A DNA stretch of 64,000 nt, from assembly GCF_005473905.2 (NCBI RefSeq), contig NZ_CP061336.1, positions 186,001 through 250,000 on the forward strand, written 5' to 3'. This DNA is from Ruminiclostridium herbifermentans. Lineage in GTDB: Bacteria > Bacillota > Clostridia > Acetivibrionales > DSM-1351. The translations under genes were made by a program, and so were the position numbers. The notes below the pieces were generated by a model, which ran no database searches, was not told where the DNA came from, and saw only the letters and a program-made list of their open reading frames with translations. Positions 1-64,000 of this stretch are shown one piece after another; the first letter of the stretch is position 1; each line of letters begins with the position of its first letter.

Positions 1-2
1 CA

Positions 3-1592
3 CTAGATGAGAACGGGAAATTTGATGAGCCAGTTGTCCTTGATTGGGCTATACAGCTTTGCAGTGTTCTGGAATACATTCATTCGCAAAGCCCATATGC
101 TATTATATATGGAGACATGAAGCCCCATAACATAATTTTGACAAAAGAAGGCTTTGTAAAAATAGTTGATTTTGGAATATCGGCATTGATTCCGGAAAAA
201 GCAGAAAGTCTTATAGGAACTCAGACTGAAAAGGCTTCATTTATTAACATTGAAGATTATCATAATAATGATACAGGTAAAGGGGAGGATCTTTTAGATA
301 AAGACATAAGTAATAGTAAGGCAATAGGGAAGCTTCGTGATAATAGTACACAGGATAAAGCTAGAATGTGCCTTGTTTCAGATAATATGATGGAATATGA
401 AAAACAAATAAGTGATAAACAGATAGGTTTTGGCAGGGAAACAGTATATGAAACTGCTTTTATTGGAACTAAGGGATATGCGGCACCAGAACAATTTATT
501 GGAAATGGCATAAGTAAATCAAGTGATATTTATGCTTTGGGAATAACAATAATTCAATTATTAACAGGTTTAGATCCGCTGACTTCAATAAACGATTTTC
601 AGAATGAAAGCTATGCACATAAAATATCTTCTGGATTATATGAAATATTGAGAAAATGTATTAATCCCAATCCTAAATTAAGATACAAGAGTGCAGGAAC
701 TTTAATGAAGGACCTAAGGGAATACAGCTTACGATATTATGCTTTTAATGAAAACCATGTACTAGAAGCAAAAGGGATATTAGATTTTACAAAAATTATA
801 TTAGTAACAGGAGCCAGAGGAACAGGAGTTTCAACAATAACAGCTGCCATGGCTGAGTGTTTGGCAAGGGGACCAACACGAGTATGTGTAGTTGATTTGA
901 GCACATCAGCAAGACTTGGAGATAGTATATATCAAAAAAATACAAGCAGTTCAAATAATAAAGAGAAAAGACATTCTAATAACTTATCTAAAGTAAATTC
1001 AAATTTGTATTATATCAATTTCAACCACCTAAAAGAAAATATAATTTGTGACAATTTAATACTACATAGACAGCTGGGGCAGCTTCAACAAAGCTTTTCA
1101 TATATAATTATAGATGTTGACATAACATTCTTAAAGGCTCTAGAACAGTATTCAAATCATATTTACATAGTTTCTGATATGAATCCGTTTAACTTATCTG
1201 AAATTAATCAAGTAATGAAGTCAGGTGAATTGGCTAGGACATGTATTTCAAGGACATCCTTCATAATTAATAAATTTTGCACAGGGGAATTAAGTCCACG
1301 TAGTATTTTGCAAGGCATACTATTGACTAGTGACGTACCCAATGAACTGCAAGAATTGATTGCATATGCCAAGGCTTTTGAGGTTCCATATGAACAAAAG
1401 GTTTATATAAAATGGGTGTATAGTTTTTTTGGAGAAGCTTTGAGTTTTCAGAAATCAATTGATGAAAAGTTTCTCAAATCAATTCAAAATATCATATCTA
1501 GTACAATTTCAAAGGAAAAAAGGAAAGAAAGCCGCTTTGCATTCAGTAAATTAATTTCTAAGGTGTTAGCGTGCATTATGATTATAGCCTAA
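3..1592 (+). CDS. Ser/Thr protein kinase (5' partial) fused to a degenerate MinD/ParA-like P-loop domain
   Basis: The open frame runs in from the left edge, so the N-lobe is missing; an internal ATG at 117 is not the real start. The kinase part shows the catalytic loop YGDMKPHNI (Asp, Lys and Asn present, but Gly replaces the Arg of HRD, making it a non-RD kinase), then VDFG and GYAAPEQF. About 100 residues separate DFG and APE, against 20-35 usually, so the activation segment carries a polar insertion. The C-terminal half resembles the MinD/ParA ATPase fold, but its P-loop reads GARGTGVST, with Val in place of the Walker A Lys. Nucleotide binding there is doubtful. It lies first in a Tad/Flp locus, so a role in regulating pilus or secretion assembly is inferred. 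Confidence 0.8.
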   Translation, partial: LDENGKFDEPVVLDWAIQLCSVLEYIHSQSPYAIIYGDMKPHNIILTKEGFVKIVDFGISALIPEKAESLIGTQTEKASFINIEDYHNNDTGKGEDLLDKDISNSKAIGKLRDNSTQDKARMCLVSDNMMEYEKQISDKQIGFGRETVYETAFIGTKGYAAPEQFIGNGISKSSDIYALGITIIQLLTGLDPLTSINDFQNESYAHKISSGLYEILRKCINPNPKLRYKSAGTLMKDLREYSLRYYAFNENHVLEAKGILDFTKIILVTGARGTGVSTITAAMAECLARGPTRVCVVDLSTSARLGDSIYQKNTSSSNNKEKRHSNNLSKVNSNLYYINFNHLKENIICDNLILHRQLGQLQQSFSYIIIDVDITFLKALEQYSNHIYIVSDMNPFNLSEINQVMKSGELARTCISRTSFIINKFCTGELSPRSILQGILLTSDVPNELQELIAYAKAFEVPYEQKVYIKWVYSFFGEALSFQKSIDEKFLKSIQNIISSTISKEKRKESRFAFSKLISKVLACIMIIA

Positions 1593-1771
1593 ATTGGAGG
1601 AAAGGGTTTAACTGGAAACCATAGTATGTACAAATCTTGTGTATTTTCAAATAACTAAAATCCGAAAAGTTTAGCTTGGGAGGGTTGATTAGCTGAAGAT
1701 ATAACAGCGAAGGAGTCAGACACCTCCACAAAAAAATATAATTATGCCCTAAATGAGGTGAGAAGGTTTAT
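1593..1771 (+). promoter_or_regulatory. Intergenic region with possible structured RNA leader
   Basis: These 179 bases between the kinase and the CpaB-like gene hold several nested complementary segments: TGGAGG near 1594 with CCTCCA near 1724, GGTTT/AAACC near 1606-1622, CTAAA/TTTAG near 1657-1675, and GCTG/CAGC near 1692-1708. This fits a multi-stem RNA about 135 nt long, just before the ribosome site of the next gene. I do not recognise a known riboswitch consensus; the c-di-GMP-I core was looked for and not found. Chance pairing in AT-rich DNA is possible. Confidence 0.3.
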
Positions 1772-2431
1772 ATGAGCAAAAGATTAATTATTAAAACAGC
1801 CCTTATATGTTTTGGAATATTCTTAATTCTAAATACACTAATATTTACTTTTCTTTTAAAAAAATATCCACTAGATTTGGAAGAACACATATTGGTTCCC
1901 GTAGCAGCTGTTGATATTGCTCAAGGAACTGTGATTCAAGAAAAGCATTATAAAATTAAAGATGTACAGAAATCTGCATTAAATAGCTCAATTGCAATAG
2001 ATATAGGTCAAATTATGGGCAAAAGAGCCAAGTCAGAAATTAAGAGAAATGATTATATAAGAGATAGCGATTTAGTTGCAAAGGGTAATTGGTTTAAGGA
2101 TGATGAGAGGATAATTGTATTGCCAATGAGCATAGAGGAGAGGTTGGCTAATCTGATTAAGAAGGGCTCTTATGTTGACATAAGACTAAAGAGAGAATCA
2201 AGTGATATAGTTGAAACAATTCTGTACAAAGTAAAAGTGGAGGATGTTTTGGACGAAATGGGAAACTCTCTTGATTCAAAAGCATCAATGAATACAAAAA
2301 CAGCTTATATGGAGTTGATTCTTGATGAAGAGGAACGGCAAAAGATATACTCTGCAACTATGTCAGGGAAGTTAATATTTGAACTATATTGTGATGAAAT
2401 GCAGAAATCTGATATTAGCATTAAAGATTAA
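1772..2431 (+). CDS. CpaB/RcpC-like SAF-domain protein of Tad/Flp pilus
   Basis: This 219-residue protein has one N-terminal membrane segment (about residues 8-30) and then an extracytoplasmic SAF-type region. The stretch VPVAAVDIAQGTVIQ, followed by the later IMGKRAKSEIKRNDYI, is the typical SAF/CpaB pattern. CpaB/RcpC proteins belong to the Tad/Flp secretion apparatus and are thought to act around the secretin or cell-wall passage; in a Gram-positive there is no outer membrane, so the exact role is open. The ribosome site GAGGTGAGAAGG precedes the ATG. It lies directly upstream of the TadZ- and TadA-like genes. Confidence 0.7.
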   Translation: MSKRLIIKTALICFGIFLILNTLIFTFLLKKYPLDLEEHILVPVAAVDIAQGTVIQEKHYKIKDVQKSALNSSIAIDIGQIMGKRAKSEIKRNDYIRDSDLVAKGNWFKDDERIIVLPMSIEERLANLIKKGSYVDIRLKRESSDIVETILYKVKVEDVLDEMGNSLDSKASMNTKTAYMELILDEEERQKIYSATMSGKLIFELYCDEMQKSDISIKD

Positions 2432-2484
2432 TATATTGAAGTTCTATAAAACAGTATTAATCTTATATGGGATGGGAGGTACAC

Positions 2485-3372
2485 ATGGGCAAAATTTTAG
2501 CTATATGTTCAGATGACAAAAAATCTGGAAAGTCAATAGTGTCATATTTGATAGCAAATAAAATTAAAGAAATAGCACAAAACAATTTTAAAATATTGGT
2601 TTGCTGTTTGAACTTAAATTATAGCGCATTGTATGAATTATTTGGAATGGAGTTTTCTGCTGTAGGATTAGAGGAATTAGTTAATCATAAGGTTTTTGAA
2701 GAGGATAATTCTAAAATAATATTTAGCATAATTCCTCAAAGTAATGGTATTTATTTTTTAGGAAGCTATCGTACTACAAATTCATATATCAAAAAAAATA
2801 CTGAGGAATACAAAAAGTTATTCAAATGCCTGCAGAACAGCTTTGATATCATTATATTTGACACTGTATCTGGAAGTGGAAGTAATTTAACGAACTTTGT
2901 TATCCAAAGGGCTGATATTATAGTGAGACTTTTTGTGCAAGATAACGAGAGTATGAAGAAATTAAATCGTAAAGATGGAATAAAGTTATCTCATGATAGA
3001 AAAACGATATATATTGTGTCTAAATACAGAAATATTTACCCAAGAGTTAGTGACATTAAACGAAGGTATTCATTGAAAAAAATTTTTACTTTCGAATACT
3101 GTGATAAGCTTCAGGAAATGAAAAATAGAAATAGCCTGTACTTATATCCTCAACATGAAACCAGCTGCAATGACTCTATAAATTGTATTTCAAGATATAT
3201 ATTAGAGTCACTTAATCTACTACCTCAAGATGAAATTGTAAAAGATTCATCTGTAAGGTACATTTGTGATTTAAAACACACTTTAAAAAAACTAAAGCAG
3301 ATATGGTATGGAGGGAAAGAGCATGAAGACATTGCAGAATTTGTGCCTAAAAGAGCTGATGGCTTGTATTGA
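2485..3372 (+). CDS. TadZ/CpaE-like P-loop protein
   Basis: The start is placed at ATG 2485 because GGGAGG (2474-2479) sits five bases upstream; an in-frame ATG at 2467 lies before that ribosome site. The 295-residue product begins MGKILAICSDDKKSGKS, a MinD/ParA-like N-terminus with a GKS P-loop. DIIIFDTVSGSGSN around residue 128 fits a Walker B-like strand. TadZ/CpaE proteins position the Tad machine at the cell pole or membrane. Similarity is weak outside these motifs, so the family call depends partly on position between CpaB-like and TadA genes. The 3' end overlaps tadA by 50 bases. Confidence 0.6.
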   Translation: MGKILAICSDDKKSGKSIVSYLIANKIKEIAQNNFKILVCCLNLNYSALYELFGMEFSAVGLEELVNHKVFEEDNSKIIFSIIPQSNGIYFLGSYRTTNSYIKKNTEEYKKLFKCLQNSFDIIIFDTVSGSGSNLTNFVIQRADIIVRLFVQDNESMKKLNRKDGIKLSHDRKTIYIVSKYRNIYPRVSDIKRRYSLKKIFTFEYCDKLQEMKNRNSLYLYPQHETSCNDSINCISRYILESLNLLPQDEIVKDSSVRYICDLKHTLKKLKQIWYGGKEHEDIAEFVPKRADGLY

Positions 3373-4873
3373 AGAAGAGCTGAGAATAAATGAACTTAAC
3401 GAGATTATGGATATCCATGAAGGTAAAGTAGGTTATCTAGAGGAATCAAGACAACTACAAAAGTTAATGGCTATTGATGGAAGTGTTCAAGCAAGGGAGT
3501 TTATGCAAAATAGTATATATTTCCTTTTAATTGAAAAGACAGGAATTATAAACTCAGATAATATTGATATGCTAATAAAAGAATATCATATAGATTATTT
3601 TGAAAATATATATACTGGTGGAGACAACCGCTATATTAGCAAGCCAATTGACTATGAAATAATGAATTATTTAAGCAAATATTCAATTAGCCATAATGAT
3701 GAGTATGATGTGAAGCTTCAGAAACTAACGCAAATAATATATCAAGAGGTATATGGCTATGGAATATTAGATGAATTGATATTTGATTCGCGTTTAAACG
3801 AAGTAGCATGTACTAGAAGAGATTATATCTGGATTCAATATAATGGAATTAAAAGACATATTCCCAATCCCAATTTTGTTTTTAAAAATGAAGATAACTA
3901 TAGAAAAATTATTGAGAATAGGTTAACATCAACAGCTCTTGAAGAAATGAATGCAGGTACACCATTGATTAATGCCGTTTTAAATAATGGTGCGAGAGTT
4001 ACAGCTTTAAGGCCCCCATTATCCAAATATTATGTAGTAAATATACGATTATTTGCGTCTAAAGCCCAATTAGTAAAATACCGTAATAATTTTGTTGAGG
4101 ATAAAATTTCAAGAATTATCGAACTGCTTGCTAGTAAAGGCAGGAGAAATGTGGCAATTATAGGCGAACAGGGCTCAGGGAAAACAACAGCTGCCGATGA
4201 ACTAATCATAAAGCAGTTAGACTCAGACATTAGTATTGGTCTAGCCGAAAATATTCACGAACTAAACATTTCTTCAAACTACCCTCAGAAAAATATTGTT
4301 GAATTGCAATATACAAGAAATTTTAAACCCTCTGATATCACAGAAATATTTTTTAGGTTAAACCGAGATATTGTTATATACGGTGAAGTAAGAAATTCTT
4401 ATGAAGCCTTTGAAATGATAAAGGCAATGTTAAGGCAGGCGAGAGGGAGTTTATTTACTTTCCATTCATCTAGTACAAGAAGAATGATCCATGATTTGAG
4501 ACAACTTTTAATGCAGACAGGATACTATACTGATTTTAGAGAAGCTCAGTTTGATGTAGCAGATGCAGTTGATTTAGTAGTACATATAAAGCTAGACAGA
4601 GAAACAGGACAAAGATATGTATATAAAGTGTCTGAGGTTCTGGCTGATGAAAGCAGTATGTCATTTAGAATAAATGACCTTTTCGTTTTTGACAAAGAGA
4701 CTGGAAAGTACTGGTCAAACCCAGATGGTTTATCAAAAGAGCAGATAGCATCCTGCATGGAATATGAAATGACGCAAGCAGATGTATGCGAACTTCGTGA
4801 ATTATTTTGTTTAGAACAGTATGAACAAAACGAAAAAAATAGAAAGCAGAAGCCGATAATGGCAATACAATAG
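3323..4873 (+). CDS. tadA: TadA/CpaF-family secretion ATPase
   Basis: This is the hexameric motor ATPase of the Tad/Flp apparatus (VirB11/GspE superfamily). Visible motifs are Walker A GEQGSGKTTAA (about residue 280), DIVIYGEVRN (about 353) in the Walker B/Asp-box region, and the His-box GSLFTFHSSS (about 379). The large N-terminal region before residue 200 is typical of CpaF. ATG 3323 is preferred over ATG 3308 because GGAGGG at 3310-3315 lies seven bases before it. The frame overlaps the TadZ-like gene, suggesting translational coupling. The 516-residue length is slightly above usual CpaF size. Confidence 0.88.
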   Translation: MKTLQNLCLKELMACIEEELRINELNEIMDIHEGKVGYLEESRQLQKLMAIDGSVQAREFMQNSIYFLLIEKTGIINSDNIDMLIKEYHIDYFENIYTGGDNRYISKPIDYEIMNYLSKYSISHNDEYDVKLQKLTQIIYQEVYGYGILDELIFDSRLNEVACTRRDYIWIQYNGIKRHIPNPNFVFKNEDNYRKIIENRLTSTALEEMNAGTPLINAVLNNGARVTALRPPLSKYYVVNIRLFASKAQLVKYRNNFVEDKISRIIELLASKGRRNVAIIGEQGSGKTTAADELIIKQLDSDISIGLAENIHELNISSNYPQKNIVELQYTRNFKPSDITEIFFRLNRDIVIYGEVRNSYEAFEMIKAMLRQARGSLFTFHSSSTRRMIHDLRQLLMQTGYYTDFREAQFDVADAVDLVVHIKLDRETGQRYVYKVSEVLADESSMSFRINDLFVFDKETGKYWSNPDGLSKEQIASCMEYEMTQADVCELRELFCLEQYEQNEKNRKQKPIMAIQ

Positions 4874-4923
4874 AAAAGGTATCATTAAATAAGACTCTAG
4901 TTTTTTAGTAGGAGAAATAATTC

Positions 4924-5970
4924 ATGAAAAATGTAACTCAAAATATTTCAGATGGTATTGAAAAAAGTATTTTCAATACCATACATACAGAAACCTTTCT
5001 CAAGAACATACCTCAACAAATAATATCATATATTTTTCAGCTGCAAGATGCTATATTAAGCAATAAGCTTTACCTGTCAATGGTTTTAGTTGGCGCATTT
5101 CTGATTTTATTAGGATTATATGTTTCTATATATAAAAAGTCATTTTCAAAAAATAAAAAGCAGTTAAGATTAGCTAATATTCATAGATATATAAAATATA
5201 TTGAATTTATTACAAATAGGTTCCCACTAAAAGTACTCTCTAACAAGCTTAGTGAATCAATTTCCTATTTTATGTTGGAGACCGTTATGCAGCGAGGTAT
5301 AGTTGCTCTTTTATCGATAGTGCTGCCTTTCTCAGGAGTTCTCTTATATTTATTGATAAGCGGAGGACTGAATCTTTGGTATACAAGGTTTTTTGCTTTG
5401 TCTCTTTGCATAATGCTGCCCTATTACATATTTACATTGGTAGTAGACTATATGAAATATAATATTAGATTAAAAATTCCGTTACTTATTGATAGCTTTC
5501 GTAGTTCCTTTATGATGAATTATAGGATTAGGCCTGCGCTGCAAGAATGTGGTAAGAGAACAAATAAAGCTTTAGGAAGGATAATTCTAAGAGCATCAGA
5601 CAGCAGTGATTTAAACGAAAGCCTATGTACAATCAGAGATAAAGTTAATGACACTTGGTTCAATATATTTGTTTTGCTTATTTTAAATTATAGGAAAAAT
5701 GGTGGGGAGCTTATTGCACAGCTTTATAAGTTGAGCAGAAGTATTACAAGATACAATAATATTGAAAAGAAGAAAAATAAAAGACTCATATGGTATGAAG
5801 TTTTTGTAATACTTACAAGTATTTTCAGCCTTCCGGCAATTATATTACTTAATAAAATGCTTTTAGGGCTTAGTGCTTGGTCTTACTATGATACAACTGC
5901 TGCATTTACAAAAGTAATGATATTTTCAGTAATGGCATTAGTAATCGTGAGAACTCTGAGAAGAATGTAA
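4924..5970 (+). CDS. tadB: TadB-like inner-membrane platform protein
   Basis: A 348-residue polytopic protein with membrane segments near residues 45-65, 120-142, 148-172, 285-308 and 325-345, separated by a cytoplasmic region (about 180-280). That is the T2SSF/GspF arrangement of TadB. The central helical domain contains NYRIRPALQECGKRTNKALG. TadB and TadC form the membrane platform on which the TadA ATPase works. The ribosome site AGGAGAA is 5' of the ATG, 50 bases after tadA. The call rests on topology and gene order more than on sequence motifs. Confidence 0.7.
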   Translation: MKNVTQNISDGIEKSIFNTIHTETFLKNIPQQIISYIFQLQDAILSNKLYLSMVLVGAFLILLGLYVSIYKKSFSKNKKQLRLANIHRYIKYIEFITNRFPLKVLSNKLSESISYFMLETVMQRGIVALLSIVLPFSGVLLYLLISGGLNLWYTRFFALSLCIMLPYYIFTLVVDYMKYNIRLKIPLLIDSFRSSFMMNYRIRPALQECGKRTNKALGRIILRASDSSDLNESLCTIRDKVNDTWFNIFVLLILNYRKNGGELIAQLYKLSRSITRYNNIEKKKNKRLIWYEVFVILTSIFSLPAIILLNKMLLGLSAWSYYDTTAAFTKVMIFSVMALVIVRTLRRM

Positions 5971-6096
5971 GATTGTTATTAATAGAATGAAGTTAGTATG
6001 CTATTACTTCCTGAAAAATGTTCTGCGAATTTTATACTAACAAGCATATTGAAGATAAGAACTATAGAATGACATGAAAGGAAGGTGAGGAAATCT

Positions 6097-6150
6097 ATGC
6101 AAGACTCAATTGAATTTATATGCTGGGGGCAGTGCATGGGTGTATTATGA
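6097..6150 (+). CDS. Short leader ORF overlapping tadC start (17 codons)
   Basis: ATG 6097 follows a strong ribosome site (GGAAGGTGAGG, ending at 6090) and encodes MQDSIEFICWGQCMGVL. Its TGA stop overlaps the best start of the TadC-like gene in an ATGA arrangement (6147-6150). The downstream gene has no equally good ribosome site of its own, so this leader probably delivers ribosomes to it by coupling. Whether the peptide does anything is unknown; it could also be a remnant. Confidence 0.4.
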   Translation: MQDSIEFICWGQCMGVL

Positions 6151-7289
6151 TTGAAATTATTACGGTAATATTAATTGCAATAGGACTGACTATGATTGTA
6201 TCTGGAGTTGTTATAAAAAATTTTAAGCCAAGTAAAAGCTTAAAAGATTCAAAAACTAAAAAATATCATGAAGCACTGAATTTGGTAGAAAGAATTACGC
6301 AGAAAGGACTAATAGGTAAATTATTAACATATCTGACAAGGAATAAAGAGTTCTTCCTAAATAAATTTATATTAAAAATAATAGAACTAAGCGAGTCTGG
6401 AATCAGCCTGCAGCAATTTTACTTTTTAAAAATAGGATGTCTTTTCTTGTGTACACTTTTAGTAATTGTAATGGGCTATACCAACAAAATTAATCAAATA
6501 AAGCTACTTACAGCATTTTCAGGAACTGAAAAAAGTGCTATCTTCCAAGATAATTCATATGACCCAGAGAAATACCAACTATACAAGAGGATATTAGATA
6601 GTGTAGGTGAAGAGAAGCTGACTAAGGCAACTAGTGCAGAAAAATATAACTTAGTTGCAGATAAGATGTCGGAATATTTAAATACTGAGGATGTGCAAAT
6701 TCTTCAAGAAACAACAGATTGGTTTTTGAAGTCATGGTCAGAAATAGATAAAATAAGTGCTTTTAAAGAATATTATATAATGCTTATCATTGCATCAACT
6801 TTCCTGCCAGAACTTTTTCTGATTATTAAGTGGCTTATTAGAGGCTGTATATACAAAAAAGAAATAATTAAGCTAGAGTATATTTTTGAACTTCTGGCAA
6901 GAGTAGATGGCATAAAAACTATAGATATAATTAATGAATTAGCGAAATCCTCTAAAATATTTTCTAAATACATGAATGAGTTTGCTGTTATGTTTCAATT
7001 CGATAAGAGGAGCGCTTTTGATTATTTAAAGAGCAGAAATATAAAAGGATTGTCAAAGATGGCTAATATTCTGGAAATATACAGTATGTCAGATAAAGAA
7101 CTAGCAATTCAGATATTGGATAGAGAAACAATGGAAAGAGATGAGCAGATGATTATTACAGCTGAAGAAAGCATTGATTTTATTGATTTGGTGGCCTTTT
7201 TAAGTATAGTTCCTATTGTATATGAATTAGCAAGATTAATGCTTGATCCAATGCTGAACATTGTTTACAAAGCATTCGAATTTATATAA
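6147..7289 (+). CDS. tadC: TadC-like inner-membrane platform protein
   Basis: A protein of about 380 residues with an N-terminal membrane segment (MIEIITVILIAIGLTMIVSG), a second near residues 90-110, a third near 210-230 and a C-terminal one near 355-375. A cytoplasmic region of T2SSF type lies between the last pair. It follows TadB as in other Tad loci and would form the heteromeric platform with it. ATG 6147 was chosen because it overlaps the stop of the short leader ORF; an in-frame ATG at 6120 is the alternative and lacks a ribosome site. Residues 110-200 are a poorly conserved extracytoplasmic insertion. Confidence 0.65.
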   Translation: MIEIITVILIAIGLTMIVSGVVIKNFKPSKSLKDSKTKKYHEALNLVERITQKGLIGKLLTYLTRNKEFFLNKFILKIIELSESGISLQQFYFLKIGCLFLCTLLVIVMGYTNKINQIKLLTAFSGTEKSAIFQDNSYDPEKYQLYKRILDSVGEEKLTKATSAEKYNLVADKMSEYLNTEDVQILQETTDWFLKSWSEIDKISAFKEYYIMLIIASTFLPELFLIIKWLIRGCIYKKEIIKLEYIFELLARVDGIKTIDIINELAKSSKIFSKYMNEFAVMFQFDKRSAFDYLKSRNIKGLSKMANILEIYSMSDKELAIQILDRETMERDEQMIITAEESIDFIDLVAFLSIVPIVYELARLMLDPMLNIVYKAFEFI

Positions 7290-7324
7290 TTCAAAATTTA
7301 ATTTTTAGAATGGAGAGTGAAAGG

Positions 7325-7483
7325 ATGAAGCAAATAATTATTGCAATATCAATGTTATCTGTTGGACTGGCTCTTATTATTGGAGTTGTTATTCCTATAT
7401 TTGAGCGTGGAGAGAGTACTGGAGGTAGTGCTGTTTTAAAGGGTCAGTCGGTAATTACAAGAGTAGGACAGTTGATAAAGTGA
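7325..7483 (+). CDS. Pilin-sized single-span peptide, copy 1 of 3
   Basis: A 52-residue peptide starting MKQIIIAISMLSVGLALIIG, with one hydrophobic helix immediately after Met-Lys, then VVIPIFERGEST and a short polar tail rich in Gly, Ser and Gln. The ribosome site GGAGAGTGAAAGG precedes ATG 7325. It shares the layout and the P-x-x-E motif with the next two peptides, and its place directly after tadC is where Flp pilins occur. A canonical prepilin cleavage site (Gly before a Glu at +5) is not visible, so the pilin identity is inferred. Confidence 0.6.
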   Translation: MKQIIIAISMLSVGLALIIGVVIPIFERGESTGGSAVLKGQSVITRVGQLIK

Positions 7484-7530
7484 GCGGTAAAGTAAAGACA
7501 CATTATAAAATTAAAAGGAGAATTACAAAA

Positions 7531-7698
7531 ATGAAAAAAATTATTATTTCAATAGCCATGTTTGCTATAGCAATGGCACTACTAATTTCAGTTATCATAC
7601 CTCTTGCAGAACACGGAAGAGAAAATGGAGTTAAGGCAGAAGCACAGATAGACACAATAGATACACAAATTAATTCTTTAAGCAGTACCATTAGATAG
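7531..7698 (+). CDS. Pilin-sized single-span peptide, copy 2 of 3
   Basis: A 55-residue peptide beginning MKKIIISIAMFAIAMALLIS, followed by VIIPLAEHGRENG and a polar tail ending in a Ser/Thr-rich stretch. It is clearly paralogous to the peptide at 7325 (same helix, same P-x-x-E position). ATG 7531 is chosen because AAGGAG lies ten bases upstream and the N-terminus then matches its neighbours; a GTG start at 7480 would add 17 hydrophilic residues. A Flp-like pilin subunit is the best guess. Confidence 0.6.
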   Translation: MKKIIISIAMFAIAMALLISVIIPLAEHGRENGVKAEAQIDTIDTQINSLSSTIR

Positions 7699-7832
7699 TA
7701 AAAATTAAGAAAGTTCTATTTCAATTTTAAGTTCTAAAAATTCAATGGTTACAACGACAGCATGCTGTGATTCTAATCAAAAAACAAGGAAGGAGAGTAT
7801 TTACAATTTTTAATTGTCTATCAAAATAAAAA

Positions 7833-7985
7833 ATGAAGAATATAATTATTGCGATTATTATGTTTGCAATATGTGTTGCACTTGTAATTGGTACAGTTCT
7901 TCCAGTATCAGAGCTTATTTCTGACACTGGCGGTGAAGTATTCGATACTGTTAAGCTACTAAATGACAATATTACAGCTAATTAA
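7833..7985 (+). CDS. Pilin-sized single-span peptide, copy 3 of 3
   Basis: A 50-residue peptide, MKNIIIAIIMFAICVALVIG then TVLPVSELISDTGGE, paralogous to the two peptides before it. An in-frame stop at 7827 fixes ATG 7833 as the start, yet no ribosome site lies close; GGAAGGAG at about 7789-7796 is some 36 bases away. Translation may be weak or depend on mRNA folding. A terminator-like hairpin follows at 8019, closing the pilin-like block. Confidence 0.5.
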   Translation: MKNIIIAIIMFAICVALVIGTVLPVSELISDTGGEVFDTVKLLNDNITAN

Positions 7986-8018
7986 TAAAAGGCATAAATT
8001 CAATAATTTGAATAAATT

Positions 8019-8044
8019 AAAAATTTGAACTTATTCAAATTTTT
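8019..8044 (+). terminator. Hairpin after pilin-like genes
   Basis: A perfect 11-bp inverted repeat (AAAAATTTGAA / TTCAAATTTTT) with a four-base loop lies 34 bases after the third pilin-like gene. The right arm supplies its own T run. The stem is AT-rich, so strength is uncertain, but position and symmetry fit an intrinsic terminator or an mRNA 3' end. Confidence 0.5.
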
Positions 8045-8413
8045 AACTGGGCAAAAGGACATAGCGTATTTTCTTTAAGTTCTAATAAATTTTCACATAA
8101 ACTAAACATAATTTGATTTAACTTATTTGGTTTATTTCCGCATCACTAATACCAATAAATGACCATATCTATTTTATATCTATTATGAGAGTATTGTAGA
8201 AGTGAGTTATACCTCAAAGATTTTTCCTTCATATAGTCTTAAAACATATTTTATACAAAGGAGTTACTTCTCTGATTAACCAAACGCCAAAAGTAGGTAT
8301 TTTAAGGTTAATGAATATTTGTCTTGTTTTGAAAAGCTTTTGCCTTAAAGCTTGCCATTAAGTATGGCATTTCCAGATTATAAAACACCTATAAAAAGGA
8401 GTTTACATATATA
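8045..8413 (+). other. Gene-free gap before the TadE-like gene
   Basis: No convincing coding sequence was found. The right half holds consecutive short stems: ATTAACC/GGTTAAT (about 8275-8315), AAGCTT-based pairing near 8334-8352, and TGCCAT/ATGGCA at 8353-8369. A good ribosome site (AAAAGGAG) follows for the next gene. This may be a structured 5' leader, but no promoter was located with confidence. Confidence 0.3.
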
Positions 8414-8854
8414 ATGAATAAAGTATATGCATTTATAATAATCATTCCGCTAATTGCAATTATATTTTTTAAAACAATTAGTTTTTATGAGTTTGATACA
8501 AAGCAGAGATACATAAAAAATGCTATAGACAGTGCTACACATAAGGTTATGTTAACCGGTGTAATGACAGTTAAGGATAAAGAAGAATTAATGACAAAAC
8601 TGCAAAAGATAAGTTCATTTAAAGATGAGGACATTATATTAAAATGTGGTTCAATGGATTCAGATGGAACACTTGCAAGCCTTAGTTCTTATAATTTGGG
8701 AGATGTACTTGATAGAGGTGAAATATTCAGCATATATATCCAGTCTGAGGCAGAAGCCAATTTTTCTAAAATGGAGGGCAAAGCAGAAGATGATAAGCTT
8801 TTTTATAAGGCAAAGGCCATTTGCAGGGTTGAAAAGAATAAACAACTGGATTAA
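8414..8854 (+). CDS. TadE/F-like membrane-anchored pseudopilin candidate
   Basis: A 146-residue protein with an N-terminal hydrophobic helix (MNKVYAFIIIIPLIAIIFF) and a soluble C-terminal part containing an SSFKDEDIILKCGSMDSDG stretch. It matches the size and layout of small pseudopilin-like proteins (TadE/TadF) in Tad loci, but I see no family-defining motif. The ribosome site AAAAGGAG is about ten bases before the ATG. It overlaps the next gene by 26 bases, suggesting co-translation. Confidence 0.5.
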   Translation: MNKVYAFIIIIPLIAIIFFKTISFYEFDTKQRYIKNAIDSATHKVMLTGVMTVKDKEELMTKLQKISSFKDEDIILKCGSMDSDGTLASLSSYNLGDVLDRGEIFSIYIQSEAEANFSKMEGKAEDDKLFYKAKAICRVEKNKQLD

Positions 8855-9518
8855 TAGTCATATATGTTACAAAAGTCAGGCTGGGGGTGGCTTGGGAATA
8901 GTTTATATTGGCTTAGGAGCCATAGTTTTAGCTTTTATAATTTTAATAAATATTGCAGATTACTCTATTTTAACATATAAAAGGAATGCTATTTCTAAAG
9001 CAATGGACTATGCTGTAAATGCTGCAGTGCAGGAACTAAATTTAAATCAAAGCATAATGGGATTAGCTGATGGGTTTTCAGAAGATACTGGAAATAGAAG
9101 CTTAGATGGAATCAAGATAGATATAGATATGGCCCAAAAAACATTCCTTACGGTATTCTATGAAAACTATAATTCCAGTAATTTTTGTATTGATGAAGAA
9201 TTGTTATTATGTGCTACACATACAATTGAGCAAAATCTGAAATATATAATAAAAGCTGGTAATGGGCAGATAAGTGAGGGGAACATCGAAAATCCTGCAT
9301 TTTTAGAATCTAGAATTAATCAGGCTATAAACCAATATTGGGCAAATTCAGAGGATGCTAGTAATGTATTTATAAACGGAAATGAAAAGACTAATATTAT
9401 AGAAAAAGGAGTTTACTTATTTGCATTTATCAAAGATATAAAAATAAAAGGTCTTTATTCACAAAGAACTACTAGCTTATCTAGTTTTGCTGGTGCTAAA
9501 GTTGAAAGGAAGAAATAA
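8829..9518 (+). CDS. TadE/TadG-like membrane protein (start uncertain)
   Basis: The frame is open from 8646, but its first 60 residues are a shadow of the preceding gene. TTG 8829 is the best start, giving about 229 residues with a weak AAAGG upstream and a 26-base overlap. Residues 15-45 (KSQAGGGLGIVYIGLGAIVL and on) form a Gly-rich membrane segment, followed by YKRNAISKAMDYAVNAAVQE, much like TadE/TadG proteins where small residues precede a helix and an Ala-rich stretch. The rest is a predicted extracytoplasmic domain. It ends the Tad block. Confidence 0.5.
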   Translation: MKRINNWINSHICYKSQAGGGLGIVYIGLGAIVLAFIILINIADYSILTYKRNAISKAMDYAVNAAVQELNLNQSIMGLADGFSEDTGNRSLDGIKIDIDMAQKTFLTVFYENYNSSNFCIDEELLLCATHTIEQNLKYIIKAGNGQISEGNIENPAFLESRINQAINQYWANSEDASNVFINGNEKTNIIEKGVYLFAFIKDIKIKGLYSQRTTSLSSFAGAKVERKK

Positions 9519-9525
9519 AACTATA

Positions 9526-9774
9526 TAGTACTTCAAACAAATATCTTTAATCAAGTATCCCATTTATATAAGTTGTACTCGCGTACAAGTAATAAGCAAT
9601 AAGTAATTTTTGCAAGCAAACATGGTTCAAAACAAATAGAAAAGCACAACGAAATAAAATAACGCGTTGTGCTTTTTTATTGAACTTGCAGAGTAAAATT
9701 ATAGTATTGGTCTACTTGTACTTTCGTACTAACTTATATAAATGGCTACTTACAAGATATTTGTTGAATTAGTA
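9526..9774. repeat. Long imperfect palindrome, MITE-like element
   Basis: The outer arms 9531-9592 and 9713-9769 are near-complete reverse complements of one another: both contain CATTTATATAAGTT, ACAAATATCTT and GTACAAGTA in matching order. The palindrome continues inward through GCAAG-type blocks to the central perfect stem at 9640-9676. The pentamer TAGTA flanks both ends (9526-9530, 9770-9774) and could be a target-site duplication. No coding sequence lies inside. The form fits a miniature inverted-repeat element or a fold-back insertion remnant. Confidence 0.6.
9640..9678 (+). terminator. Strong intrinsic terminator at palindrome centre
   Basis: AAAAGCACAACG (9640-9651) pairs perfectly with CGTTGTGCTTTT (9665-9676) across a 13-base loop, followed by further T residues. 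The left-hand A run gives a T run on the other strand too, so it may work in both directions. It would stop read-through from the Tad locus into the radical SAM gene. Confidence 0.75.
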
Positions 9775-9911
9775 TCGGTTCTTCATAGATAATTATTCTA
9801 ATATCCAATAAAACTATTTTAGTGTAAAATATCATTAGTTAATAACATGGAATCACCTTATAAGCGGAAAATTAAATTGTTATAGCCACATTATATAGAC
9901 AGGGAGCTGCA

Positions 9912-10799
9912 ATGAAAAATCATAAAAAGGAAAAATACAAAAAGGTTTATATTGAGATAACAAATATTTGTAATTTAAACTGTAATTTTTGTCCTTCTAC
10001 AAAAAGGCAGTTAAAATATATGAAAAAACAAGAATTTTTACATGTTATATCTCAAGTGAGACCATTTACAGATTATATATATTTTCATTTGATGGGAGAA
10101 CCGCTACTCAATCCGGAACTGGAAGATTTTCTTGAGATTTGTAAAAACACTGGTCTTCAGGTGAATTTAACTACAAACGGAACGTTGCTAAAAAAGAATA
10201 CCGACATATTGCTTAATGCGCCGGCACTTAGGAAGGTGAGTATTTCTCTGCACAGCTTTGAAGCAAATGATACTCAGTTAGATATGCAAGAATATTTGGA
10301 TGATACAATTAATTTTGCAAAAGAGGCAAGTAAAATGGGTATAATTTGTGAACTGAGACTTTGGAATGGAGATAGCGAAGGAATCATTGCCTGCAACAAA
10401 TTGAATTCACATATATTTGATATTATAGAACGAACTTTTAATATAGACTATAGTCTGCAAGCTGCTTTGAGGCAAAGTAATAACATTAAGTTGCAGGACA
10501 AGCTTTTTTTACATTTAGCACAAAAATTTGAATGGCCTGATATGGATAGTGAAATAATTGATGAAGGAGTATTTTGCTATGGCCTGCGAGATCAGTTTGG
10601 GATTCTGGTTGATGGTACAGTTGTGCCATGTTGCTTAGATAACGAAGGGAATATTCCTTTAGGCAATATTTTTAATGATACTCTTAGTAATATATTAAAT
10701 TCCGAAAGAGCAAAAAAAATATATGCTGGCTTTACCGCAAGGACTGCAGTTGAAGAACTATGTAAAAAGTGCGGATATGCTAAGAGGCATAAGAGATAA
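9912..10799 (+). CDS. Radical SAM/SPASM-domain protein
   Basis: The 295-residue protein has the radical SAM cluster motif CNLNCNFC near residue 18 (C-x3-C-x2-C) that holds the SAM-binding [4Fe-4S] cluster. HLMGEPLLNPELEDFLEICK is the usual GEP-region pattern. The C-terminal part has VPCCLDNEGNIPLGNIF and a final CKKCGY, typical of SPASM/Twitch domains with an auxiliary cluster. The substrate is not evident; such proteins modify peptides, sugars or enzymes. The ribosome site AGGGAG precedes the ATG. No recognisable Cys-rich or core-peptide gene lies next to it. Confidence 0.8.
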   Translation: MKNHKKEKYKKVYIEITNICNLNCNFCPSTKRQLKYMKKQEFLHVISQVRPFTDYIYFHLMGEPLLNPELEDFLEICKNTGLQVNLTTNGTLLKKNTDILLNAPALRKVSISLHSFEANDTQLDMQEYLDDTINFAKEASKMGIICELRLWNGDSEGIIACNKLNSHIFDIIERTFNIDYSLQAALRQSNNIKLQDKLFLHLAQKFEWPDMDSEIIDEGVFCYGLRDQFGILVDGTVVPCCLDNEGNIPLGNIFNDTLSNILNSERAKKIYAGFTARTAVEELCKKCGYAKRHKR

Positions 10800-10806
10800 T
10801 ATTTTA

Positions 10807-10947
10807 ATGTTTAGTAATTTACATGCTATAATTTTGAAGCTTTTATACAGTATAAATGATATAATTGATAATATATTGTGGAGACTTTTTAAGCATAGAC
10901 CAAAAAAATCGTCCGATATTATCGGATACTTAGCCGATAGTATTTGA
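10807..10947 (+). CDS. Possible small protein after radical SAM gene
   Basis: ATG 10807 lies eight bases after the radical SAM stop and encodes 46 residues: a hydrophobic N-terminal half (MFSNLHAIILKLLYSINDII) and a basic RLFKHRPKK stretch. The ribosome site is poor (AAGAGA). It could be a short membrane-associated peptide or chance coding. A link to the radical SAM enzyme as substrate cannot be supported from sequence alone, since there is no leader/core pattern or Cys cluster. Confidence 0.22.
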   Translation: MFSNLHAIILKLLYSINDIIDNILWRLFKHRPKKSSDIIGYLADSI

Positions 10948-10988
10948 CTTTATGAAAATATATGGTATAAGGTTTCTACACCGATTTC

Positions 10989-11031
10989 TTAGTTGAAAAC
11001 TGAAGGTGTTTAAACTTATCAATGGAAAGTT
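10989..11031. repeat. Dispersed repeat, copy A (GGTGTTTAAACTTATC core)
   Basis: This segment is nearly the same as 52957-52998: both read TAGTTGAAAA, then AGGTGTT(T)AAACTTATCA, then TGGAAAGTTG, about 38 of 42 positions matching. The core GGTGTTTAAACTTATC is also the terminal inverted repeat sequence (one base different) of the small element at 18098-18170. It is probably a remnant of the same mobile or regulatory repeat family. Confidence 0.5.
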
Positions 11032-11099
11032 GTTTATTCGAAACTATAAAGACTAGCTGACAAAAATAATTTAATAAATTGAAAAGGGGGAGCAGGTTC

Positions 11100-11123
11100 A
11101 TGCCCCATGTGATGGAGGCGTGA
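11100..11123 (+). CDS. Seven-codon upstream ORF before ABC-F gene
   Basis: A strong ribosome site (AAAAGGGGGAG) lies a few bases before ATG 11100, which encodes MPHVMEA and stops at 11123. The ABC-F gene itself begins with TTG 11137 and has no well-spaced ribosome site; the nearest GGAGG (11114-11118) is inside this short ORF, 18 bases away. Upstream peptides that control ABC-F ribosome-protection genes by attenuation are known in Firmicutes, but this ABC-F looks like a housekeeping type. Confidence 0.35.
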   Translation: MPHVMEA

Positions 11124-11136
11124 ACATAATTGTAAA

Positions 11137-13083
11137 TTGAATATTTTATCTGCGGAAGACATTTCAAAGAGTTATAGTGAAAAAATTCTATTTAATAATA
11201 TATCATTAGGAATTAGTGATGGGGACAAAATAGGTCTCATTGGTATAAATGGAACAGGAAAAAGTACTTTGTTAAAGGTTCTTGCAGGGTTAGAGAATAC
11301 TGACACAGGAAGAATAATAAAAGGGAATAGTGTAAGAATAGGTTATCTTGAACAGAGTCCTTCCTTTGAACCTGGGACAACTGTGCTTGAACAAGTTTTT
11401 GCAGGACCTACGCCTATTATGCAGCTACTACGTGAGTACCAGCTTGTGCTAAGAAAGAGCGAACAAAACCCAGAAGATAGTAATTTGCAAAAGCAATTAT
11501 TAGGATTAATGAACAAGATGGACAGTTTAAATGCGTGGTCAATAGAAAGCGAAGCAAAAACCATTCTTACAAAATTAGGTATAGATGATTTTAATGCTGA
11601 TGTGGCAACGCTGTCAGGAGGTCAGAGAAAGCGTATAGCAATGGCTGGAGCGTTGATTAATCCAACAGAATTACTAATATTAGATGAACCTACCAACCAT
11701 ATTGACAATGACTCTGTAGATTGGCTGGAAAAATACTTAAACACCAGAAAAGGTGCTCTTCTTATGGTAACCCATGATAGATATTTCCTTGAAAGAGTCG
11801 CAAATAGGATTATTGAACTTGACCATGGAAAGCTATACAGTTATCAAGCTAATTATAGTAAGTTTCTTGAGATGAAGGCCGAGCGCGAAGAACTTATGCA
11901 AGCATCTGAAAGAAAACGTCAGAATTTACTCCGAAATGAACTTGAATGGATAAGGAGAGGTGCTCAAGCTCGTTCTACAAAGCAAAAGGCTCGAATAGAG
12001 AGATTTGAAAAATTACAGGAAATTGAATCGCCAATACAGGATGACAATGTAGAAATTCAAGTGGGAGCTTCAAGATTAGGAAGAAAAATTATAGAGATTG
12101 AAAACATACAAAAGGCTTATGGTGAAAATAGGGTTATAAATGATTTTAGTTATATACTGCTAAGAGATGACAGAATAGGTATAATTGGGAAAAACGGAAT
12201 AGGTAAATCAACACTACTTGGAATAATTACAGGTCAAATTAAGCCTGATAAGGGTAAGGTTGAAGTTGGGGATACGGTTAAGATTGGATTTTTCACTCAA
12301 GAAAATGTGGACATGGATCAAAATCTTAGAGTTATAGATTACATCAAGCAGGTTGCTGAAAATATCGAAACAAAGAACGGAAGTATTAGCGCATCTCAGA
12401 TGTTGGAGAGATTTTTATTTCCGCCTAATGTTCAGTGGACACCTATATCAAAGCTTTCAGGTGGAGAGAAAAGAAGGTTGTATCTGCTGAAAATTCTTAT
12501 GGGAGCACCTAATATTCTGTTATTAGACGAGCCTACAAATGATTTAGATATTCAGACCTTGACTATATTAGAGAGTTATCTTGATGAATTTTCAGGAGCA
12601 GTAATAGCTGTATCCCATGATAGATACTTCTTAGATAGAATAGCAACAAAGATATTTTCCTTTGAAGGTGACGGAAATATAAAAAAATATTCCGGAAATT
12701 ATTCAGATTATCGTGAGTATGTGATGAACCAAGTCCAATCAGAGGAAATACCTAAAAAAACTGCTGACGTTAAGCAGGACAGTAACTCACAAAACAAAGT
12801 TGATAGACATGGACAGAAAGAGAGACCGCTTAAGTTTACTTTTAAAGAACAAAAGGAATTTGAAGAAATAGATAGTATTATAGCAAATCAGGAAAGCCAG
12901 TTAAAAAAGATACAAGAAGAGATTGATAAGGCATCTAGCGATTTTGAAAAGCTTCAAGAGTTATTGGCAAAACAGCAGCAATTGGAGGAACAACTGGAAT
13001 ATTCAATGGAACGCTGGACATACTTATATGAATTAGCTGATAAAATAGAAAAAAGCAAAATTGGCAAAAACAAAGGAGAATAA
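11137..13083 (+). CDS. ABC-F ATPase, Uup/YfmR-like
   Basis: A 648-residue soluble twin-ATPase: domain 1 has GINGTGKST, LSGGQRKRIAMA and LILDEPTNHID; domain 2 has GKNGIGKST, LSGGEKRRLYLL and LLLDEPTNDLD, with a linker of about 80 residues between. The C-terminal 70 residues (EFEEIDSIIANQESQLKKIQ and on) form the coiled-coil domain typical of Uup/YdiF/YfmR. Such proteins bind the ribosomal E site and relieve stalling or aid assembly; there are no membrane segments. TTG 11137 is the only usable start after an in-frame stop at 11110. The DEAD-box helicase follows with no gap, so the two are co-translated. Confidence 0.85.
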   Translation: MNILSAEDISKSYSEKILFNNISLGISDGDKIGLIGINGTGKSTLLKVLAGLENTDTGRIIKGNSVRIGYLEQSPSFEPGTTVLEQVFAGPTPIMQLLREYQLVLRKSEQNPEDSNLQKQLLGLMNKMDSLNAWSIESEAKTILTKLGIDDFNADVATLSGGQRKRIAMAGALINPTELLILDEPTNHIDNDSVDWLEKYLNTRKGALLMVTHDRYFLERVANRIIELDHGKLYSYQANYSKFLEMKAEREELMQASERKRQNLLRNELEWIRRGAQARSTKQKARIERFEKLQEIESPIQDDNVEIQVGASRLGRKIIEIENIQKAYGENRVINDFSYILLRDDRIGIIGKNGIGKSTLLGIITGQIKPDKGKVEVGDTVKIGFFTQENVDMDQNLRVIDYIKQVAENIETKNGSISASQMLERFLFPPNVQWTPISKLSGGEKRRLYLLKILMGAPNILLLDEPTNDLDIQTLTILESYLDEFSGAVIAVSHDRYFLDRIATKIFSFEGDGNIKKYSGNYSDYREYVMNQVQSEEIPKKTADVKQDSNSQNKVDRHGQKERPLKFTFKEQKEFEEIDSIIANQESQLKKIQEEIDKASSDFEKLQELLAKQQQLEEQLEYSMERWTYLYELADKIEKSKIGKNKGE

Positions 13084-14718
13084 ATGGAACAATTATTTGA
13101 AAGTATGGAACTAAATAAGTCGCTGGTTGATGCACTTAAGAAGGTTAATATAACAGTGCCTACCGAGATTCAGTCCAAGGTAATACCAGAGGCACAGAAT
13201 AATAAGGATTTGATAATTCAGTCGGAAACAGGTACTGGGAAAACTCTTGCATATTTGCTGCCTCTCTTCGAAAAAATAGACACGCAGAAAAAGGAAATGC
13301 AGGCAATTATACTTGTGCCTACCCATGAATTGGCTATACAAGTTGAAAGACAGATAGAGATGCTGTCTCAGAATTCGGACTTAAAAGCAACATCTACGCC
13401 TATTATCGGTGATGTAAATATACAGAGGCAAATTGAAAAGCTTAAGCTTAAACCCCATATAATTGTAGGAACTGCAGGAAGAATACTTGAATTAATTCAG
13501 AAAAAGAAAATTTCTGCACATACAATAAAAACCATTATTATAGATGAAGCTGATAGGTTGCTTGATGACAGCTACATTGAAGGGACAAAAGCTGTAATTA
13601 AGACGACACTAAAGGAGAGGCAGGTAGTTATTTGCTCTGCCAGTATATCTGCCCGTACAATTGAACGGGCCAAGCAGTTTATGAAGGAACCCTTATTGAT
13701 AAAAAGCACTCCAAAGATGCAGATTCCTGATACAATTGAGCATATCTATTTTGTGGCAGAGCAGCGTGACAAAATAGAAGTAATGAGAAAGGTTATCAGA
13801 ATGTTAAATCCGAAAAAAGCAATTGCATTTTGCGGAAGCGGTTATGACATTGAAGAGGCTGCTGAAAAGCTAAAATACCACAAAATAAATGCTGACAGCA
13901 TACATGGCTCAAATGTAAAGATGGATAGAAAAAAGGTAATGGACAACTTCAAGTCAGGAAAGCTGCAGATATTAGTTGCAACAGATATTGCAGCCAGGGG
14001 ACTTGATATTGAAGGGGTAACGCATATAATTAATTTAGATATACCAGAACGTTCCATGGAATACCTGCATAGAGCCGGAAGGACTGGAAGAAATGGCAAA
14101 TCAGGTATGACAATATCTATTGTGACTGAAAAAGAGATTGAGTTTATAAAGCAGTATGAAAGAGAACTTCAAATAACAATAACACCTAAGTCAATGAAAA
14201 ATGGTGTTATTATTGATTATAAAAAGGGTATAAAAAATAAGAATGCTTCTAAAGCTGCAGGAGCAAATAGAGGCAAGACATTTAGCAAATCTAGTTCTAA
14301 GCATAAAATAGATGGTAATGGAAAATCAGAAAGTAGAAAAAAATCTATTGAAGGACAATCAAGTACTCATTATAATGAAAAGCTTAGATTTGAAGGCGAT
14401 TATAAGACCAAGTCATTAAAAAAATATGAACGAGAAGAAAAGCAAGCTGTGGCGAAAAGACAGAATAACAGCAGAAAAGCTACACCTACAGATAGAAAAG
14501 GAACGGAAAATTTCAAGCAAGGTGTATGGGAGCAGCAATTAGAGAGCTATGGCAAGAGCAAAAGTGACAAGTTGTTGACAAGTAACAAATCTAACAGCAA
14601 AGCATCAGCAAACCGCAGTTCTAATGGAAAGCCAACAGCTAATAGTGGTTCAAAGGGCAAAGCATCATCAGACGGAGCAAAAAGCAGTAGACCTATGGTA
14701 TTTAGAAAGCCCAAATAA
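13084..14718 (+). CDS. DEAD-box ATP-dependent RNA helicase
   Basis: A 544-residue helicase with the usual motif order: Q-motif (VPTEIQSKVIPEA), motif I SETGTGKT, Ia PTHELAIQ, TAGRILE, motif II DEAD, motif III SAS in place of SAT, then ARGLDIEGVTHIIN and HRAGRTGRNGKSG. The C-terminal 170 residues are Lys/Ser/Asn/Gly-rich and likely disordered, as in CshA/DeaD-type RNA-binding tails. It unwinds RNA in ribosome assembly or mRNA turnover. The ribosome site AAGGAG lies in the end of the ABC-F gene, and ATG follows its stop directly. Confidence 0.88.
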   Translation: MEQLFESMELNKSLVDALKKVNITVPTEIQSKVIPEAQNNKDLIIQSETGTGKTLAYLLPLFEKIDTQKKEMQAIILVPTHELAIQVERQIEMLSQNSDLKATSTPIIGDVNIQRQIEKLKLKPHIIVGTAGRILELIQKKKISAHTIKTIIIDEADRLLDDSYIEGTKAVIKTTLKERQVVICSASISARTIERAKQFMKEPLLIKSTPKMQIPDTIEHIYFVAEQRDKIEVMRKVIRMLNPKKAIAFCGSGYDIEEAAEKLKYHKINADSIHGSNVKMDRKKVMDNFKSGKLQILVATDIAARGLDIEGVTHIINLDIPERSMEYLHRAGRTGRNGKSGMTISIVTEKEIEFIKQYERELQITITPKSMKNGVIIDYKKGIKNKNASKAAGANRGKTFSKSSSKHKIDGNGKSESRKKSIEGQSSTHYNEKLRFEGDYKTKSLKKYEREEKQAVAKRQNNSRKATPTDRKGTENFKQGVWEQQLESYGKSKSDKLLTSNKSNSKASANRSSNGKPTANSGSKGKASSDGAKSSRPMVFRKPK

Positions 14719-14961
14719 ACAGATGTGTTTTAAAGATTAATTAGTTTAAAAGTAGAAATAAAGAACTCAAACTTTAAGTGGAATATACTGCATAAAGCCA
14801 AGTAATACAAGGTGTGCAGCATTATAAAGTGAAAAGCAAATAATTATATAATATAAGTAGGTTCGCTGCATAACAAGCTGTTGGCAATTCTACCGCACCG
14901 ATAGATCTTTTATGTGCGGAGTTTGAGCAAAGAATAAGAACTAAAGGGGGTTAAGTTCTAG

Positions 14962-15864
14962 TTGGAATCAACAACTTTACCAAAGTCATGGGAGGGTATT
15001 TTAGACTCGGCAAGTTTCATACCAATTACAAGCATGAAGTCTATTGAGCGCTATCGTGATACACGTTGGACAAAGGGACTTAGCATTCACGAAACATTTG
15101 AGATGGTTTACATTAAGTCGGGTGAAGGCTTGTTCGAAATTGGAGATCAGAGTCTTGAAGTTGGGTCAAATGATATAGTTATAATTAAGCCTCATCAGCA
15201 TCATCAACTGACTGCAAAGTCAGATCATGGCTGTGACTTCATTGTATTATATTTTAAGTTTGTAAATAAGGCTCACAAAGATTTATCAGAGACTTCACTG
15301 GCTGATTTTATTAACTATGTAAGCGGTAAAGCTTCAGGAGCATTTATAAATCTTAAGGTAAGTCAAAAAAATGATATTATAGGGCTGCTAAATAGAATAT
15401 TGAAGGAAAAAGCAAGTGATCAGCTAGGTAGTGAGTTGCTTAATTATTTAATGCTGATGGAATTATTTGTGCTCATATCTAGAGCATTGAAGGCTGAATG
15501 GGAAAATAGCATCAAAAATAAAAGCCCCAAAATAAAGGAACTTATACAATCAGCTATACAATTTGTTCAAAATAATTATGAAAGAGAAATATCTATTACT
15601 GATATAGCGAGGTATGTTTTTCTTAGCCCAAGTTACTTTACAAGAGCATTTAAGGAAGAAACAGGTTTTAGTCCAATGCAGTATCTCTTAAATATTAGAA
15701 TTAAACGTTCTTGTGAACTGCTTGAGGAAACTGATTTAAAAGTGGCAGATATAGCACACAGCGTTGGATTTTCAAACCAGCAGAGATTCAATGATATATT
15801 CAAAAAGCAGATGAAAATGACTCCTATGCAGTATAGAAATACGTCAAAAAACATTCAAAATTAA
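14962..15864 (+). CDS. AraC-family regulator with N-terminal cupin
   Basis: A 300-residue regulator: residues about 40-110 form a cupin-like sensing domain (FEMVYIKSGEGLFEIG, then IIKPHQHHQLTAKS), and the last 100 residues hold two HTH motifs of AraC type (ITDIARYVFLSPSYFTRAFK and VADIAHSVGFSNQQRFNDIF). Proteins of this kind bind sugars or related small molecules. The gene starts with TTG 14962, with AAAGGGGG about 13 bases upstream; the next ATG would delete the start of the cupin. A CCGCAC/GTGCGG hairpin (14893-14919) lies in its leader. The target is unknown. Confidence 0.8.
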   Translation: MESTTLPKSWEGILDSASFIPITSMKSIERYRDTRWTKGLSIHETFEMVYIKSGEGLFEIGDQSLEVGSNDIVIIKPHQHHQLTAKSDHGCDFIVLYFKFVNKAHKDLSETSLADFINYVSGKASGAFINLKVSQKNDIIGLLNRILKEKASDQLGSELLNYLMLMELFVLISRALKAEWENSIKNKSPKIKELIQSAIQFVQNNYEREISITDIARYVFLSPSYFTRAFKEETGFSPMQYLLNIRIKRSCELLEETDLKVADIAHSVGFSNQQRFNDIFKKQMKMTPMQYRNTSKNIQN

Positions 15865-15887
15865 TAAAAATAACGGTAAATAACAGG

Positions 15888-15948
15888 AAGAACACTTTTT
15901 AGTATTGATATATAATTGCAACAAGACAATGCTAAAAGGTGTTTCTTA
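15888..15948 (+). terminator. Terminator-like hairpin after AraC gene
   Basis: AACACTTTTTAGTATTG (15891-15907) pairs with CAATGCTAAAAGGTGTT (15927-15943), the few mismatches being G-U wobbles in RNA, and the flanking GAAG/CTTC-like bases extend it. A short T-rich stretch follows. It separates the regulator from the leu genes. Confidence 0.5.
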
Positions 15949-16284
15949 TTACATTATTATATTAAATTTGTAACTACATTTTAAATAGCCACATTTGCGG
16001 CAATGGAGCAAAGTTCGAAATAATATTGAAAAAACAATGTTAGCAAACCAGATTGGTTGTGATTTGTATATTATTATAGGTCAGTGCTGAATAACAATTT
16101 GAAAATATCAAATAGCATAGCTGCAAGACCAGTAATAGTGATTTCAGATTCAAAGGAAGCACAAGCTTCTGCTAAATCGTAGAACTTTTGCAAAATAAAA
16201 ATATTAATATAATAAGTTTTTATATGATTGATAGTATTCTTATAGCACTTATGTAAGACTTAACAGAATAAGGAGGCGTTTTAT
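15949..16284 (+). promoter_or_regulatory. Upstream region of leuC
   Basis: No gene was found in these 336 bases. A TATAAT at 16208-16213, with a poor TTTTGC 16 bases upstream, is the best promoter candidate and would leave a leader of about 65 bases. I looked for a T-box (the AGGGTGG-type specifier end) and for a Leu-rich leader peptide, and found neither. Control may come from a repressor or from the AraC gene next door. Confidence 0.3.
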
Positions 16285-17550
16285 ATGGGAATGACGATGA
16301 CACAAAAAATTCTTGCGGCTCACGCAGGGATGGGATCGGTTAGGGCAGGACAACTTATTAAAGCAAAACTAGATATGGTTTTAGGAAACGATATTACTAC
16401 TCCAGTGGCTATTAAGGAATTTGATAAAATAGGACTGGATAAGGTGTTTGATATAAATAAGATTGCAATAGTTCCTGACCACTTTACACCAAATAAAGAC
16501 ATAAAGTCAGCAGAGCAGGTAAAGCTTTGCAGAGAGTTTTCAAAGAGAATGGGAATTGTAAACTTTTTTGAAGTTGGACAAATGGGTGTAGAACATGCAC
16601 TGCTTCCTGAAAAGGGACTTGTTGTGCCAGGAGATGTAGTTATTGGAGCAGATTCGCACACTTGTACCTATGGTGCATTGGGTGCATTTTCTACAGGAAT
16701 TGGAAGCACTGATATGGCAGCAGGAATGGCAACTGGAGAAGCATGGTTCAAGGTTCCTGAGGCAATAAAATTTGTGTTGAAGGGAAAACCTCGCAAATGG
16801 GTTGGAGGAAAAGATGTAATTCTTCACATTATTGGAATGATAGGAGTAGACGGAGCACTATATAAATCAATGGAGTTTACTGGTGACGGCTGCCGTGAAC
16901 TTTCTATGGATGATAGGTTTACAATTGCTAACATGGCAATTGAGGCAGGTGCTAAAAATGGTATATTTGAAGTAGATGAAAAGACTATAGAATATGTAAA
17001 AGAACATTCAACAAGAAGTTATACAGCTTATAAAGCAGATGAGGATGCGGAATATAGTGCGGTTTATGAAATTGATTTAGATACTATTAAACCAACAGTT
17101 GCATTCCCGCATCTTCCTGAAAATGCTCGTACAATAGATAATGTTGGAGATATTAAAATAAATCAGGTAGTAATTGGTTCATGTACAAATGGAAGAATTG
17201 AAGATATGAGAATTGCTGCGGAAGTATTGAAGGGAAGAAAGGTACATGAAGATGTACGCTGTATCATTATTCCTGCTACTCAAAAGATTTGGAAACAAGC
17301 TATGAATGAGGGCTTATTTGATATATTCATTGATTCTGGAGCGGCTGTAAGTACACCTACATGCGGACCATGTCTTGGAGGGCATATGGGTATTCTTGCA
17401 AAAGGAGAAAGAGCAGTTTCTACTACAAACAGAAATTTTGTTGGACGTATGGGACACCCCGAAAGTGAAGTTTACTTAGCAAGCCCTGCTGTAGCAGCTG
17501 CATCTGCAGTTTTAGGAAAAATTGCTGGACCTGAAGATTTGGACAAATAA
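16285..17550 (+). CDS. leuC: 3-Isopropylmalate dehydratase large subunit
   Basis: LeuC with LeuD interconverts 2- and 3-isopropylmalate in leucine synthesis. The 421-residue protein has the aconitase-type [4Fe-4S] ligands at about Cys300 (GSCTNGR), Cys360 and Cys363 (PTCGPCLGG), and the [15 protein letters not shown] stretch. Its length matches the shorter clostridial/archaeal LeuC type rather than the 465-residue enterobacterial one. The ribosome site AAGGAGG precedes the ATG. leuD follows after 45 bases. leuA is not in this window. Confidence 0.95.
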
Positions 17551-17595
17551 GTTTGGCTAAGTGAACAACTACACAAAGTGTGAGGAGGCAAAAAT

Positions 17596-18084
17596 ATGAA
17601 TGCTAAAGGTAAAGTTATAAAATATGGAGATAACGTTGATACAGATGTAATTATACCTGCAAGATATTTAAATACATCAGACCCTGCAGAATTGGCAAGT
17701 CATTGTATGGAGGATTTAGATGATAAATTCACATCAAGAGTTCAGAAGGGTGACGTAATGGTGGCTGGAAAGAATTTTGGCTGCGGTTCATCTAGGGAGC
17801 ATGCTCCAATTTCTATAAAAGCATCAGGGATATCTTGCGTTATTGCTGAGACTTTTGCTAGGATTTTTTATAGAAATGCAATTAATATAGGACTTCCTAT
17901 TATTGAATGTCCTGAAGCAGCAATAGATATAAGTGATGGTGATGAGGTGGAAGTTGATTTCGACAATGGAAGCATCAAGAACCTTACAACAGGTAAAACC
18001 TATCAAGGTCAGCCATTCCCAGAGTTTATGCAGGAAATAATTTCTGCGGATGGATTGATTAATTATATTAAACAAGCTAAATAA
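17596..18084 (+). CDS. leuD: 3-Isopropylmalate dehydratase small subunit
   Basis: This 162-residue swivel-domain subunit pairs with LeuC. Diagnostic stretches are [16 protein letters not shown] at the N-terminus and [14 protein letters not shown], which closes over the active site. The short length fits the two-subunit clostridial enzyme. The ribosome site GTGAGGAGG precedes ATG 17596. It is followed by a 228-base gap with a perfect inverted repeat before leuB. Confidence 0.95.
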
Positions 18085-18097
18085 CCCAACTTTTTAC

Positions 18098-18170
18098 GGT
18101 GTCTAAACTTATCAAAATTTTTTGATGTATATAAGGTACTTAACTCACTTCATAGATAAGTTTAGACACC
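18098..18170. repeat. 73-bp element with perfect 16-bp terminal inverted repeats
   Basis: GGTGTCTAAACTTATC (18098-18113) is repeated as its exact reverse complement at 18155-18170, enclosing 41 bases with no coding capacity. It lies in the leuD-leuB gap. In RNA it would form a large stem-loop; as DNA it looks like a tiny non-autonomous element. Segments at 10989 and 52957 carry a one-base variant of the same core, so the family is dispersed. Confidence 0.6.
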
Positions 18171-18312
18171 TATAAATTCAATTGGAAAGACTGAATAAAT
18201 AATTTATTATTGGTTTTTGTTTGAAGGCTATAATAATTCAGTGTAAGAACTATATTTTTGTAGTCTTTAATATGGTGTTGACTTTTGGCACAAGTAGAAT
18301 GGAGATGATAAA

Positions 18313-19386
18313 ATGAATTATAAGATTACAGTATTGCCGGGAGACGGCATAGGTCCGGATATAGTTTCAGAAGCTTTAGAAGTGCTCAAGGTAATTGGCA
18401 AAAAATATGGGCATAGCTTTGAACTTACTGAAGCTGACCTTGGAGGAATTGCAATAGACAAACATGGTGTTCCACTCCCACAGTCTACGATAGATGCTTG
18501 TAAAAGCAGTGATGCTGTATTATTGGGTGCAGTTGGTGGGCCTAAATGGGATACAGTTCCTGGAAATCTAAGACCTGAAGCTGGTTTGCTTGGTATCAGA
18601 GCGGCTTTGGGATTATATGCAAATCTAAGACCAGCCATTATTTACAATGCTTTGAAGGATGCTTCTCCGCTGAAATCAGATATAATTAGTAATGGAATTG
18701 ACATAATGGTTATTCGTGAGTTAACTGGTGGAATTTATTTTGGTAAAAGAGGCAGACTTGAAACAGATGGTGTAGAAGCTGCTTATGATACTGAAATGTA
18801 TAATAGAACAGAAATAGAGAGAATTGCTAAAGTTGGCTTTGACACAGCTATGAAGCGTGGTAAAAGACTAATGTCTGTAGACAAGGCAAATGTATTAGAA
18901 AGTTCAAGATTTTGGAGGCAGGTGGTAGAAGAGGTTGCAAAGGAATATCCTGAGGTAGCCCTAAGTCACATGTATGTAGACAATGCGGCTATGCAGCTTG
19001 TTAGAAATCCTGCACAGTTTGATGTAGTGCTGACAAGCAATATATTTGGAGATATATTGTCTGATGAGGCTTCGATGATTACAGGTTCTATTGGAATGTT
19101 GCCATCAGCTAGCCTTGGAGCTACTAAGCTTGGATTATACGAGCCAATTCATGGTTCTGCACCTGATATTGCAGGTCAGGATAAAGCAAATCCAATAGCT
19201 ACTATACTTTCTGTAGCAATGATGCTCAGATATTCTTTTGATTTACCTGAGGAAGCAGGTGCTATAGAAAAAGCAGTAGTTAGTGTACTTGACAACGGCT
19301 ATAGAACGGTTGACATAGCATCAGCAGGAACTACTGTTGTGGGCACTAAGGAAATGGGAAGAGTTATTAGAGAAGCGATAAAATAA
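18313..19386 (+). CDS. leuB: 3-Isopropylmalate dehydrogenase
   Basis: LeuB oxidatively decarboxylates 3-isopropylmalate to 2-oxoisocaproate with NAD+. The 357-residue protein shows [11 protein letters not shown] at the N-terminus, [11 protein letters not shown], the substrate-binding [12 protein letters not shown], the metal-site region [17 protein letters not shown] and the adenine-binding [14 protein letters not shown]. The ribosome site GGAGATGATAAA precedes the ATG. It completes leuCDB; the hairpin at 19445 closes the cluster. Confidence 0.95.
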
Positions 19387-19444
19387 ATACTATAGTAAGT
19401 TAAATATCGTATATAGTAAACCATTTTAATATATTAAAAACAAT

Positions 19445-19505
19445 AATAGGCTTTGTTTAAGAGGATATGTCGTTTTGACGGTCTGCTTAAATAAAGCTTA
19501 TTTTG
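19445..19505 (+). terminator. Terminator after leuB
   Basis: AATAGGCTTTGTTTAA (19445-19460) pairs with TTAAATAAAGCTTATT (19487-19502), the two differences being G-U wobbles, and is followed by TTTT-type bases. An inner GTC/GAC stem sits in the loop. It lies 58 bases after the leuB stop. Confidence 0.65.
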
Positions 19506-19678
19506 CTATAGAGAAATATTTAATTTTTTTTAATTTTTCTCCACTTATTTTTTAATTCTATTCCTTTAAAATTATATAAGGATAGTAAAAGGAGCATGTA
19601 AAAGTGTTCGATTTTGAAATTTAAAGTAAAGGGGGATGGAGTCCATATCAGTATTTTATTTTAAGCAGAATACAGGGC

Positions 19679-21853
19679 ATGGACATGAAAATGAAAGCAC
19701 ATGAAAAGTCAAAAGACGCTGTAGATATAATTATTAATCATAGGAAAACTATTGGAGTGATTTTTGGTATTCTTGTGGTGTTAAGTATTATTTGCAGTCC
19801 ATTTGTTAAAGTAAATTATGATTTGACTGAATACCTTCCAAGTTCAGTGCAGTCAAAGCAAGGTATAGAAATTATGGAGAATGAGTTTGGATACCCTGGC
19901 TCTGCACGAGTTATGATTGATGATGTCACGCTGTATGAAGCAAAGCAATATAAAGATAAAATAGCAGCAGTGGAAGGCGTTGACATAGTAACTTGGGCAG
20001 ATACAACAACCGACATATATCAGTCAAGAGAGTTCATAGATAACAAGAATCTTGAGGACTATTATAAAGACGGACACTCTGTTATGAACATCATTTTTCA
20101 CGAAGGTGACTCAAGCTCAGTTACATCAGAGGCAATTGACAAAATAAAAGAAATAGTTGGAGATAAAGGACACTATATGGGTTCTGCCATACAGAACAAA
20201 TCCTTGAACGAAAACTTAAGTAAAGAAGTAAAAAGTGTTGCAGTAATTGCTGTTATTGTAATTTTAGTAATTCTAATATTGACTACAACCTCATGGCTTG
20301 AACCTATTCTGTTTTTACTAGTCATGGGAATTGCAATAATTGTTAATATGGGTACTAATATTTTCATGGGTGAAATTTCGTTTTTGACCCAAAGTGTATC
20401 TGCCATATTACAGTTAGCGGTTGCAATGGATTATTCTATTTTCTTAATGCATTCCTTTACTAATGCAAGAGCTCAGGGTGAAGAGCCATCTAAGGCTATT
20501 ACCACTGCATTAAGACATTCGGCAAAATCAGTTATATTCTGTGGCTTAGCAACAACAATAGGATTTGTTGCACTTACGCTAATGAAATTCTCAATAGGAT
20601 TCGATATGGGAGTTTGCTTAGCTAAGGGTATAGTAATAAGTGTGTTAACTGTTTTATTGTTAATGCCAGCATTTATTCTTAAATTCTCAAATGTTATTGA
20701 AAAGACAGCACATAGACCATTTATGCCTCCCTTTAACAAGTTTGCAAAGGGTGCTTATAAAATTAGATATGGTGTTTTAGTACTTGCAATTATTTTGGCT
20801 ATTCCAAGCTTTATAGCAAAGGATATGAACAGCTTCACTTTTGGTAATAGCTCTGTTGGTTCTAGTGAGGGAACAATAGTTTATCAAGATGAACAGGCTA
20901 TAAAAGATCAGTTTGGAAGAAGTAATTTGCTAATGGTATTAATTCCTAATACCTCATTTATAAAGGAGAAGCAGCTATCACAAGAAATAGAGGCTTTGAG
21001 TTATACAACCAGTGTCACTTCACTTGCAAACACAGTTCCAGAGGGCATACCAATAAGTATTTTACCAAAGAGTGTTACAAGTATGCTTCACACAGATAAT
21101 TATGCAAGAATGCTAATTTATATAAATACAAAAGATGAAAGCGATTTGGCATTTAAGTGCTCAGATGAAATTCAATCAATTGTTAAGAAATATTATCCTG
21201 AGAACTCATATTTAATAGGGGCTACACCTTGTACACAAGAAATTAAGAGCACAATTATTACAGACTATAACTTTGTCGATAAACTTTCCTTGTTAGGTGT
21301 TGCACTTGTAGTTATGATTGCTTTTAGATCACTGTTACTTGCATTACTGGTACTGCTGCCTATAGAATCTGCTATTTTTATAAACATGGCATTCCCATAT
21401 TTGGTAGGAGACACTATGGTTTATATGGGATATATAATTGTAAGCTGCGTACAACTTGCTGCCACAGTAGACTATGCTATTTTAATGGCTAATAATTATC
21501 TGAATAGTAGGTCAAATTTGGATAAGAAAGAAGCAACCATTGAAGCAATTGCTGAAACAACACCACCGGTTTTAACGTCTGGCATGATTCTCTCTTGTGG
21601 TGGCTTTATTCTATACCGTACATCATCAATAACAGCCATTGCAGGTATGGGGCAATTAATTTCACGAGGAGCATTACTGGGAATAGCAGTTGTTGTTTTG
21701 ATGCTCCCTGCATTGTTGACTCTCTTTGATAAACCAATAATAAAACATATAAATAAAGCTAATAAAAGGTCAGAAAGACGTTTGCAACGACTAAATGAAA
21801 GAAGAGAACGAATTAGAAATAGAATAAAACAAGATGAAACTATTGCAGATTAG
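19679..21853 (+). CDS. MMPL/RND-family exporter
   Basis: A 724-residue protein of two similar halves, each with one membrane segment, a large extracytoplasmic loop (about residues 45-180 and 400-530) and five more segments, making 12 in all. The helix pairs ending LLLMPAFILKF and VLMLPALLTLFD, and the paired AVAMDYSIFLMHSF and AATVDYAILMANNY stretches, are MMPL/SSD hallmarks with the proton-relay Asp-Tyr. Such pumps use the proton gradient to export lipids or peptides. The ribosome site is weak, and ATG 19679, 19685 and 19691 are all possible starts. The secreted partner gene follows after 13 bases. The substrate is unknown. Confidence 0.85.
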   Translation: MDMKMKAHEKSKDAVDIIINHRKTIGVIFGILVVLSIICSPFVKVNYDLTEYLPSSVQSKQGIEIMENEFGYPGSARVMIDDVTLYEAKQYKDKIAAVEGVDIVTWADTTTDIYQSREFIDNKNLEDYYKDGHSVMNIIFHEGDSSSVTSEAIDKIKEIVGDKGHYMGSAIQNKSLNENLSKEVKSVAVIAVIVILVILILTTTSWLEPILFLLVMGIAIIVNMGTNIFMGEISFLTQSVSAILQLAVAMDYSIFLMHSFTNARAQGEEPSKAITTALRHSAKSVIFCGLATTIGFVALTLMKFSIGFDMGVCLAKGIVISVLTVLLLMPAFILKFSNVIEKTAHRPFMPPFNKFAKGAYKIRYGVLVLAIILAIPSFIAKDMNSFTFGNSSVGSSEGTIVYQDEQAIKDQFGRSNLLMVLIPNTSFIKEKQLSQEIEALSYTTSVTSLANTVPEGIPISILPKSVTSMLHTDNYARMLIYINTKDESDLAFKCSDEIQSIVKKYYPENSYLIGATPCTQEIKSTIITDYNFVDKLSLLGVALVVMIAFRSLLLALLVLLPIESAIFINMAFPYLVGDTMVYMGYIIVSCVQLAATVDYAILMANNYLNSRSNLDKKEATIEAIAETTPPVLTSGMILSCGGFILYRTSSITAIAGMGQLISRGALLGIAVVVLMLPALLTLFDKPIIKHINKANKRSERRLQRLNERRERIRNRIKQDETIAD

Positions 21854-21866
21854 GAGGATTACTAAA

Positions 21867-24020
21867 ATGAAAATAATTAAAAGAACATTTTCAGGCATTC
21901 TTGCTGGTATTATGGTATTAACAATGTTGGCAAGCGATGTAAATGCTGATACAGCTGGAGTTACTGTTGATGAATCAGTTTATGTAAATTTAGACTATTA
22001 TGGTAAAACAGAGAACTTAAATATTGTTAAAGGATGCAGTTTAAATGGAAATCTTAACTTTACTGATTATGGCTCTTATGAAAAAGTAACTAATATGTCA
22101 AATGAAGTTCAGCCAAGTATTTCAGGTGATGCTGTAAGCTGGAGCTTTAAGGAAAATGTAAACAGATTCTACTATGAATGTACGCCTAAAAAAGGAACAA
22201 TTATTCTGCCTTGGGACTTTGATATATCCTATAAGTTGAATGGGGTACCTACTAATGCTGATAAGCTTGCAGGAGTAGAAGGATTAGTTGAAATAAACAT
22301 TAAGGCTATACCAAATAAGAAAGCAAGCCAATATTTGAAAAATAATATGCTATTAACAATTGAATCATTATTTGATATGACAAATACAACTAGTGTTGAG
22401 GCTCCAGGTGCTCAGATACAATCTTTAGGTAACTATAAAGCTGTGATTTTTGCTGCTCTTCCAGGAGAGGAAACTAGCTTTACTATGCGTATTGGTACAA
22501 AAAGTTTTGAATCCACTGGAATAATAATGACAATGATGCCCGGAACTCTAGATCAGCTCAAAACTGTTAAAGAACTAAAAGAAGCAAAGGATACAGTTGG
22601 AGATTCTGGGGATGAGCTTTATAATGGACTAAATGAACTATTAAATAGTATTCAAAGTACATCTGATGGATTAAATCAATTACAATCAGGCCTTTCGTCA
22701 CTGGAAAGTGCACGCAGCAAGGTCAGTTCTTCGAAAGATGGCATATATGCAAATGCAGATAAATCACTAGCAGATATTACGAATATAACAAAACGAATCA
22801 GTGAGCTTATTCCACATTTGAAGAATGGACAGAAGCTAGTGAATAATGTGAATTCAGATGTTAATACACTAGTTGATACAATGAACAGCACAAAGACTTA
22901 TATAAATTCATTCTCCAGTTCAATTAGTAAAATTCAAAAAAGCACAGATGAGTTATACAATAATTTAAGTACTGTGAAGGGTTACTCCAGCGATACAAAA
23001 AAAATATTAAAAGAAATCAGTAATAACATAGAAATTTCTGAAGATGATAAAAAAGCAATGGAAACAGCCATGATGCTTATGAATACTAGGTTAACCACGT
23101 TGAAGGAAGATTTACAGGCATTGGACGCTGCTATGAAGGCTATGCCAGCTCAGCTAGACGCAGCATCTGCTTACTATGGTGACCCTACGGTGGCTATTTT
23201 AAACGGAGAGTTAAAAGCTATTATTGCTTCAATCCAGCCTACTCTTAATGACTTGGCAAACACAGTATATGCGACAAACATGTTAATCACAGAGTTAGGA
23301 AAACTATCCGAAAAGGCAGAGGATTTGGTTAGTACAGCTCAGAGTGCCTGTGAATTAGGGAATAAGTATATAGATTCAATAGATGCTGGTATTAGCACAA
23401 CTCAGAATTTATTAAAACAATTAGATGAAATTGGTAATACCACAAAAGCTTTCTTAAATAAAAGTAATACTATAATTGATAATATTTCTTCACTTAATGG
23501 TACCATTAATAAGTACCAAAGTGGTGCAACAAAAGCATTAGAAGATACAGAAAAACTATTTGAGGAGCTTAATACTGGGCTAACTGATACTAAAGTTCTA
23601 TTAACTTCTATAAAAAACACATTAAAAGCAAGTGATGATGATTTAGATGAGGGTACTCGCCAAAGTTTAGCTGGATTAATTGATCTTCTCCAGGACAGCT
23701 TATCAGGTGTAAACTCTACATCGTCAATAAAAAGTGCTAGTGACAAAATAAAGAAAACTGTAGATGATAAGCTTGATGAAATTGAAGAGAACAGTAATTT
23801 GCTGGAAATGGATGCAGAAGCAGCACTAATTTCTATTACTTCAGAAAAAAATCCACCTCCACAGACTTTGCAGGTAATTATGCGCACCCATGAAATAAGC
23901 ATAGATGATAGTAATAGCATAAATGATTTAGAAGCTACGAAAGATCAAATAGGTTTTATTGATAGAATTGTCAATGTATTTGCAGAGCTATGGAGTAAAA
24001 TAGCATCCCTGTTTGCATAA
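21867..24020 (+). CDS. Secreted coiled-coil protein paired with MMPL exporter
   Basis: A 717-residue protein with a signal peptide (MKIIKRTFSGILAGIMVLTM, then ASDVNADTAG near the cleavage region), a beta-rich domain (about residues 30-220) and a long helical part (230-680) full of Leu/Ser/Asn heptads and GLNELLNSIQ-like repeats, similar to the YhgE/Pip type. There is no clear membrane anchor at the C-terminus (WSKIASLFA). ATG 21867 is fixed by AGGAGG nine bases upstream; the frame extends back to 21834 without one. It probably works with the MMPL protein at the cell surface, an inference from gene order. Confidence 0.65.
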   Translation: MKIIKRTFSGILAGIMVLTMLASDVNADTAGVTVDESVYVNLDYYGKTENLNIVKGCSLNGNLNFTDYGSYEKVTNMSNEVQPSISGDAVSWSFKENVNRFYYECTPKKGTIILPWDFDISYKLNGVPTNADKLAGVEGLVEINIKAIPNKKASQYLKNNMLLTIESLFDMTNTTSVEAPGAQIQSLGNYKAVIFAALPGEETSFTMRIGTKSFESTGIIMTMMPGTLDQLKTVKELKEAKDTVGDSGDELYNGLNELLNSIQSTSDGLNQLQSGLSSLESARSKVSSSKDGIYANADKSLADITNITKRISELIPHLKNGQKLVNNVNSDVNTLVDTMNSTKTYINSFSSSISKIQKSTDELYNNLSTVKGYSSDTKKILKEISNNIEISEDDKKAMETAMMLMNTRLTTLKEDLQALDAAMKAMPAQLDAASAYYGDPTVAILNGELKAIIASIQPTLNDLANTVYATNMLITELGKLSEKAEDLVSTAQSACELGNKYIDSIDAGISTTQNLLKQLDEIGNTTKAFLNKSNTIIDNISSLNGTINKYQSGATKALEDTEKLFEELNTGLTDTKVLLTSIKNTLKASDDDLDEGTRQSLAGLIDLLQDSLSGVNSTSSIKSASDKIKKTVDDKLDEIEENSNLLEMDAEAALISITSEKNPPPQTLQVIMRTHEISIDDSNSINDLEATKDQIGFIDRIVNVFAELWSKIASLFA

Positions 24021-24110
24021 TATAAATTTTGAGCTTATTTCAATAGCTATAAAGTTTGTATAAAATTGAAGGAGCGGTGGAAGGGCTATATAGTAGTATG
24101 ATAAAATGAA

Positions 24111-24203
24111 AACGAGGCATGAATATCTCTTGCCTCGTTGAAAAACCGCTGATATAATTAAGTTTTTCTAAAATCGAAAAATTTAATTTTAAATCTAGGC
24201 GTT
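24111..24203 (+). repeat. Structured repeat family, single short copy
   Basis: This 93-base copy has stem A (CGAGGCA / TGCCTCG) closing only about a dozen bases, then the core: AACCGC..., inner stem TTAAGTTTTTC / GAAAAATTTAA around the conserved loop TAAAATC, and the closing TCTAGGCGTT. It matches the family at 28123-28469 and 44595-45320 but lacks the extra hairpin between the stem A arms. It sits between the secreted coiled-coil gene and the response regulator. Confidence 0.75.
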
Positions 24204-24228
24204 AAAAAAGCTAATGGAAGATGATTAT

Positions 24229-24918
24229 ATGGAAAAAATATTAATTGTAGATGATGATAAAACTATTGCAGAGTTAATTTCAGATGCATTAGAAGACGAA
24301 AATTTTCAAACAGTTATCTGTGGAGACGGCTTAGAAGCATTAAAATTGATTGAGCAAAACAATAATTTTGATGTTATTATACTGGACATTATGATGCCTA
24401 ATATGAATGGAATTGAGCTTTGTAAGAAAATACGAGATATAGTTACATGCCCAATTCTATTTGTAACAGCGAAAAGCCGCACATTAGATGCAATGCTTGG
24501 CTTTGAAATGGGTGGAGATGATTATATCTTTAAGCCTTTTGTGGTTGAAGAACTTGTTGCGAGAGTTAAGGCTCATATTCGCAGAGATAAAAGGCATGAA
24601 AGGATTCAGAATAATGAAAGTCTTATTATTGGAGACATTGAAATAAGGCGAGATAACTTTGAAACATATAAAGCTGGTAAGCCAATAGCGCTTTCTACCA
24701 GAGAATTTCAGTTATTGCAGTTTTTGATGGAAAATGTAGGGCATGTTTTAACAAGGGAGCAAATATTCAATTCAGTGTGGGGAATTGATTATGGCGATAT
24801 TGGAACAGTTAACGTCAATATAAAAAACCTAAGGGAAAAGATAGATGTTAATAATGAATATATAAAAACTATTTGGGGAGTAGGATATAAATTCATAAGG
24901 CCCCAGATGAGAGATTGA
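24229..24918 (+). CDS. OmpR/PhoB-family response regulator
   Basis: A 229-residue regulator: receiver domain with KILIVDDDKTIAELI, the phospho-acceptor in IILDIMMPNMNG and Lys in YIFKPF; winged-helix DNA-binding domain at about 130-225 (LSTREFQLLQFLMENVGHVL, IWGVGYKF). ATG 24229 is chosen since GGAAG (24216-24220) is eight bases before it; ATG 24214 has none. The cognate kinase follows after 97 bases. The MMPL locus just upstream is a possible target. Confidence 0.9.
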   Translation: MEKILIVDDDKTIAELISDALEDENFQTVICGDGLEALKLIEQNNNFDVIILDIMMPNMNGIELCKKIRDIVTCPILFVTAKSRTLDAMLGFEMGGDDYIFKPFVVEELVARVKAHIRRDKRHERIQNNESLIIGDIEIRRDNFETYKAGKPIALSTREFQLLQFLMENVGHVLTREQIFNSVWGIDYGDIGTVNVNIKNLREKIDVNNEYIKTIWGVGYKFIRPQMRD

Positions 24919-24965
24919 AGCTTTTATTAAAAGATATAAAATAAAAAGTAATGGGCGGCCTAGTT

Positions 24966-24988
24966 AATGCCAATATTGTAATGGCATT
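24966..24988 (+). promoter_or_regulatory. Hairpin between regulator and kinase genes
   Basis: AATGCCA (24966-24972) pairs with TGGCATT (24982-24988) and is followed by TCTTTG. It could be a weak attenuator that lowers kinase expression relative to the regulator, or an mRNA-stabilising stem. Confidence 0.35.
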
Positions 24989-25015
24989 TCTTTGAATGGG
25001 AGGAGAGATAAAACT

Positions 25016-26293
25016 ATGAGCATGCGCCGTAGATTTATTATAACCATAATAAGTGCCATTGCACTAAATTTTCTTTTATTGTTTGGTTATTACAACATAT
25101 TTATATCAGATAGCTTTTTTGGCGATTTTACTGCTTTACAGAACAAATTAGATATGCGAACCTTTGAAATAGCACAGAATATTAGTGAGAATTCTAATTA
25201 TAAAGATATATTGAATAATTATGTCGAGAAGGAACATTTGATATTTGCTATAGAAGATTTAAATGGGCAAACAGTCTATGAAAGTAAATCGCATAAAATG
25301 GAGAGCCTTTATATTACTTCTGTTAAGCCAGTTAAATTCAACAACGAAACTTTTCTTCTTAAAGTAACAAAACCAATATTAGAAAATGAGATAATTAAAT
25401 TACCATCAGTTAGAAACATTTTTCGTGCTGAGCTTATAATTATTTTTGTAATTACAATATTTTTATCTTTGGTTCTGTATTTTAGATTTGTTCGTCCAAT
25501 AGAAAATCTTCAAAAGGACATAGTAAGTTATCAAGGTTGTAATACAGTAAAACGCACTCACCGTTTTGATGAAATAGGTAAACTGCAGAATTCCTTTGTT
25601 GAATTAACAGAGAACCTAGAGGAAGAAAGATTGAAACAAAATAGAATTATTGCTTCAATTTCACATGATATAAAGACACCTTTAACATCTGTTATGGGAT
25701 ATGCTGAAAGATTAAAGAAAGGAAATCTATCTGCAGAACGAGCTGAAAAGTATGTAGATACTATTTACTATAAATCTCTTGTTATAAAAAATCTTATAGA
25801 GGAATTTGACGATTATCTTAGCTATAATTTGAAAAGCTCATTAAAAAAGCAGGAGATTACTGTAAGCGATATAATGAAAGCTGTCCTTTTAGATTATGAC
25901 GATGAACTTTCACATATAGGCGTCAAACTAGAAATAAAGGACTGTTGTCCTGATGTGGCACTGCAAATTGATGTTTTGAAGATGCATAGAGTATTTGGAA
26001 ATATAATTGGAAACAGTTTGAAGCACTTTGTTAGCCAAGATAAAAGAATATATATATCATGTAGGCAGGAAAAAAGCACAATTGTTTTTTCGGTTGCAGA
26101 TAATGGTGCTGGTGTTAAAGAAGAACTCCTATCACAAATTTTTGAACCAATGTATACTTCTGATGCGGGGCGTTCGGTAGCAGGTTTAGGTTTAGCTATA
26201 TGTAAGGAAATTATTAATAACCATGGAGGAGATATTTGGGCAGAGAATAATCAAGAAGGTGGTTTAACTGTTAAATTTAGTTTGCCAATTTAG
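25016..26293 (+). CDS. Membrane sensor histidine kinase
   Basis: A 425-residue kinase: membrane segments near residues 8-30 and 140-160 flank a short sensor loop; HAMP-like linker; H-box IASISHDIKTPLTSV with His at about 217; N-box NIIGNSLKH; G-boxes VADNGAGVKEELLSQIFEP and AGLGLAICKEI. The frame is open from TTG 24992, but GGGAGGAG (24998-25005) lies inside that stretch, so ATG 25016 is the start. It forms the pair with the OmpR-type regulator upstream. The signal is unknown. Confidence 0.88.
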   Translation: MSMRRRFIITIISAIALNFLLLFGYYNIFISDSFFGDFTALQNKLDMRTFEIAQNISENSNYKDILNNYVEKEHLIFAIEDLNGQTVYESKSHKMESLYITSVKPVKFNNETFLLKVTKPILENEIIKLPSVRNIFRAELIIIFVITIFLSLVLYFRFVRPIENLQKDIVSYQGCNTVKRTHRFDEIGKLQNSFVELTENLEEERLKQNRIIASISHDIKTPLTSVMGYAERLKKGNLSAERAEKYVDTIYYKSLVIKNLIEEFDDYLSYNLKSSLKKQEITVSDIMKAVLLDYDDELSHIGVKLEIKDCCPDVALQIDVLKMHRVFGNIIGNSLKHFVSQDKRIYISCRQEKSTIVFSVADNGAGVKEELLSQIFEPMYTSDAGRSVAGLGLAICKEIINNHGGDIWAENNQEGGLTVKFSLPI

Positions 26294-27028
26294 CAACACA
26301 AATAGCTGTGCAAGTAACGGTTATTATTTACTCTAAAGTATAGAGAAAAGGACATAGAATATCAGACTATATAGGTTATTTGTCACCATTTCTGAGAAGA
26401 AATATTTTTATCTATACAAAATCTATACTGGAGCCCTGGGTTATTACTAATTATGTATTGGAAGCTAATTTTGATTCCCAAGGAACTGTTTTTTGATTTA
26501 TGAACATAAGCCTTTTGGGCAAGGTTAAAGAACATTGGTAGTTTGTTAATTCTACATCCTCAAAAACCTGAATATAGGTTAATAAACTCAAATCATTATA
26601 TTTATAATCTAAATCTGACGATAGTCAGTTATATTCCGTAATTGATCAATATTGTTTAGCATAATACCTGCCTCTTGTAATTATTTGATTACTTATTCAT
26701 GGACTAGATTTTGCAAATCTATATTTAAAATGAATTACATTTAAATAACAGTAATTCGATATCGGGAAGTTCAAAATAATAATAGTATCTAAATTATTTG
26801 TGAAACTATTGGACATTTATATTAAATATTATAACTAATTTCAAATACAATGAAAAGTTGAATATTAACATTATTATTTGTAAATAATACGCTATGGTAG
26901 GGTAACAAACTTGTATAGTTTAGTTATTTTTTGAACCTCAAAAATAATAAGTCCGAAAGTGAATCTATGGGAGCATAGACATTTTTAGGCTGTTTAAGAA
27001 GAACTATAAAAAAGCATGGGAGGTTAGT
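26294..27028. other. 735-base gap without a supported gene
   Basis: Every frame on both strands is interrupted by stops, and no recognisable protein fragment was found. The DNA is very AT-rich. A small TCTATG/CATAGA hairpin lies at about 26963-26979, close to the next gene. The stretch may hold a decayed gene or regulatory leader. Confidence 0.4.
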
Positions 27029-27286
27029 ATGAATAATATTCAGAATATTTTAGGCTTAAGTGTAAGTGAAAGTATAAAAAAAGTATTTTTACTTATAGCT
27101 GGATGGGTATCAGCTGTTTTAGCATTATTTATATATCCATTTGTTTTTGGTATGCTAGGCGTGATCTGTGGTATTCTTGCTACGAAAAATAGCAGAAGCA
27201 GGATTGGAATTTATCTTGTTGTATCTGCAATAGTTCTTATGGGAGTTGGACTAGCTTTAAATACTAGAATTATGCCTGGGATATAA
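27029..27286 (+). CDS. Small two-span membrane protein
   Basis: An 85-residue protein with two hydrophobic stretches: residues 20-48 (LLIAGWVSAVLALFIYPFVF) and 58-78 (IGIYLVVSAIVLMGVGLALN), joined by a basic loop ATKNSRSR. The ribosome site GGGAGG precedes the ATG. The family is not recognised; the layout resembles small DUF4190-like membrane proteins. It is 40 bases before cyanophycinase and may be co-transcribed. Confidence 0.65.
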   Translation: MNNIQNILGLSVSESIKKVFLLIAGWVSAVLALFIYPFVFGMLGVICGILATKNSRSRIGIYLVVSAIVLMGVGLALNTRIMPGI

Positions 27287-27326
27287 TTAGCAACAAGTAT
27301 AGCTCTGGATATACTGGAGGTAAATA

Positions 27327-28127
27327 ATGAGTGAAATGGTTAATGGCAACCTATTAATAATAGGAGGAGCAGAGGATAAGTGGGGTCAAAGTTCAGTTTT
27401 AAGGCATGCAATTGATATGTGCGGAGGCTCTAGTGCTAAAATAATTGTTTTAACCACAGCAACGCAAAAGCCTCAAGAAGTAGGAAAGGAATACAGAGAA
27501 GTATTTACACGGCTGGGAGTAGAGAACATAGATATTCTAAACATTGATAGTAGAGATGATGCCAATAAGGACTCTGTGGCACAAAGATTGTCAAGTGCAG
27601 CAGGTGTTTTTTTTACTGGTGGGGATCAACTGCGGATTACTAGTATATTAGGTGGGACAAAAACATATAACACCCTATTAGAAATATATCTACGAGGGGT
27701 ACCTATTATAGGTACAAGTGCAGGAGCATCAGCTATGAGCAGTACAATGATTGTGGATGGTAATAGTAATTCTGCTGCAAGAAAATGTACACTAGGAATG
27801 TCCCCGGGGCTGGGATTTTTGAATCAGGTGATAATTGATCAACATTTCGAACAAAGAGGAAGATTGGGCAGATTGCTTGTTGGAGTTGCCCAAAATCCAT
27901 CAATATTGGGTGTTGGAATAGACGAGGATACAGCGATTCAAGTTTATTCGAATGCTTCCTTTGAGGTGGTTGGAACAAATTGTGTAACAGTTATCGATGG
28001 TACTTCCATTAAAAAATCAAATGTGTCAGAACTTAATCCGGAAGAGATGATAGCATTGTCAAATGTTACAATACACGTCTTACCATGTGGTTTTCGCTTT
28101 GATTTAAATAGCAGAGCAGTGATATAG
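27327..28127 (+). CDS. cphB: Cyanophycinase
   Basis: A 266-residue serine peptidase of family S51 that cleaves cyanophycin into beta-Asp-Arg dipeptides. The nucleophile lies in GTSAGASAMS (Ser at about 131); VFFTGGDQ and the strongly conserved IIDQHFEQRGRLGR are also present. The ribosome site GGAGG precedes ATG. The stop codon is overlapped by the first structured repeat, and cyanophycin synthetase follows 380 bases later. The enzyme is cytoplasmic; no signal peptide is seen. Confidence 0.92.
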   Translation: MSEMVNGNLLIIGGAEDKWGQSSVLRHAIDMCGGSSAKIIVLTTATQKPQEVGKEYREVFTRLGVENIDILNIDSRDDANKDSVAQRLSSAAGVFFTGGDQLRITSILGGTKTYNTLLEIYLRGVPIIGTSAGASAMSSTMIVDGNSNSAARKCTLGMSPGLGFLNQVIIDQHFEQRGRLGRLLVGVAQNPSILGVGIDEDTAIQVYSNASFEVVGTNCVTVIDGTSIKKSNVSELNPEEMIALSNVTIHVLPCGFRFDLNSRAVI

Positions 28128-28300
28128 CGAGGCGAGAAAATATCTCTAATTCTCTTCAATAAGTGGAAGGTAATACGTTGATTCTTATAAGATTATAATA
28201 TCTCCATCCTCGTAAAATACTGCTAATATAATGAAATTTTTCTATAATCTTATCTACAATTTTTTCTACAATCGAAGAATTTCATTTGGAATCTAGGTAT
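28123..28300 (+). repeat. Structured repeat family, copy in cphB-cphA gap (1 of 2)
   Basis: It starts on the cphB stop codon with TATAGCGAGGCGAGAAA. Stem A is CGAGG / CCTCG (left arm 28128, right arm about 28200). The core outer stem is AATACT / GGTATT, against AACGCC / GGCGTT in other copies, so both sides have changed together. The inner stem GAAATTTTTC / GAAGAATTTC carries a repeated TTTTTTCTACAATC stretch, and ATCTAGG is conserved at the right end. Confidence 0.75.
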
Positions 28301-28469
28301 TATAACGAAGCGAGAACTTATTTGGGTTTCAGGAAGTGGGAATATATCCCGCCTCGTCGAAATACCGCTTTAGTGTCAGATGGTGAGAATATATTCCGCA
28401 TCGTTCACACGCTTATGATGCTGCTGAAATTTTTCTATAATCAAAAAATTTATATAAAATCTAGTCGTT
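28301..28469 (+). repeat. Structured repeat family, copy in cphB-cphA gap (2 of 2)
   Basis: A tandem second copy, joined at TATAACGAAGCGAG. Stem A is CGAAGCG / CGCCTCG with one mismatch. The core starts ATACCGC and has an extra segment (about 28375-28420) with a second CGCATCGTT, then GAAATTTTTCTATAATC and the closing AATCTAGTCGTTATAA. It is more diverged than the first copy. A ribosome site for cphA follows at once. Confidence 0.65.
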
Positions 28470-28507
28470 ATAAATTAACATTCTTCTAGACTTAGGAGGT
28501 CTTTTCA

Positions 28508-31204
28508 GTGCAAATTCAAAGCATTTATTGCTTTCAAGGTAAAAATATATATAGTCATAGACCAGTAATTCGTATGGTAGTTGATATTGGGATTTTTGAG
28601 GCTGGACCAACAAGAGAAATTCCGGGCTTTAATAAGAAACTGCTAGAACATTTTCCTGAGATTGCTGAGCATACTTGTGGATTGGGATATGTGGGCGGTT
28701 TTGGAGAAAGATTAATTGAAGGTACCTATATAGGTCATGTGGCAGAGCATTTGATAATTGAGATTCACAACAAATTGGGATATCCAGTTCGTTATGGGAA
28801 GACAAGACAGATAGGAACTTCATCAAAATATATTATCATATATGAATATATCAATGAGGCTTTTTCTGTTGAATGTGGAAAAAGAGTAATTGAAATAGTT
28901 AAAGCTTTCGCAGAAAACAAAGCTATTGACATTGATAAAATACTTACAAAACTAAAGAAGATATCAGCAGAAACTGATATGGGGCCTAGTACAAAGGCTA
29001 TCTATGAAGCAGCAAAAAGAAGAAATATACCTGTATGCAGAGTTGGAACGGGAAGTATTTTAAAACTAGGATATGGTAAAAACAGCAGAACAATTCAGGC
29101 ATCACTTCCAGATAGTACAAGCTGCATTGCTGTTGATATAGTATCTGATAAGCAGCTTACTAAAAAAATATTAATGGATAACAACATACCTGTTCCATAT
29201 GGACTAATAGTACAGAGCATGGAAGAAGTATTGGAAGCTGTTCATGAGATTGGATTTCCAGTGGTAATTAAACCGGTTGACTCTAATCAAGGCAAGGGTG
29301 TAACTGTAAATATTACCTCTATGGATCAAATAAATGATGCAATTTATGAAGCAAAAAAATATTCTAAAAAAATTATTATAGAAAAATATATATACGGCAA
29401 GGATTATCGCGTTTTAGTTGTAGGAGACAGGGTTTGTGCTGTTGCTGAGAGAAGGCCACCTGAAGTAATTGGTGATGGTGTCAGTACCATCTCAGAACTG
29501 GTTAGGCTAGAAAATATGAATCCGCTAAGAGGAGAAGATCATGAACGCCCATTGACCTACATTAAACTAGATGAAATAGCTATAAATTATCTTAAGGCTC
29601 AAGGGCTTACAACTGATAGTGTTTTAGAACCAGGACAAGTTGTCCGATTAAGGCAGAATGGAAATATAAGTACTGGAGGAACAGCTAAGAACTGCACAGA
29701 ACAAATACATCCTAAAAATATACAATATGCTGTAGCAGCCGCTAAAGCTATGAACTTGGATATTGCAGGAATAGATATTGCAGTAGAAGACATATCTAGT
29801 CCTATAGATATTTGTGAGGGTGCAATTATTGAGGTTAACGCTGCTCCTGGACTTAGAATGCATCTTCATCCAAGTGAAGGCGAGCCGATAGATGTGGCAG
29901 AGGATATATTAAAAATGATGTATCCTGATGACAGTTGTTGTAGTATTCCTATTGTATCAATTACCGGGACGAATGGGAAAACCACTACAACAAGGCTTAT
30001 TAGACATACTCTTTCTATAATGGGGTTAAATGTAGGAATGACTTCAACAAGTGGGATATATATTGGAAATAAGTGTATTCAAAAGGGCGATACTACAGGA
30101 CCTACTAGTGCGAGAGTAGTTTTATCAGATAAAACTGTAGATGCTGCTGTATTAGAAACTGCAAGAGGTGGAATTGTAAAAAAGGGTCTTGGCTATGAAC
30201 TTGCAGATGTAGGTGTTTTAGTTAATATAAGTGATGATCATCTGGGTATTGATGGGATAAATACCATAGAGGAACTTGCCAATACAAAAGCACTTGTGAT
30301 TGAAGCTATAAAACCTGATGGATATGCAGTTCTTAATGCAGATGATAGTATGACACCCTATATGCTGGAAAGGGTACGAAGTAAAGTAATAATGTTTAGC
30401 AGATTAAAATCAAATGCACTATTTAAAAGGCATTGTAAGAATCCAAATAACATAGGGGTGTATGTAAAGGATGGATTTATTTGGGTAAGTAAGGACTCAA
30501 AGAGAATTCCCCTTATAGACTTAGAAGATATTCCAATAACTTTTGGTGGACTAATAGAATGTAATATTGAAAATTCTTTGGCGGCTGTAGCTGCTTTAGT
30601 GGGATTAAATGTTCCTTTTGATATTATAAAAAAAGGTATAAGTACTTTCCAGCCTGACGTTGAATTGAATCCTGGCAGGTTCAATATTTTTGATATGGGT
30701 GAGTTTAAAGTTATGCTGGATTACAGCCATAATATTGCTGGTTACAATGCTGTTATAAAATTTATTCAGAAATTAAAGGCAAAGAGATTAGTGGGGATTA
30801 TTGGTATGCCTGGTGATAGATTGGACTCAAGTATAAAGGAAGTAGGAGAGTTGTGTGGAAAGGCTTTTGAGAAGATATATATAAAAGAAGATGTTGATTT
30901 AAGAGGACGTAGAAGGGGGGAGGTTGCAAGTCTGCTTGAATCGAGTGTTATAAGTTCAGGAGCAAAGAGAGAAAATGTAGAGATAGTATTAAGCGAAACA
31001 GAAGCACTTGAAAAGGCGATGTTAGATGCTCGCCCAGGAGATATGGTAGCACTGTTTTTTGAAAAGCTAGAATCTGCCATTCAAGTAATTATGAAATTTA
31101 AACAAGAACAGGAGTCTGCGGAGTTTGTTATAGATAGCAATATAAATACAAGAAAAGATGATTTAGGTAGTGGAATTAATCCGTATACTAAATCTTCTAT
31201 ATAG
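28508..31204 (+). CDS. cphA: Cyanophycin synthetase
   Basis: An 898-residue ATP-dependent enzyme that makes the Asp-Arg polymer cyanophycin. The N-terminal domain (about 1-160) has RMVVDIGIFEAGPTREIPGF; an ATP-grasp domain follows (about 210-470; VVIKPVDSNQGKGVTVNI and IEVNAAPGLRMHLHPSEG); the C-terminal half is a Mur-ligase domain with P-loop SITGTNGKTTTTRLI (about 485) and NPGRFNIFD. Length is typical. GTG 28508 is the start, with AGGAGG upstream. Next to cphB, it gives a complete nitrogen-storage cycle. A C-terminal polar tail of about 20 residues is non-conserved. Confidence 0.93.
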   Translation: MQIQSIYCFQGKNIYSHRPVIRMVVDIGIFEAGPTREIPGFNKKLLEHFPEIAEHTCGLGYVGGFGERLIEGTYIGHVAEHLIIEIHNKLGYPVRYGKTRQIGTSSKYIIIYEYINEAFSVECGKRVIEIVKAFAENKAIDIDKILTKLKKISAETDMGPSTKAIYEAAKRRNIPVCRVGTGSILKLGYGKNSRTIQASLPDSTSCIAVDIVSDKQLTKKILMDNNIPVPYGLIVQSMEEVLEAVHEIGFPVVIKPVDSNQGKGVTVNITSMDQINDAIYEAKKYSKKIIIEKYIYGKDYRVLVVGDRVCAVAERRPPEVIGDGVSTISELVRLENMNPLRGEDHERPLTYIKLDEIAINYLKAQGLTTDSVLEPGQVVRLRQNGNISTGGTAKNCTEQIHPKNIQYAVAAAKAMNLDIAGIDIAVEDISSPIDICEGAIIEVNAAPGLRMHLHPSEGEPIDVAEDILKMMYPDDSCCSIPIVSITGTNGKTTTTRLIRHTLSIMGLNVGMTSTSGIYIGNKCIQKGDTTGPTSARVVLSDKTVDAAVLETARGGIVKKGLGYELADVGVLVNISDDHLGIDGINTIEELANTKALVIEAIKPDGYAVLNADDSMTPYMLERVRSKVIMFSRLKSNALFKRHCKNPNNIGVYVKDGFIWVSKDSKRIPLIDLEDIPITFGGLIECNIENSLAAVAALVGLNVPFDIIKKGISTFQPDVELNPGRFNIFDMGEFKVMLDYSHNIAGYNAVIKFIQKLKAKRLVGIIGMPGDRLDSSIKEVGELCGKAFEKIYIKEDVDLRGRRRGEVASLLESSVISSGAKRENVEIVLSETEALEKAMLDARPGDMVALFFEKLESAIQVIMKFKQEQESAEFVIDSNINTRKDDLGSGINPYTKSSI

Positions 31205-31246
31205 TAAAAACTATCGTCTGACATAATAGGCTATTAGCCTAAAAAA

Positions 31247-31284
31247 ATTGACTAAGGCCAATAGTAATTGGTTTTAGTCAATTT
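31247..31284 (+). terminator. Hairpin after cphA
   Basis: ATTGACTAA (31247-31255) pairs with TTAGTCAAT (31274-31282), and an inner CCAAT/ATTGG continues the stem. The T run after it is short. A smaller TAGGCT/AGCCTA stem lies just before. Probably the end of the cyanophycin transcript. Confidence 0.55.
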
Positions 31285-31432
31285 GTGATTCTAGCTTAGT
31301 AGTAATGACTTTTAGTATGGTGTAATATAAAAAAATGTAATATAATGTTATGAGATATTTCTTGAAATTATATTTTATTTAGGGTAATAATGAGTTATGA
31401 AAAACGGTACATTAAGTACTTAGGGGGTAAAA

Positions 31433-32056
31433 ATGCCAGAGGTTTATTATTACGTTAAGTCAGAGGATGTTTTAAATATAACCGACTGTGGGCTAAAGTT
31501 GTCTATATCTCATGATAAAGAAGTAATAATTGAAGGTGAGACAAAGAAATGCTTTTCAGCACTTTTAAACCCAAAGGATGATATTGAACGATATAAATCA
31601 CCTTACTATAGATGCTTAAAACTCCAGGTGAAAAGCGATAAATGCTTTATTGCAGATAGATTCATCTACGAAGCAGCTCAGAATCAGGATATAGACCTAT
31701 ACTATAAGACAATAATTCCAATAGAAAAATATATTTTTGGAACATACAGGCTTCCAGAATGCCTTATTACTACTACTATTTTGCCAGGTGAGGCAAATGT
31801 ACTTGATAAAATAATGGATTCACCAATTATATACACTAATTGTGAAGAACTGTACATAAATAACATATTACAGGAACTTAGGGATAATTACTCAGATATT
31901 GATGATTCATTGCTTTATTTACTGCTGGATAAATTAACTGATATGGGGAAACTTGAGAAAATAGAGAACAGAAGTAGTGGGATGTCTATTTTTAAAAATG
32001 ACACGGGCAGGATTTATTGCTTAAAAAATCCAGATATAAGCTTTTTTTGTCCTTAA
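31433..32056 (+). CDS. Unrecognised 207-residue protein
   Basis: The family is not recognised. The protein is soluble and acidic, without signal peptide or membrane segments. The N-terminal part (MPEVYYYVKSEDVLNITDCG, then LKLSISHDKE) looks beta-rich and the last 70 residues helical (LYINNILQELRDNYSDIDDS). The ribosome site AGGGGG precedes the ATG. It stands alone between the cphA hairpin and birA, so context says little. A clear start, ribosome site and length make it a real gene. Confidence 0.7.
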   Translation: MPEVYYYVKSEDVLNITDCGLKLSISHDKEVIIEGETKKCFSALLNPKDDIERYKSPYYRCLKLQVKSDKCFIADRFIYEAAQNQDIDLYYKTIIPIEKYIFGTYRLPECLITTTILPGEANVLDKIMDSPIIYTNCEELYINNILQELRDNYSDIDDSLLYLLLDKLTDMGKLEKIENRSSGMSIFKNDTGRIYCLKNPDISFFCP

Positions 32057-32232
32057 CCTCAATAATTCTAAAAGGAATTTGATTCTTTCAATGCATTTTA
32101 TTTAGTTATGATTAAACTGTAAACTGACTGATTTTGAAAAAGGCTTTTAAACATTAATGTTTGGGCAGTAAAAGTGTATCCCATTATGCAAATTTACCAA
32201 TATATATCATAATGGTAGGTATGGAGGTTGAA

Positions 32233-33213
32233 TTGAAAAATCTGATTTTAGAAAAGCTAAAGCAGAAAAAGGAATATATGTCAGGTGAAGAATTGAGCCA
32301 GTTGCTTAATGTTTCCAGAACAGCTATATGGAAGCATATAAACGAATTGAGAAATGAGGGCTACAATATAGTTTCATCCACAAAGAAAGGATATATTCTT
32401 GCTGAAACTCCAGATTTGCTAGATAGCAGAGAACTACGAATTCCTAAGGGACAGATTATTGGACGAGAATTAGTTCACTTCAATGAGATAGACTCTACTA
32501 ATAATTATGCAAAAAAGATTGCAAATGAAGGCTGTCAGCATGGAACAATTGTAGTTGCAGATAGGCAGACAATGGGAAGAGGAAGAGTAGGGAGGCAATG
32601 GGAATCTTTTAGCAGTGAGGGACTATGGTTTTCAATTGTCCTAAGACCTGATTTAGAACCTGAATATATACAGATTGTCACGCTTGCTGCTGCGGTAGCT
32701 GTTGTAGAAGGAATACTTGAGAATCAAGGAATAGTTTGCGGAATCAAGTGGCCCAATGATATAATATTAGATAACTATAAATTAGGTGGTATTCTGACAG
32801 AACTAAGCGCTGAGCCCGATCATATTAACTATGTAGTGGTTGGTATTGGAATTAACATTAATCAAGATAAAAATGCTTTTGGCGATGAAATAAAAAACAA
32901 AGCTACATCCCTGAAAATACATACAGGAAAGCGAATTTCTCGAGTAAGGCTATTAGAAAGTATCTTGAGCAAGTTTGAACAAATATACAGTGAATTAATA
33001 CAAGGAAAAACTAAAGAAATAATAAATATATGGAGCAAATATTCTGTTACAATAGGAAAAGAAGTTAGAATTATTTTTAAGGGGAATGAATATGTTGGTT
33101 TGGCTCAAGCAATTTCCCCAGATGGCAAGCTAATTGTTAAATGTAACGATGGAGAGTTCAGAGAAATATCTTCAGGTGAAATACAAGTTAGAGGCTTGCT
33201 TGGATATATATGA
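32233..33213 (+). CDS. birA: Biotin-protein ligase and biotin operon repressor
   Basis: A 326-residue bifunctional BirA: an N-terminal winged HTH (EELSQLLNVSRTAIWKHINE) and the ligase core with GRGRVGRQWESF (biotinyl-AMP loop), IKWPNDIILD and the C-terminal SH3-like domain (VRIIFKGNEYVGLAQ). It attaches biotin to carboxylases and represses biotin genes when loaded. TTG 32233 is chosen because GGAGG (32223-32227) lies five bases before it, and MKNLILEKLKQKK matches the usual N-terminus; the frame is open from 32161. coaX lies downstream in the same direction. Confidence 0.9.
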   Translation: MKNLILEKLKQKKEYMSGEELSQLLNVSRTAIWKHINELRNEGYNIVSSTKKGYILAETPDLLDSRELRIPKGQIIGRELVHFNEIDSTNNYAKKIANEGCQHGTIVVADRQTMGRGRVGRQWESFSSEGLWFSIVLRPDLEPEYIQIVTLAAAVAVVEGILENQGIVCGIKWPNDIILDNYKLGGILTELSAEPDHINYVVVGIGININQDKNAFGDEIKNKATSLKIHTGKRISRVRLLESILSKFEQIYSELIQGKTKEIINIWSKYSVTIGKEVRIIFKGNEYVGLAQAISPDGKLIVKCNDGEFREISSGEIQVRGLLGYI

Positions 33214-33315
33214 CGGATGATATAAACAGTTTTGGTATGTATGCTAATATATAGTGTTTATGGCTTTTATTGCAATAGTTTGTTAAGATTATTATAATCT
33301 AGGAGGAACATATAA

Positions 33316-33783
33316 GTGGTTAGAAAGAGTGAGTTTTCTAAAAAAAATGATTTATCAAAGAATGATGTACAATCAGGTGCAGCACAGCCAACTAATTCCA
33401 CTCAAAAAAGTGGAGAGATTAACAATAAAGAGAGGAATAGCCGCCCTCCAAGAGAGAATCAGAAGGAATATCAACGCAGAGAACTAAAGAGAGAAACTAC
33501 TTCACGCGTTAGCCAAACAAGAGATAGTCTTCAAAAGGAGAATACAATAAAAGATAATAATCAGAGAGATAATTCTTCAAAAGAAAACCACCAAAAGAAT
33601 TATCACAGAGAACCTCAAAACAATAAGGAAACTAGGGAAACATACAGGCAACATTATCAGAGAAGTGCAATAAAACCTAAGACAGAAGAGACTGTCGAAG
33701 ACATTGCCAATGATATTGCGAGAATAGAGAAGGAAATTGATCTTGAAATAAAAGAGATAAAGAGCTTAAGACTTGGTTTGTAG
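33316..33783 (+). CDS. Highly charged, probably disordered protein
   Basis: A 155-residue protein starting with GTG (ribosome site AGGAGG). Residues 1-125 are almost only Lys, Arg, Glu, Asn, Gln and Ser, with repeated NNKE/REN-like stretches, and should be unfolded. The last 30 residues ([20 protein letters not shown]) form a likely helix or coiled coil. The family is not recognised. It lies between birA and coaX and ends 22 bases before the coaX start; the coaX ribosome site is just after its stop. Confidence 0.6.
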
Positions 33784-33805
33784 TTCTGTCGCTTGTGGAG
33801 GTCAT

Positions 33806-34576
33806 ATGATTTTAGTTATAGATGTTGGTAATACGCATACTCTATTAGGTGTATTTGAGGGAAAAGAACTTTTGGCTAACTGGCGTATTAGCACTGATAG
33901 AGAGAGAAGTGCTGATGAGTTAGGAATGTTGATGCTAAATCTGTTTGCATATGGAAAATTAAATGTAGAAGAGATTGAAGCAGTTGTTGTTGCGTCTGTT
34001 GTTCCATCTTTGCTGTATTCACTTGAACATTCCATAAAAAAATACTTAAAATTAGAACCTATGATAATTGGCCCTGGTACAAAGACTGGAATTAATATTA
34101 GATGTCAGAATCCGAAGGAAGTAGGCGTGGACAAAATAGTAAATGCAGTAGCTGGATATGAGATGTATGGAGGTCCTCTTATTATAATAGATATGGGAAC
34201 AGCTACTACTTTTTGTGCTATATCTGCAAAGGGTGAGTATTTAGGAAATGTAATATGCCCAGGTATAAAAATAAGCACAGAGGCTCTTTATCAGAAGGCT
34301 GCTATGTTGCCTAGAATTGATTTAGTTAAACCAGATAGTGTTATTGGTAAAAATACTGTTGCTAGTATGCAGTCAGGTATTTTTTATGGATATGTTGGAA
34401 AAGTTGACTACATTGTTAAACGTATGAAGCATGAAATGAAGGAAACAAATGTTAGGGTTATTGCTACAGGTGGTTTTTCAAGATTAATTGCTGAAGAATC
34501 TCAAGTAATAACTGAAGTAAATTCTACATTAACGTTAAATGGGCTTAGAATAGTATATGAAAGAAATAAAAACTAA
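33806..34576 (+). CDS. coaX: Type III pantothenate kinase
   Basis: CoaX phosphorylates pantothenate, the first step of coenzyme A synthesis, and is insensitive to CoA feedback. The 256-residue protein has the ASKHA phosphate-1 loop [12 protein letters not shown], the GPGTKTGI and [13 protein letters not shown] stretches, and [16 protein letters not shown] 33806 is placed by GGAGG just upstream; the frame is open from 33773. The birA-coaX neighbourhood is common in Firmicutes. A strong terminator follows at 34652. Confidence 0.93.
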
Positions 34577-34651
34577 TTAAGATGATTGTACTTTTCTTGA
34601 CTTAAATATGCGAAATTATTTACTTAAATTTATATATGAATCATTATTAAC

Positions 34652-34680
34652 AAAAAAGATGGTATCCGTCTTTTTTTTTT
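34652..34680 (+). terminator. Intrinsic terminator after coaX
   Basis: AAAAAAGATGG (34652-34662) pairs with CCGTCTTTTTT (34666-34676), with one G-U pair and a three-base loop, followed by further T residues to 34680. A typical bidirectional terminator. Confidence 0.85.
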
Positions 34681-34768
34681 GTAATTTTATTTATAGCAAA
34701 ATTAATACTAATAATTAAAAAGTAAACACAATGGTTTAAATCAACCTGTTTTACTCTATTGAAAGTAA

Positions 34769-34818
34769 TTGTTAAATATTTTGTATACATTGTTAAAAGA
34801 TTAACTCGAAATTAATAG
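34769..34818 (+). promoter_or_regulatory. mdh promoter with Rex-like operator
   Basis: TTGTTAAAAGATTAACTC (34790-34807) matches the Rex operator pattern TTGTTAA-N4-TTAACAA at 12 of 14 fixed positions. Its TTGTTA also serves as a -35 box, with TAATAG at 34813-34818 after a 17-base spacer. A second TTGTTAA half-site lies at 34769, 21 bases (two helix turns) upstream. Rex represses fermentation genes when NADH is low. The site is inferred from pattern only. Confidence 0.5.
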
Positions 34819-34959
34819 AATGAGCGACGATTAGTGATATATTCTTGATAATTGCCCAATAATAACAATATGTATCTCCATAAAAGTATATTTAACATTT
34901 GTATCTTAAAATGTAATGTGGTACTCTATTTACAATTGCGAAAAAATGGAGGGATTATT

Positions 34960-35901
34960 GTGGCAGGAAAAGGCTTTAAAGTAGCTATAATTGGTTGTGG
35001 ATTTGTTGGAGCATCAGCAGCTTTTGCAATGTCGATTAACAACCTAGTATCAGAAATGGTTCTGATTGATGTTAATAAAGAAAAAGCATATGGTGAAGCA
35101 TTGGACATCAATCATGGTTTATCTTTTGTTGGACAAATGAATGTTTATTCTGGTGATTATTCAGATTGTAAAGACTGTGACGTAATTGTTATTACAGCTG
35201 GAGCAAATAGAAAGCCAGGCGAAACTCGTTTGGATTTAGCGAAGAAAAATGTTTCAATAATGAAGGATATTACTGCAAACATTATGAAGTATTACACTAA
35301 GGGTGTAATATTAGTAGTATCAAACCCTGTTGACATTTTAACTTATATGGTACAAAAATGGACTGGCTTGCCAGCTAGTAAGGTATTAGGTTCTGGAACA
35401 GTACTTGATAGTTCAAGATTTAGAAACCAAATTGCAAATATTTTAAGTGTAGATGTTAAGAATGTACATGGATACATTATTGGTGAACACGGTGATTCAC
35501 AGTTGCCAATATGGAGTGCAACACATATTGCTGGTACTAAGTTTGACGATTATGTTGCAAAAAACAATATAGTTGTTGACAAAGAACAGATTCTTAACGA
35601 TGTTAAGACTGCTGGTGCAGTAATTATTAAGAACAAGGGTGCAACATATTATGGTATAGCATTGTCTATCAATAGAATATGTGAATCTCTTCTTAAGAAC
35701 TACAAGACTATAATGCCTATAGGAACTGTTATTAACGGACCTTATGGAATAAATGATGTGGCTTTAAGTCTTCCAGCAATAGTTAGCGGAAACGGTATCG
35801 AAAAAATATTAGAAATTGACTTAACTGATGAAGAGTTAAAGGGTCTATTACATTCAGCAGATCAAATTAAACTAGTACTTAACGAAGTAAAAGACATATA
35901 A
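34960..35901 (+). CDS. mdh: Malate dehydrogenase of the lactate-dehydrogenase-like family
   Basis: A 313-residue NAD-dependent 2-hydroxyacid dehydrogenase. It has the Rossmann motif GCGFVG (residues 12-17), Asp37 for NAD, catalytic GEHGDS and the substrate Arg in SSRFRNQ. The fold family is LDH (GETRLDL, NPVDILTY), but the specificity loop reads GANRKPGETR, with Arg84 where lactate dehydrogenases have Gln (position 102 in the classic numbering). That Gln-to-Arg change is known to give oxaloacetate/malate specificity, so I call malate dehydrogenase. GTG 34960 follows GGAGGG; the longer frame from 34852 has no ribosome site. Malic enzyme follows, as in the clostridial malate shunt. Confidence 0.82.
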   Translation: MAGKGFKVAIIGCGFVGASAAFAMSINNLVSEMVLIDVNKEKAYGEALDINHGLSFVGQMNVYSGDYSDCKDCDVIVITAGANRKPGETRLDLAKKNVSIMKDITANIMKYYTKGVILVVSNPVDILTYMVQKWTGLPASKVLGSGTVLDSSRFRNQIANILSVDVKNVHGYIIGEHGDSQLPIWSATHIAGTKFDDYVAKNNIVVDKEQILNDVKTAGAVIIKNKGATYYGIALSINRICESLLKNYKTIMPIGTVINGPYGINDVALSLPAIVSGNGIEKILEIDLTDEELKGLLHSADQIKLVLNEVKDI

Positions 35902-35933
35902 GTATCTGATTTATTTTAAATCAAAGTATATTT

Positions 35934-35970
35934 AAAGCGAAACTGATACAAGTTTCGCTTTAAATTTTTA
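35934..35970 (+). terminator. Terminator between mdh and malic enzyme gene
   Basis: AAAGCGAAACT (35934-35944) pairs perfectly with AGTTTCGCTTT (35951-35961) across a six-base loop, followed by AAATTTTTA. It separates the two genes, consistent with malic enzyme having its own promoter right after. Confidence 0.7.
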
Positions 35971-35978
35971 TAAATCAC

Positions 35979-36007
35979 TTGTGAAAGTTTTCACAAAAGT
36001 GTATAAT
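35979..36007 (+). promoter_or_regulatory. Malic enzyme promoter overlapping a perfect Rex-type palindrome
   Basis: TTGTGAAAGTTTTCACAA (35979-35996) is a palindrome of two perfect 8-base arms and matches the Firmicute Rex consensus TTGTGAA-N4-TTCACAA exactly. Its first six bases, TTGTGA, are the -35 box; TATAAT (36002-36007) follows after 17 bases. A repressor here would block RNA polymerase directly. The start codon is 50 bases downstream. This is a strong pattern match, not shown by experiment. Confidence 0.75.
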
Positions 36008-36057
36008 ACAATATGATTAAAGAATATCTTAAATATAAACTTTTGGAGGAATGAAAA

Positions 36058-37233
36058 ATGGGTACAATCTATGAAGATTCACTTAAAGCACACGAGGAGT
36101 GGGCAGGAAAAATAGAAGTTGTTTGTAAAGCTCCTTTAAAGGACAAGAGAGACCTTTCATTAGCTTATTCACCAGGGGTTGCTCAACCATGTCTTGAAAT
36201 TCAAAAGGATGTTGAGAACTCATACAAGTATACTAGAAGACACAACCTTGTTGCTGTAATAACTGACGGTACAGCAGTATTAGGTCTTGGAGATATTGGA
36301 CCAGAAGCAGGTATGCCTGTTATGGAAGGAAAGTGCTGCCTTTTCAAGACTTTTGGTGATGTAGATGCTTTTCCTCTTTGTATTAAATCAAAGGATGTAG
36401 ATACAATAGTAAATACTATTAAATTATTAGAAGGAAGCTTTGGTGGTGTTAATCTAGAAGATATTGCAGCTCCAAGATGCTTTGAAATAGAAGAGAGATT
36501 AAAGAAAGAAACTAATATTCCAATATTCCATGATGACCAGCACGGAACTGCAATAGTTACTGCTGCAGGTCTTATTAATGCCCTCAAAGTTGTAGGAAAG
36601 AAGATGGAGGACATTTCTATTGTTGTTAATGGTGCGGGTGCAGCTGCAATAGCCATTACTAAGCTTCTTTTCTCAATGGGACTTAGAAAAGTTGTTCTTT
36701 GCGATACAAAGGGTGTAATTTATGAGGGAAGAGACAATCTCAATGCAATAAAAGCTGAGATGGCTAAGATTACTAACCTTGAAGGAAAAAGAGGAACATT
36801 GAAGGACGTTATGGTTGGAGCTGACGTATTTATAGGAGTTTCAGCTGCTGGCACAGTTACAAAGGAAATGGTTAAGTCAATGGCAAAGGATCCAATTATA
36901 TTTGCTCAAGCTAACCCAACTCCTGAAATAATGCCTGAAGAAGCTATTGAGGCTGGTGCTGCTGTTGTTGGTACAGGTCGTTCAGACTATCCAAACCAGG
37001 TTAACAATGTTCTTGCGTTCCCAGGTATCTTTAGAGGTACTTTTGATGTTGGAGCTCGTGAAATAAATGATGAAATGAAAATCGCTGCTGCATATGCTAT
37101 TGCTGGACTTGTTAGCGATGAAGAAAGAAGTGCAGAGTATGTAATCCCAGCTCCATTTGATCCTAGAGTAGCTAAAGAAGTTGCAGCGGCAGTGGCTGAA
37201 GCTGCTAGAAAAACTGGTGTAGCTAGAATTTAA
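36058..37233 (+). CDS. NAD(P)-dependent malic enzyme (decarboxylating)
   Basis: A 391-residue short-form bacterial malic enzyme converting malate to pyruvate, CO2 and NAD(P)H. Visible are [35 protein letters not shown], the metal-site region [14 protein letters not shown] with [11 protein letters not shown], and the Rossmann loop [10 protein letters not shown]. With malate dehydrogenase upstream it forms the malate shunt, which replaces pyruvate kinase and moves reducing power from NADH to NADPH in related clostridia. The ribosome site GGAGGAA precedes the ATG. Codon use is even, as expected for an abundant enzyme. Confidence 0.92.
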
Positions 37234-37294
37234 TTTGAATATAACTAATATTAGTTATTATTAAATGAATTTATTTTTTGTTTTATGAGTTTTT

Positions 37295-37329
37295 AAAGAG
37301 ATTGTCATATATAATGGCAATCTCTTTTT
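37295..37329 (+). terminator. Intrinsic terminator after malic enzyme
   Basis: AGAGATTG (37297-37304) with CAATCTCT (37318-37325), extended by flanking A/T pairs and an inner CAT/ATG, ends in TTTTT. A textbook terminator 62 bases after the stop. Confidence 0.85.
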
Positions 37330-37733
37330 ATGGGTTTTATATAAATATACTAGTTTGATATGGCTTGTTAATTTAAGATATAATTAGGAATGTATGTTAT
37401 ATAAAGCTAATAAAGGAGTAATAAACCTTTCGTATAAAAATAATATTGTGCAAAATGTACAGAAATAGCATAACTTTATTTTCAGATTATGCTATACTAC
37501 AAATAAATGATATAAATAATAAAAATATATTCTTATCGCAAAAAATACAAACTTTATTTTATCACAGAATCCTTTGTTGATAGTTAAAAATCAATTATGG
37601 CTATAGCCAGTAATAATTTGGCTTCATTAGTTGTAACATACGTTCTAAATAATTGTTATCAAAAAATATATAATATATAAGTTTTTATTAAGCTTTTGAT
37701 ACTTAAAGTAGAGCGCTAGAGGGGGTGTAAATA
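37330..37733 (+). promoter_or_regulatory. Upstream region of the two-component sugar locus
   Basis: No gene lies in these 404 bases. An inverted repeat TAGCATAA / TTATGCTA (37466-37473, 37487-37494) overlaps a TATACT at 37493-37498 that could be a -10 box, so it may be an operator. The rest is AT-rich without clear signals. The ribosome site AGAGGGGG stands before ATG 37734. Confidence 0.35.
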
Positions 37734-39305
37734 ATGCTTAAGGTTCTTTTTGTAGATGATGAGCCATATATGCTTGAAGGGCTTAAGGTTATGATAGATT
37801 GGAAAGCATATGGTTTTAATATATGCGGTGAGGCTACAAATGGAGAAGATGCTCTGGAAATAATAAAAATGAGCAATCCTGACCTTATAATTACTGACAT
37901 ACGTATGCCTAAGATGGATGGTTTAGAACTAATTAGGCTGGCTTATGAAAAGTTGCACTCAACAGCTAAGTTTGTAATTCTAAGTGGATATGATGATTTT
38001 AATTATGCAAAACAAGCCATGATGTATAAAATAAAAAACTATTTATTAAAGCCGCTAGATGATGACGAACTTAAAGAAGTGGTATCTAAGCTATCGACAG
38101 AAATATTAACAGATCGTAGAAAAGCTGAAAATATTAATAAGCAGCTAACATTTATAACAAACCAGTGCGTGCAGAGATTGATTGATGGTGAGAATAAAAC
38201 CACTCTTATTGATAGGACAAGAATGCTGTTAAACCTAAATGAAGGCCAGGAATTTAGATGTGTGATGTTCTACATAGAAAGTCTGAACGGTTTAAGCAAA
38301 AAGACAGGGAAAATAAATTTAGAAATAAGACGAAATGAAATCATAGAAATATTGCAATCTGAGCTAGGTGCAGAATTTCAATATAATATATTTGAAGATA
38401 CTGAAGACAGAATGTGCATGATTTTAAGTGAAAACATGCCTTATTATGGAGAGTTTGAAGATTTTATAGCTTCTATTCAAAGTAAACTGGAGTCTATAAC
38501 AGGAGCATATGTATCGGTGGCGTATAGTAATCCAGCATATGAAATAAATACATTATGTGAATTGCACAAACAGGTTTCTTTTGCTATTAATTTTAAATTT
38601 TATCTTGGAGAGAGCAGTATTATTAATTATGCTGATGTAAAGGATAAAAAATTAAATTATCAAGTGTATACTCCTGATTTTAACAACTTATTGTGCCATA
38701 TACGAACAAATGATTGCAATTTAATTAAAGAGGATGTGCAATTGATTTTTGACCAATTCTATAAAATACAAAGTGCTCCTGAGATTATAGTAGCTTATTT
38801 GAATAATTTTTTGCTGGAGTTGGTAAAGGTTATTCAGGAATTTGATGGAGTTTCAAAGGATACCATACAAATGGTGCTAGAGTTTGATAATTTCTTGGGC
38901 TATCCTTCGTTTATCAGATTATCGGAAGCCTTTTTGGAAAGATGTTATTATGCTACAAACTATATAGAAAATTTAAAGAAGAATGATTCTCAATATATTA
39001 TTTACGAAGTAAAGAACTATATTAATGAACATTATCATCAGGATATTAAATTGAAAAAAGTTGCTAGTTTGTTTTATATGAATCCTGTATATCTTGGACA
39101 ATTATTTAAGAAAGCCACTGGGATGCAATTCAATGACTATTTGAATTATGTGCGTATTGAAGAAGCTAAAAAACTTCTCAGACAGACTAATATGAAGGTT
39201 GTTGAAATCTCAAAAGTTGTTGGGTATAAAGATCCTAAATACTTTTTACAAAAGTTTAAAACTACTACAAATACTTCGCCTACGTCGTTTAAATCAAGTA
39301 ACTAA
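37734..39305 (+). CDS. YesN-type response regulator with AraC HTH (first)
   Basis: A 523-residue regulator: receiver domain at the N-terminus (KVLFVDDEPYMLEGL, phospho-acceptor in LIITDIRMPKMDG, Lys in YLLKPLDDDE), a middle region of about 270 residues, and an AraC-type DNA-binding domain at about 420-520 (KLKKVASLFYMNPVYLGQLF, VVEISKVVGYKDPKYFLQKF). YesN-type regulators with YesM kinases control oligosaccharide uptake operons. It heads a regulator-kinase-regulator set; the kinase follows after 22 bases. Confidence 0.9.
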   Translation: MLKVLFVDDEPYMLEGLKVMIDWKAYGFNICGEATNGEDALEIIKMSNPDLIITDIRMPKMDGLELIRLAYEKLHSTAKFVILSGYDDFNYAKQAMMYKIKNYLLKPLDDDELKEVVSKLSTEILTDRRKAENINKQLTFITNQCVQRLIDGENKTTLIDRTRMLLNLNEGQEFRCVMFYIESLNGLSKKTGKINLEIRRNEIIEILQSELGAEFQYNIFEDTEDRMCMILSENMPYYGEFEDFIASIQSKLESITGAYVSVAYSNPAYEINTLCELHKQVSFAINFKFYLGESSIINYADVKDKKLNYQVYTPDFNNLLCHIRTNDCNLIKEDVQLIFDQFYKIQSAPEIIVAYLNNFLLELVKVIQEFDGVSKDTIQMVLEFDNFLGYPSFIRLSEAFLERCYYATNYIENLKKNDSQYIIYEVKNYINEHYHQDIKLKKVASLFYMNPVYLGQLFKKATGMQFNDYLNYVRIEEAKKLLRQTNMKVVEISKVVGYKDPKYFLQKFKTTTNTSPTSFKSSN

Positions 39306-39327
39306 TTATTTATGAGAGGATATTGAG

Positions 39328-41160
39328 ATGTTTACTAATAGGAAATTTATATATATAGTAAATGATATTCCGTTAAAATTTAAATTTCTAATAATATATA
39401 TTGTTTGCCTCCTTATTCCGATAATTGTTATCAACATCTCATTTGTAGATAAGTTTTCTAATATTGTACAAGAAAAAGAGGAAAATACCTATAAAATTTC
39501 ATTAGAAAGAACCAGAGTTGACATTGTAACAATGTTTGATGGTTGTATTGCGGCAAGTCATTCTATATCATCAGACAGAACCTTGCATAATATCTTAGAT
39601 ATAAATTTTTTGAGTAGTGATCAATATTTTGATGTTTATGATAGCCAGCTTAGAAATAGGCTGAATATATATACGTCTGCTTATGATTATATGAGCAATA
39701 TAGAAATTTATGTAGATAATCCGACAATAAGCAGCGGGGGTACATATCAACATATAGACGAAGAAGTAGAAAACTCGTTATGGTATAATAAGCTATACAG
39801 TTCCAAGGGCTCCGTTCTGTTAAATTCCTATTTAGGATATACAAAAAGTTTACCTACAAAACGTATACAGTATTTAAGTGTTTTTAATAAGCTTGATTAT
39901 TATCCAACATTAAACAATGAACGAAGAAAAATACTTAAAATAGACATAAATATGCAAAAGCTGAACAATATTTTTAAGAGGGAGAAGACTTTTTTAAATT
40001 TATACCTATTAGATCCTGAAAATAATATTATATGCAGCACCTCCTCTTTATATGATTTTGAGAAGGAAGACAGCTTAAAAACTTTTGATATTCAAAGTAT
40101 TGGTAAAGACAACATTATACTTGAAACAGCATTAAGTAATTCCTCCTACATGAAGGGGTGGAGATTAATAGGTGTCTCTACTGCTGAGCGAATTCAAAAG
40201 TCTTTAATAGAGACATTGAAATTTGTATTACTTATTGCATTTATCAGTGTTATTATTTCGTCTATTCTCAGTTTAATAATGGCGAATTCCTACAACTATA
40301 GACTAAAGAAACTTTCAAAACACATGAGCAGGTTTACAGATGGGAAGTTTGAATTAATTGAAATAAACGAGGGACAGGATGAAATAGGAGGAGTTATTAG
40401 AAGCTTTAATTTAATGGCTTCTAAGATAAATTTATTGATAAATGACGTATACAAGCTTCAGTTGCAAAAAAAGGATCTTGAATTAGAACGAATACGTGCG
40501 GAAATTAACTTTTTACAAAGTCAGATGGATCCTCATTTTCTTTTTAATACATTAAATGCTATATTGGTTGTTAGTACGAAGAACGGATATACAGATATTA
40601 TTGATATTTTAAAATATCTTTCCAAGACTCTTAGGAGACTTTTAAGCTGGAAGGATGATTTGGTTACCATACGGGAGGAAATCTCCTTTACAGAAATGTA
40701 TCTGAAAATAGAAAAGTTTAGATTCGGTGATAAAATTGAATATTATATTGATATAGATGATAGTCTTTTGGAAGTTAAGATACCCAAAATGAGCTTGCAG
40801 CCTTTAGTTGAAAATGCATGTAAACATGGGATTCAAGCTATTACTGAAGTGGGAATAGTAAGAATAAATGCTGAATTAATTGACGATACCCTTAAAATCT
40901 GTGTTGAGGATAATGGAACAGGAATGGATAATGAAAGGCTCAAGGAGCTAATTACCAATGTAACTAGTGAAGAGGAGTTAAGTTCAAATATAGGACTACG
41001 AAATGTATATAGGCGGCTAAGACTTTACTATGGAGATAATATTTCATTTAACATTGTAAGCGAGAAAGAAAGAGGTACAAAAGTAAGTTTTACAATACGC
41101 AAAAACTCTTTGGATAATTCTGTTAATAATAGTGATATGGATAGTAATTTGGAGGGGTAA
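39328..41160 (+). CDS. YesM-type sensor histidine kinase
   Basis: A 610-residue membrane kinase with membrane segments near residues 18-38 and 290-313 flanking a 250-residue extracellular sensor, then HAMP, the LytS/YesM-type H-box FLQSQMDPHFLFNTLNAI, LQPLVENACKHGIQ (N-box) and VEDNGTGMDNERL, with IGLRNVYRRLRLYYG at the end. The sensor is probably for an extracellular sugar, judged by context. It sits between two AraC-type response regulators; the second starts on the base after its stop. Confidence 0.9.
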   Translation: MFTNRKFIYIVNDIPLKFKFLIIYIVCLLIPIIVINISFVDKFSNIVQEKEENTYKISLERTRVDIVTMFDGCIAASHSISSDRTLHNILDINFLSSDQYFDVYDSQLRNRLNIYTSAYDYMSNIEIYVDNPTISSGGTYQHIDEEVENSLWYNKLYSSKGSVLLNSYLGYTKSLPTKRIQYLSVFNKLDYYPTLNNERRKILKIDINMQKLNNIFKREKTFLNLYLLDPENNIICSTSSLYDFEKEDSLKTFDIQSIGKDNIILETALSNSSYMKGWRLIGVSTAERIQKSLIETLKFVLLIAFISVIISSILSLIMANSYNYRLKKLSKHMSRFTDGKFELIEINEGQDEIGGVIRSFNLMASKINLLINDVYKLQLQKKDLELERIRAEINFLQSQMDPHFLFNTLNAILVVSTKNGYTDIIDILKYLSKTLRRLLSWKDDLVTIREEISFTEMYLKIEKFRFGDKIEYYIDIDDSLLEVKIPKMSLQPLVENACKHGIQAITEVGIVRINAELIDDTLKICVEDNGTGMDNERLKELITNVTSEEELSSNIGLRNVYRRLRLYYGDNISFNIVSEKERGTKVSFTIRKNSLDNSVNNSDMDSNLEG

Positions 41161-42729
41161 ATGTTTAAGGTTTTAATAGTTGATGATGAGCCAATGGCAA
41201 TAGAAGCAATAAAATTAGCTGCTGATTGGGCAGAACTTAATGTGTCTATATGCGGAGAGTGTACTAATGGTATGGAAGCATTAAGTTTAGCTAAGGAAAT
41301 AAGACCTGACCTGATAATAACTGATATAGATATGCCTGTAATGAATGGAATTGAACTTGTAAAAAGAGTTGCTAACGAAATTGATCCAGACATTAAATTT
41401 ATAATTGTCAGTGGTTATGATCATTTTGAATATGCAAAAAGCGCTATGCAGCTTGGCGTTCAGCATTATATATTAAAACCAGTTTTTAAAGATGAGTTTT
41501 CAGAAGTACTATTGGATATTTTATTAAGTATTGAACAAAGCCGGAAGCTAAAAAAAATATGCTCTGTAAGTACAGAGTTTGATATAGGTGTTTTGTTTGA
41601 ACAATATTTAGAAGGAAAAATTGAAGAACAGGATATAATTACTGTACTTGGTCCTGAGATAATACAGAATACTAATGCCTGGGCCTTTGCTAGTCTTGAT
41701 GCTATTCATAACTATATAAAAGAAGATTGTATTGAATTTAAATTATTTGATAAAATTAAGGCTTCATTATTGCCAAAGGGATTAGGTAATGGACTTGTAT
41801 ATCCCGTATTTGTAAATAAGGGTATTAATGGATTTGTGCTTGGAAGTACTGGTGGTATTTCAATTTATGAGATAGCACAAATTCTATCTTCGATATTAAA
41901 AGAAGTGTATAAAAATAGTTTTTATATAGCGTTAGGAAATCAGGTCAAAGAATTGAAGCTGCTTAGCAACTCTATGAGGGAAGCTGAAAAAGCAATGGAA
42001 TATCGTTTTTATAGTACCCCTAGCAGTATCCTGCAATACAAGGACTATGAAGAAAATTCACACAGCTTCAATTTTGAAAATATTGAATATATGGAAGAAC
42101 TGAAAAATGCATTTGAAAATATTGATATAGACAGAATTTTAAAAGCCATAGAATCAATATTTGGTGTATTTAAAGAGAAACATACTGCGTATGAAATGAT
42201 TGAAATGTATATAAACAGCATTATTTATAAAATGTTATCTATTTTGACATCAATGGGAGAAAACACAGAAGAAATACTTTTTTTAAAGGATATTAGCATG
42301 TTCTTTAACAGAGTTAAAACTATAAATGAAATGGAATTGAAAATAAAACAATGCTGCATTGATTTTTGTAAGCATGCACAAGATGTAAAAAACAGATATA
42401 AGTTAGCAGATAAGATAAAGGTAGAAGAATATATAAAAGAAAACTATAAAAGAAATCTAACTATAAAGGAAATTTCAAGTAAACTTTATATTCATCCCAC
42501 ATATTTAGGCAGTCAAATTAGTAAATGGTTTGGTTGCAGCTTTAATGATTATTTGCATAGGCTCAGAATGAATGAAGCAGAAATATTAGTTAGAAGTACA
42601 GATCAAAAGGCATATGATATTGCACAATACTTAGGATATACGTCATATGGAAATTTCTTAGAGCAGTTCACAAAGACCTTTTCTATGAAGCCAAGTGAAT
42701 ACAGAAGTATGTATAAAAGTAACAACTAA
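41161..42729 (+). CDS. YesN-type response regulator with AraC HTH (second)
   Basis: A 522-residue regulator with the same architecture as the one at 37734: receiver (KVLIVDDEPMAIEAIKLAAD, LIITDIDMPVMNG, YILKPVFKDE), a middle domain and an AraC HTH pair (TIKEISSKLYIHPTYLGSQI, AYDIAQYLGYTSYGNFLEQF). The two are paralogous but clearly diverged. The ribosome site GGAGGGG lies in the end of the kinase gene, so they are translated together. It is next to the solute-binding protein gene, its likely target. Confidence 0.9.
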   Translation: MFKVLIVDDEPMAIEAIKLAADWAELNVSICGECTNGMEALSLAKEIRPDLIITDIDMPVMNGIELVKRVANEIDPDIKFIIVSGYDHFEYAKSAMQLGVQHYILKPVFKDEFSEVLLDILLSIEQSRKLKKICSVSTEFDIGVLFEQYLEGKIEEQDIITVLGPEIIQNTNAWAFASLDAIHNYIKEDCIEFKLFDKIKASLLPKGLGNGLVYPVFVNKGINGFVLGSTGGISIYEIAQILSSILKEVYKNSFYIALGNQVKELKLLSNSMREAEKAMEYRFYSTPSSILQYKDYEENSHSFNFENIEYMEELKNAFENIDIDRILKAIESIFGVFKEKHTAYEMIEMYINSIIYKMLSILTSMGENTEEILFLKDISMFFNRVKTINEMELKIKQCCIDFCKHAQDVKNRYKLADKIKVEEYIKENYKRNLTIKEISSKLYIHPTYLGSQISKWFGCSFNDYLHRLRMNEAEILVRSTDQKAYDIAQYLGYTSYGNFLEQFTKTFSMKPSEYRSMYKSNN

Positions 42730-42777
42730 ACTTTTTAGGTAGTAAATATGTATTTTCACAAATTGAAAAAAACTTTG

Positions 42778-42807
42778 TTGTATCAGATAATATTATTACA
42801 GTATACT
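42778..42807 (+). promoter_or_regulatory. Possible promoter of the solute-binding protein gene
   Basis: TTGTAT (42778-42783) and TATACT (42802-42807) are 18 bases apart, 43 bases before ATG 42850. A partial palindrome TGTTTATACTGAACA follows at 42811-42825. The fit is moderate; this is where an AraC-type regulator would be expected to act. Confidence 0.4.
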
Positions 42808-42849
42808 TAATGTTTATACTGAACATAGATATTATAAGGAGGACGACAA

Positions 42850-44538
42850 ATGTTAGGAAAAAAAAGGCTTGTAAGTTTGTTTTTAGCACTAGCAATGATG
42901 GGTTCTGTTATTGCAGGCTGCGGCGGAAATACTGATTCAAAAGACAGTGAAACCGCTTCAACTAATACAGGATCAAAAGATGCTTCTCTCGAGCCAATCG
43001 AAATAAGCTTTTTCATCTCTGACCCAGGTCAGGCAGCTACGCCAGATAATAAGATTTATAAGCTAATACAGGAAAAATTAGGCGTCACATGTAATTTTGA
43101 ATTCCTTGTAGGGGATAAGGATCAAAAAATAGGTGTTATGATTGCAGGTGGCGACTATCCGGATGTAGTTTCGGTTGATACATTTACTAATCCTAAGTTC
43201 ACTGGTGCTGGAGCATTAATTCCACTTGAAGATTTAATAGCTGAACATGCTCCAAATCTTAAAAAACACTATGAACCATACAAAAATAAAGTTAAGGATT
43301 CATCTGATGGACATTTCTACATAATGCCTGATTACGGTGTATTCTATAATGAATATCAAACAAATATTTGGCAAGGACCTGCATTCTGGATACAGAAAGC
43401 TGTATTAGCTGAATTCGGATATCCACAGGTTAAGACATTAGATCAGTACTTTGATTTGATTGAAAAATATCAAGCTAAGTATCCTGAAATAGACGGACAA
43501 AAAACTATAGGTTTTGAAATACTTTCAGATGGATGGAGAGACTTCTGCTTAAAGAATCCTCCTGAGCACTTGATTGGACATCCAAATGATGGTCAAGTTG
43601 TTGTTGATTATGAGACAAATGTAGCAGAATTCTTCTGGGATAAAGATTATGCAAAGAGATATTACAAGAAGCTTAACGAAATGTACAACAAAGGTTTAAT
43701 TGACCCAGAAACATTTACAATGAATTATGACCAGTACATGGCTAAATTGTCTAGTGGTAGAGTACTAGGTACATTTGACCAATTCTGGAACTTCAGTAAT
43801 GCAGATTTGACACTTAAGCAACAGAACAAAATTGAAAGAACATGGGCTCCATGCGCTATAACATATGATGAGAGCATTAAGCCTTACTATCAAGACAGAG
43901 ATGTATTAAATGTTAATACAGGATTTGCTATAACTACAAGCTGTAAAGATCCTGTAAGAGTTATAAAATTCTTTGATACATTATTAACTGAAGAATGGCA
44001 AAAAATATTAGGTTGGGGTATTGAAGGCGAAGATTACTTCGTAGATGAAAACGGTCAATTCTATAGAAATGAAGAACAACGTAGAAATTACGAAGATCAG
44101 TCTTGGAGACTTGCAAATATGGCATACTACTTATGGTATTATGCACCTAAGATGGAAGGTTCATTCTCAGATGGAAACGCATGTACTCCAGGTTTCCAGA
44201 AGAAAGAATTCTATGAATCATTATTGGATTATGATAAGAACTTCTTAAAGCAATATGGATATGAAGCTTGGACACAGTTCCTAAATGATCCTCCTGAAAA
44301 CAGAGTATCATATCCAGCATGGGGAATTGACTTAGTAGATGGTTCACCTGCAAGCTTGGCTAATACTAAGATAGGTGAAACTGGTACTAAATATCTTCCA
44401 AAGTGCATACTTGCAAAACCAGGTGAATTTGACAAGATATGGGATGAATATGTAACTGAACTACATAAGTGTGATATTCAAGCTTATTTGGATAGAATAA
44501 ATGACCAGCTCAAGTGGAGAGCAGAAAACTGGAAATAA
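42850..44538 (+). CDS. ABC sugar transporter solute-binding lipoprotein (LplA-like)
   Basis: A 562-residue extracellular binding protein anchored as a lipoprotein: signal peptide MLGKKRLVSLFLALAMMGSV and lipobox IAGC (Cys at about 24), then a Ser/Thr/Asp linker and the large binding fold. The class is the LplA/YtcQ type (about 550 residues) that binds plant-derived oligosaccharides. The ribosome site AAGGAGG is strong and codon use suggests high expression. Four structured repeats separate it from the two permease genes, which may allow more binding protein than permease. Confidence 0.88.
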   Translation: MLGKKRLVSLFLALAMMGSVIAGCGGNTDSKDSETASTNTGSKDASLEPIEISFFISDPGQAATPDNKIYKLIQEKLGVTCNFEFLVGDKDQKIGVMIAGGDYPDVVSVDTFTNPKFTGAGALIPLEDLIAEHAPNLKKHYEPYKNKVKDSSDGHFYIMPDYGVFYNEYQTNIWQGPAFWIQKAVLAEFGYPQVKTLDQYFDLIEKYQAKYPEIDGQKTIGFEILSDGWRDFCLKNPPEHLIGHPNDGQVVVDYETNVAEFFWDKDYAKRYYKKLNEMYNKGLIDPETFTMNYDQYMAKLSSGRVLGTFDQFWNFSNADLTLKQQNKIERTWAPCAITYDESIKPYYQDRDVLNVNTGFAITTSCKDPVRVIKFFDTLLTEEWQKILGWGIEGEDYFVDENGQFYRNEEQRRNYEDQSWRLANMAYYLWYYAPKMEGSFSDGNACTPGFQKKEFYESLLDYDKNFLKQYGYEAWTQFLNDPPENRVSYPAWGIDLVDGSPASLANTKIGETGTKYLPKCILAKPGEFDKIWDEYVTELHKCDIQAYLDRINDQLKWRAENWK

Positions 44539-44594
44539 ATAATCATTTATAATGATTTGTATCATTGGAGCATATGAAAATATGCTCCAATGAT

Positions 44595-44816
44595 TATAAC
44601 GAGGCAAGAAAGTGTCCTCTGCTTCAAAAAGTGGAGAGTATCTCTTTTGATATAAGAAGGTAAAATATCTGCCTCGATGAAACGTTGCTAAATGTTATAA
44701 CTCGAAAATAAAGTATGTACGAACAAGGTGCATTTTCGAGCAACAAAACCACGAGTGGGTTTTAACGGTGTATGTGTTTTTCTACAATCGAAAAGTTTTA
44801 TGTTGAATATAGGCGT
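44595..44816 (+). repeat. Structured repeat family, tandem copy U1 (222 bp)
   Basis: It starts TATAACGAGGCAAGAAAG. Stem A is CGAGGCA (44600-44606) / TGCCTCG (44670-44676). The core has AACGTT at left and GGCGTT at right (G-U compatible). Between them lies an extra hairpin module, CTCGAAAAT (44701-44709) / ATTTTCGAG (44732-44740), and AAAACC/GGTTTT (about 44746-44764), which U3 and U4 lack. The conserved loop CTACAATCGAAAA and TATAGG follow. Confidence 0.8.
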
Positions 44817-45020
44817 TATAACGAGGCAAGAAAGTGTCCCCCGCTTCAAAAAGTGGAGAATATCTCTTCTGATATAAGAAGTTGAAAACAGCTCCCGCCT
44901 CGGTGAAACGCCGAAAAATGTAATAACAAGGTGGATTTTTGAGCAACAAAAACCACAAGTGATTTTGACGGTGTATAAATACTTATGTACATCGAAAAAT
45001 TTCATATAGAATATAGGCGT
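44817..45020 (+). repeat. Structured repeat family, tandem copy U2 (204 bp)
   Basis: It repeats U1 closely in the left half (GAGGCAAGAAAGTGTCCC, then CGCTTCAAAAAGTGGAGA). Stem A is CGAGGC / GCCTCG. The core outer stem is a perfect AACGCC / GGCGTT. It keeps the extra module (AACAAGGTGGATTTTTGAGC, AAAAACCAC) in a more decayed form than U1. It ends GAAAAATTTCATATAGAATA then TAGGCGT. Confidence 0.8.
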
Positions 45021-45173
45021 TATAACGAGGTAAGAAAGTTATATCTACTTATAAAAGCGGAGGGTACCTATTTTGAGTTATAAGAAGGTAATAGTATCTT
45101 CCACCTCGATGAAACGCTGCTAATGTAATGAAATTTTTCTACAATCGAAAAATTTCATATAGAATATAGGCGT
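45021..45173 (+). repeat. Structured repeat family, tandem copy U3 (153 bp)
   Basis: The copy without the extra module. Stem A reads CGAGGT (45026-45031) / ACCTCG (45103-45108), a paired change from CGAGGC / GCCTCG. The core is AACGCTGCTAATGTAAT, inner stem GAAATTTTTC / GAAAAATTTC around TACAATC, then ATATAGAATATAGGCGTT. Left-half sequence between the stem A arms differs strongly from U1, U2 and U4, while the stems are kept. Confidence 0.8.
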
Positions 45174-45320
45174 TATAACGAGGCAAGAAAGTGTCCCTGC
45201 TTCAAAAAAGTGGAGAGTATCTTTTTTGATTTAAGAAGATGAGAATATCTTCCGCCTCGATGCAACACCGCTAATGAAATAAAATTTTAAAATCAAAAAA
45301 TTTTATTTTAATCTAGGTGT
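45174..45320 (+). repeat. Structured repeat family, tandem copy U4 (147 bp)
   Basis: The last copy before the permease genes. Stem A is CGAGGC / GCCTCG. The outer core stem is AACACC / GGTGTT, both sides changed relative to AACGCC / GGCGTT, so pairing is kept. The inner stem is AAATAAAATTTT / AAAATTTTATTT, also changed on both sides, with loop AAAATCA. Closing sequence is AATCTAGGTGTTATAA. The ribosome site of the permease gene is 34 bases further. Confidence 0.8.
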
Positions 45321-45365
45321 TATAAAACAGAAGGAAATTCAATTTCTGATTGACTGGAGGGCAGT

Positions 45366-46343
45366 ATGGCTAACAATATATCTGCTTTAAATGACAACAA
45401 AAATCCAAGGGAGCAAATACAGTTATCATTGAAAACAAGTAAGTGGAAGCAAATAAAGAATCAAAAACAACTGTTTTTTATGTCTGTGCCCTTGCTTATT
45501 TACATATTATTATTTTATTATGCACCAATATGGGGCTGGCTCATGGCTTTCCAGAATTATAAACCTGCTAAATCATTCTTTGATCAGAAGTGGGTTGGCC
45601 TGCAGCATTTTGAATATTTAATTAAAGATGAAGCCTTCATAAGGGATTTTAGAAATACCCTTTGTATGAGTGTAATTAATCTTGTACTTAGCTTTGTGAC
45701 AGCGGTAATACTAGCACTGCTATTAAATGAACTTAAGAATATATTTTTTAAGAGAACAATTCAAACAATATCATATTTGCCACACTTCTTATCATGGATA
45801 ATTGTTTGCGGTATAGTTCAAACTACTTTATCTACAGAAGGCGGTATAGTAAATGAAGTTCTAATGGCTATAGGACTCATTGACTCTCCTGTTTTGTGGC
45901 TGAGTGAGGGTAAATATTTTTGGGGAATAGTTGGAGCAACCAATGTTTGGAAGGAACTTGGTTGGAACACCATTATTTATATAGCAGCTATAGCAGCGAT
46001 AGACCCCGCGCAATATGAAGCTGCTGATATAGACGGCGCAGGAAGATTTAGGAAAATGTGGCATGTAACTCTTCCAGGTATTAAACCTACAATTATTATT
46101 TTATTGATAATGAACATCGGACGTGTTATGGATGCTGGATTTGAAATTCAGTACATATTGGGTAATGGATTGATTTCTGATTGGTCAGAAACAATTGATA
46201 TTTATGTTTTGAAATATGGTATTAAGCAATTTAATTATTCATTAGCGACAGCAGCAGGAATTATAAGAAGTGTAATCAGTATCATATTACTGTTTGCAGC
46301 GAACTTTATAGCTAAAAAACTAGGCGAAGAAAGGCTTGTATAG
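45366..46343 (+). CDS. ABC sugar permease (LplB-like)
   Basis: A 325-residue inner-membrane permease with six membrane segments, the first at about residues 38-58 (LFFMSVPLLIYILLFYYAPI). The EAA loop reads EAADIDGAGRFRKMWHVTLPGIKP, which docks with the ATPase. It belongs to the CUT1/LplB class importing oligosaccharides. The ribosome site CTGGAGG precedes ATG 45366. The second permease follows after nine bases. No ATP-binding subunit gene is nearby. Confidence 0.92.
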   Translation: MANNISALNDNKNPREQIQLSLKTSKWKQIKNQKQLFFMSVPLLIYILLFYYAPIWGWLMAFQNYKPAKSFFDQKWVGLQHFEYLIKDEAFIRDFRNTLCMSVINLVLSFVTAVILALLLNELKNIFFKRTIQTISYLPHFLSWIIVCGIVQTTLSTEGGIVNEVLMAIGLIDSPVLWLSEGKYFWGIVGATNVWKELGWNTIIYIAAIAAIDPAQYEAADIDGAGRFRKMWHVTLPGIKPTIIILLIMNIGRVMDAGFEIQYILGNGLISDWSETIDIYVLKYGIKQFNYSLATAAGIIRSVISIILLFAANFIAKKLGEERLV

Positions 46344-46352
46344 GGTGATGCT

Positions 46353-47267
46353 ATGAATATAAAACAAAGACAACTAAAGATAGGAGATGTAGTATTTACT
46401 ACCTTCAATACAATATTTATGTTGGCATTGGCGGTTGTTACTCTTTATCCTTTTTTAAATACAGTAGCGGTATCTTTTAATGATGGACTTGATACTATCA
46501 GAGGTGGAATTTATCTCTGGCCAAGAATTTTTTCATTACAGAATTACAAGGCTGTTTTCTTCTCAGGAACTGTGTATAATGCATTTTTTGTTTCAGTAGC
46601 TAGAACAGTGCTGTCAACAGTATTAAATTTGTTCCTAACAACAATGCTATCTTATACCTTAAGCAGAAGAGAATATGTTTTAAGGAAGCAAATCACAGTT
46701 ATTGTTGTTTTGACTATGTATTTTAATGCAGGACTTATACCTAATTATTTCTTGATAAAGGGCTTAGGACTACTTAATAATTTCTGGGTATATGTAATAC
46801 CTACACTTATATCAGGATTTAATATGATTGTTATAAGAACTTATATCCTAAGCATACCTGAGAGTTTAGTTGAATCAGCAAGAATTGATGGAGCAGGAGA
46901 TTTCAGAATATTCATTAAAGTAATATTCCCTCTATGTAAACCTGTTCTTGCAACAATAGCTTTATTCGTAGCAGTTGGTTCATGGAATAGCTGGTTTGAT
47001 ACATTTATATATTGTTCATCGAGACAAGATTTAAGTACTTTGCAGTATGAATTGATGAAATTGCTATCATCTACTTCAAATGCAAATGCTAATCCAGCTA
47101 TGGCAGCTGGTATTGGTGCAAGTTCCCAGTCTGCCGCAGGTCTGGTTACGCCATTATCAATAAGGGCAGCAATAACTATTGTTGCAGCAATGCCAATAAT
47201 TGTTGTGTATCCATTCCTTCAAAAGCATTTTATTGTTGGATTAAGCGTTGGAAGTGTAAAAGAATAA
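46353..47267 (+). CDS. ABC sugar permease (LplC/YtcP-like)
   Basis: A 304-residue permease with six predicted segments, starting near residues 17-37 (FNTIFMLALAVVTLYPFLNT). The EAA loop is ESARIDGAGDFRIFIKVIFPLCKP. It is the partner of the permease just upstream; together with the lipoprotein they form a CUT1 importer. The ribosome site is modest (AGGGTGATGCT), and the short gap suggests coupling. Such importers usually share one MsmK-type ATPase encoded elsewhere. Confidence 0.92.
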   Translation: MNIKQRQLKIGDVVFTTFNTIFMLALAVVTLYPFLNTVAVSFNDGLDTIRGGIYLWPRIFSLQNYKAVFFSGTVYNAFFVSVARTVLSTVLNLFLTTMLSYTLSRREYVLRKQITVIVVLTMYFNAGLIPNYFLIKGLGLLNNFWVYVIPTLISGFNMIVIRTYILSIPESLVESARIDGAGDFRIFIKVIFPLCKPVLATIALFVAVGSWNSWFDTFIYCSSRQDLSTLQYELMKLLSSTSNANANPAMAAGIGASSQSAAGLVTPLSIRAAITIVAAMPIIVVYPFLQKHFIVGLSVGSVKE

Positions 47268-47285
47268 ATTATAGGAGAAACGACT

Positions 47286-48509
47286 TTGGACAGATATGCA
47301 CATAGAATTGGTACAAAACAATTAAAGGTTGAAGGCAAGAATGGAGTTCCTTTGAGCAATCAGCAAGTTGATATATGTCAGAAAAAGCATAAGTTTCTTT
47401 TTGGATGTAGTGAGTTTACATCAATAATGTATGCAAATAACGAAATTAAAGATTCTGAAAAAGAATTTTATGAAGAACGTTACAATAAATTTACTAATTT
47501 ATTTAACTACGTAACCTTGCCTTTTTATTGGGCAAATTTTGAACCAATTAAGGGGCAGCCTAAAACGGCAAAATTTAAGAATGCAGCAAAGTTGTGGGAA
47601 TCAAAAGGATTGGTGATAAAAGGTCATCCTTTGTGCTGGCATACTTTGGCTCCAACATGGTTGCTTGAGTTAAATAATGCAGATATTATAAAGGAACAGC
47701 TTAACCGCATATACCGAGATGTAACAGATTTTGCTGGACTAATTGATATGTGGGATGTAATAAATGAAGTTGTAATAATGCCTATATTTGACAAGTACGA
47801 TAATGGAATTACACGCATATGCAACGAATTGGGGGCTGTAAAGCTTGTCAGTGAAGTATTTAAGGCGGCGAAGGAATCAAACCCTAATGCATTTCTTCTT
47901 ATAAATGATTTTAATACTTCAGAAGAATATGCAAGAGCAATTGAAATTCTTCTTGAAGCAGATGTACCTATTGATGCTATTGGTATTCAGTCACATATGC
48001 ATCAAGGCTACTGGGGAATAGAAAAGACAGAGAAGGTTCTTGAAAGATTTTCCCGTTTCAAATTGCCAATACATTTTACTGAGAATACATTAGTGTCTGG
48101 ACATATTATGCCCCCAGAAATTGAAGACCTTAATGATTATCAAATACCTGAATGGCCTACAACACAAGAAGGTGAAGAGAGGCAGGCAAGAGAAGCGGTA
48201 ATGCATTACAAGACGCTTTTTGCTCATCCTCTAGTCGAATCAATAACTTGGTGGGATTTTGCAGACGGAGCGTGGCTGCGTGCTCCTTCAGGTTTCTTAA
48301 CAAAAGAAAATAGAGTAAAACCTGTATATAATGAAATATATAACTTAGTGAAAAATGAATGGTGGCTAAATAAACAGAGTTTTACAACTGATGAAAATGG
48401 ATTCATAAATTTAAAAGGATACTTTGGCGAATATGAATTAACCTACAAAGGTAATAATGTAACATTTGAATTAAATAATCAAGATCAAAAAATAACCCTA
48501 AATGTTTAA
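47286..48509 (+). CDS. GH10 endo-1,4-beta-xylanase, intracellular
   Basis: A 407-residue glycoside hydrolase of family 10. The acid/base Glu lies in DMWDVINEVV, and the likely nucleophile Glu in LPIHFTEN; KGHPLCWHTLAPTWL and SITWWDFADGAW are further family stretches. There is no signal peptide, so it acts in the cytoplasm on xylo-oligosaccharides brought in by the adjacent importer. TTG 47286 is the start (AGGAG eight bases upstream). A short beta-rich C-terminal tail (about 355-407) follows the barrel. The terminator overlaps the last codons. Confidence 0.9.
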   Translation: MDRYAHRIGTKQLKVEGKNGVPLSNQQVDICQKKHKFLFGCSEFTSIMYANNEIKDSEKEFYEERYNKFTNLFNYVTLPFYWANFEPIKGQPKTAKFKNAAKLWESKGLVIKGHPLCWHTLAPTWLLELNNADIIKEQLNRIYRDVTDFAGLIDMWDVINEVVIMPIFDKYDNGITRICNELGAVKLVSEVFKAAKESNPNAFLLINDFNTSEEYARAIEILLEADVPIDAIGIQSHMHQGYWGIEKTEKVLERFSRFKLPIHFTENTLVSGHIMPPEIEDLNDYQIPEWPTTQEGEERQAREAVMHYKTLFAHPLVESITWWDFADGAWLRAPSGFLTKENRVKPVYNEIYNLVKNEWWLNKQSFTTDENGFINLKGYFGEYELTYKGNNVTFELNNQDQKITLNV

Positions 48510-48527
48510 ACATTTAGGGTTATTTTT
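48491..48527 (+). terminator. Strong terminator overlapping xylanase stop
   Basis: AATAACCCTAAATG (48491-48504) pairs perfectly with CATTTAGGGTTATT (48511-48524) over a six-base loop, followed by TTT. The xylanase stop codon (48507-48509) lies in the loop. It ends the importer-xylanase transcript. Confidence 0.92.
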
Positions 48528-49083
48528 ATGAAAATAAGAATTTATAAGTTGAAAAAGTGTTAAAATAGCAATGTTAACTATAAACTTGAATTTTTGCATA
48601 ATATAAATTCTAGACTAATAAATTTTTGCATTCGGGAATTGAAAGAGTCATTAACCTTTCACATATAGAGGCGTTGTTAAACAAATATCGAGTGTTTGCA
48701 GAAGAAAGGAGTAGCCCATATAAGTGCTTGTACGGATATTTTGATATTGAAGAAATTTGTGATAAATATTTTGTGTGGTTATTTTTAACACGTGCTTGCC
48801 TAGATTGGTGTATTATCATAAAAGTGTAGATTGTGTCTATACATAAAAGGTTATTTTTCAATACTATTGAAAAATTTACATAAATAATATATTATTGGTA
48901 ATAATAATTTAAACTTATTTTGTTAATTTATTTTGAACTGAGTTTGCAGGTAAAAGCAACAGACCTTTATAGTTAAGCTTATAAATGATTATTGAAATTT
49001 AAAGTTGTCAATAAATCATGGATAGGCTCTTCATAATTGTTTTATTATAAAATTTTGCCTGTATGCGGCACAGGAGGGGTTGT
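48528..49083. other. Gap between xylanase and beta-galactosidase genes
   Basis: About 550 bases without a supported gene. Overlapping frames on both strands near 48610-48861 (67 and 83 codons) lack a ribosome site, and the forward one would need a TTG start; I see no family in either. The forward frame may be a fragment of a decayed gene. No clear promoter for the beta-galactosidase was found. Confidence 0.4.
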
Positions 49084-52000
49084 ATGATAGTAGAAAAGTT
49101 TTTTGAGAATCCCAAAGTACTTCATGTAAATACAATGGATAACAGAGCATATTTTGTTCCGTATTCTAACATTGATGAGGCTTTATCAGCAGACAGGACA
49201 TGCTCAGGACGATTTCACCTGCTAAATGGTTATTGGAATTTTGAATATTTTAATAGTATTTATGATGTTACAGAAAAATTTTATGAACCAGGCTATGATT
49301 TCTCCAAGTTTAATAAAATACCCGTACCAGGAGCATGGCAAAACTTTGGGTATGATAAACATCAGTATACAAATATTAAGTACCCATTTCCATATGACCC
49401 TCCATACGTACCTACTGAGAATCCATGTGGGGTATACATCAGACATTTTGAGATTGACAGTAAATTTAATAATTTAAGAAAGTTTTTGAATTTTGAAGGA
49501 GTAGATTCATGTTTCTATCTTTGGATAAATGGCAATTTTGTAGGATATAGTCAAGTATCGCATGCAACAAGTGAATTCGATATTACAGACCTTGTGCATG
49601 AAGGCACTAATACCATTGCAGTATTAGTACTTAAATGGTGTGATGGCAGTTATTTTGAGGATCAAGACAAATTCAGAATGTCAGGAATTTTCAGGGATGT
49701 TTATATACTATTCAGACCTCAAGAGCATATACGGGATTTCTTTGTTAAAATAAACTTGAAAAACCAATATAAACAGGCAGATATATCTGTTGAGTTGGAA
49801 TACTTTAATAACCAGATATCCATAGATTATATACTTTATGACGTTAGCGGTAAGAATATAATACAAAAGGGTAAAGCAGATGGGAATTGTATCAACTTTA
49901 CAGTAAATCATCCCCAATTGTGGAATGCGGAGACCCCATATCTGTATACCTTGGTTTTAAGTTCTGGTGATGAAGCAATTTCCACAAAGCTAGGCATTAG
50001 AGAGATAAAAATAGAGAATAGAGTAGTACATTTAAATGGACAAAAAGTGAAGTTTAAAGGTGTAAATCGACATGACAGTAATCCAGTAACAGGTCCAGCA
50101 GTTACTATTGAAGATATGCTTTTAGACTTAATGATAATGAAGCAGCATAATATAAATGCAATTCGCACTAGTCACTATCCAAACTCGCCTGTATTTTTGG
50201 AACTCTGCGACAAATATGGATTTTATGTTATTGATGAGGCAGATATTGAAACCCATGGGACTACAACAATATATGTGGAAACCAAGGATGGCAGTGAATA
50301 TCCTTTATTAGCTCATAATCCACTATACGAAGAAACTATATTGGATAGAGTACAACGATGTGTTACAAGAGACAAAAATCGTCCTTGTGTGGTAATTTGG
50401 TCTTTAGGGAATGAATCAGGATATGGCAGAAATTTTGAAAATGCTCTTAGGTGGATAAAAAGCTATGATACTAGCAGACTTACGCACTACGAAAGTGCAT
50501 TATATCCACCATCTGGATACAAGTGTGATTATAGTAATTTAGATTTATATAGTAGAATGTATGCTTCATGTGAAGATATAATCAATTATTTTGAAAACAA
50601 TAATTGGGACAAGCCTTTCATTCAGTGTGAATTTGTTCATGCAATGGGGAATGGGCCTGGAGACATTGAAGAGTATTATGAACTGATTGAAAAGTATGAT
50701 GGCTTTTGTGGTGGTTTTGTTTGGGAATGGTGCGACCATGCCATCTTTATGGGGAAAACTGAAAAGGGTAGAGAAAAATTTTACTACGGTGGAGATTTCG
50801 GGGATTATCCTAATGATGGGAATTTCTGTATAGATGGACTTGTTTACCCTGATAGAAGACCTTATACTGGTCTTTTAGAGTACAAAAATGTTATAAGGCC
50901 AGTGAGGATAATTAAAGCCAATATTAAGGATGGAAAAATCACTATTAAAAATATGCTTGATTTCTATAATTTAAAGGATTATTTATATATAACTTATCAG
51001 GTGACAAAGAATGGAAGGGTTATATATGAAGGATTTATAGACGACAGCAGCATATTAAATGTAAAGCCTCATAATGAAAAAGTTATTTATCTTAATATTG
51101 ATAGTATAAATGAAGGAAATTGCTATATTAAATTTAATTACATCCAGAAAAATGACATGGAATTTACTAAAAGAGGACATGTTCTTGGATTTGATCAGAT
51201 TGAAGTATCTGTGGAGAAAAGATATGGCACTAGCAGTAAAATTGATAGTATAATTAAAAAGGACATGATGGCACAAGCTAGTTTAAATAGAGAAGGTTCT
51301 AGGTCAGAGGAAAATCAAGAGGTCTTTGATAACAACGAACAAGTAAATTCAGAACAGAGTAATTTATATGTCAAAGAGAATGATAAGAATGTTTTTGTTG
51401 TTGGTCAAAATTTTAAATACACCTATAACAAAAATACAGGTGTATTTGACCAGATCGTATACAATAACGAGATTATATTATCAAAACCAATGAACTACAA
51501 TATTTGGAGGGCGCCAACAGATAACGATAAGATCATGAGCGAGAAGTGGAAAGCATGTGGGTATGATAGAACTATTTCAAGAGTATACTCAACATCAGTT
51601 TCTCAATTGGGAAGCAGCATACGAATTGTAAGTGAATTATCATTAGCAGCAGTGCACATTCAGAGGATACTCAACATAAGCGCTCAATGGCTAATTGGGG
51701 ATAATGGTACAGTGGCCTTTAATATGCAAGTTGAAAAGAATATGGAAATGCCTTTTCTTCCAAGATTTGGAATACGTTTCTTTCTTCCTAAAGAAATTAA
51801 CAATGTAGAATACTTTGGATACGGCCCTTATGAAAGCTATCCAGACAAACATAGGGCTTCATATTTAGGTGAATTCAGGGCAAAGGTAAAAGACATGCAT
51901 GAGGATTACATTAGACCACAAGAGAATGGAAGCCACTGGAATTGCCATTATGTAAAGCTGCTTTCAGATGATGGTGTAGGATTAGCAGCTACAAATAACG

Positions 52001-52221
52001 AGACCTTTTGTTTTAATGTTTCACACTATACACAGGAGGAGTTAGAGGCAAAGAAGCACAATTTTGAACTGGAGGAAAGTGGCTATACAGTTCTTTGTCT
52101 TGACTATACACAGAGCGGAATAGGTTCAAACAGCTGTGGACCAGAACTTGCGAAAAAATACAGGTTTGATGCTCAAAGGTTTGAGTTTAATATGACTTTT
52201 AAGCCAATAGTGGGAGTTTAG
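49084..52221 (+). CDS. GH2 beta-galactosidase (LacZ type)
   Basis: A 1045-residue cytoplasmic glycoside hydrolase of family 2. Visible are the sugar-binding jelly-roll domain (NGNFVGYSQVSHATSEFDIT), GVNRHDSNPVTGP, DEADIETHG, the acid/base Glu in IWSLGNESGYG, the nucleophile Glu in PFIQCEFVHAMGNGPG and the C-terminal YFGYGPYESYPDK domain. ATG 49084 is chosen because AGGAGGGG lies just before it; ATG 49063 precedes that site. A polar insertion around residues 735-770 (EENQEVFDNNEQVNSEQSN) is unusual. No signal peptide. Activity on other beta-galactosides of plant walls is possible. Confidence 0.92.
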   Translation: MIVEKFFENPKVLHVNTMDNRAYFVPYSNIDEALSADRTCSGRFHLLNGYWNFEYFNSIYDVTEKFYEPGYDFSKFNKIPVPGAWQNFGYDKHQYTNIKYPFPYDPPYVPTENPCGVYIRHFEIDSKFNNLRKFLNFEGVDSCFYLWINGNFVGYSQVSHATSEFDITDLVHEGTNTIAVLVLKWCDGSYFEDQDKFRMSGIFRDVYILFRPQEHIRDFFVKINLKNQYKQADISVELEYFNNQISIDYILYDVSGKNIIQKGKADGNCINFTVNHPQLWNAETPYLYTLVLSSGDEAISTKLGIREIKIENRVVHLNGQKVKFKGVNRHDSNPVTGPAVTIEDMLLDLMIMKQHNINAIRTSHYPNSPVFLELCDKYGFYVIDEADIETHGTTTIYVETKDGSEYPLLAHNPLYEETILDRVQRCVTRDKNRPCVVIWSLGNESGYGRNFENALRWIKSYDTSRLTHYESALYPPSGYKCDYSNLDLYSRMYASCEDIINYFENNNWDKPFIQCEFVHAMGNGPGDIEEYYELIEKYDGFCGGFVWEWCDHAIFMGKTEKGREKFYYGGDFGDYPNDGNFCIDGLVYPDRRPYTGLLEYKNVIRPVRIIKANIKDGKITIKNMLDFYNLKDYLYITYQVTKNGRVIYEGFIDDSSILNVKPHNEKVIYLNIDSINEGNCYIKFNYIQKNDMEFTKRGHVLGFDQIEVSVEKRYGTSSKIDSIIKKDMMAQASLNREGSRSEENQEVFDNNEQVNSEQSNLYVKENDKNVFVVGQNFKYTYNKNTGVFDQIVYNNEIILSKPMNYNIWRAPTDNDKIMSEKWKACGYDRTISRVYSTSVSQLGSSIRIVSELSLAAVHIQRILNISAQWLIGDNGTVAFNMQVEKNMEMPFLPRFGIRFFLPKEINNVEYFGYGPYESYPDKHRASYLGEFRAKVKDMHEDYIRPQENGSHWNCHYVKLLSDDGVGLAATNNETFCFNVSHYTQEELEAKKHNFELEESGYTVLCLDYTQSGIGSNSCGPELAKKYRFDAQRFEFNMTFKPIVGV

Positions 52222-52310
52222 ATGGTTATATAGAGTTAGAAAAGCTTATTATATAGGTTAAAATTTATTAAAACACAGTTTATAAGTTTTAAAATAGGGG
52301 GAATGTTAGT

Positions 52311-52832
52311 ATGAATGAAACACTTAGAGTTTTAAAAGAAAGAAGAAGTGTTCGAAGGTATAAAAATGAGCAGATTACAGAAGAACAGCTTAACCAAATA
52401 TTAGAAGCAGGCGAGTATGCACCAAGTGGGATGGGTACTCAATCAACTATAATGGTAGTTGTTCAGGATAAAGAAATGGTAAAAAGACTTTCAAAGCTAA
52501 ATGCAAAATTTACTGGAGCACCTGACTCAGACCCATTTTATGGTGCGCCTACCGTAATTGTAGTATTAGCAGATAGTGAAAAAATAACATGTGTGGAAAA
52601 TGGTAGTCTTGTAATGGGAAATCTGATGAATGCAGCCTATGCTGTTGGAGTAAACTCCTGCTGGATTCACAGAGCAAAGGAAATGTTTGAAAGTGAAGAG
52701 GGACGAACGCTTCTAAAGGAATGGGGAATAAAAGACAGCTATGTTGGAATTGGAAATTGCATATTAGGATATTATGATTCCCAGTACCCTGAAGCAAGAC
52801 CTAGAAAAGAAGGCCGTATTATTAGAGTGTGA
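52311..52832 (+). CDS. Nitroreductase-family flavoprotein
   Basis: A 173-residue FMN-dependent oxidoreductase. RRSVRRYKNEQITEEQLNQI at the N-terminus, EAGEYAPSGMGTQ and the C-terminal VGIGNCILGYYD are characteristic of the family. Substrates range from nitroaromatics to quinones and flavins; nothing here tells which. The ribosome site GGGGGAATG precedes the ATG. It follows the beta-galactosidase after 90 bases but is probably unrelated in function. Confidence 0.88.
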   Translation: MNETLRVLKERRSVRRYKNEQITEEQLNQILEAGEYAPSGMGTQSTIMVVVQDKEMVKRLSKLNAKFTGAPDSDPFYGAPTVIVVLADSEKITCVENGSLVMGNLMNAAYAVGVNSCWIHRAKEMFESEEGRTLLKEWGIKDSYVGIGNCILGYYDSQYPEARPRKEGRIIRV

Positions 52833-52852
52833 TAGGGTTATGTAGGCTTAAA

Positions 52853-52898
52853 ATTCAATACTGGTATAGAAATAGACACTTCTATATCAGTATTGAAT
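52853..52898. terminator. Hairpin after nitroreductase gene
   Basis: ATTCAATACTG (52853-52863) pairs perfectly with CAGTATTGAAT (52888-52898), with inner TATAGAA/TTCTATA pairing. There is no T run after it, so it may end transcription weakly, or in both directions, since the next genes converge on it. Confidence 0.5.
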
Positions 52899-52947
52899 AT
52901 GTTGCATAAACAAAAGGGTGTATAAATGTTATCTTAGTTAATAATTT

Positions 52948-52998
52948 AACTTTCCTAGTTGAAAATTGTAGGTGTTAAACTTATCATTGGAAAGTTGA
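52948..52998. repeat. Dispersed repeat, copy B (GGTGTTAAACTTATC core)
   Basis: AACTTTCC (52948-52955) and GGAAAGTT (52989-52996) are inverted arms around TAGTTGAAAATTGTAGGTGT then TAAACTTATCATT. The same order occurs at 10989-11031, and the core resembles the terminal repeats at 18098-18170. It lies just beyond the 3' end of the minus-strand regulator gene. Confidence 0.5.
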
Positions 52999-53034
52999 AT
53001 TAATAATATTAAAACTCTATAAAAGTTAAATTGT

Positions 53035-53682
53035 TTATATAATACCGCTTTTTACAGCTAAAATTCCTAATTGAGTTCTGTCTTTAAGATTAAGCTTTTT
53101 AAGAATTCCAGAAATCACATTTCTGACGCTTCCCTCAGTAAGATAAATACTTTCAGCTATTTCTTTATTGCTTTTACCATCTACAATTAGCCTAATAATA
53201 CTTAATTCTCTATTAGATAATTCAACATTTAAACCCTTATTTTCAATAATTGATATTTTTGAATGTGAATTAACCTTTTTTATAATATTGCTATAAGTAT
53301 CCTTATGCATGATACCTAATCCAGCTGCCACACCTTTAACTGTCAGAACCAATTTCTCTTGATTTATATCTTTTAGTATATAGCCATCTGCTCCATAATT
53401 CAGTGCATTTTGTATTTTTTCATCATCATTAAATACTGTAAGCATTACCACTTTTGTTCGCATACATTTGGATTTTATTAATTTTGTCCCTTCAACTCCA
53501 TCACATACAGGCATTTCTATATCCATTAAAACCACATCTGGAGAGAGTTGTTCACATAGCTTAAATGCTTCTTTGCCATTTTCTGCGCAACCAACAACGG
53601 TAATTTCTTTATCTTGCTCAAGTATTTTTTTAACACCTTCTCTAAAAAGTAATTGATCATCCGCTAACAAAACTTTTATCAT
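53035..53682 (-). CDS. NarL/LuxR-family response regulator
   Basis: A 215-residue regulator: receiver domain (IKVLLADDQLLFREG, phospho-acceptor in VVLMDIEMPVCDG, Lys in GYILKDI) and a C-terminal LuxR HTH (LSNRELSIIRLIVDGKSNKE, IAESIYLTEGSVRNVISGIL). It overlaps the sensor kinase gene by 26 bases, so both are translated together. It is the last gene of a three-gene minus-strand unit. Target genes are unknown; autoregulation is possible. Confidence 0.92.
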   Translation of the reverse strand: MIKVLLADDQLLFREGVKKILEQDKEITVVGCAENGKEAFKLCEQLSPDVVLMDIEMPVCDGVEGTKLIKSKCMRTKVVMLTVFNDDEKIQNALNYGADGYILKDINQEKLVLTVKGVAAGLGIMHKDTYSNIIKKVNSHSKISIIENKGLNVELSNRELSIIRLIVDGKSNKEIAESIYLTEGSVRNVISGILKKLNLKDRTQLGILAVKSGII

Positions 53683-55279
53683 CTATATTTCCCTCCTCAG
53701 TTATTACTAATGGTATTTCAACATGAATGTTGAAGCCGTTTTCTCCATCTGAACCAAACTTAATATCACCATTTAAAGCCTTAATTCGTTGTTGCATACC
53801 TTGTAGACCAAACCCATTGTCAAAACATATTTTTTTACAGCCAATGCCATTATCAAAAATAAAGAGCTTAATATTATTATCTGAGAATTTTAGTATGATG
53901 CTTGCCTCGGTTGCTTTCCCATGCTTAATTGAATTTGTGAGAGCTTCTTGGCATATTCTATATATTACTTCTGTATGGGATTTAGATATATTTTGTTCAA
54001 TCTTATTAACCGATAGATCAACCTTCAAGCCCGAATATTCAAAATTATTGACTAACTTTTCTAAAATATCAAATAAGTTATCTTCTTCTTGCTTTGTTGA
54101 AGTTAAACCTGAAATTGAACGCCTTAATTCATTTAATCCATTACTAGTAACGAGAATGGCCTCATTAATGTGCTCTTCGGTTTCTTTAATATTTGTTTTA
54201 CATGAGAGTAAGCTTACCTGTAAAAGGGCTATTAAAATACTAAGTGTTTGTCCTAGAGTATCATGTACATCTCTTGCAAGACGGTTACGTTCCTTTAAAA
54301 CAGCAATTTCTTCTATAGTGGAAGCGTATTGCTTAAGCTTTATATTGGCATCTCTTAATTCTAGAATTAGACTTAGTGTGGACTTATTCTTCAAGTACAA
54401 ACAAAGGGCAAATGCAAAACTTACTAAGCTGCATATAGTAAATAAGGCAATGTCACTTATAATCTTCTTTGTTATTTCATTAACGGGGATAACGTTAATA
54501 ATCTTCCACGGTAAATTTTTAAAATTAAACAGGCTATATTTGTACTTTTTGTTATCCATCGACATAATTAAACTTTTATCATAATTAGTGATTTTTTGAT
54601 CATTAAGGCTTTTATCTGTTATATAGTTTCCTAGAGTGCCTAAATGTGTGGAGGCAATTATTTTATTCTGATTATCTAAGATCATGAAATAACCATTTTC
54701 GCCTACTGTTGTACCCTGTACTAATTCAGATAGTTTAAAAACTTCAATATCTAGTCCTACCACACCAATGGGTCTGTTATATTCATCAACCACTCTTCGT
54801 ATACAGCTAATTACATCTTCTTCATACCTAAAATCACTTTTATGTGATATCCAATAAAACTGCTTTTTCCCTTTGATCGCTTCTTTAAACCAATCTCTAG
54901 AACTAAAATAATTATCGGGTAAATCATTTTTATCCGGTAAAATGTAAGAGATGTATTTTCCTTCATTTGAAATAAAGTAAATATTACTTATTCTTGAATC
55001 TGGAACAATTATTGATTCAAATAGGGATAAAATATTATTTTTTAAAAGCCTGTTATTAACGTCATATGTAAGTAAATCTTTATTTTTTGATAATATATTT
55101 ATTATGTTTTCAGGATAACTAAAAAAATTAACCACAGCTTTTGACTTCTGAGTCATACTTTGGCTTAGCATGACTTCATAATCTTCAATAGTATTTATGA
55201 CAGAAAAATAACAGAAAATAATATTAAGTAAAACAAACAGTATAACAATAATGGTTTTAATTGATTTTGAAAAATTCAT
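53657..55279 (-). CDS. Sensor histidine kinase with Cache-like extracellular domain (HisKA_3)
   Basis: A 540-residue kinase with membrane segments near residues 8-28 and 278-300 flanking a 250-residue extracellular domain. YFSSRDWFKEAIKGKKQFYW followed by VVDEYNRPIGVVGLDIEV is the dCache_1 pattern, which binds small ligands. The cytoplasmic part has the NarX/DesK-type H-box RDVHDTLGQTLSILIALLQ, YRICQEALTNSIKHG and a GFGLQGMQQRIKAL G-box. The ribosome site GGAGAG precedes the ATG. It pairs with the overlapping LuxR-type regulator. Confidence 0.9.
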   Translation of the reverse strand: MNFSKSIKTIIVILFVLLNIIFCYFSVINTIEDYEVMLSQSMTQKSKAVVNFFSYPENIINILSKNKDLLTYDVNNRLLKNNILSLFESIIVPDSRISNIYFISNEGKYISYILPDKNDLPDNYFSSRDWFKEAIKGKKQFYWISHKSDFRYEEDVISCIRRVVDEYNRPIGVVGLDIEVFKLSELVQGTTVGENGYFMILDNQNKIIASTHLGTLGNYITDKSLNDQKITNYDKSLIMSMDNKKYKYSLFNFKNLPWKIINVIPVNEITKKIISDIALFTICSLVSFAFALCLYLKNKSTLSLILELRDANIKLKQYASTIEEIAVLKERNRLARDVHDTLGQTLSILIALLQVSLLSCKTNIKETEEHINEAILVTSNGLNELRRSISGLTSTKQEEDNLFDILEKLVNNFEYSGLKVDLSVNKIEQNISKSHTEVIYRICQEALTNSIKHGKATEASIILKFSDNNIKLFIFDNGIGCKKICFDNGFGLQGMQQRIKALNGDIKFGSDGENGFNIHVEIPLVITEEGNIDDKSFVSG

Positions 55280-55310
55280 GTTTTCTCTCCGGATATTGTT
55301 TTAGTTGCTG

Positions 55311-56906
55311 TTAATTTTCTATATAACAATTCCTAAAGTAAATTTCAGCTAAGGAAGATTTAAAAAAGCCTTTAACATATGGCTGCAAATAATATGCATC
55401 TTTTTTATAGAATAATGGAATCAGAGTATATGAATCCATCAGAGTTTTTTCAGCCTCGTGCAATAAATCCATACGCAGTAGATTGTCAGTAGTAGTAATT
55501 GACGTCTCTACTAATGAATAATAGTTTGATGGAAATATATCCTTAAATGCATTTTCATTTGCTAAATAGCCTAAGAAGTTTATTGGATCTAAGAAATCTG
55601 CTATCCAATCGGCCACAATAATATCAAACTCTCTAGAGTTTCTTTTTTGAGAATATAAACCTTCTTTACATGCATCCACTTCAACGTTTATGCCTAAGTT
55701 ATTTTCCCACTCATCTTCAATATACTTAACTGTTTGAGATTCTCTTGCAAGTATAACGACAGTGGGAAAGTCAGATAAGTCGGAATAACCAGCTTCCTTA
55801 AGTAAGGCTTTAGCTTTAATTATGTTTTGGGAATTGAATTCCTTACGCATAAGGTCTCCACCTTTTTCTCTGAAGTCAGTCTTTGACTGTGCGTCAGGTA
55901 TACCAGGGGGTACAAAGCCTGTAGCAACTTCTTCACCATAATTGCGTTTCTCTACGATTCTATTTTTATTTAATGCTAGTTCTAAAGCTTGTCTAACTTT
56001 TATATTATCAAATGGCTTGTTTTTAGAATTAAAACATATAAAAAAAGTACTGGGATAATTTTCAAGACAAACATTATGTTTATTGGCTTTAATTTCATAT
56101 GGAATATTTACTTCTTCGGGAAATACATACCCATAATGAATTTCCTTATTAAGATATCTATTCCAAACATCTTCATTATCTCTTCTTTCAATTAAGAAAG
56201 TAAGTGAATTCAGTTTTACATTGTTTTGATCCCAATAATATGGATTTTTAAGTGTTTTAATTTCTTTGTTATAATCCCAATCTACTAAATAAAAAGGACC
56301 ATTACTTATTAATGTATATGGCTTTTTATCCCAAGAATTAGGATACTTATCAATTATGTCAGGTCTAACTGGATAATATGTATGGTAATTTAGTATTTCA
56401 AGAAAGTAAGGAGTTGGATTCTCAAGTATTACCTCAAGAGTATGGTCATCTATTGCTTTTACTCCTACATCATCAATTCTTGCATTATTTTTATTATATG
56501 CTTGCCCATTTTTTATAAAATACATCATAGATACAACTGCCGAATTTTTATTTGGGTCTAAAGCACGCTTCCATGCATATTCAAATTGGTAAGCTGTAAT
56601 GGGTTCACCATCGCTCCATTTGGCATTTTTTCTTAAGTGAAAGGTGTACTTCAAGCTATCTTTTGATACTTCCCAGCTTTCAGCTATTCCTGGTTCAATT
56701 GAACCCTCTTCATTTCGTCTGACAAGTCCCTCCCATAGATTACATGCAATGTACTGCTCGTTTAATAGTCTTAGATAAGCGGGGTCTAGGGATGTAACTC
56801 CAAAATCAAGAGCCGCTACTAAGTCTTGTTCAACTTCTATTTTTTGCGAGCAACCAGAAGATAATAATGTAATAAGTATAATAATTAATAAAATTGATCT
56901 TCTCAT
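55311..56906 (-). CDS. OppA-like peptide/nickel-type solute-binding lipoprotein
   Basis: A 531-residue lipoprotein: signal peptide MRRSILLIIILITLL and lipobox SSGC, then the SBP_bac_5 fold with LVRRNEEGSIEPGIAESWEV, YTFHLRKNAKWSDGEPITAY and the FDNIKVRQALELALNKNRIV stretch, all typical of OppA/DppA. ATG 56906 is chosen since GGAAGGA lies just before it; a TTG five codons upstream precedes that site. No permease or ATPase gene is adjacent. Its place at the head of a kinase/regulator operon suggests it helps sense a ligand rather than, or besides, transporting it. Confidence 0.88.
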   Translation of the reverse strand: MRRSILLIIILITLLSSGCSQKIEVEQDLVAALDFGVTSLDPAYLRLLNEQYIACNLWEGLVRRNEEGSIEPGIAESWEVSKDSLKYTFHLRKNAKWSDGEPITAYQFEYAWKRALDPNKNSAVVSMMYFIKNGQAYNKNNARIDDVGVKAIDDHTLEVILENPTPYFLEILNYHTYYPVRPDIIDKYPNSWDKKPYTLISNGPFYLVDWDYNKEIKTLKNPYYWDQNNVKLNSLTFLIERRDNEDVWNRYLNKEIHYGYVFPEEVNIPYEIKANKHNVCLENYPSTFFICFNSKNKPFDNIKVRQALELALNKNRIVEKRNYGEEVATGFVPPGIPDAQSKTDFREKGGDLMRKEFNSQNIIKAKALLKEAGYSDLSDFPTVVILARESQTVKYIEDEWENNLGINVEVDACKEGLYSQKRNSREFDIIVADWIADFLDPINFLGYLANENAFKDIFPSNYYSLVETSITTTDNLLRMDLLHEAEKTLMDSYTLIPLFYKKDAYYLQPYVKGFFKSSLAEIYFRNCYIEN

Positions 56907-57445
56907 AAAATATCCTTCCAATTATGTATTTAATTAAAAATAAAAGAAATAATTTAGACATAAATAATCTAATAATCATTTATTATATCAAATTAATAAC
57001 ATTATTGTATTATTAAAGTATTATGACATTTGTAATTTTATTAAGAGAATCTATTATAAATGTCATAGGATTGATGATAATCATTATATTGTTGTTATCA
57101 GCAGTTAAAATATAATTTATTTGAAAAGATTAGTAACATGAAGTATTTGTATAGTTGCGATAGATACACATTCTTAAATCGGAAATTAATAAAAAAATTA
57201 ATACTCTTAATAATACTTTCATACTTTTTTAAATTCATTATCAGAAATTAACCAAATAAAATTAATACTTCTTCGCATATTCAATGCTTAATAAGTCATG
57301 TTGAGAGAGACATCAAGAAAACTTCAGAGCTATATTAAGAAAATACAGAATATGAATTTGTTAATTAACGTTAATTAAATGGAAATCATTGATTATGGTG
57401 TTCCATTTGAATAAATTTTTTTAAATTGAAAGGCTGGTAATAAAT
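56907..57445. promoter_or_regulatory. Divergent intergenic region with palindromes
   Basis: No gene was found in these 540 very AT-rich bases between divergent genes. Notable are the inverted repeat ATGACATTT (57023-57031) / AAATGTCAT (57058-57066), the perfect 18-bp palindrome TTAATTAACGTTAATTAA (57361-57378), and a stem AAATGGAA (57377-57384) / TTCCATTT (57401-57408) shortly before the next gene. These may be operator sites or leader structures. Confidence 0.4.
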
Positions 57446-57739
57446 ATGTTGGCAATGAAAGAGTTTATTGGAAAAGTAACGGAAGAAGAAAAGAACGAGA
57501 TGCTAAATCTTCATAAAAAAAAGATGGGGTTGGAGGAACTTCCAAGCCGTCTGGATAGTATTGGTTTATCTGATATAACCAAAAACATTGTACTAGAAAA
57601 AATAATTTTAGAGTCTCAGAAGGTTAAGGCAGATGTACAGGCTTGGTGGAATAGAATGTTTGAAAAGTATAATTGGAAGAAAGAGGAAGGTAAAGCATGT
57701 CACATTAATTTTGAGACAAGGGAGATATTTTTTGATTAG
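57446..57739 (+). CDS. Unrecognised small acidic/basic protein with WW-N-M motif
   Basis: A 97-residue protein; family not recognised. It is helical, highly charged at the start (FIGKVTEEEKNEMLNLHKKK), and ends with a distinctive block: KADVQAWWNRMFEKYNW, then KACHINFETREIFFD. The single Cys-His pair and the paired Trp look like conserved features. Similar short helpers occur next to peptide-modifying enzymes, but none is seen here. The ribosome site AAAGG is 12 bases before ATG 57446. It lies at the left edge of the accessory region. Confidence 0.65.
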   Translation: MLAMKEFIGKVTEEEKNEMLNLHKKKMGLEELPSRLDSIGLSDITKNIVLEKIILESQKVKADVQAWWNRMFEKYNWKKEEGKACHINFETREIFFD

Positions 57740-58056
57740 TAAATATTATTTATAACAAGAAACAGGTAATAAATGTGGTGGTTGGATGAAACGTCTATTA
57801 GCAAAAAGTAATCAAATGAAATTAAAGAGATATAAAAGGATATACTTGTTTTACTAACTGCAGAGTTTCAGCTGCTTATATGAATGTGGCACTATTAAAT
57901 GGTAAGACTTGGTTTATATATATATACATATAAATTTAAAAATGTTTGTAAATAATTATTACAAATAATAATGGCACTAGAGGATACGGCATTCTTTTAG
58001 TGCCATTATTGCTTAATATTAATACAGAATAAATAAACGAAGGTAGGGTGAAAATT
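57740..58056. other. Gap with a long perfect hairpin
   Basis: No supported gene. AATAATGGCACTA (57967-57979) pairs perfectly with TAGTGCCATTATT (57998-58010); the bases after it are only moderately T-rich, so it may be a terminator for the upstream gene. A short stretch at about 57765-57790 (GGTAATAAATGTGGTGG) resembles the region before ATG 57446 and is followed by a basic 23-codon ORF from 57786, MKRLLAKSNQMKLKRYKRIY and three more, without a good ribosome site. Confidence 0.45.
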
Positions 58057-58149
58057 GTGAATATACTAACACCAGTTAGATTTTCGAATTCAATATTGCA
58101 AGACCTTTATACAATTGATTCTAAAATAGAAATAATTATATACATATAG
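58057..58149 (+). CDS. Possible 30-codon ORF upstream of XRE gene
   Basis: GTG 58057 has a fair ribosome site (GGTAGGGTG) and encodes 30 residues (MNILTPVRFSNSILQDLYTI, then DSKIEIIIYI). It overlaps the first of two CTAAAATAGAAAT repeats. It could be a leader peptide, a truncated gene fragment or chance. No family recognised. Confidence 0.22.
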   Translation: MNILTPVRFSNSILQDLYTIDSKIEIIIYI

Positions 58150-58188
58150 TAACAAATAATTGCTAAAATAGAAATTATATAATATACT
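58121..58188 (+). promoter_or_regulatory. XRE gene promoter with two direct-repeat operators
   Basis: TTGCTA (58160-58165) and TATACT (58183-58188) are 17 bases apart, about 22 bases before ATG 58211. The sequence CTAAAATAGAAAT occurs at 58121 and again at 58163, 42 bases apart (four helix turns), the second inside the promoter spacer. Each repeat contains the palindromic CTA-AAA-TAG. This fits an autoregulatory XRE operator pair. Confidence 0.5.
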
Positions 58189-58210
58189 TAAATTAAGGGG
58201 AGTGATATAT

Positions 58211-58543
58211 ATGACATTGATAAGTGACAGAATTAGAGAATTAAGAGAAAATAAAAAAATAAGTTCAAAAGATTTGTGCTCCATACTTAATTTTAATCCT
58301 TCAACTTATAGTAAATTGGAGAATAATAAAAAATCAATTGATGTTGAAGAACTTAAGAAAATTTCTGAATTTTATAATGTATCAGCAGACTATATTCTTG
58401 GCATTGATAAACCTAAAAACGATATTATTGCATATATGAAAAAAGATAAGGAACTTGATGATAATGATATAAAAGAAGTTCAAATGATTTTGTCAATGAT
58501 GGATGAGGCTATAGCATTTAATGAAATAAGAAGCAGGATTTAG
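58211..58543 (+). CDS. XRE-family HTH regulator
   Basis: A 110-residue DNA-binding protein with a Cro/CI-type HTH at residues 7-60 (IRELRENKKISSKDLCSILN, then PSTYSKLENNKKSIDVEELK) and a helical C-terminal tail for dimerisation. ATG 58211 follows AGGGGAG; the frame opens slightly earlier at GTG 58202, inside the ribosome site. It is followed after ten bases by an ImmA/IrrE-type peptidase, the usual arrangement where the peptidase cleaves or controls the repressor. Confidence 0.85.
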   Translation: MTLISDRIRELRENKKISSKDLCSILNFNPSTYSKLENNKKSIDVEELKKISEFYNVSADYILGIDKPKNDIIAYMKKDKELDDNDIKEVQMILSMMDEAIAFNEIRSRI

Positions 58544-58553
58544 GAGGAATCAG

Positions 58554-59426
58554 ATGTTATCAGATCCAGAGTTAGAGAAAATAGAAGAAAAGGCTTTGTA
58601 CCAAAGGAGAATTCATGTTTTAGGGGATGAATCTCCAATAGGAAATAAGATATTTAATCTTATAGAGAATACCTATAAATCTTATATGATGCTATATCCT
58701 TTAAAGACAAAAAAAGTTGCAGGATTTACAAGAAAGCAGGGTGAGAATATTCAAATATTTATAAATACTAGTTTTAATACTAGTTTTCAAATATTTGCAG
58801 CTGCCCATGAACTTTACCACCTCATAGATTTTGAAGAAAATAATACAGATGAATTCATTGTTTGTAATAATCAAGATATTTCAGAGAATATAGATGATAA
58901 AAATAAAAATATAGTAGAGTTAAAAGCAAATTATTTTTCTGCTGCTTTTTTATTGCCTGCAAGTGTTATAAGAAATAGATTTGAGACTTTTAAAAAAAGT
59001 GATCTATATTTTGAAGAGAACATGATTATAGAAATAATAAAGCTGCAGTATGAATATGAAGTGCCTTTCAAAACAGTTCTAAAAAGATTAAAAGAACTTA
59101 AGCTAGTGGGTGATAATAAATTCAATAAATTATTAGAAATTAACGATAATCTCACTTATTATTGCAAAATGATGGATGATGCTATATTTAAAAGAATTAA
59201 CGAGCTTGAGAGTCCAAGCTATAGAAAGTATCATTCTCTCAATGTTCCTAAAATGGCTTATGATATATACCGTAATGGTTTGATTTCATTTGATAAACTG
59301 GAAAGCAAATTGAACCAATATGATAAGAATATAAGTGATTTTAATCTTCAAAGACCAGAGATTACACCAATTGATATTGACTTTTCAAGTTTTGGAACTG
59401 GAGATGTGGCAGATGATGAAGATTGA
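58554..59426 (+). CDS. ImmA/IrrE-family metallopeptidase
   Basis: A 290-residue protein with the zinc motif HELYH (residues 85-89) in IFAAAHELYHLIDFEENNTD, and a further ELKANYFSAAFLLP stretch with the third ligand Glu region, as in ImmA/IrrE (Peptidase_M78). Such enzymes cut XRE-type repressors on stress or phage signals. The ribosome site AGGAGG precedes ATG 58554. The last 100 residues are helical and acidic. The third gene begins inside its 3' end, showing tight coupling of XRE, peptidase and PIN-like protein. Confidence 0.85.
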   Translation: MLSDPELEKIEEKALYQRRIHVLGDESPIGNKIFNLIENTYKSYMMLYPLKTKKVAGFTRKQGENIQIFINTSFNTSFQIFAAAHELYHLIDFEENNTDEFIVCNNQDISENIDDKNKNIVELKANYFSAAFLLPASVIRNRFETFKKSDLYFEENMIIEIIKLQYEYEVPFKTVLKRLKELKLVGDNKFNKLLEINDNLTYYCKMMDDAIFKRINELESPSYRKYHSLNVPKMAYDIYRNGLISFDKLESKLNQYDKNISDFNLQRPEITPIDIDFSSFGTGDVADDED

Positions 59427-60264
59427 GACCCCCGTACTTTTTGATGCAAATATTCTTATAAATTTTAAGGGGCAATTAAAGTTTTTGTTTGGCTTTTTTA
59501 CAGAAGTATTGATACATAAGCAAGTTTATGAAGAAGCAGTTGGACAAGCTTTAAAGGATGAAATTCACTCACTGAAAAATTCTATTTCTATAAAATTTGT
59601 TGATGATAGATTTCCTACAGATGATATTGGAAGAACTTTAGTAAAAGAATGTGACAAAGAACTTAGAATGTCTTTTAATATTGATAAATGTGAAGATTTA
59701 GGTGAGTATAAGACTTTACTATATGCAAAATTCAATAATGTCAGTATATTGACATCTCAAGACACAACTGTTTGGTCTTTCATAACTAGGTCTAAATATT
59801 TTATGGGATTAAAATGCATAACAATACAAGACTTTTCTTATATTATATATTTATCAGCCTCTAATAAAAAAGAAAGAAAACTTGCAAAAACTCTTTATTC
59901 TAAATTTGCTAGAGAAGAGCACCCATTTGAATGTTTTAAAAGTTTTATGGAACGAAACAAAAATGAAATTCCCCAATATATTGAATACGAAAATAATAGA
60001 ATACAGAATTATGAGCAACTATTACAAGAGTATGCAGAATATTACTCTGACGATTGCATTGATATGATGCAGGTATCTTATGAAATAGAAAATGCCGCAA
60101 AATTACATCCGAACACATGTATAAGCTGTATTTATTCAAGAATGGATAAAAATAGGTGTGATTACTTAATACGCAAATGTAAATATGAATACTCTTTCAA
60201 TGATAATGATTGCATAAATATACGTGATGTATTTGATAGGAGAATAAGAAGTAGGGGGAGGTAG
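59413..60264 (+). CDS. PIN-like nuclease-type protein, third gene of the XRE-ImmA module
   Basis: A 283-residue protein. The N-terminus, PVLFDANILINFKG (Asp11), and the later DLGEYKTLLYAKF and VSILTSQDTTVW place acidic residues in the order of PIN-domain RNases, though the match is weak. The C-terminal part has a Cys pattern (CISCIYSRMDKNRC, then RKCKYEYSF) that could bind metal. ATG 59413 was chosen by TGGAG nine bases upstream; it overlaps the peptidase stop by 14 bases. A toxin-like effector controlled by the XRE/peptidase pair is inferred. Frame open from 59335. Confidence 0.6.
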   Translation: MMKIETPVLFDANILINFKGQLKFLFGFFTEVLIHKQVYEEAVGQALKDEIHSLKNSISIKFVDDRFPTDDIGRTLVKECDKELRMSFNIDKCEDLGEYKTLLYAKFNNVSILTSQDTTVWSFITRSKYFMGLKCITIQDFSYIIYLSASNKKERKLAKTLYSKFAREEHPFECFKSFMERNKNEIPQYIEYENNRIQNYEQLLQEYAEYYSDDCIDMMQVSYEIENAAKLHPNTCISCIYSRMDKNRCDYLIRKCKYEYSFNDNDCINIRDVFDRRIRSRGR

Positions 60265-60362
60265 TGGAAAAGACCTAATTCTGAGTCCAAACTGTTTTCT
60301 ATTATATGATTAGGTGATTTGAACAATTGAAGTAAAAGAATAGTGTAAAATTAAACATAATG

Positions 60363-60391
60363 TTGAAAGATAAGTATATTTTACTTAATAT
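60363..60391 (+). promoter_or_regulatory. Promoter candidate for ATPase-HNH operon
   Basis: TTGAAA (60363-60368) and TAATAT (60386-60391) are 17 bases apart, about 100 bases before ATG 60493. The 228-base gap between the PIN-like gene and the ATPase otherwise holds only a CCTAAT/ATTAGG stem (about 60270-60314). This suggests the two modules are transcribed separately. Confidence 0.45.
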
Positions 60392-60492
60392 TATTTATAT
60401 GGATGAATACTATTAACAAATAGATAAAACAAATCATATAAACTGTTTCAAAAGAACACTAATTAGAATAATAACAGACAGGAGAGTAATAT

Positions 60493-63024
60493 ATGGAACT
60501 GATTTATTTATACATAAGAAAATATGAAAACCTGAGAAGTTTAAGTAAGAAAATGAAGATAGAAAAGAATATTAAAAAGAACTTCATTATTGAGAATATA
60601 GGTATTAACTTTAGTGATTCTTTTAACTGCAGTTTTGACAAGGAAACAGGACTGAAAATTGAAAAAGTTACTCCTTTCTATAAGGGGTTTTATGGCGAGA
60701 ATATAAAAAGTTTAAAGGTTTTAGCAGGTAAAAATGGCTCGGGCAAAACTACTATTTTAGACATCCTTGGAATGACGAGAGAAGAGAGATGTCGAGATCA
60801 TTTAACTAGAGATAATAGGCTTTTTACAGCTGAATATTTTATGATTTATCATATTGAAGGCGATCAATTCATAATTGAAATTACTGCAAATATAACTAGA
60901 AAAAGAAAAAGTGACTGTTGGATTAAGAACCTTGACTTAGATTCAGTATTTAGAAAAGAAATGAATATGAATTACAAACTACCAATAGGATATACATTTA
61001 CATATGATTTTTCTGAAAATATTCTTAAAGCAGGAATACATTTATTTGAAGAGTATAAGTTTGAGATTTTTAAAGAAAAGAAAATTGCTGAACTAGTAAA
61101 TATATATTATTTTTCACAGAGTTTTAGTCACAGAAAAACTCGGTCCTTAAACTATAAGCGTAGAGAAGAGAGAGATGATACTTATTTATTAAAAAGACAA
61201 GACTTAGAAGAAGGAATATTTGAGCCAAATGATTATTTAAGTATTTATGAAATCCTTTTTGACCCCAAATATGAATATTTTAAAGCAGGAATTTTAAAAA
61301 CAGATCTACTAATACAAATGAATGATACATATTCTAGTGAATTTTCTTTAGATGGTGAATTTTTTAAATTAGATGATAACTCCATTAAAAAAGAAAAAAT
61401 AAAAAAAATAAAAAGAAAGATTGATGAAATAGAAAAAGAATTATATATAAAAAGCGGATTGAAAAGTCCAAGACCTTCTATTTTTCTAAATGCAAAATCG
61501 AAAAATAATGAAGAGGTTAATGCAAGCAATGAAAGAATCAATTATAAGCACAGATATTTAAAAAGCTTAAGCATAAGATATATATTAAATGCTCTGAATG
61601 CGGTGATTAAATTTACTTACGAAGAAGATTCAGGAAATAGTCTTGATGAGGAATTCGGTAGACTAAAGCCTGAAGAAGTAGAGAGGTATCTAGAACTTAT
61701 TGATAAAAATGAATATGAAGTTTGTAAGAAAACAGTCAGTGTTTTTAAGGAAATTGCTGATTTTGAGTTAATTAGAACGCTTATTTGGGAAAACGAAGAC
61801 AACATAAACGACATTCAAAAAATTAAAAAAATTTATGATTTTGAGTTGATTAGAAAAATTATTTATAGATTAAAAGACATCAGGAAAAGCGTATTTAAAC
61901 AAATAGAAGAGGAATTTAAAGAATGTGATGATTTTAAAGAGACTCTAACTAATAATATTTTATTAGGACGTTACTTGTTACTTAGAATTGACTCTATAAA
62001 TAATCTTGGGAAAGATAATAAATATCAGGTGGCCTTTGAGGAAATATTCTGCCAGCTTTGTAAACTTGATGAAAGCTATTTTTATGAGTATGGCTTGATT
62101 ATTGATTCAAGGATTCATACAATAAATAAGACAATTTCAGAATTGTTTAAAGATATTAATAAGTGGTACACATATAAATCTGATTTTTATAATGATGTAT
62201 GGGGAAAATTTACATTTTCCATACCATATGTTTCAGATGGAGAACGCTGTATGCTTGATATATTTTCCAAGTTTATCAATGTTCTTGGAAATGAAGAGAG
62301 AGCGTTACATGTTATATTAATGGATGAGCCTGACCAAAGACTTCATCCTAATTGGTCAAGACAATTTATTCAACTTCTTACCCATACAATCAAAACTTTA
62401 AATGATACAATCATTAAGACAAAGGGTGAAAGTTTGAATGTCCAATTAGTAATTAGTACACATTCAACATTTTTATTGTCTGATATAAGAAAACAAGATT
62501 TAATATTATTAAAACCTGATACAGATAACTCTGGAGCTAAAAGATTCAATATTGAACTGAACAACTTTAACACATTTGCTGCTAATTTGCATGACATTGT
62601 TAAGAAATCCTTCTTCTTAGATGATACGATAGGAGAATTTGCCAAGCTAAAAATTGAGAAAACTTGTAAAAAGGTGTTTGGTGATGATACTAATGAGGGT
62701 GACAAACCTAGAGATACATTATCTAAAAGAGTTTTTAATGACAAATCAATTTTCCAACATAGATATAAGAATAGAGAAATCACTGATGAAGACATAAGGA
62801 GTCTCGAATATCTTATTGATCAGATTAGTGAACCGATTTTTAAAAAATCATTAGAAAAGGAGTTGGAGATAAGGCAACAGTGGCTGAAGGAAATAAAAAA
62901 TGAGGATGAAAAAGTTGAAGAGGAGGTTCAGGTTTTACTAAACAAATTTTCAATGTTAGATAATGAGAAAAAGGCATCTTTCATAAAAGGACTAATTAAT
63001 AAGTGTGGTGTCAGATATGATTAA
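60493..63024 (+). CDS. Large AAA/SMC-like ATPase, Septu PtuA-like
   Basis: An 843-residue ABC/SMC-type ATPase: Walker A LAGKNGSGKTTILDIL (residues about 78-90), a 450-residue helical insertion, a signature-like YVSDGERCMLDIF (about 580), Walker B VILMDEPDQRLHPNWS (about 610) and the switch VISTHSTFLLSDI (about 655). The RecF/OLD-like order with an HNH partner matches Septu, where PtuA is the ATPase and PtuB the nuclease. It is clearly longer than typical PtuA. The C-terminal 180 residues are charged helices. The next gene overlaps by eight bases. Confidence 0.82.
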   Translation: MELIYLYIRKYENLRSLSKKMKIEKNIKKNFIIENIGINFSDSFNCSFDKETGLKIEKVTPFYKGFYGENIKSLKVLAGKNGSGKTTILDILGMTREERCRDHLTRDNRLFTAEYFMIYHIEGDQFIIEITANITRKRKSDCWIKNLDLDSVFRKEMNMNYKLPIGYTFTYDFSENILKAGIHLFEEYKFEIFKEKKIAELVNIYYFSQSFSHRKTRSLNYKRREERDDTYLLKRQDLEEGIFEPNDYLSIYEILFDPKYEYFKAGILKTDLLIQMNDTYSSEFSLDGEFFKLDDNSIKKEKIKKIKRKIDEIEKELYIKSGLKSPRPSIFLNAKSKNNEEVNASNERINYKHRYLKSLSIRYILNALNAVIKFTYEEDSGNSLDEEFGRLKPEEVERYLELIDKNEYEVCKKTVSVFKEIADFELIRTLIWENEDNINDIQKIKKIYDFELIRKIIYRLKDIRKSVFKQIEEEFKECDDFKETLTNNILLGRYLLLRIDSINNLGKDNKYQVAFEEIFCQLCKLDESYFYEYGLIIDSRIHTINKTISELFKDINKWYTYKSDFYNDVWGKFTFSIPYVSDGERCMLDIFSKFINVLGNEERALHVILMDEPDQRLHPNWSRQFIQLLTHTIKTLNDTIIKTKGESLNVQLVISTHSTFLLSDIRKQDLILLKPDTDNSGAKRFNIELNNFNTFAANLHDIVKKSFFLDDTIGEFAKLKIEKTCKKVFGDDTNEGDKPRDTLSKRVFNDKSIFQHRYKNREITDEDIRSLEYLIDQISEPIFKKSLEKELEIRQQWLKEIKNEDEKVEEEVQVLLNKFSMLDNEKKASFIKGLINKCGVRYD

Positions 63025-64000
63025 TTTGAAGTCGCTTATGACTACGCAAATAATAGTACGGCATGCAGAATATATAGTGAATATAAGCGAAATTGAGAAA
63101 AAACTCAAAAAATTGAGTTCGGAATTTACATCTAGGGTGACAAAAGAATATTTATCTGAGATGTGCGAAAACATTGGTGTAAAAAGTGAAGAAGACCTTC
63201 TTGAAGGCTTATTTATATTTATAAAAAAGTTGATAAAAGAAATAAAATCACTAAAAAAAATGGTAAAAATGAATCAGTTGTCATTCAACTCGGATACAGA
63301 CAATATATTTATAGCACCTCCTCATAAATTGTATGAACGAGTAATAGAAATAGAAAACAATTACGGAATAGCAACAAATGTAATTATATATGACCATAAA
63401 AAGAAAATAAAAAACAGTTTTTCAAAACTTCTTCTGGATGCTTTCGGGTATAACAAGTTTTCACAAAAAGGTAATGATGTCATTAAATATATAGAGTTGC
63501 TAACAAAGTTAAAATCGCCAAATTCATCATTTTATAAAGTGTATAATAAAAGCATATTAATAAATAAAATATGTAATGAAATTAGACGCTATAACAAAAT
63601 ATCCGATGAACTAAAATTTGTGAATGAAGAACTTATTTGCGAAATTCAAAAAGTTAATAAAAAGTTGAAAGCCGATATTATTAATGACGTCGTAGAGATT
63701 ATACAAAATAGCTATGAACAATGTAAATGTACATTCAATAATGCTTTCTTAACAACAGATACCTACTCAGAATTCAATAAAGGTAAGAAAAATTCAAAAT
63801 GGAATGCATATACTCTAGTAATGTCCCTAGGGATAAAGAGTTGTCCATATTGTAACAGACAATACATAACACCTGTTTATCGTGAAGAAGGGTGCGGTGT
63901 CAGAGCTGATTTGGATCATTTTTATCCTAAATCTAGATATCCTTATTTATCAATGTCGCTATACAATTTAATTCCTTGTTGTAAATTTTGTAATTCAATA
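63017..64000 (+). CDS. HNH endonuclease, Septu PtuB-like (3' partial)
   Basis: Read by eye from ATG 63017, the frame is open to the window end (328 codons so far). The first 260 residues are helical without a recognised fold. Then comes an HNH nuclease: CPYCNRQY (Cys276, Cys279), ADLDHFYPKSRYPYLSMS (Asp300-His301), LYNLIPCCKFCN with Asn316 and a second C-x2-C. This is the zinc-stabilised HNH type of PtuB and retron-linked nucleases, but with a long N-terminal extension. It overlaps the ATPase gene by eight bases, so the two are translated together and probably form one complex. Confidence 0.82.
   Translation, partial: MINLKSLMTTQIIVRHAEYIVNISEIEKKLKKLSSEFTSRVTKEYLSEMCENIGVKSEEDLLEGLFIFIKKLIKEIKSLKKMVKMNQLSFNSDTDNIFIAPPHKLYERVIEIENNYGIATNVIIYDHKKKIKNSFSKLLLDAFGYNKFSQKGNDVIKYIELLTKLKSPNSSFYKVYNKSILINKICNEIRRYNKISDELKFVNEELICEIQKVNKKLKADIINDVVEIIQNSYEQCKCTFNNAFLTTDTYSEFNKGKKNSKWNAYTLVMSLGIKSCPYCNRQYITPVYREEGCGVRADLDHFYPKSRYPYLSMSLYNLIPCCKFCNSI

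What the first reader, a model, noticed from the sequence alone, without database searches (positions are those of the whole stretch)
44595..45320. Four tandem copies of a structured, modular repeat between binding-protein and permease genes
Four units (222, 204, 153 and 147 bp) join at TATAACGAGG. Each has stem A (CGAGGC/GCCTCG) and a core of nested stems (AACGCC/GGCGTT outside, an A/T stem around TAMAATC inside). Paired changes keep the stems: CGAGGT/ACCTCG in U3, AACACC/GGTGTT and a new inner stem in U4. U1 and U2 carry an extra hairpin module absent from U3 and U4. Selection on structure is the simplest reading: a small mobile element made of RNA- or hairpin-forming modules (comparable in style to BOX elements), here possibly used to protect the binding-protein mRNA and lower permease expression. 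I know of no described family that matches.
Basis: partly seen in the sequence, partly recalled or inferred. Interest (0 to 1): 0.85.

Follow-up and report, generated by a model that had tools for sequence, protein, structure and literature searches.

The report
Hairpin mobile repeat across Firmicutes
The four tandem repeats are copies of a small, hairpin-forming jumping DNA element that occurs more than a hundred times in this bacterium's genome and recurs in many related bacteria, with identical fresh copies in one of them showing recent movement, although the enzyme that moves it is unknown.

Summary
In detail: four head-to-tail units at 44595-45320, sharing TATAA, with real compensatory changes. 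They belong to a family ("A"). A covariance model gives 133 matches in this genome, and finds A in 28 of 58 genomes of the order and 12 of 398 of a phylum sample (own included in both) and on one Selenomonas plasmid; no Rfam match. In 28 copies from other genomes 26 of 38 base pairs show two-sided changes; some lineages rebuild the inner hairpin with new sequence. In genome G418 the four copies compared are identical over 144 nt in unrelated surroundings: the element is mobile. Here copies are old (dispersed ones at most 80% identical). It has no terminal inverted repeats and no room for a transposase: two consecutive hairpins between TATAA sites. The first hairpin's loop takes different modules; U1/U2 carry a second repeat family ("B"). 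Orientation follows replication (112 of 132), also in divergent and convergent spacers (25 of 29); no neighbouring pair is inverted (29 of 29). This fits strand-specific, single-stranded-DNA mobility by a hairpin-recognising enzyme in trans (inferred; no partner found). The proposed role for binding-protein mRNA is not supported: a terminator-like hairpin upstream, present in relatives without the array, suffices.

The parts
44561..44594 (+). Terminator-like hairpin after the binding-protein gene (15-bp perfect arms, 4-nt loop); not part of the array
   Evidence: I2; counterparts in R. sufflavum and R. papyrosolvens spacers that lack the array; internal terminators after binding-protein genes described in PMC9045158 (passages)
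44595..44816 (+). Element A copy U1 (222 bp), with nested B module
   Evidence: CM R2 44593-44822, 91.5 bits
44697..44770 (+). Element B module nested in U1
   Evidence: CM R3 74.1 bits (this copy, as L048:698-771, was among those the model was built from)
44817..45020 (+). Element A copy U2 (204 bp), with truncated B module
   Evidence: CM R2 99.9 bits as G000 230815-231026
44907..44974 (+). Truncated element B in U2 (most of the 5' arm of its first hairpin lost)
   Evidence: CM R3 36.2 bits
45021..45173 (+). Element A copy U3 (153 bp), best-scoring copy of the window
   Evidence: CM R2 45019-45179, 156.8 bits (among the copies the model was built from)
45174..45320 (+). Element A copy U4 (147 bp), followed by TATAA 45321-45325
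   Evidence: CM R2 143.6 bits as G000 231172-231326 (among the copies the model was built from)
24106..24208 (+). Isolated short A copy whose first hairpin lacks the H1/H2 module
   Evidence: CM R2 88.6 bits; sequence
28121..28306 (+). A copy, first of a head-to-tail pair
   Evidence: CM R2 89.7 bits; sequence
28299..28474 (+). A copy, second of the pair
   Evidence: 79.9 bits as G000 214299-214474; 28325-28474, 62.3 bits
1608..1680 (+). Isolated element B (second family)
   Evidence: CM R3 36.6 bits, E 4.5e-5

Best explanation
Family A is a non-autonomous mobile element of about 100-230 bp. SHOWN: (1) its borders are TATAA on both sides; (2) it consists of two consecutive hairpins, P1 (CGAGGC...GCCTCG) and P2 (AACGCC...GGCGTT, with inner hairpin P3); in the 28 copies from other genomes both hairpins have the foot AACG...CGTT and are joined by GA, while in the window's units the 3' foot of P1 has drifted (CGATG or CGGTG); (3) the loop of P1 is a module site (nearly empty, H1+H2, or another insert), and the P3 side can hold the B element; (4) between species structure is kept better than sequence; (5) in other genomes it has moved recently (identical copies in unrelated surroundings). 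INFERRED: it moves as single-stranded DNA. A hairpin-recognising nuclease/transposase encoded elsewhere, working like the Y1/HUH enzymes of IS200/IS605 or of REP elements, binds the two like-footed hairpins on the strand exposed as lagging-strand template, cuts at TATAA and rejoins at another TATAA. Each inserted copy ends in TATAA and so offers a target for the next in the same orientation, giving head-to-tail arrays such as U1-U4; array growth and homogenisation also come from tandem duplication. After insertion copies mostly decay neutrally.
For: Mobility: in G418 copies L339, L350, L356, L360 are identical over 144 of 144 nt (6 of 6 pairs); in G329 three of four copies are identical over 139; flanks do not match (blastn of 4 pairs; identity runs at most 7 bases past the element). 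Orthologous spacers of R. sufflavum and R. papyrosolvens lack the array; G009 lacks two copies at one site and has one TATAATATT. No coding room: longest closed ORF inside 121 copies 53 aa, median 25. Structure: 18-copy alignment made without structure: 32 cells with two-sided change against 16.7 shuffled (0/500), slid controls 5-16; 12 of 38 pairs have such changes, which alone is not above shuffles (115/500). 28 copies from other genomes: 26 of 38 pairs (13.1 shuffled, 0/500), 85 cells against 23.3 (0/500) (alignment fitted to the model); 24 of 27 fold with z below -2, mean -4.2, without alignment. Foot. Strand: 112 of 132 copies co-oriented with replication; co-directional leading-strand spacers 51:9, lagging 2:2, divergent 17 of 21, convergent 8 of 8 (25 of 29 combined p 1e-4); dnaA at 307 +. 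Arrays: 29 of 29 neighbour pairs within 300 bp have the same orientation; of 23 abutting pairs 9 are each other's first or second best match (duplication), 10 rank 20th or worse both ways (separate insertions or strong decay). Y1 enzymes bind subterminal hairpins and act on the lagging-strand template (PMC6006769, passages).
Against: No enzyme partner was found: of 41 Y1-transposase matches in the genus the 30 held as loci (some cut by contig ends) have no A-like ends (best E 0.16), and Y1 number does not follow A copy number (G002: 13 Y1 matches, 1 A; G000: 1 and 133). TATAA on both sides also fits a 5-bp target duplication by another enzyme. Most genes are on the leading strand (242 of 298 ORFs), so part of the orientation bias could be transcriptional; divergent/convergent calls rest on my own ORF finder, and the 2.35 Mb terminus was set where element orientation switches (it lies near half of the 4.82 Mb genome). 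Co-directional lagging spacers give 2:2. In this genome there are no fresh dispersed copies (at most 80% identity over 110 nt or more), so strand bias and mobility were shown in different genomes. Intermediates (circles, cuts) were not testable.
Confidence: 0.55

Rival explanations
1. Host-selected RNA element: the hairpins act in mRNA (stability, termination, translation) and copies are kept for that, BOX-like or riboswitch-like. (Not exclusive of mobility.)
For: Strong covariation; none of 93 contexts inside a predicted ORF, 51:9 with co-directional leading-strand genes, median 83 nt to the next gene.
Against: G.T and A.C mismatches about equally common (54:38, p 0.12; 44:47, p 0.83), whereas selection on RNA should tolerate G-U more than A-C (general knowledge, no control RNA was run); copies are diverged and range from 0 to 133 per genome within one genus; identical G418 copies at unrelated sites point to spread. 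Downstream gene functions were not systematically annotated.
Confidence: 0.15
2. MITE moved by a DDE transposase with a 5-bp TATAA target duplication.
For: TATAA on both sides of young copies; non-coding; intergenic.
Against: No terminal inverted repeat beyond CG next to TATAA (consensus ends); variant pentamers on the left are mostly not matched on the right (read by eye); no inverted neighbours in 29 pairs; replication-linked orientation.
Confidence: 0.2
3. RNA-mediated copying: the structured transcript is reverse-transcribed at lagging-strand sites by an enzyme acting in trans, in the style of group II introns.
For: Conserved structure, exact ends, lagging-strand-template orientation.
Against: No group II intron or other Rfam family matched A copies above noise; no G-U over A-C bias.
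Confidence: 0.12
4. A purely local tandem repeat grown by slippage or unequal crossing-over.
For: U1 and U2 are each other's best match, U3 and U4 rank second and first for each other.
Against: 126 of the 133 matches lie outside the window and many in other genera.
Confidence: 0.02

Closest known systems
IS200/IS605 ends and their non-autonomous derivatives (Y1/HUH transposases)
   Same: No terminal inverted repeats, hairpins near both ends, short fixed target, lagging-strand-template orientation (Y1 features from PMC6006769, passages)
   Different: No A-like ends at the 30 genus Y1 loci held; two hairpins back to back; TATAA at both borders; module site in the first loop
REP/BIME elements and REP-associated transposases
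   Same: Many intergenic hairpin copies per genome, arrays, suspected mobilisation in trans
   Different: REPs are 21-65 nt with a GT[AG]G foot and inverted pairs (PMC6006769, passages); A is 100-230 nt, foot AACG...CGTT, hairpins and arrays in direct order
BOX, RUP and SPRITE of Streptococcus pneumoniae
   Same: Intergenic, structured, elements inserted into one another (PMC10969869, passages); B inside A is alike
   Different: BOX modularity is recalled, not looked up; A spans many genera and has a replication-linked strand bias; sequences were not compared
Internal terminators after binding-protein genes in cellulolytic clostridia (PMC9045158, passages)
   Same: Same kind of spacer; hairpin 44561-44594 fits that description
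   Different: The array is separate and absent from two relatives that keep the hairpin

Membership tests
MITE (DDE-derived) | Terminal inverted repeats | tested here: not met
   Only CG next to TATAA is mirrored
MITE (DDE-derived) | Target site duplication | tested here: inconclusive
   TATAA on both sides but could be target plus element end; empty sites too diverged to tell
IS200/IS605 derivative | Hairpins at both ends, no TIR | tested here: met
IS200/IS605 derivative | Y1 transposase element with the same ends | tested here: not met
   0 convincing of 30 Y1 loci in the genus (of 41 matches); other genera, including those with young copies, not tested
IS200/IS605 derivative | Orientation follows lagging-strand template | tested here: met
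   112 of 132; 25 of 29 in divergent/convergent spacers; one genome only
REP/BIME | Short palindrome with GT[AG]G foot, inverted pairs | tested here: not met
   Foot AACG...CGTT; 0 of 29 neighbour pairs inverted
BOX element | BOX sequence modules | not tested
   No BOX sequence was compared; resemblance recalled
Group II intron or any Rfam 15 RNA | Match to a covariance model | tested here: not met
   nothing above noise on A or B copies
cis-regulatory RNA/riboswitch | G-U tolerated over A-C in stems | tested here: not met
   54:38 (p 0.12) and 44:47 (p 0.83)
cis-regulatory RNA/riboswitch | Fixed class of downstream gene | not tested
   Genes beside copies were not annotated systematically

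The most novel reading that the evidence does not exclude
A previously undescribed class of single-strand mobile element: two direct hairpins with one common foot, recognised by an unknown hairpin-binding enzyme, whose first loop is a cassette site that exchanges hairpin modules, spread over Clostridia and Negativicutes and tied to the direction of replication.
Probability: 0.35. Interest if true: 0.8.

Novelty: new variant of a known kind. Interest (0 to 1): 0.62.

Why it matters
It is an apparently undescribed repeat, found in many genera of Firmicutes, that would be mistaken for regulatory RNA; its strong covariation shows that conserved structure need not mean host function at each site. 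Genomes with identical copies (G418, G329, G375) make the mobility mechanism directly testable, and the module-swapping hairpin loop is unusual. It also separates two things that the spacer mixes: a terminator-like hairpin shared with relatives and a later insertion.

Tried and rejected
Rfam at gathering and permissive thresholds: only noise on the elements. Y1 partner: searched, not found. Insertion into hairpin loops: two striking cases (1565337; Selenomonas L338, by eye) but no general excess (7 of 73 at score 14 or more, 5.0 expected). Closeness to terminators: 5 of 15 young and 10 of 113 own copies near a strong hairpin, controls 7% and 2%; controls lie largely in genes, so not used. G005 as clean empty site: rejected, it has larger deletions there. 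G.T versus A.C as a strand test: no bias (A; B 30:33). Viral contigs: 0 exact matches for three strict patterns, one of them with too narrow a gap, a weak test; the binding-protein scan there was not useful. Phage records: none for two queries. Plasmids: one record for two queries, none for a third, L317. A family-level search repeated the genus. A 105-aa minus-strand frame, 44688-45005, crosses U1/U2; no Pfam family. Hammerhead-like letters and attC likeness were considered from memory and not pursued.

Full report
WHAT IS THERE. Each begins TATAACGAGG and ends GGCGT or GGTGT; the last is followed by TATAA. Folding is better than shuffles for U2, U3, U4 and the 5' part of U1 (z -2.7 to -5.4), not for the 3' part of U1 (z -0.4).

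A GENOME-WIDE FAMILY. blastn with the array finds 64 places in the host genome (4.82 Mb, one contig; window = 186001-250000). A covariance model (R2) finds 133 matches (only 150 candidates were scored, so more may exist; one match is an antisense duplicate, leaving 132 used below). Seven lie in the window. The host is most likely a Ruminiclostridium: the nearest named relatives of the binding protein are in R. sufflavum (88%) and R. papyrosolvens (70%).

STRUCTURE. On 18 near-consensus copies aligned without structure, 86.2% of cells pair, and 32 cells carry two-sided changes against 16.7 in shuffles (0 of 500) and 5-16 in slid controls; the number of pairs with such changes (12 of 38) is not above shuffles on its own (115 of 500). 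On 28 copies from 27 loci of other genomes, which I selected and some of which share a genome, 26 of 38 pairs have two-sided changes (shuffled 13.1) and 85 cells (23.3). That alignment was fitted to the model, so the unaligned control matters: 24 of 27 copies fold with z below -2, mean -4.2, against 60 shuffles each by my own routine. H2 is weak (60.8% of cells paired). Some lineages keep P1, H1 and P2 but replace the P3 hairpin by a wholly different one (by eye). In those 28 copies P1 and P2 share the foot AACG...CGTT: AA before P1 28 and 28, TT after it 27 and 28, AA at P2 28 and 28, TT 28 and 27. In the window's units the 3' foot of P1 reads CGATG (U1, U3, U4) or CGGTG (U2) instead.

MODULES. 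The loop of P1 is long (H1+H2) or nearly empty (24106-24208; L051, L053, L318, L324). The extra hairpins of U1/U2 are a second, independent family, B: 59 matches in the genome, alone, in its own arrays, or inside A; 8 of its 23 pairs have two-sided changes (32 of 500 shuffles reach that), 23 cells against 8.6 shuffled (0 of 500). In A copies with B the 5' arm of P3 is replaced at what looks like the same junction (by eye), suggesting one origin followed by spread. No coding room: the longest closed ORF inside 121 copies is 53 aa, median 25.

DISTRIBUTION. Genus: 7 of 11 genomes have A, with 133, 89, 16, 15, 15, 1, 1 matches; four have none. Order: 28 of 58 genomes, 14 of 30 genera, own included, E 1e-4. 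Phylum sample: 12 of 398 genomes, 9 of 267 genera, own included, E 1e-5, 7 candidates scored per genome. Plasmids: one record, Selenomonas ruminantium pSRC1 (none with query L317). Phages: none. Viral contigs: none to three strict patterns.

MOBILITY. In G418, the four copies held (of at least seven) are identical over 144 nt (6 of 6 pairs); three of four in G329 (139 nt) and two of three in G375 (139 nt) likewise. blastn of the 3-kb loci for four pairs shows identity running at most 7 bases past the element. In G000 itself the copies are old: no dispersed pair exceeds 80.4% over 110 nt or more, while array neighbours reach 98%. The R. sufflavum and R. papyrosolvens spacers carry a hairpin but no array. 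At 899536-899860 the relative G009 lacks both copies and has a single TATAATATT. G005 lacks G003 copies too but with larger deletions, so those are not clean empty sites.

STRAND. dnaA lies at 307 +. 112 of 132 copies are co-oriented with replication. Of 107 arrays or singletons 93 had usable context: none inside a predicted ORF; co-directional spacers with leading-strand genes 51 with and 9 against, lagging-strand genes 2 and 2; divergent 17 of 21 and convergent 8 of 8 with replication; 25 of 29 gives p 1e-4. Gene calls are from my own ORF finder (80 aa or more) and the terminus (2.35 Mb) from where element orientation switches, near the half-way point. 121 of the 132 copies were held as sequence; 29 of 29 neighbour pairs within 300 bp have the same orientation. 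Of 23 abutting pairs, 9 are each other's first or second best match, 10 rank 20th or worse both ways and 4 lie between: arrays arise by duplication and perhaps also by separate insertions at the TATAA end, though strong decay would also lower ranks.

MECHANISM. Mobile element: shown by sequence. Single-stranded, strand-specific transfer by a hairpin-recognising enzyme in trans: inferred from absent TIRs, like-footed hairpins at both ends, fixed TATAA, replication-linked orientation and direct arrays, by analogy with Y1 enzymes (PMC6006769, passages). Against it: none of the 30 Y1 loci held from the genus has A-like ends and Y1 number does not follow copy number. G.T and A.C mismatches are about balanced (54:38, 44:47), as for neutral decay and unlike RNA-level upkeep (that expectation is general knowledge, not tested here on a control RNA).

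THE SPACER. The hairpin 44561-44594 has counterparts in two relatives without the array and fits the internal terminators described after binding-protein genes of cellulolytic clostridia (PMC9045158: abstract start, passages). The array is therefore not needed to explain unequal expression; whether it adds anything is untested.

NOVELTY. No Rfam 15 match. Paper searches listed no description that I recognised; one search listed 10 of 57 papers holding one of four short strings, all unrelated by title, the other 47 unseen. PMC3733652 has no mention of Clostridi, Firmicutes, TATAA or Selenomonas; PMC2267715 counts stem-loop clusters in two Clostridium species, without detail in the passages seen. 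Subscription papers were not searchable. I rate it a new variant of a known kind (hairpin-type non-autonomous elements), with the enzyme open.

Noticed in passing
1608-1680, 44697-44770, 44907-44974; L036, L039, L041, L043, L147: Second repeat family B (two hairpins, CTCGAAAAT...ATTTTCGAG then CAAAAACC...GGTTTTTG), 59 matches in the genome, 57 of 59 co-oriented with replication, in arrays of about 64- to 177-bp period; 10 matches in G009, which has no A.
   Followed up: partly
L043, L127, L167: A possible third repeat with ACCTCCACGA and CGTGGAGGTTA seen near B elements.
   Followed up: no
G000 C1, 18 places from 1309976 to 4157432: Eighteen weak DnaA-domain matches with the same score and 255-aa frame, probably one AAA+ insertion-sequence helper protein in many copies.
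   Followed up: no
L318, L319, L320: A roughly 4-5 kb stretch, 93-97% identical between genomes of three genera, carries the same short A copy; probably horizontally transferred.
   Followed up: no
L283 (G003 C2 56500-76400): Long pieces are 95% identical to G005 and 87-90% to G000, while the other region compared (L284) is 67-75% identical between G000 and G003 or G005; it carries A copies in G003 with degraded counterparts in G000.
   Followed up: partly
L034:2446-2677: T-box leader just under the Rfam threshold (91.7 of 93 bits).
   Followed up: no
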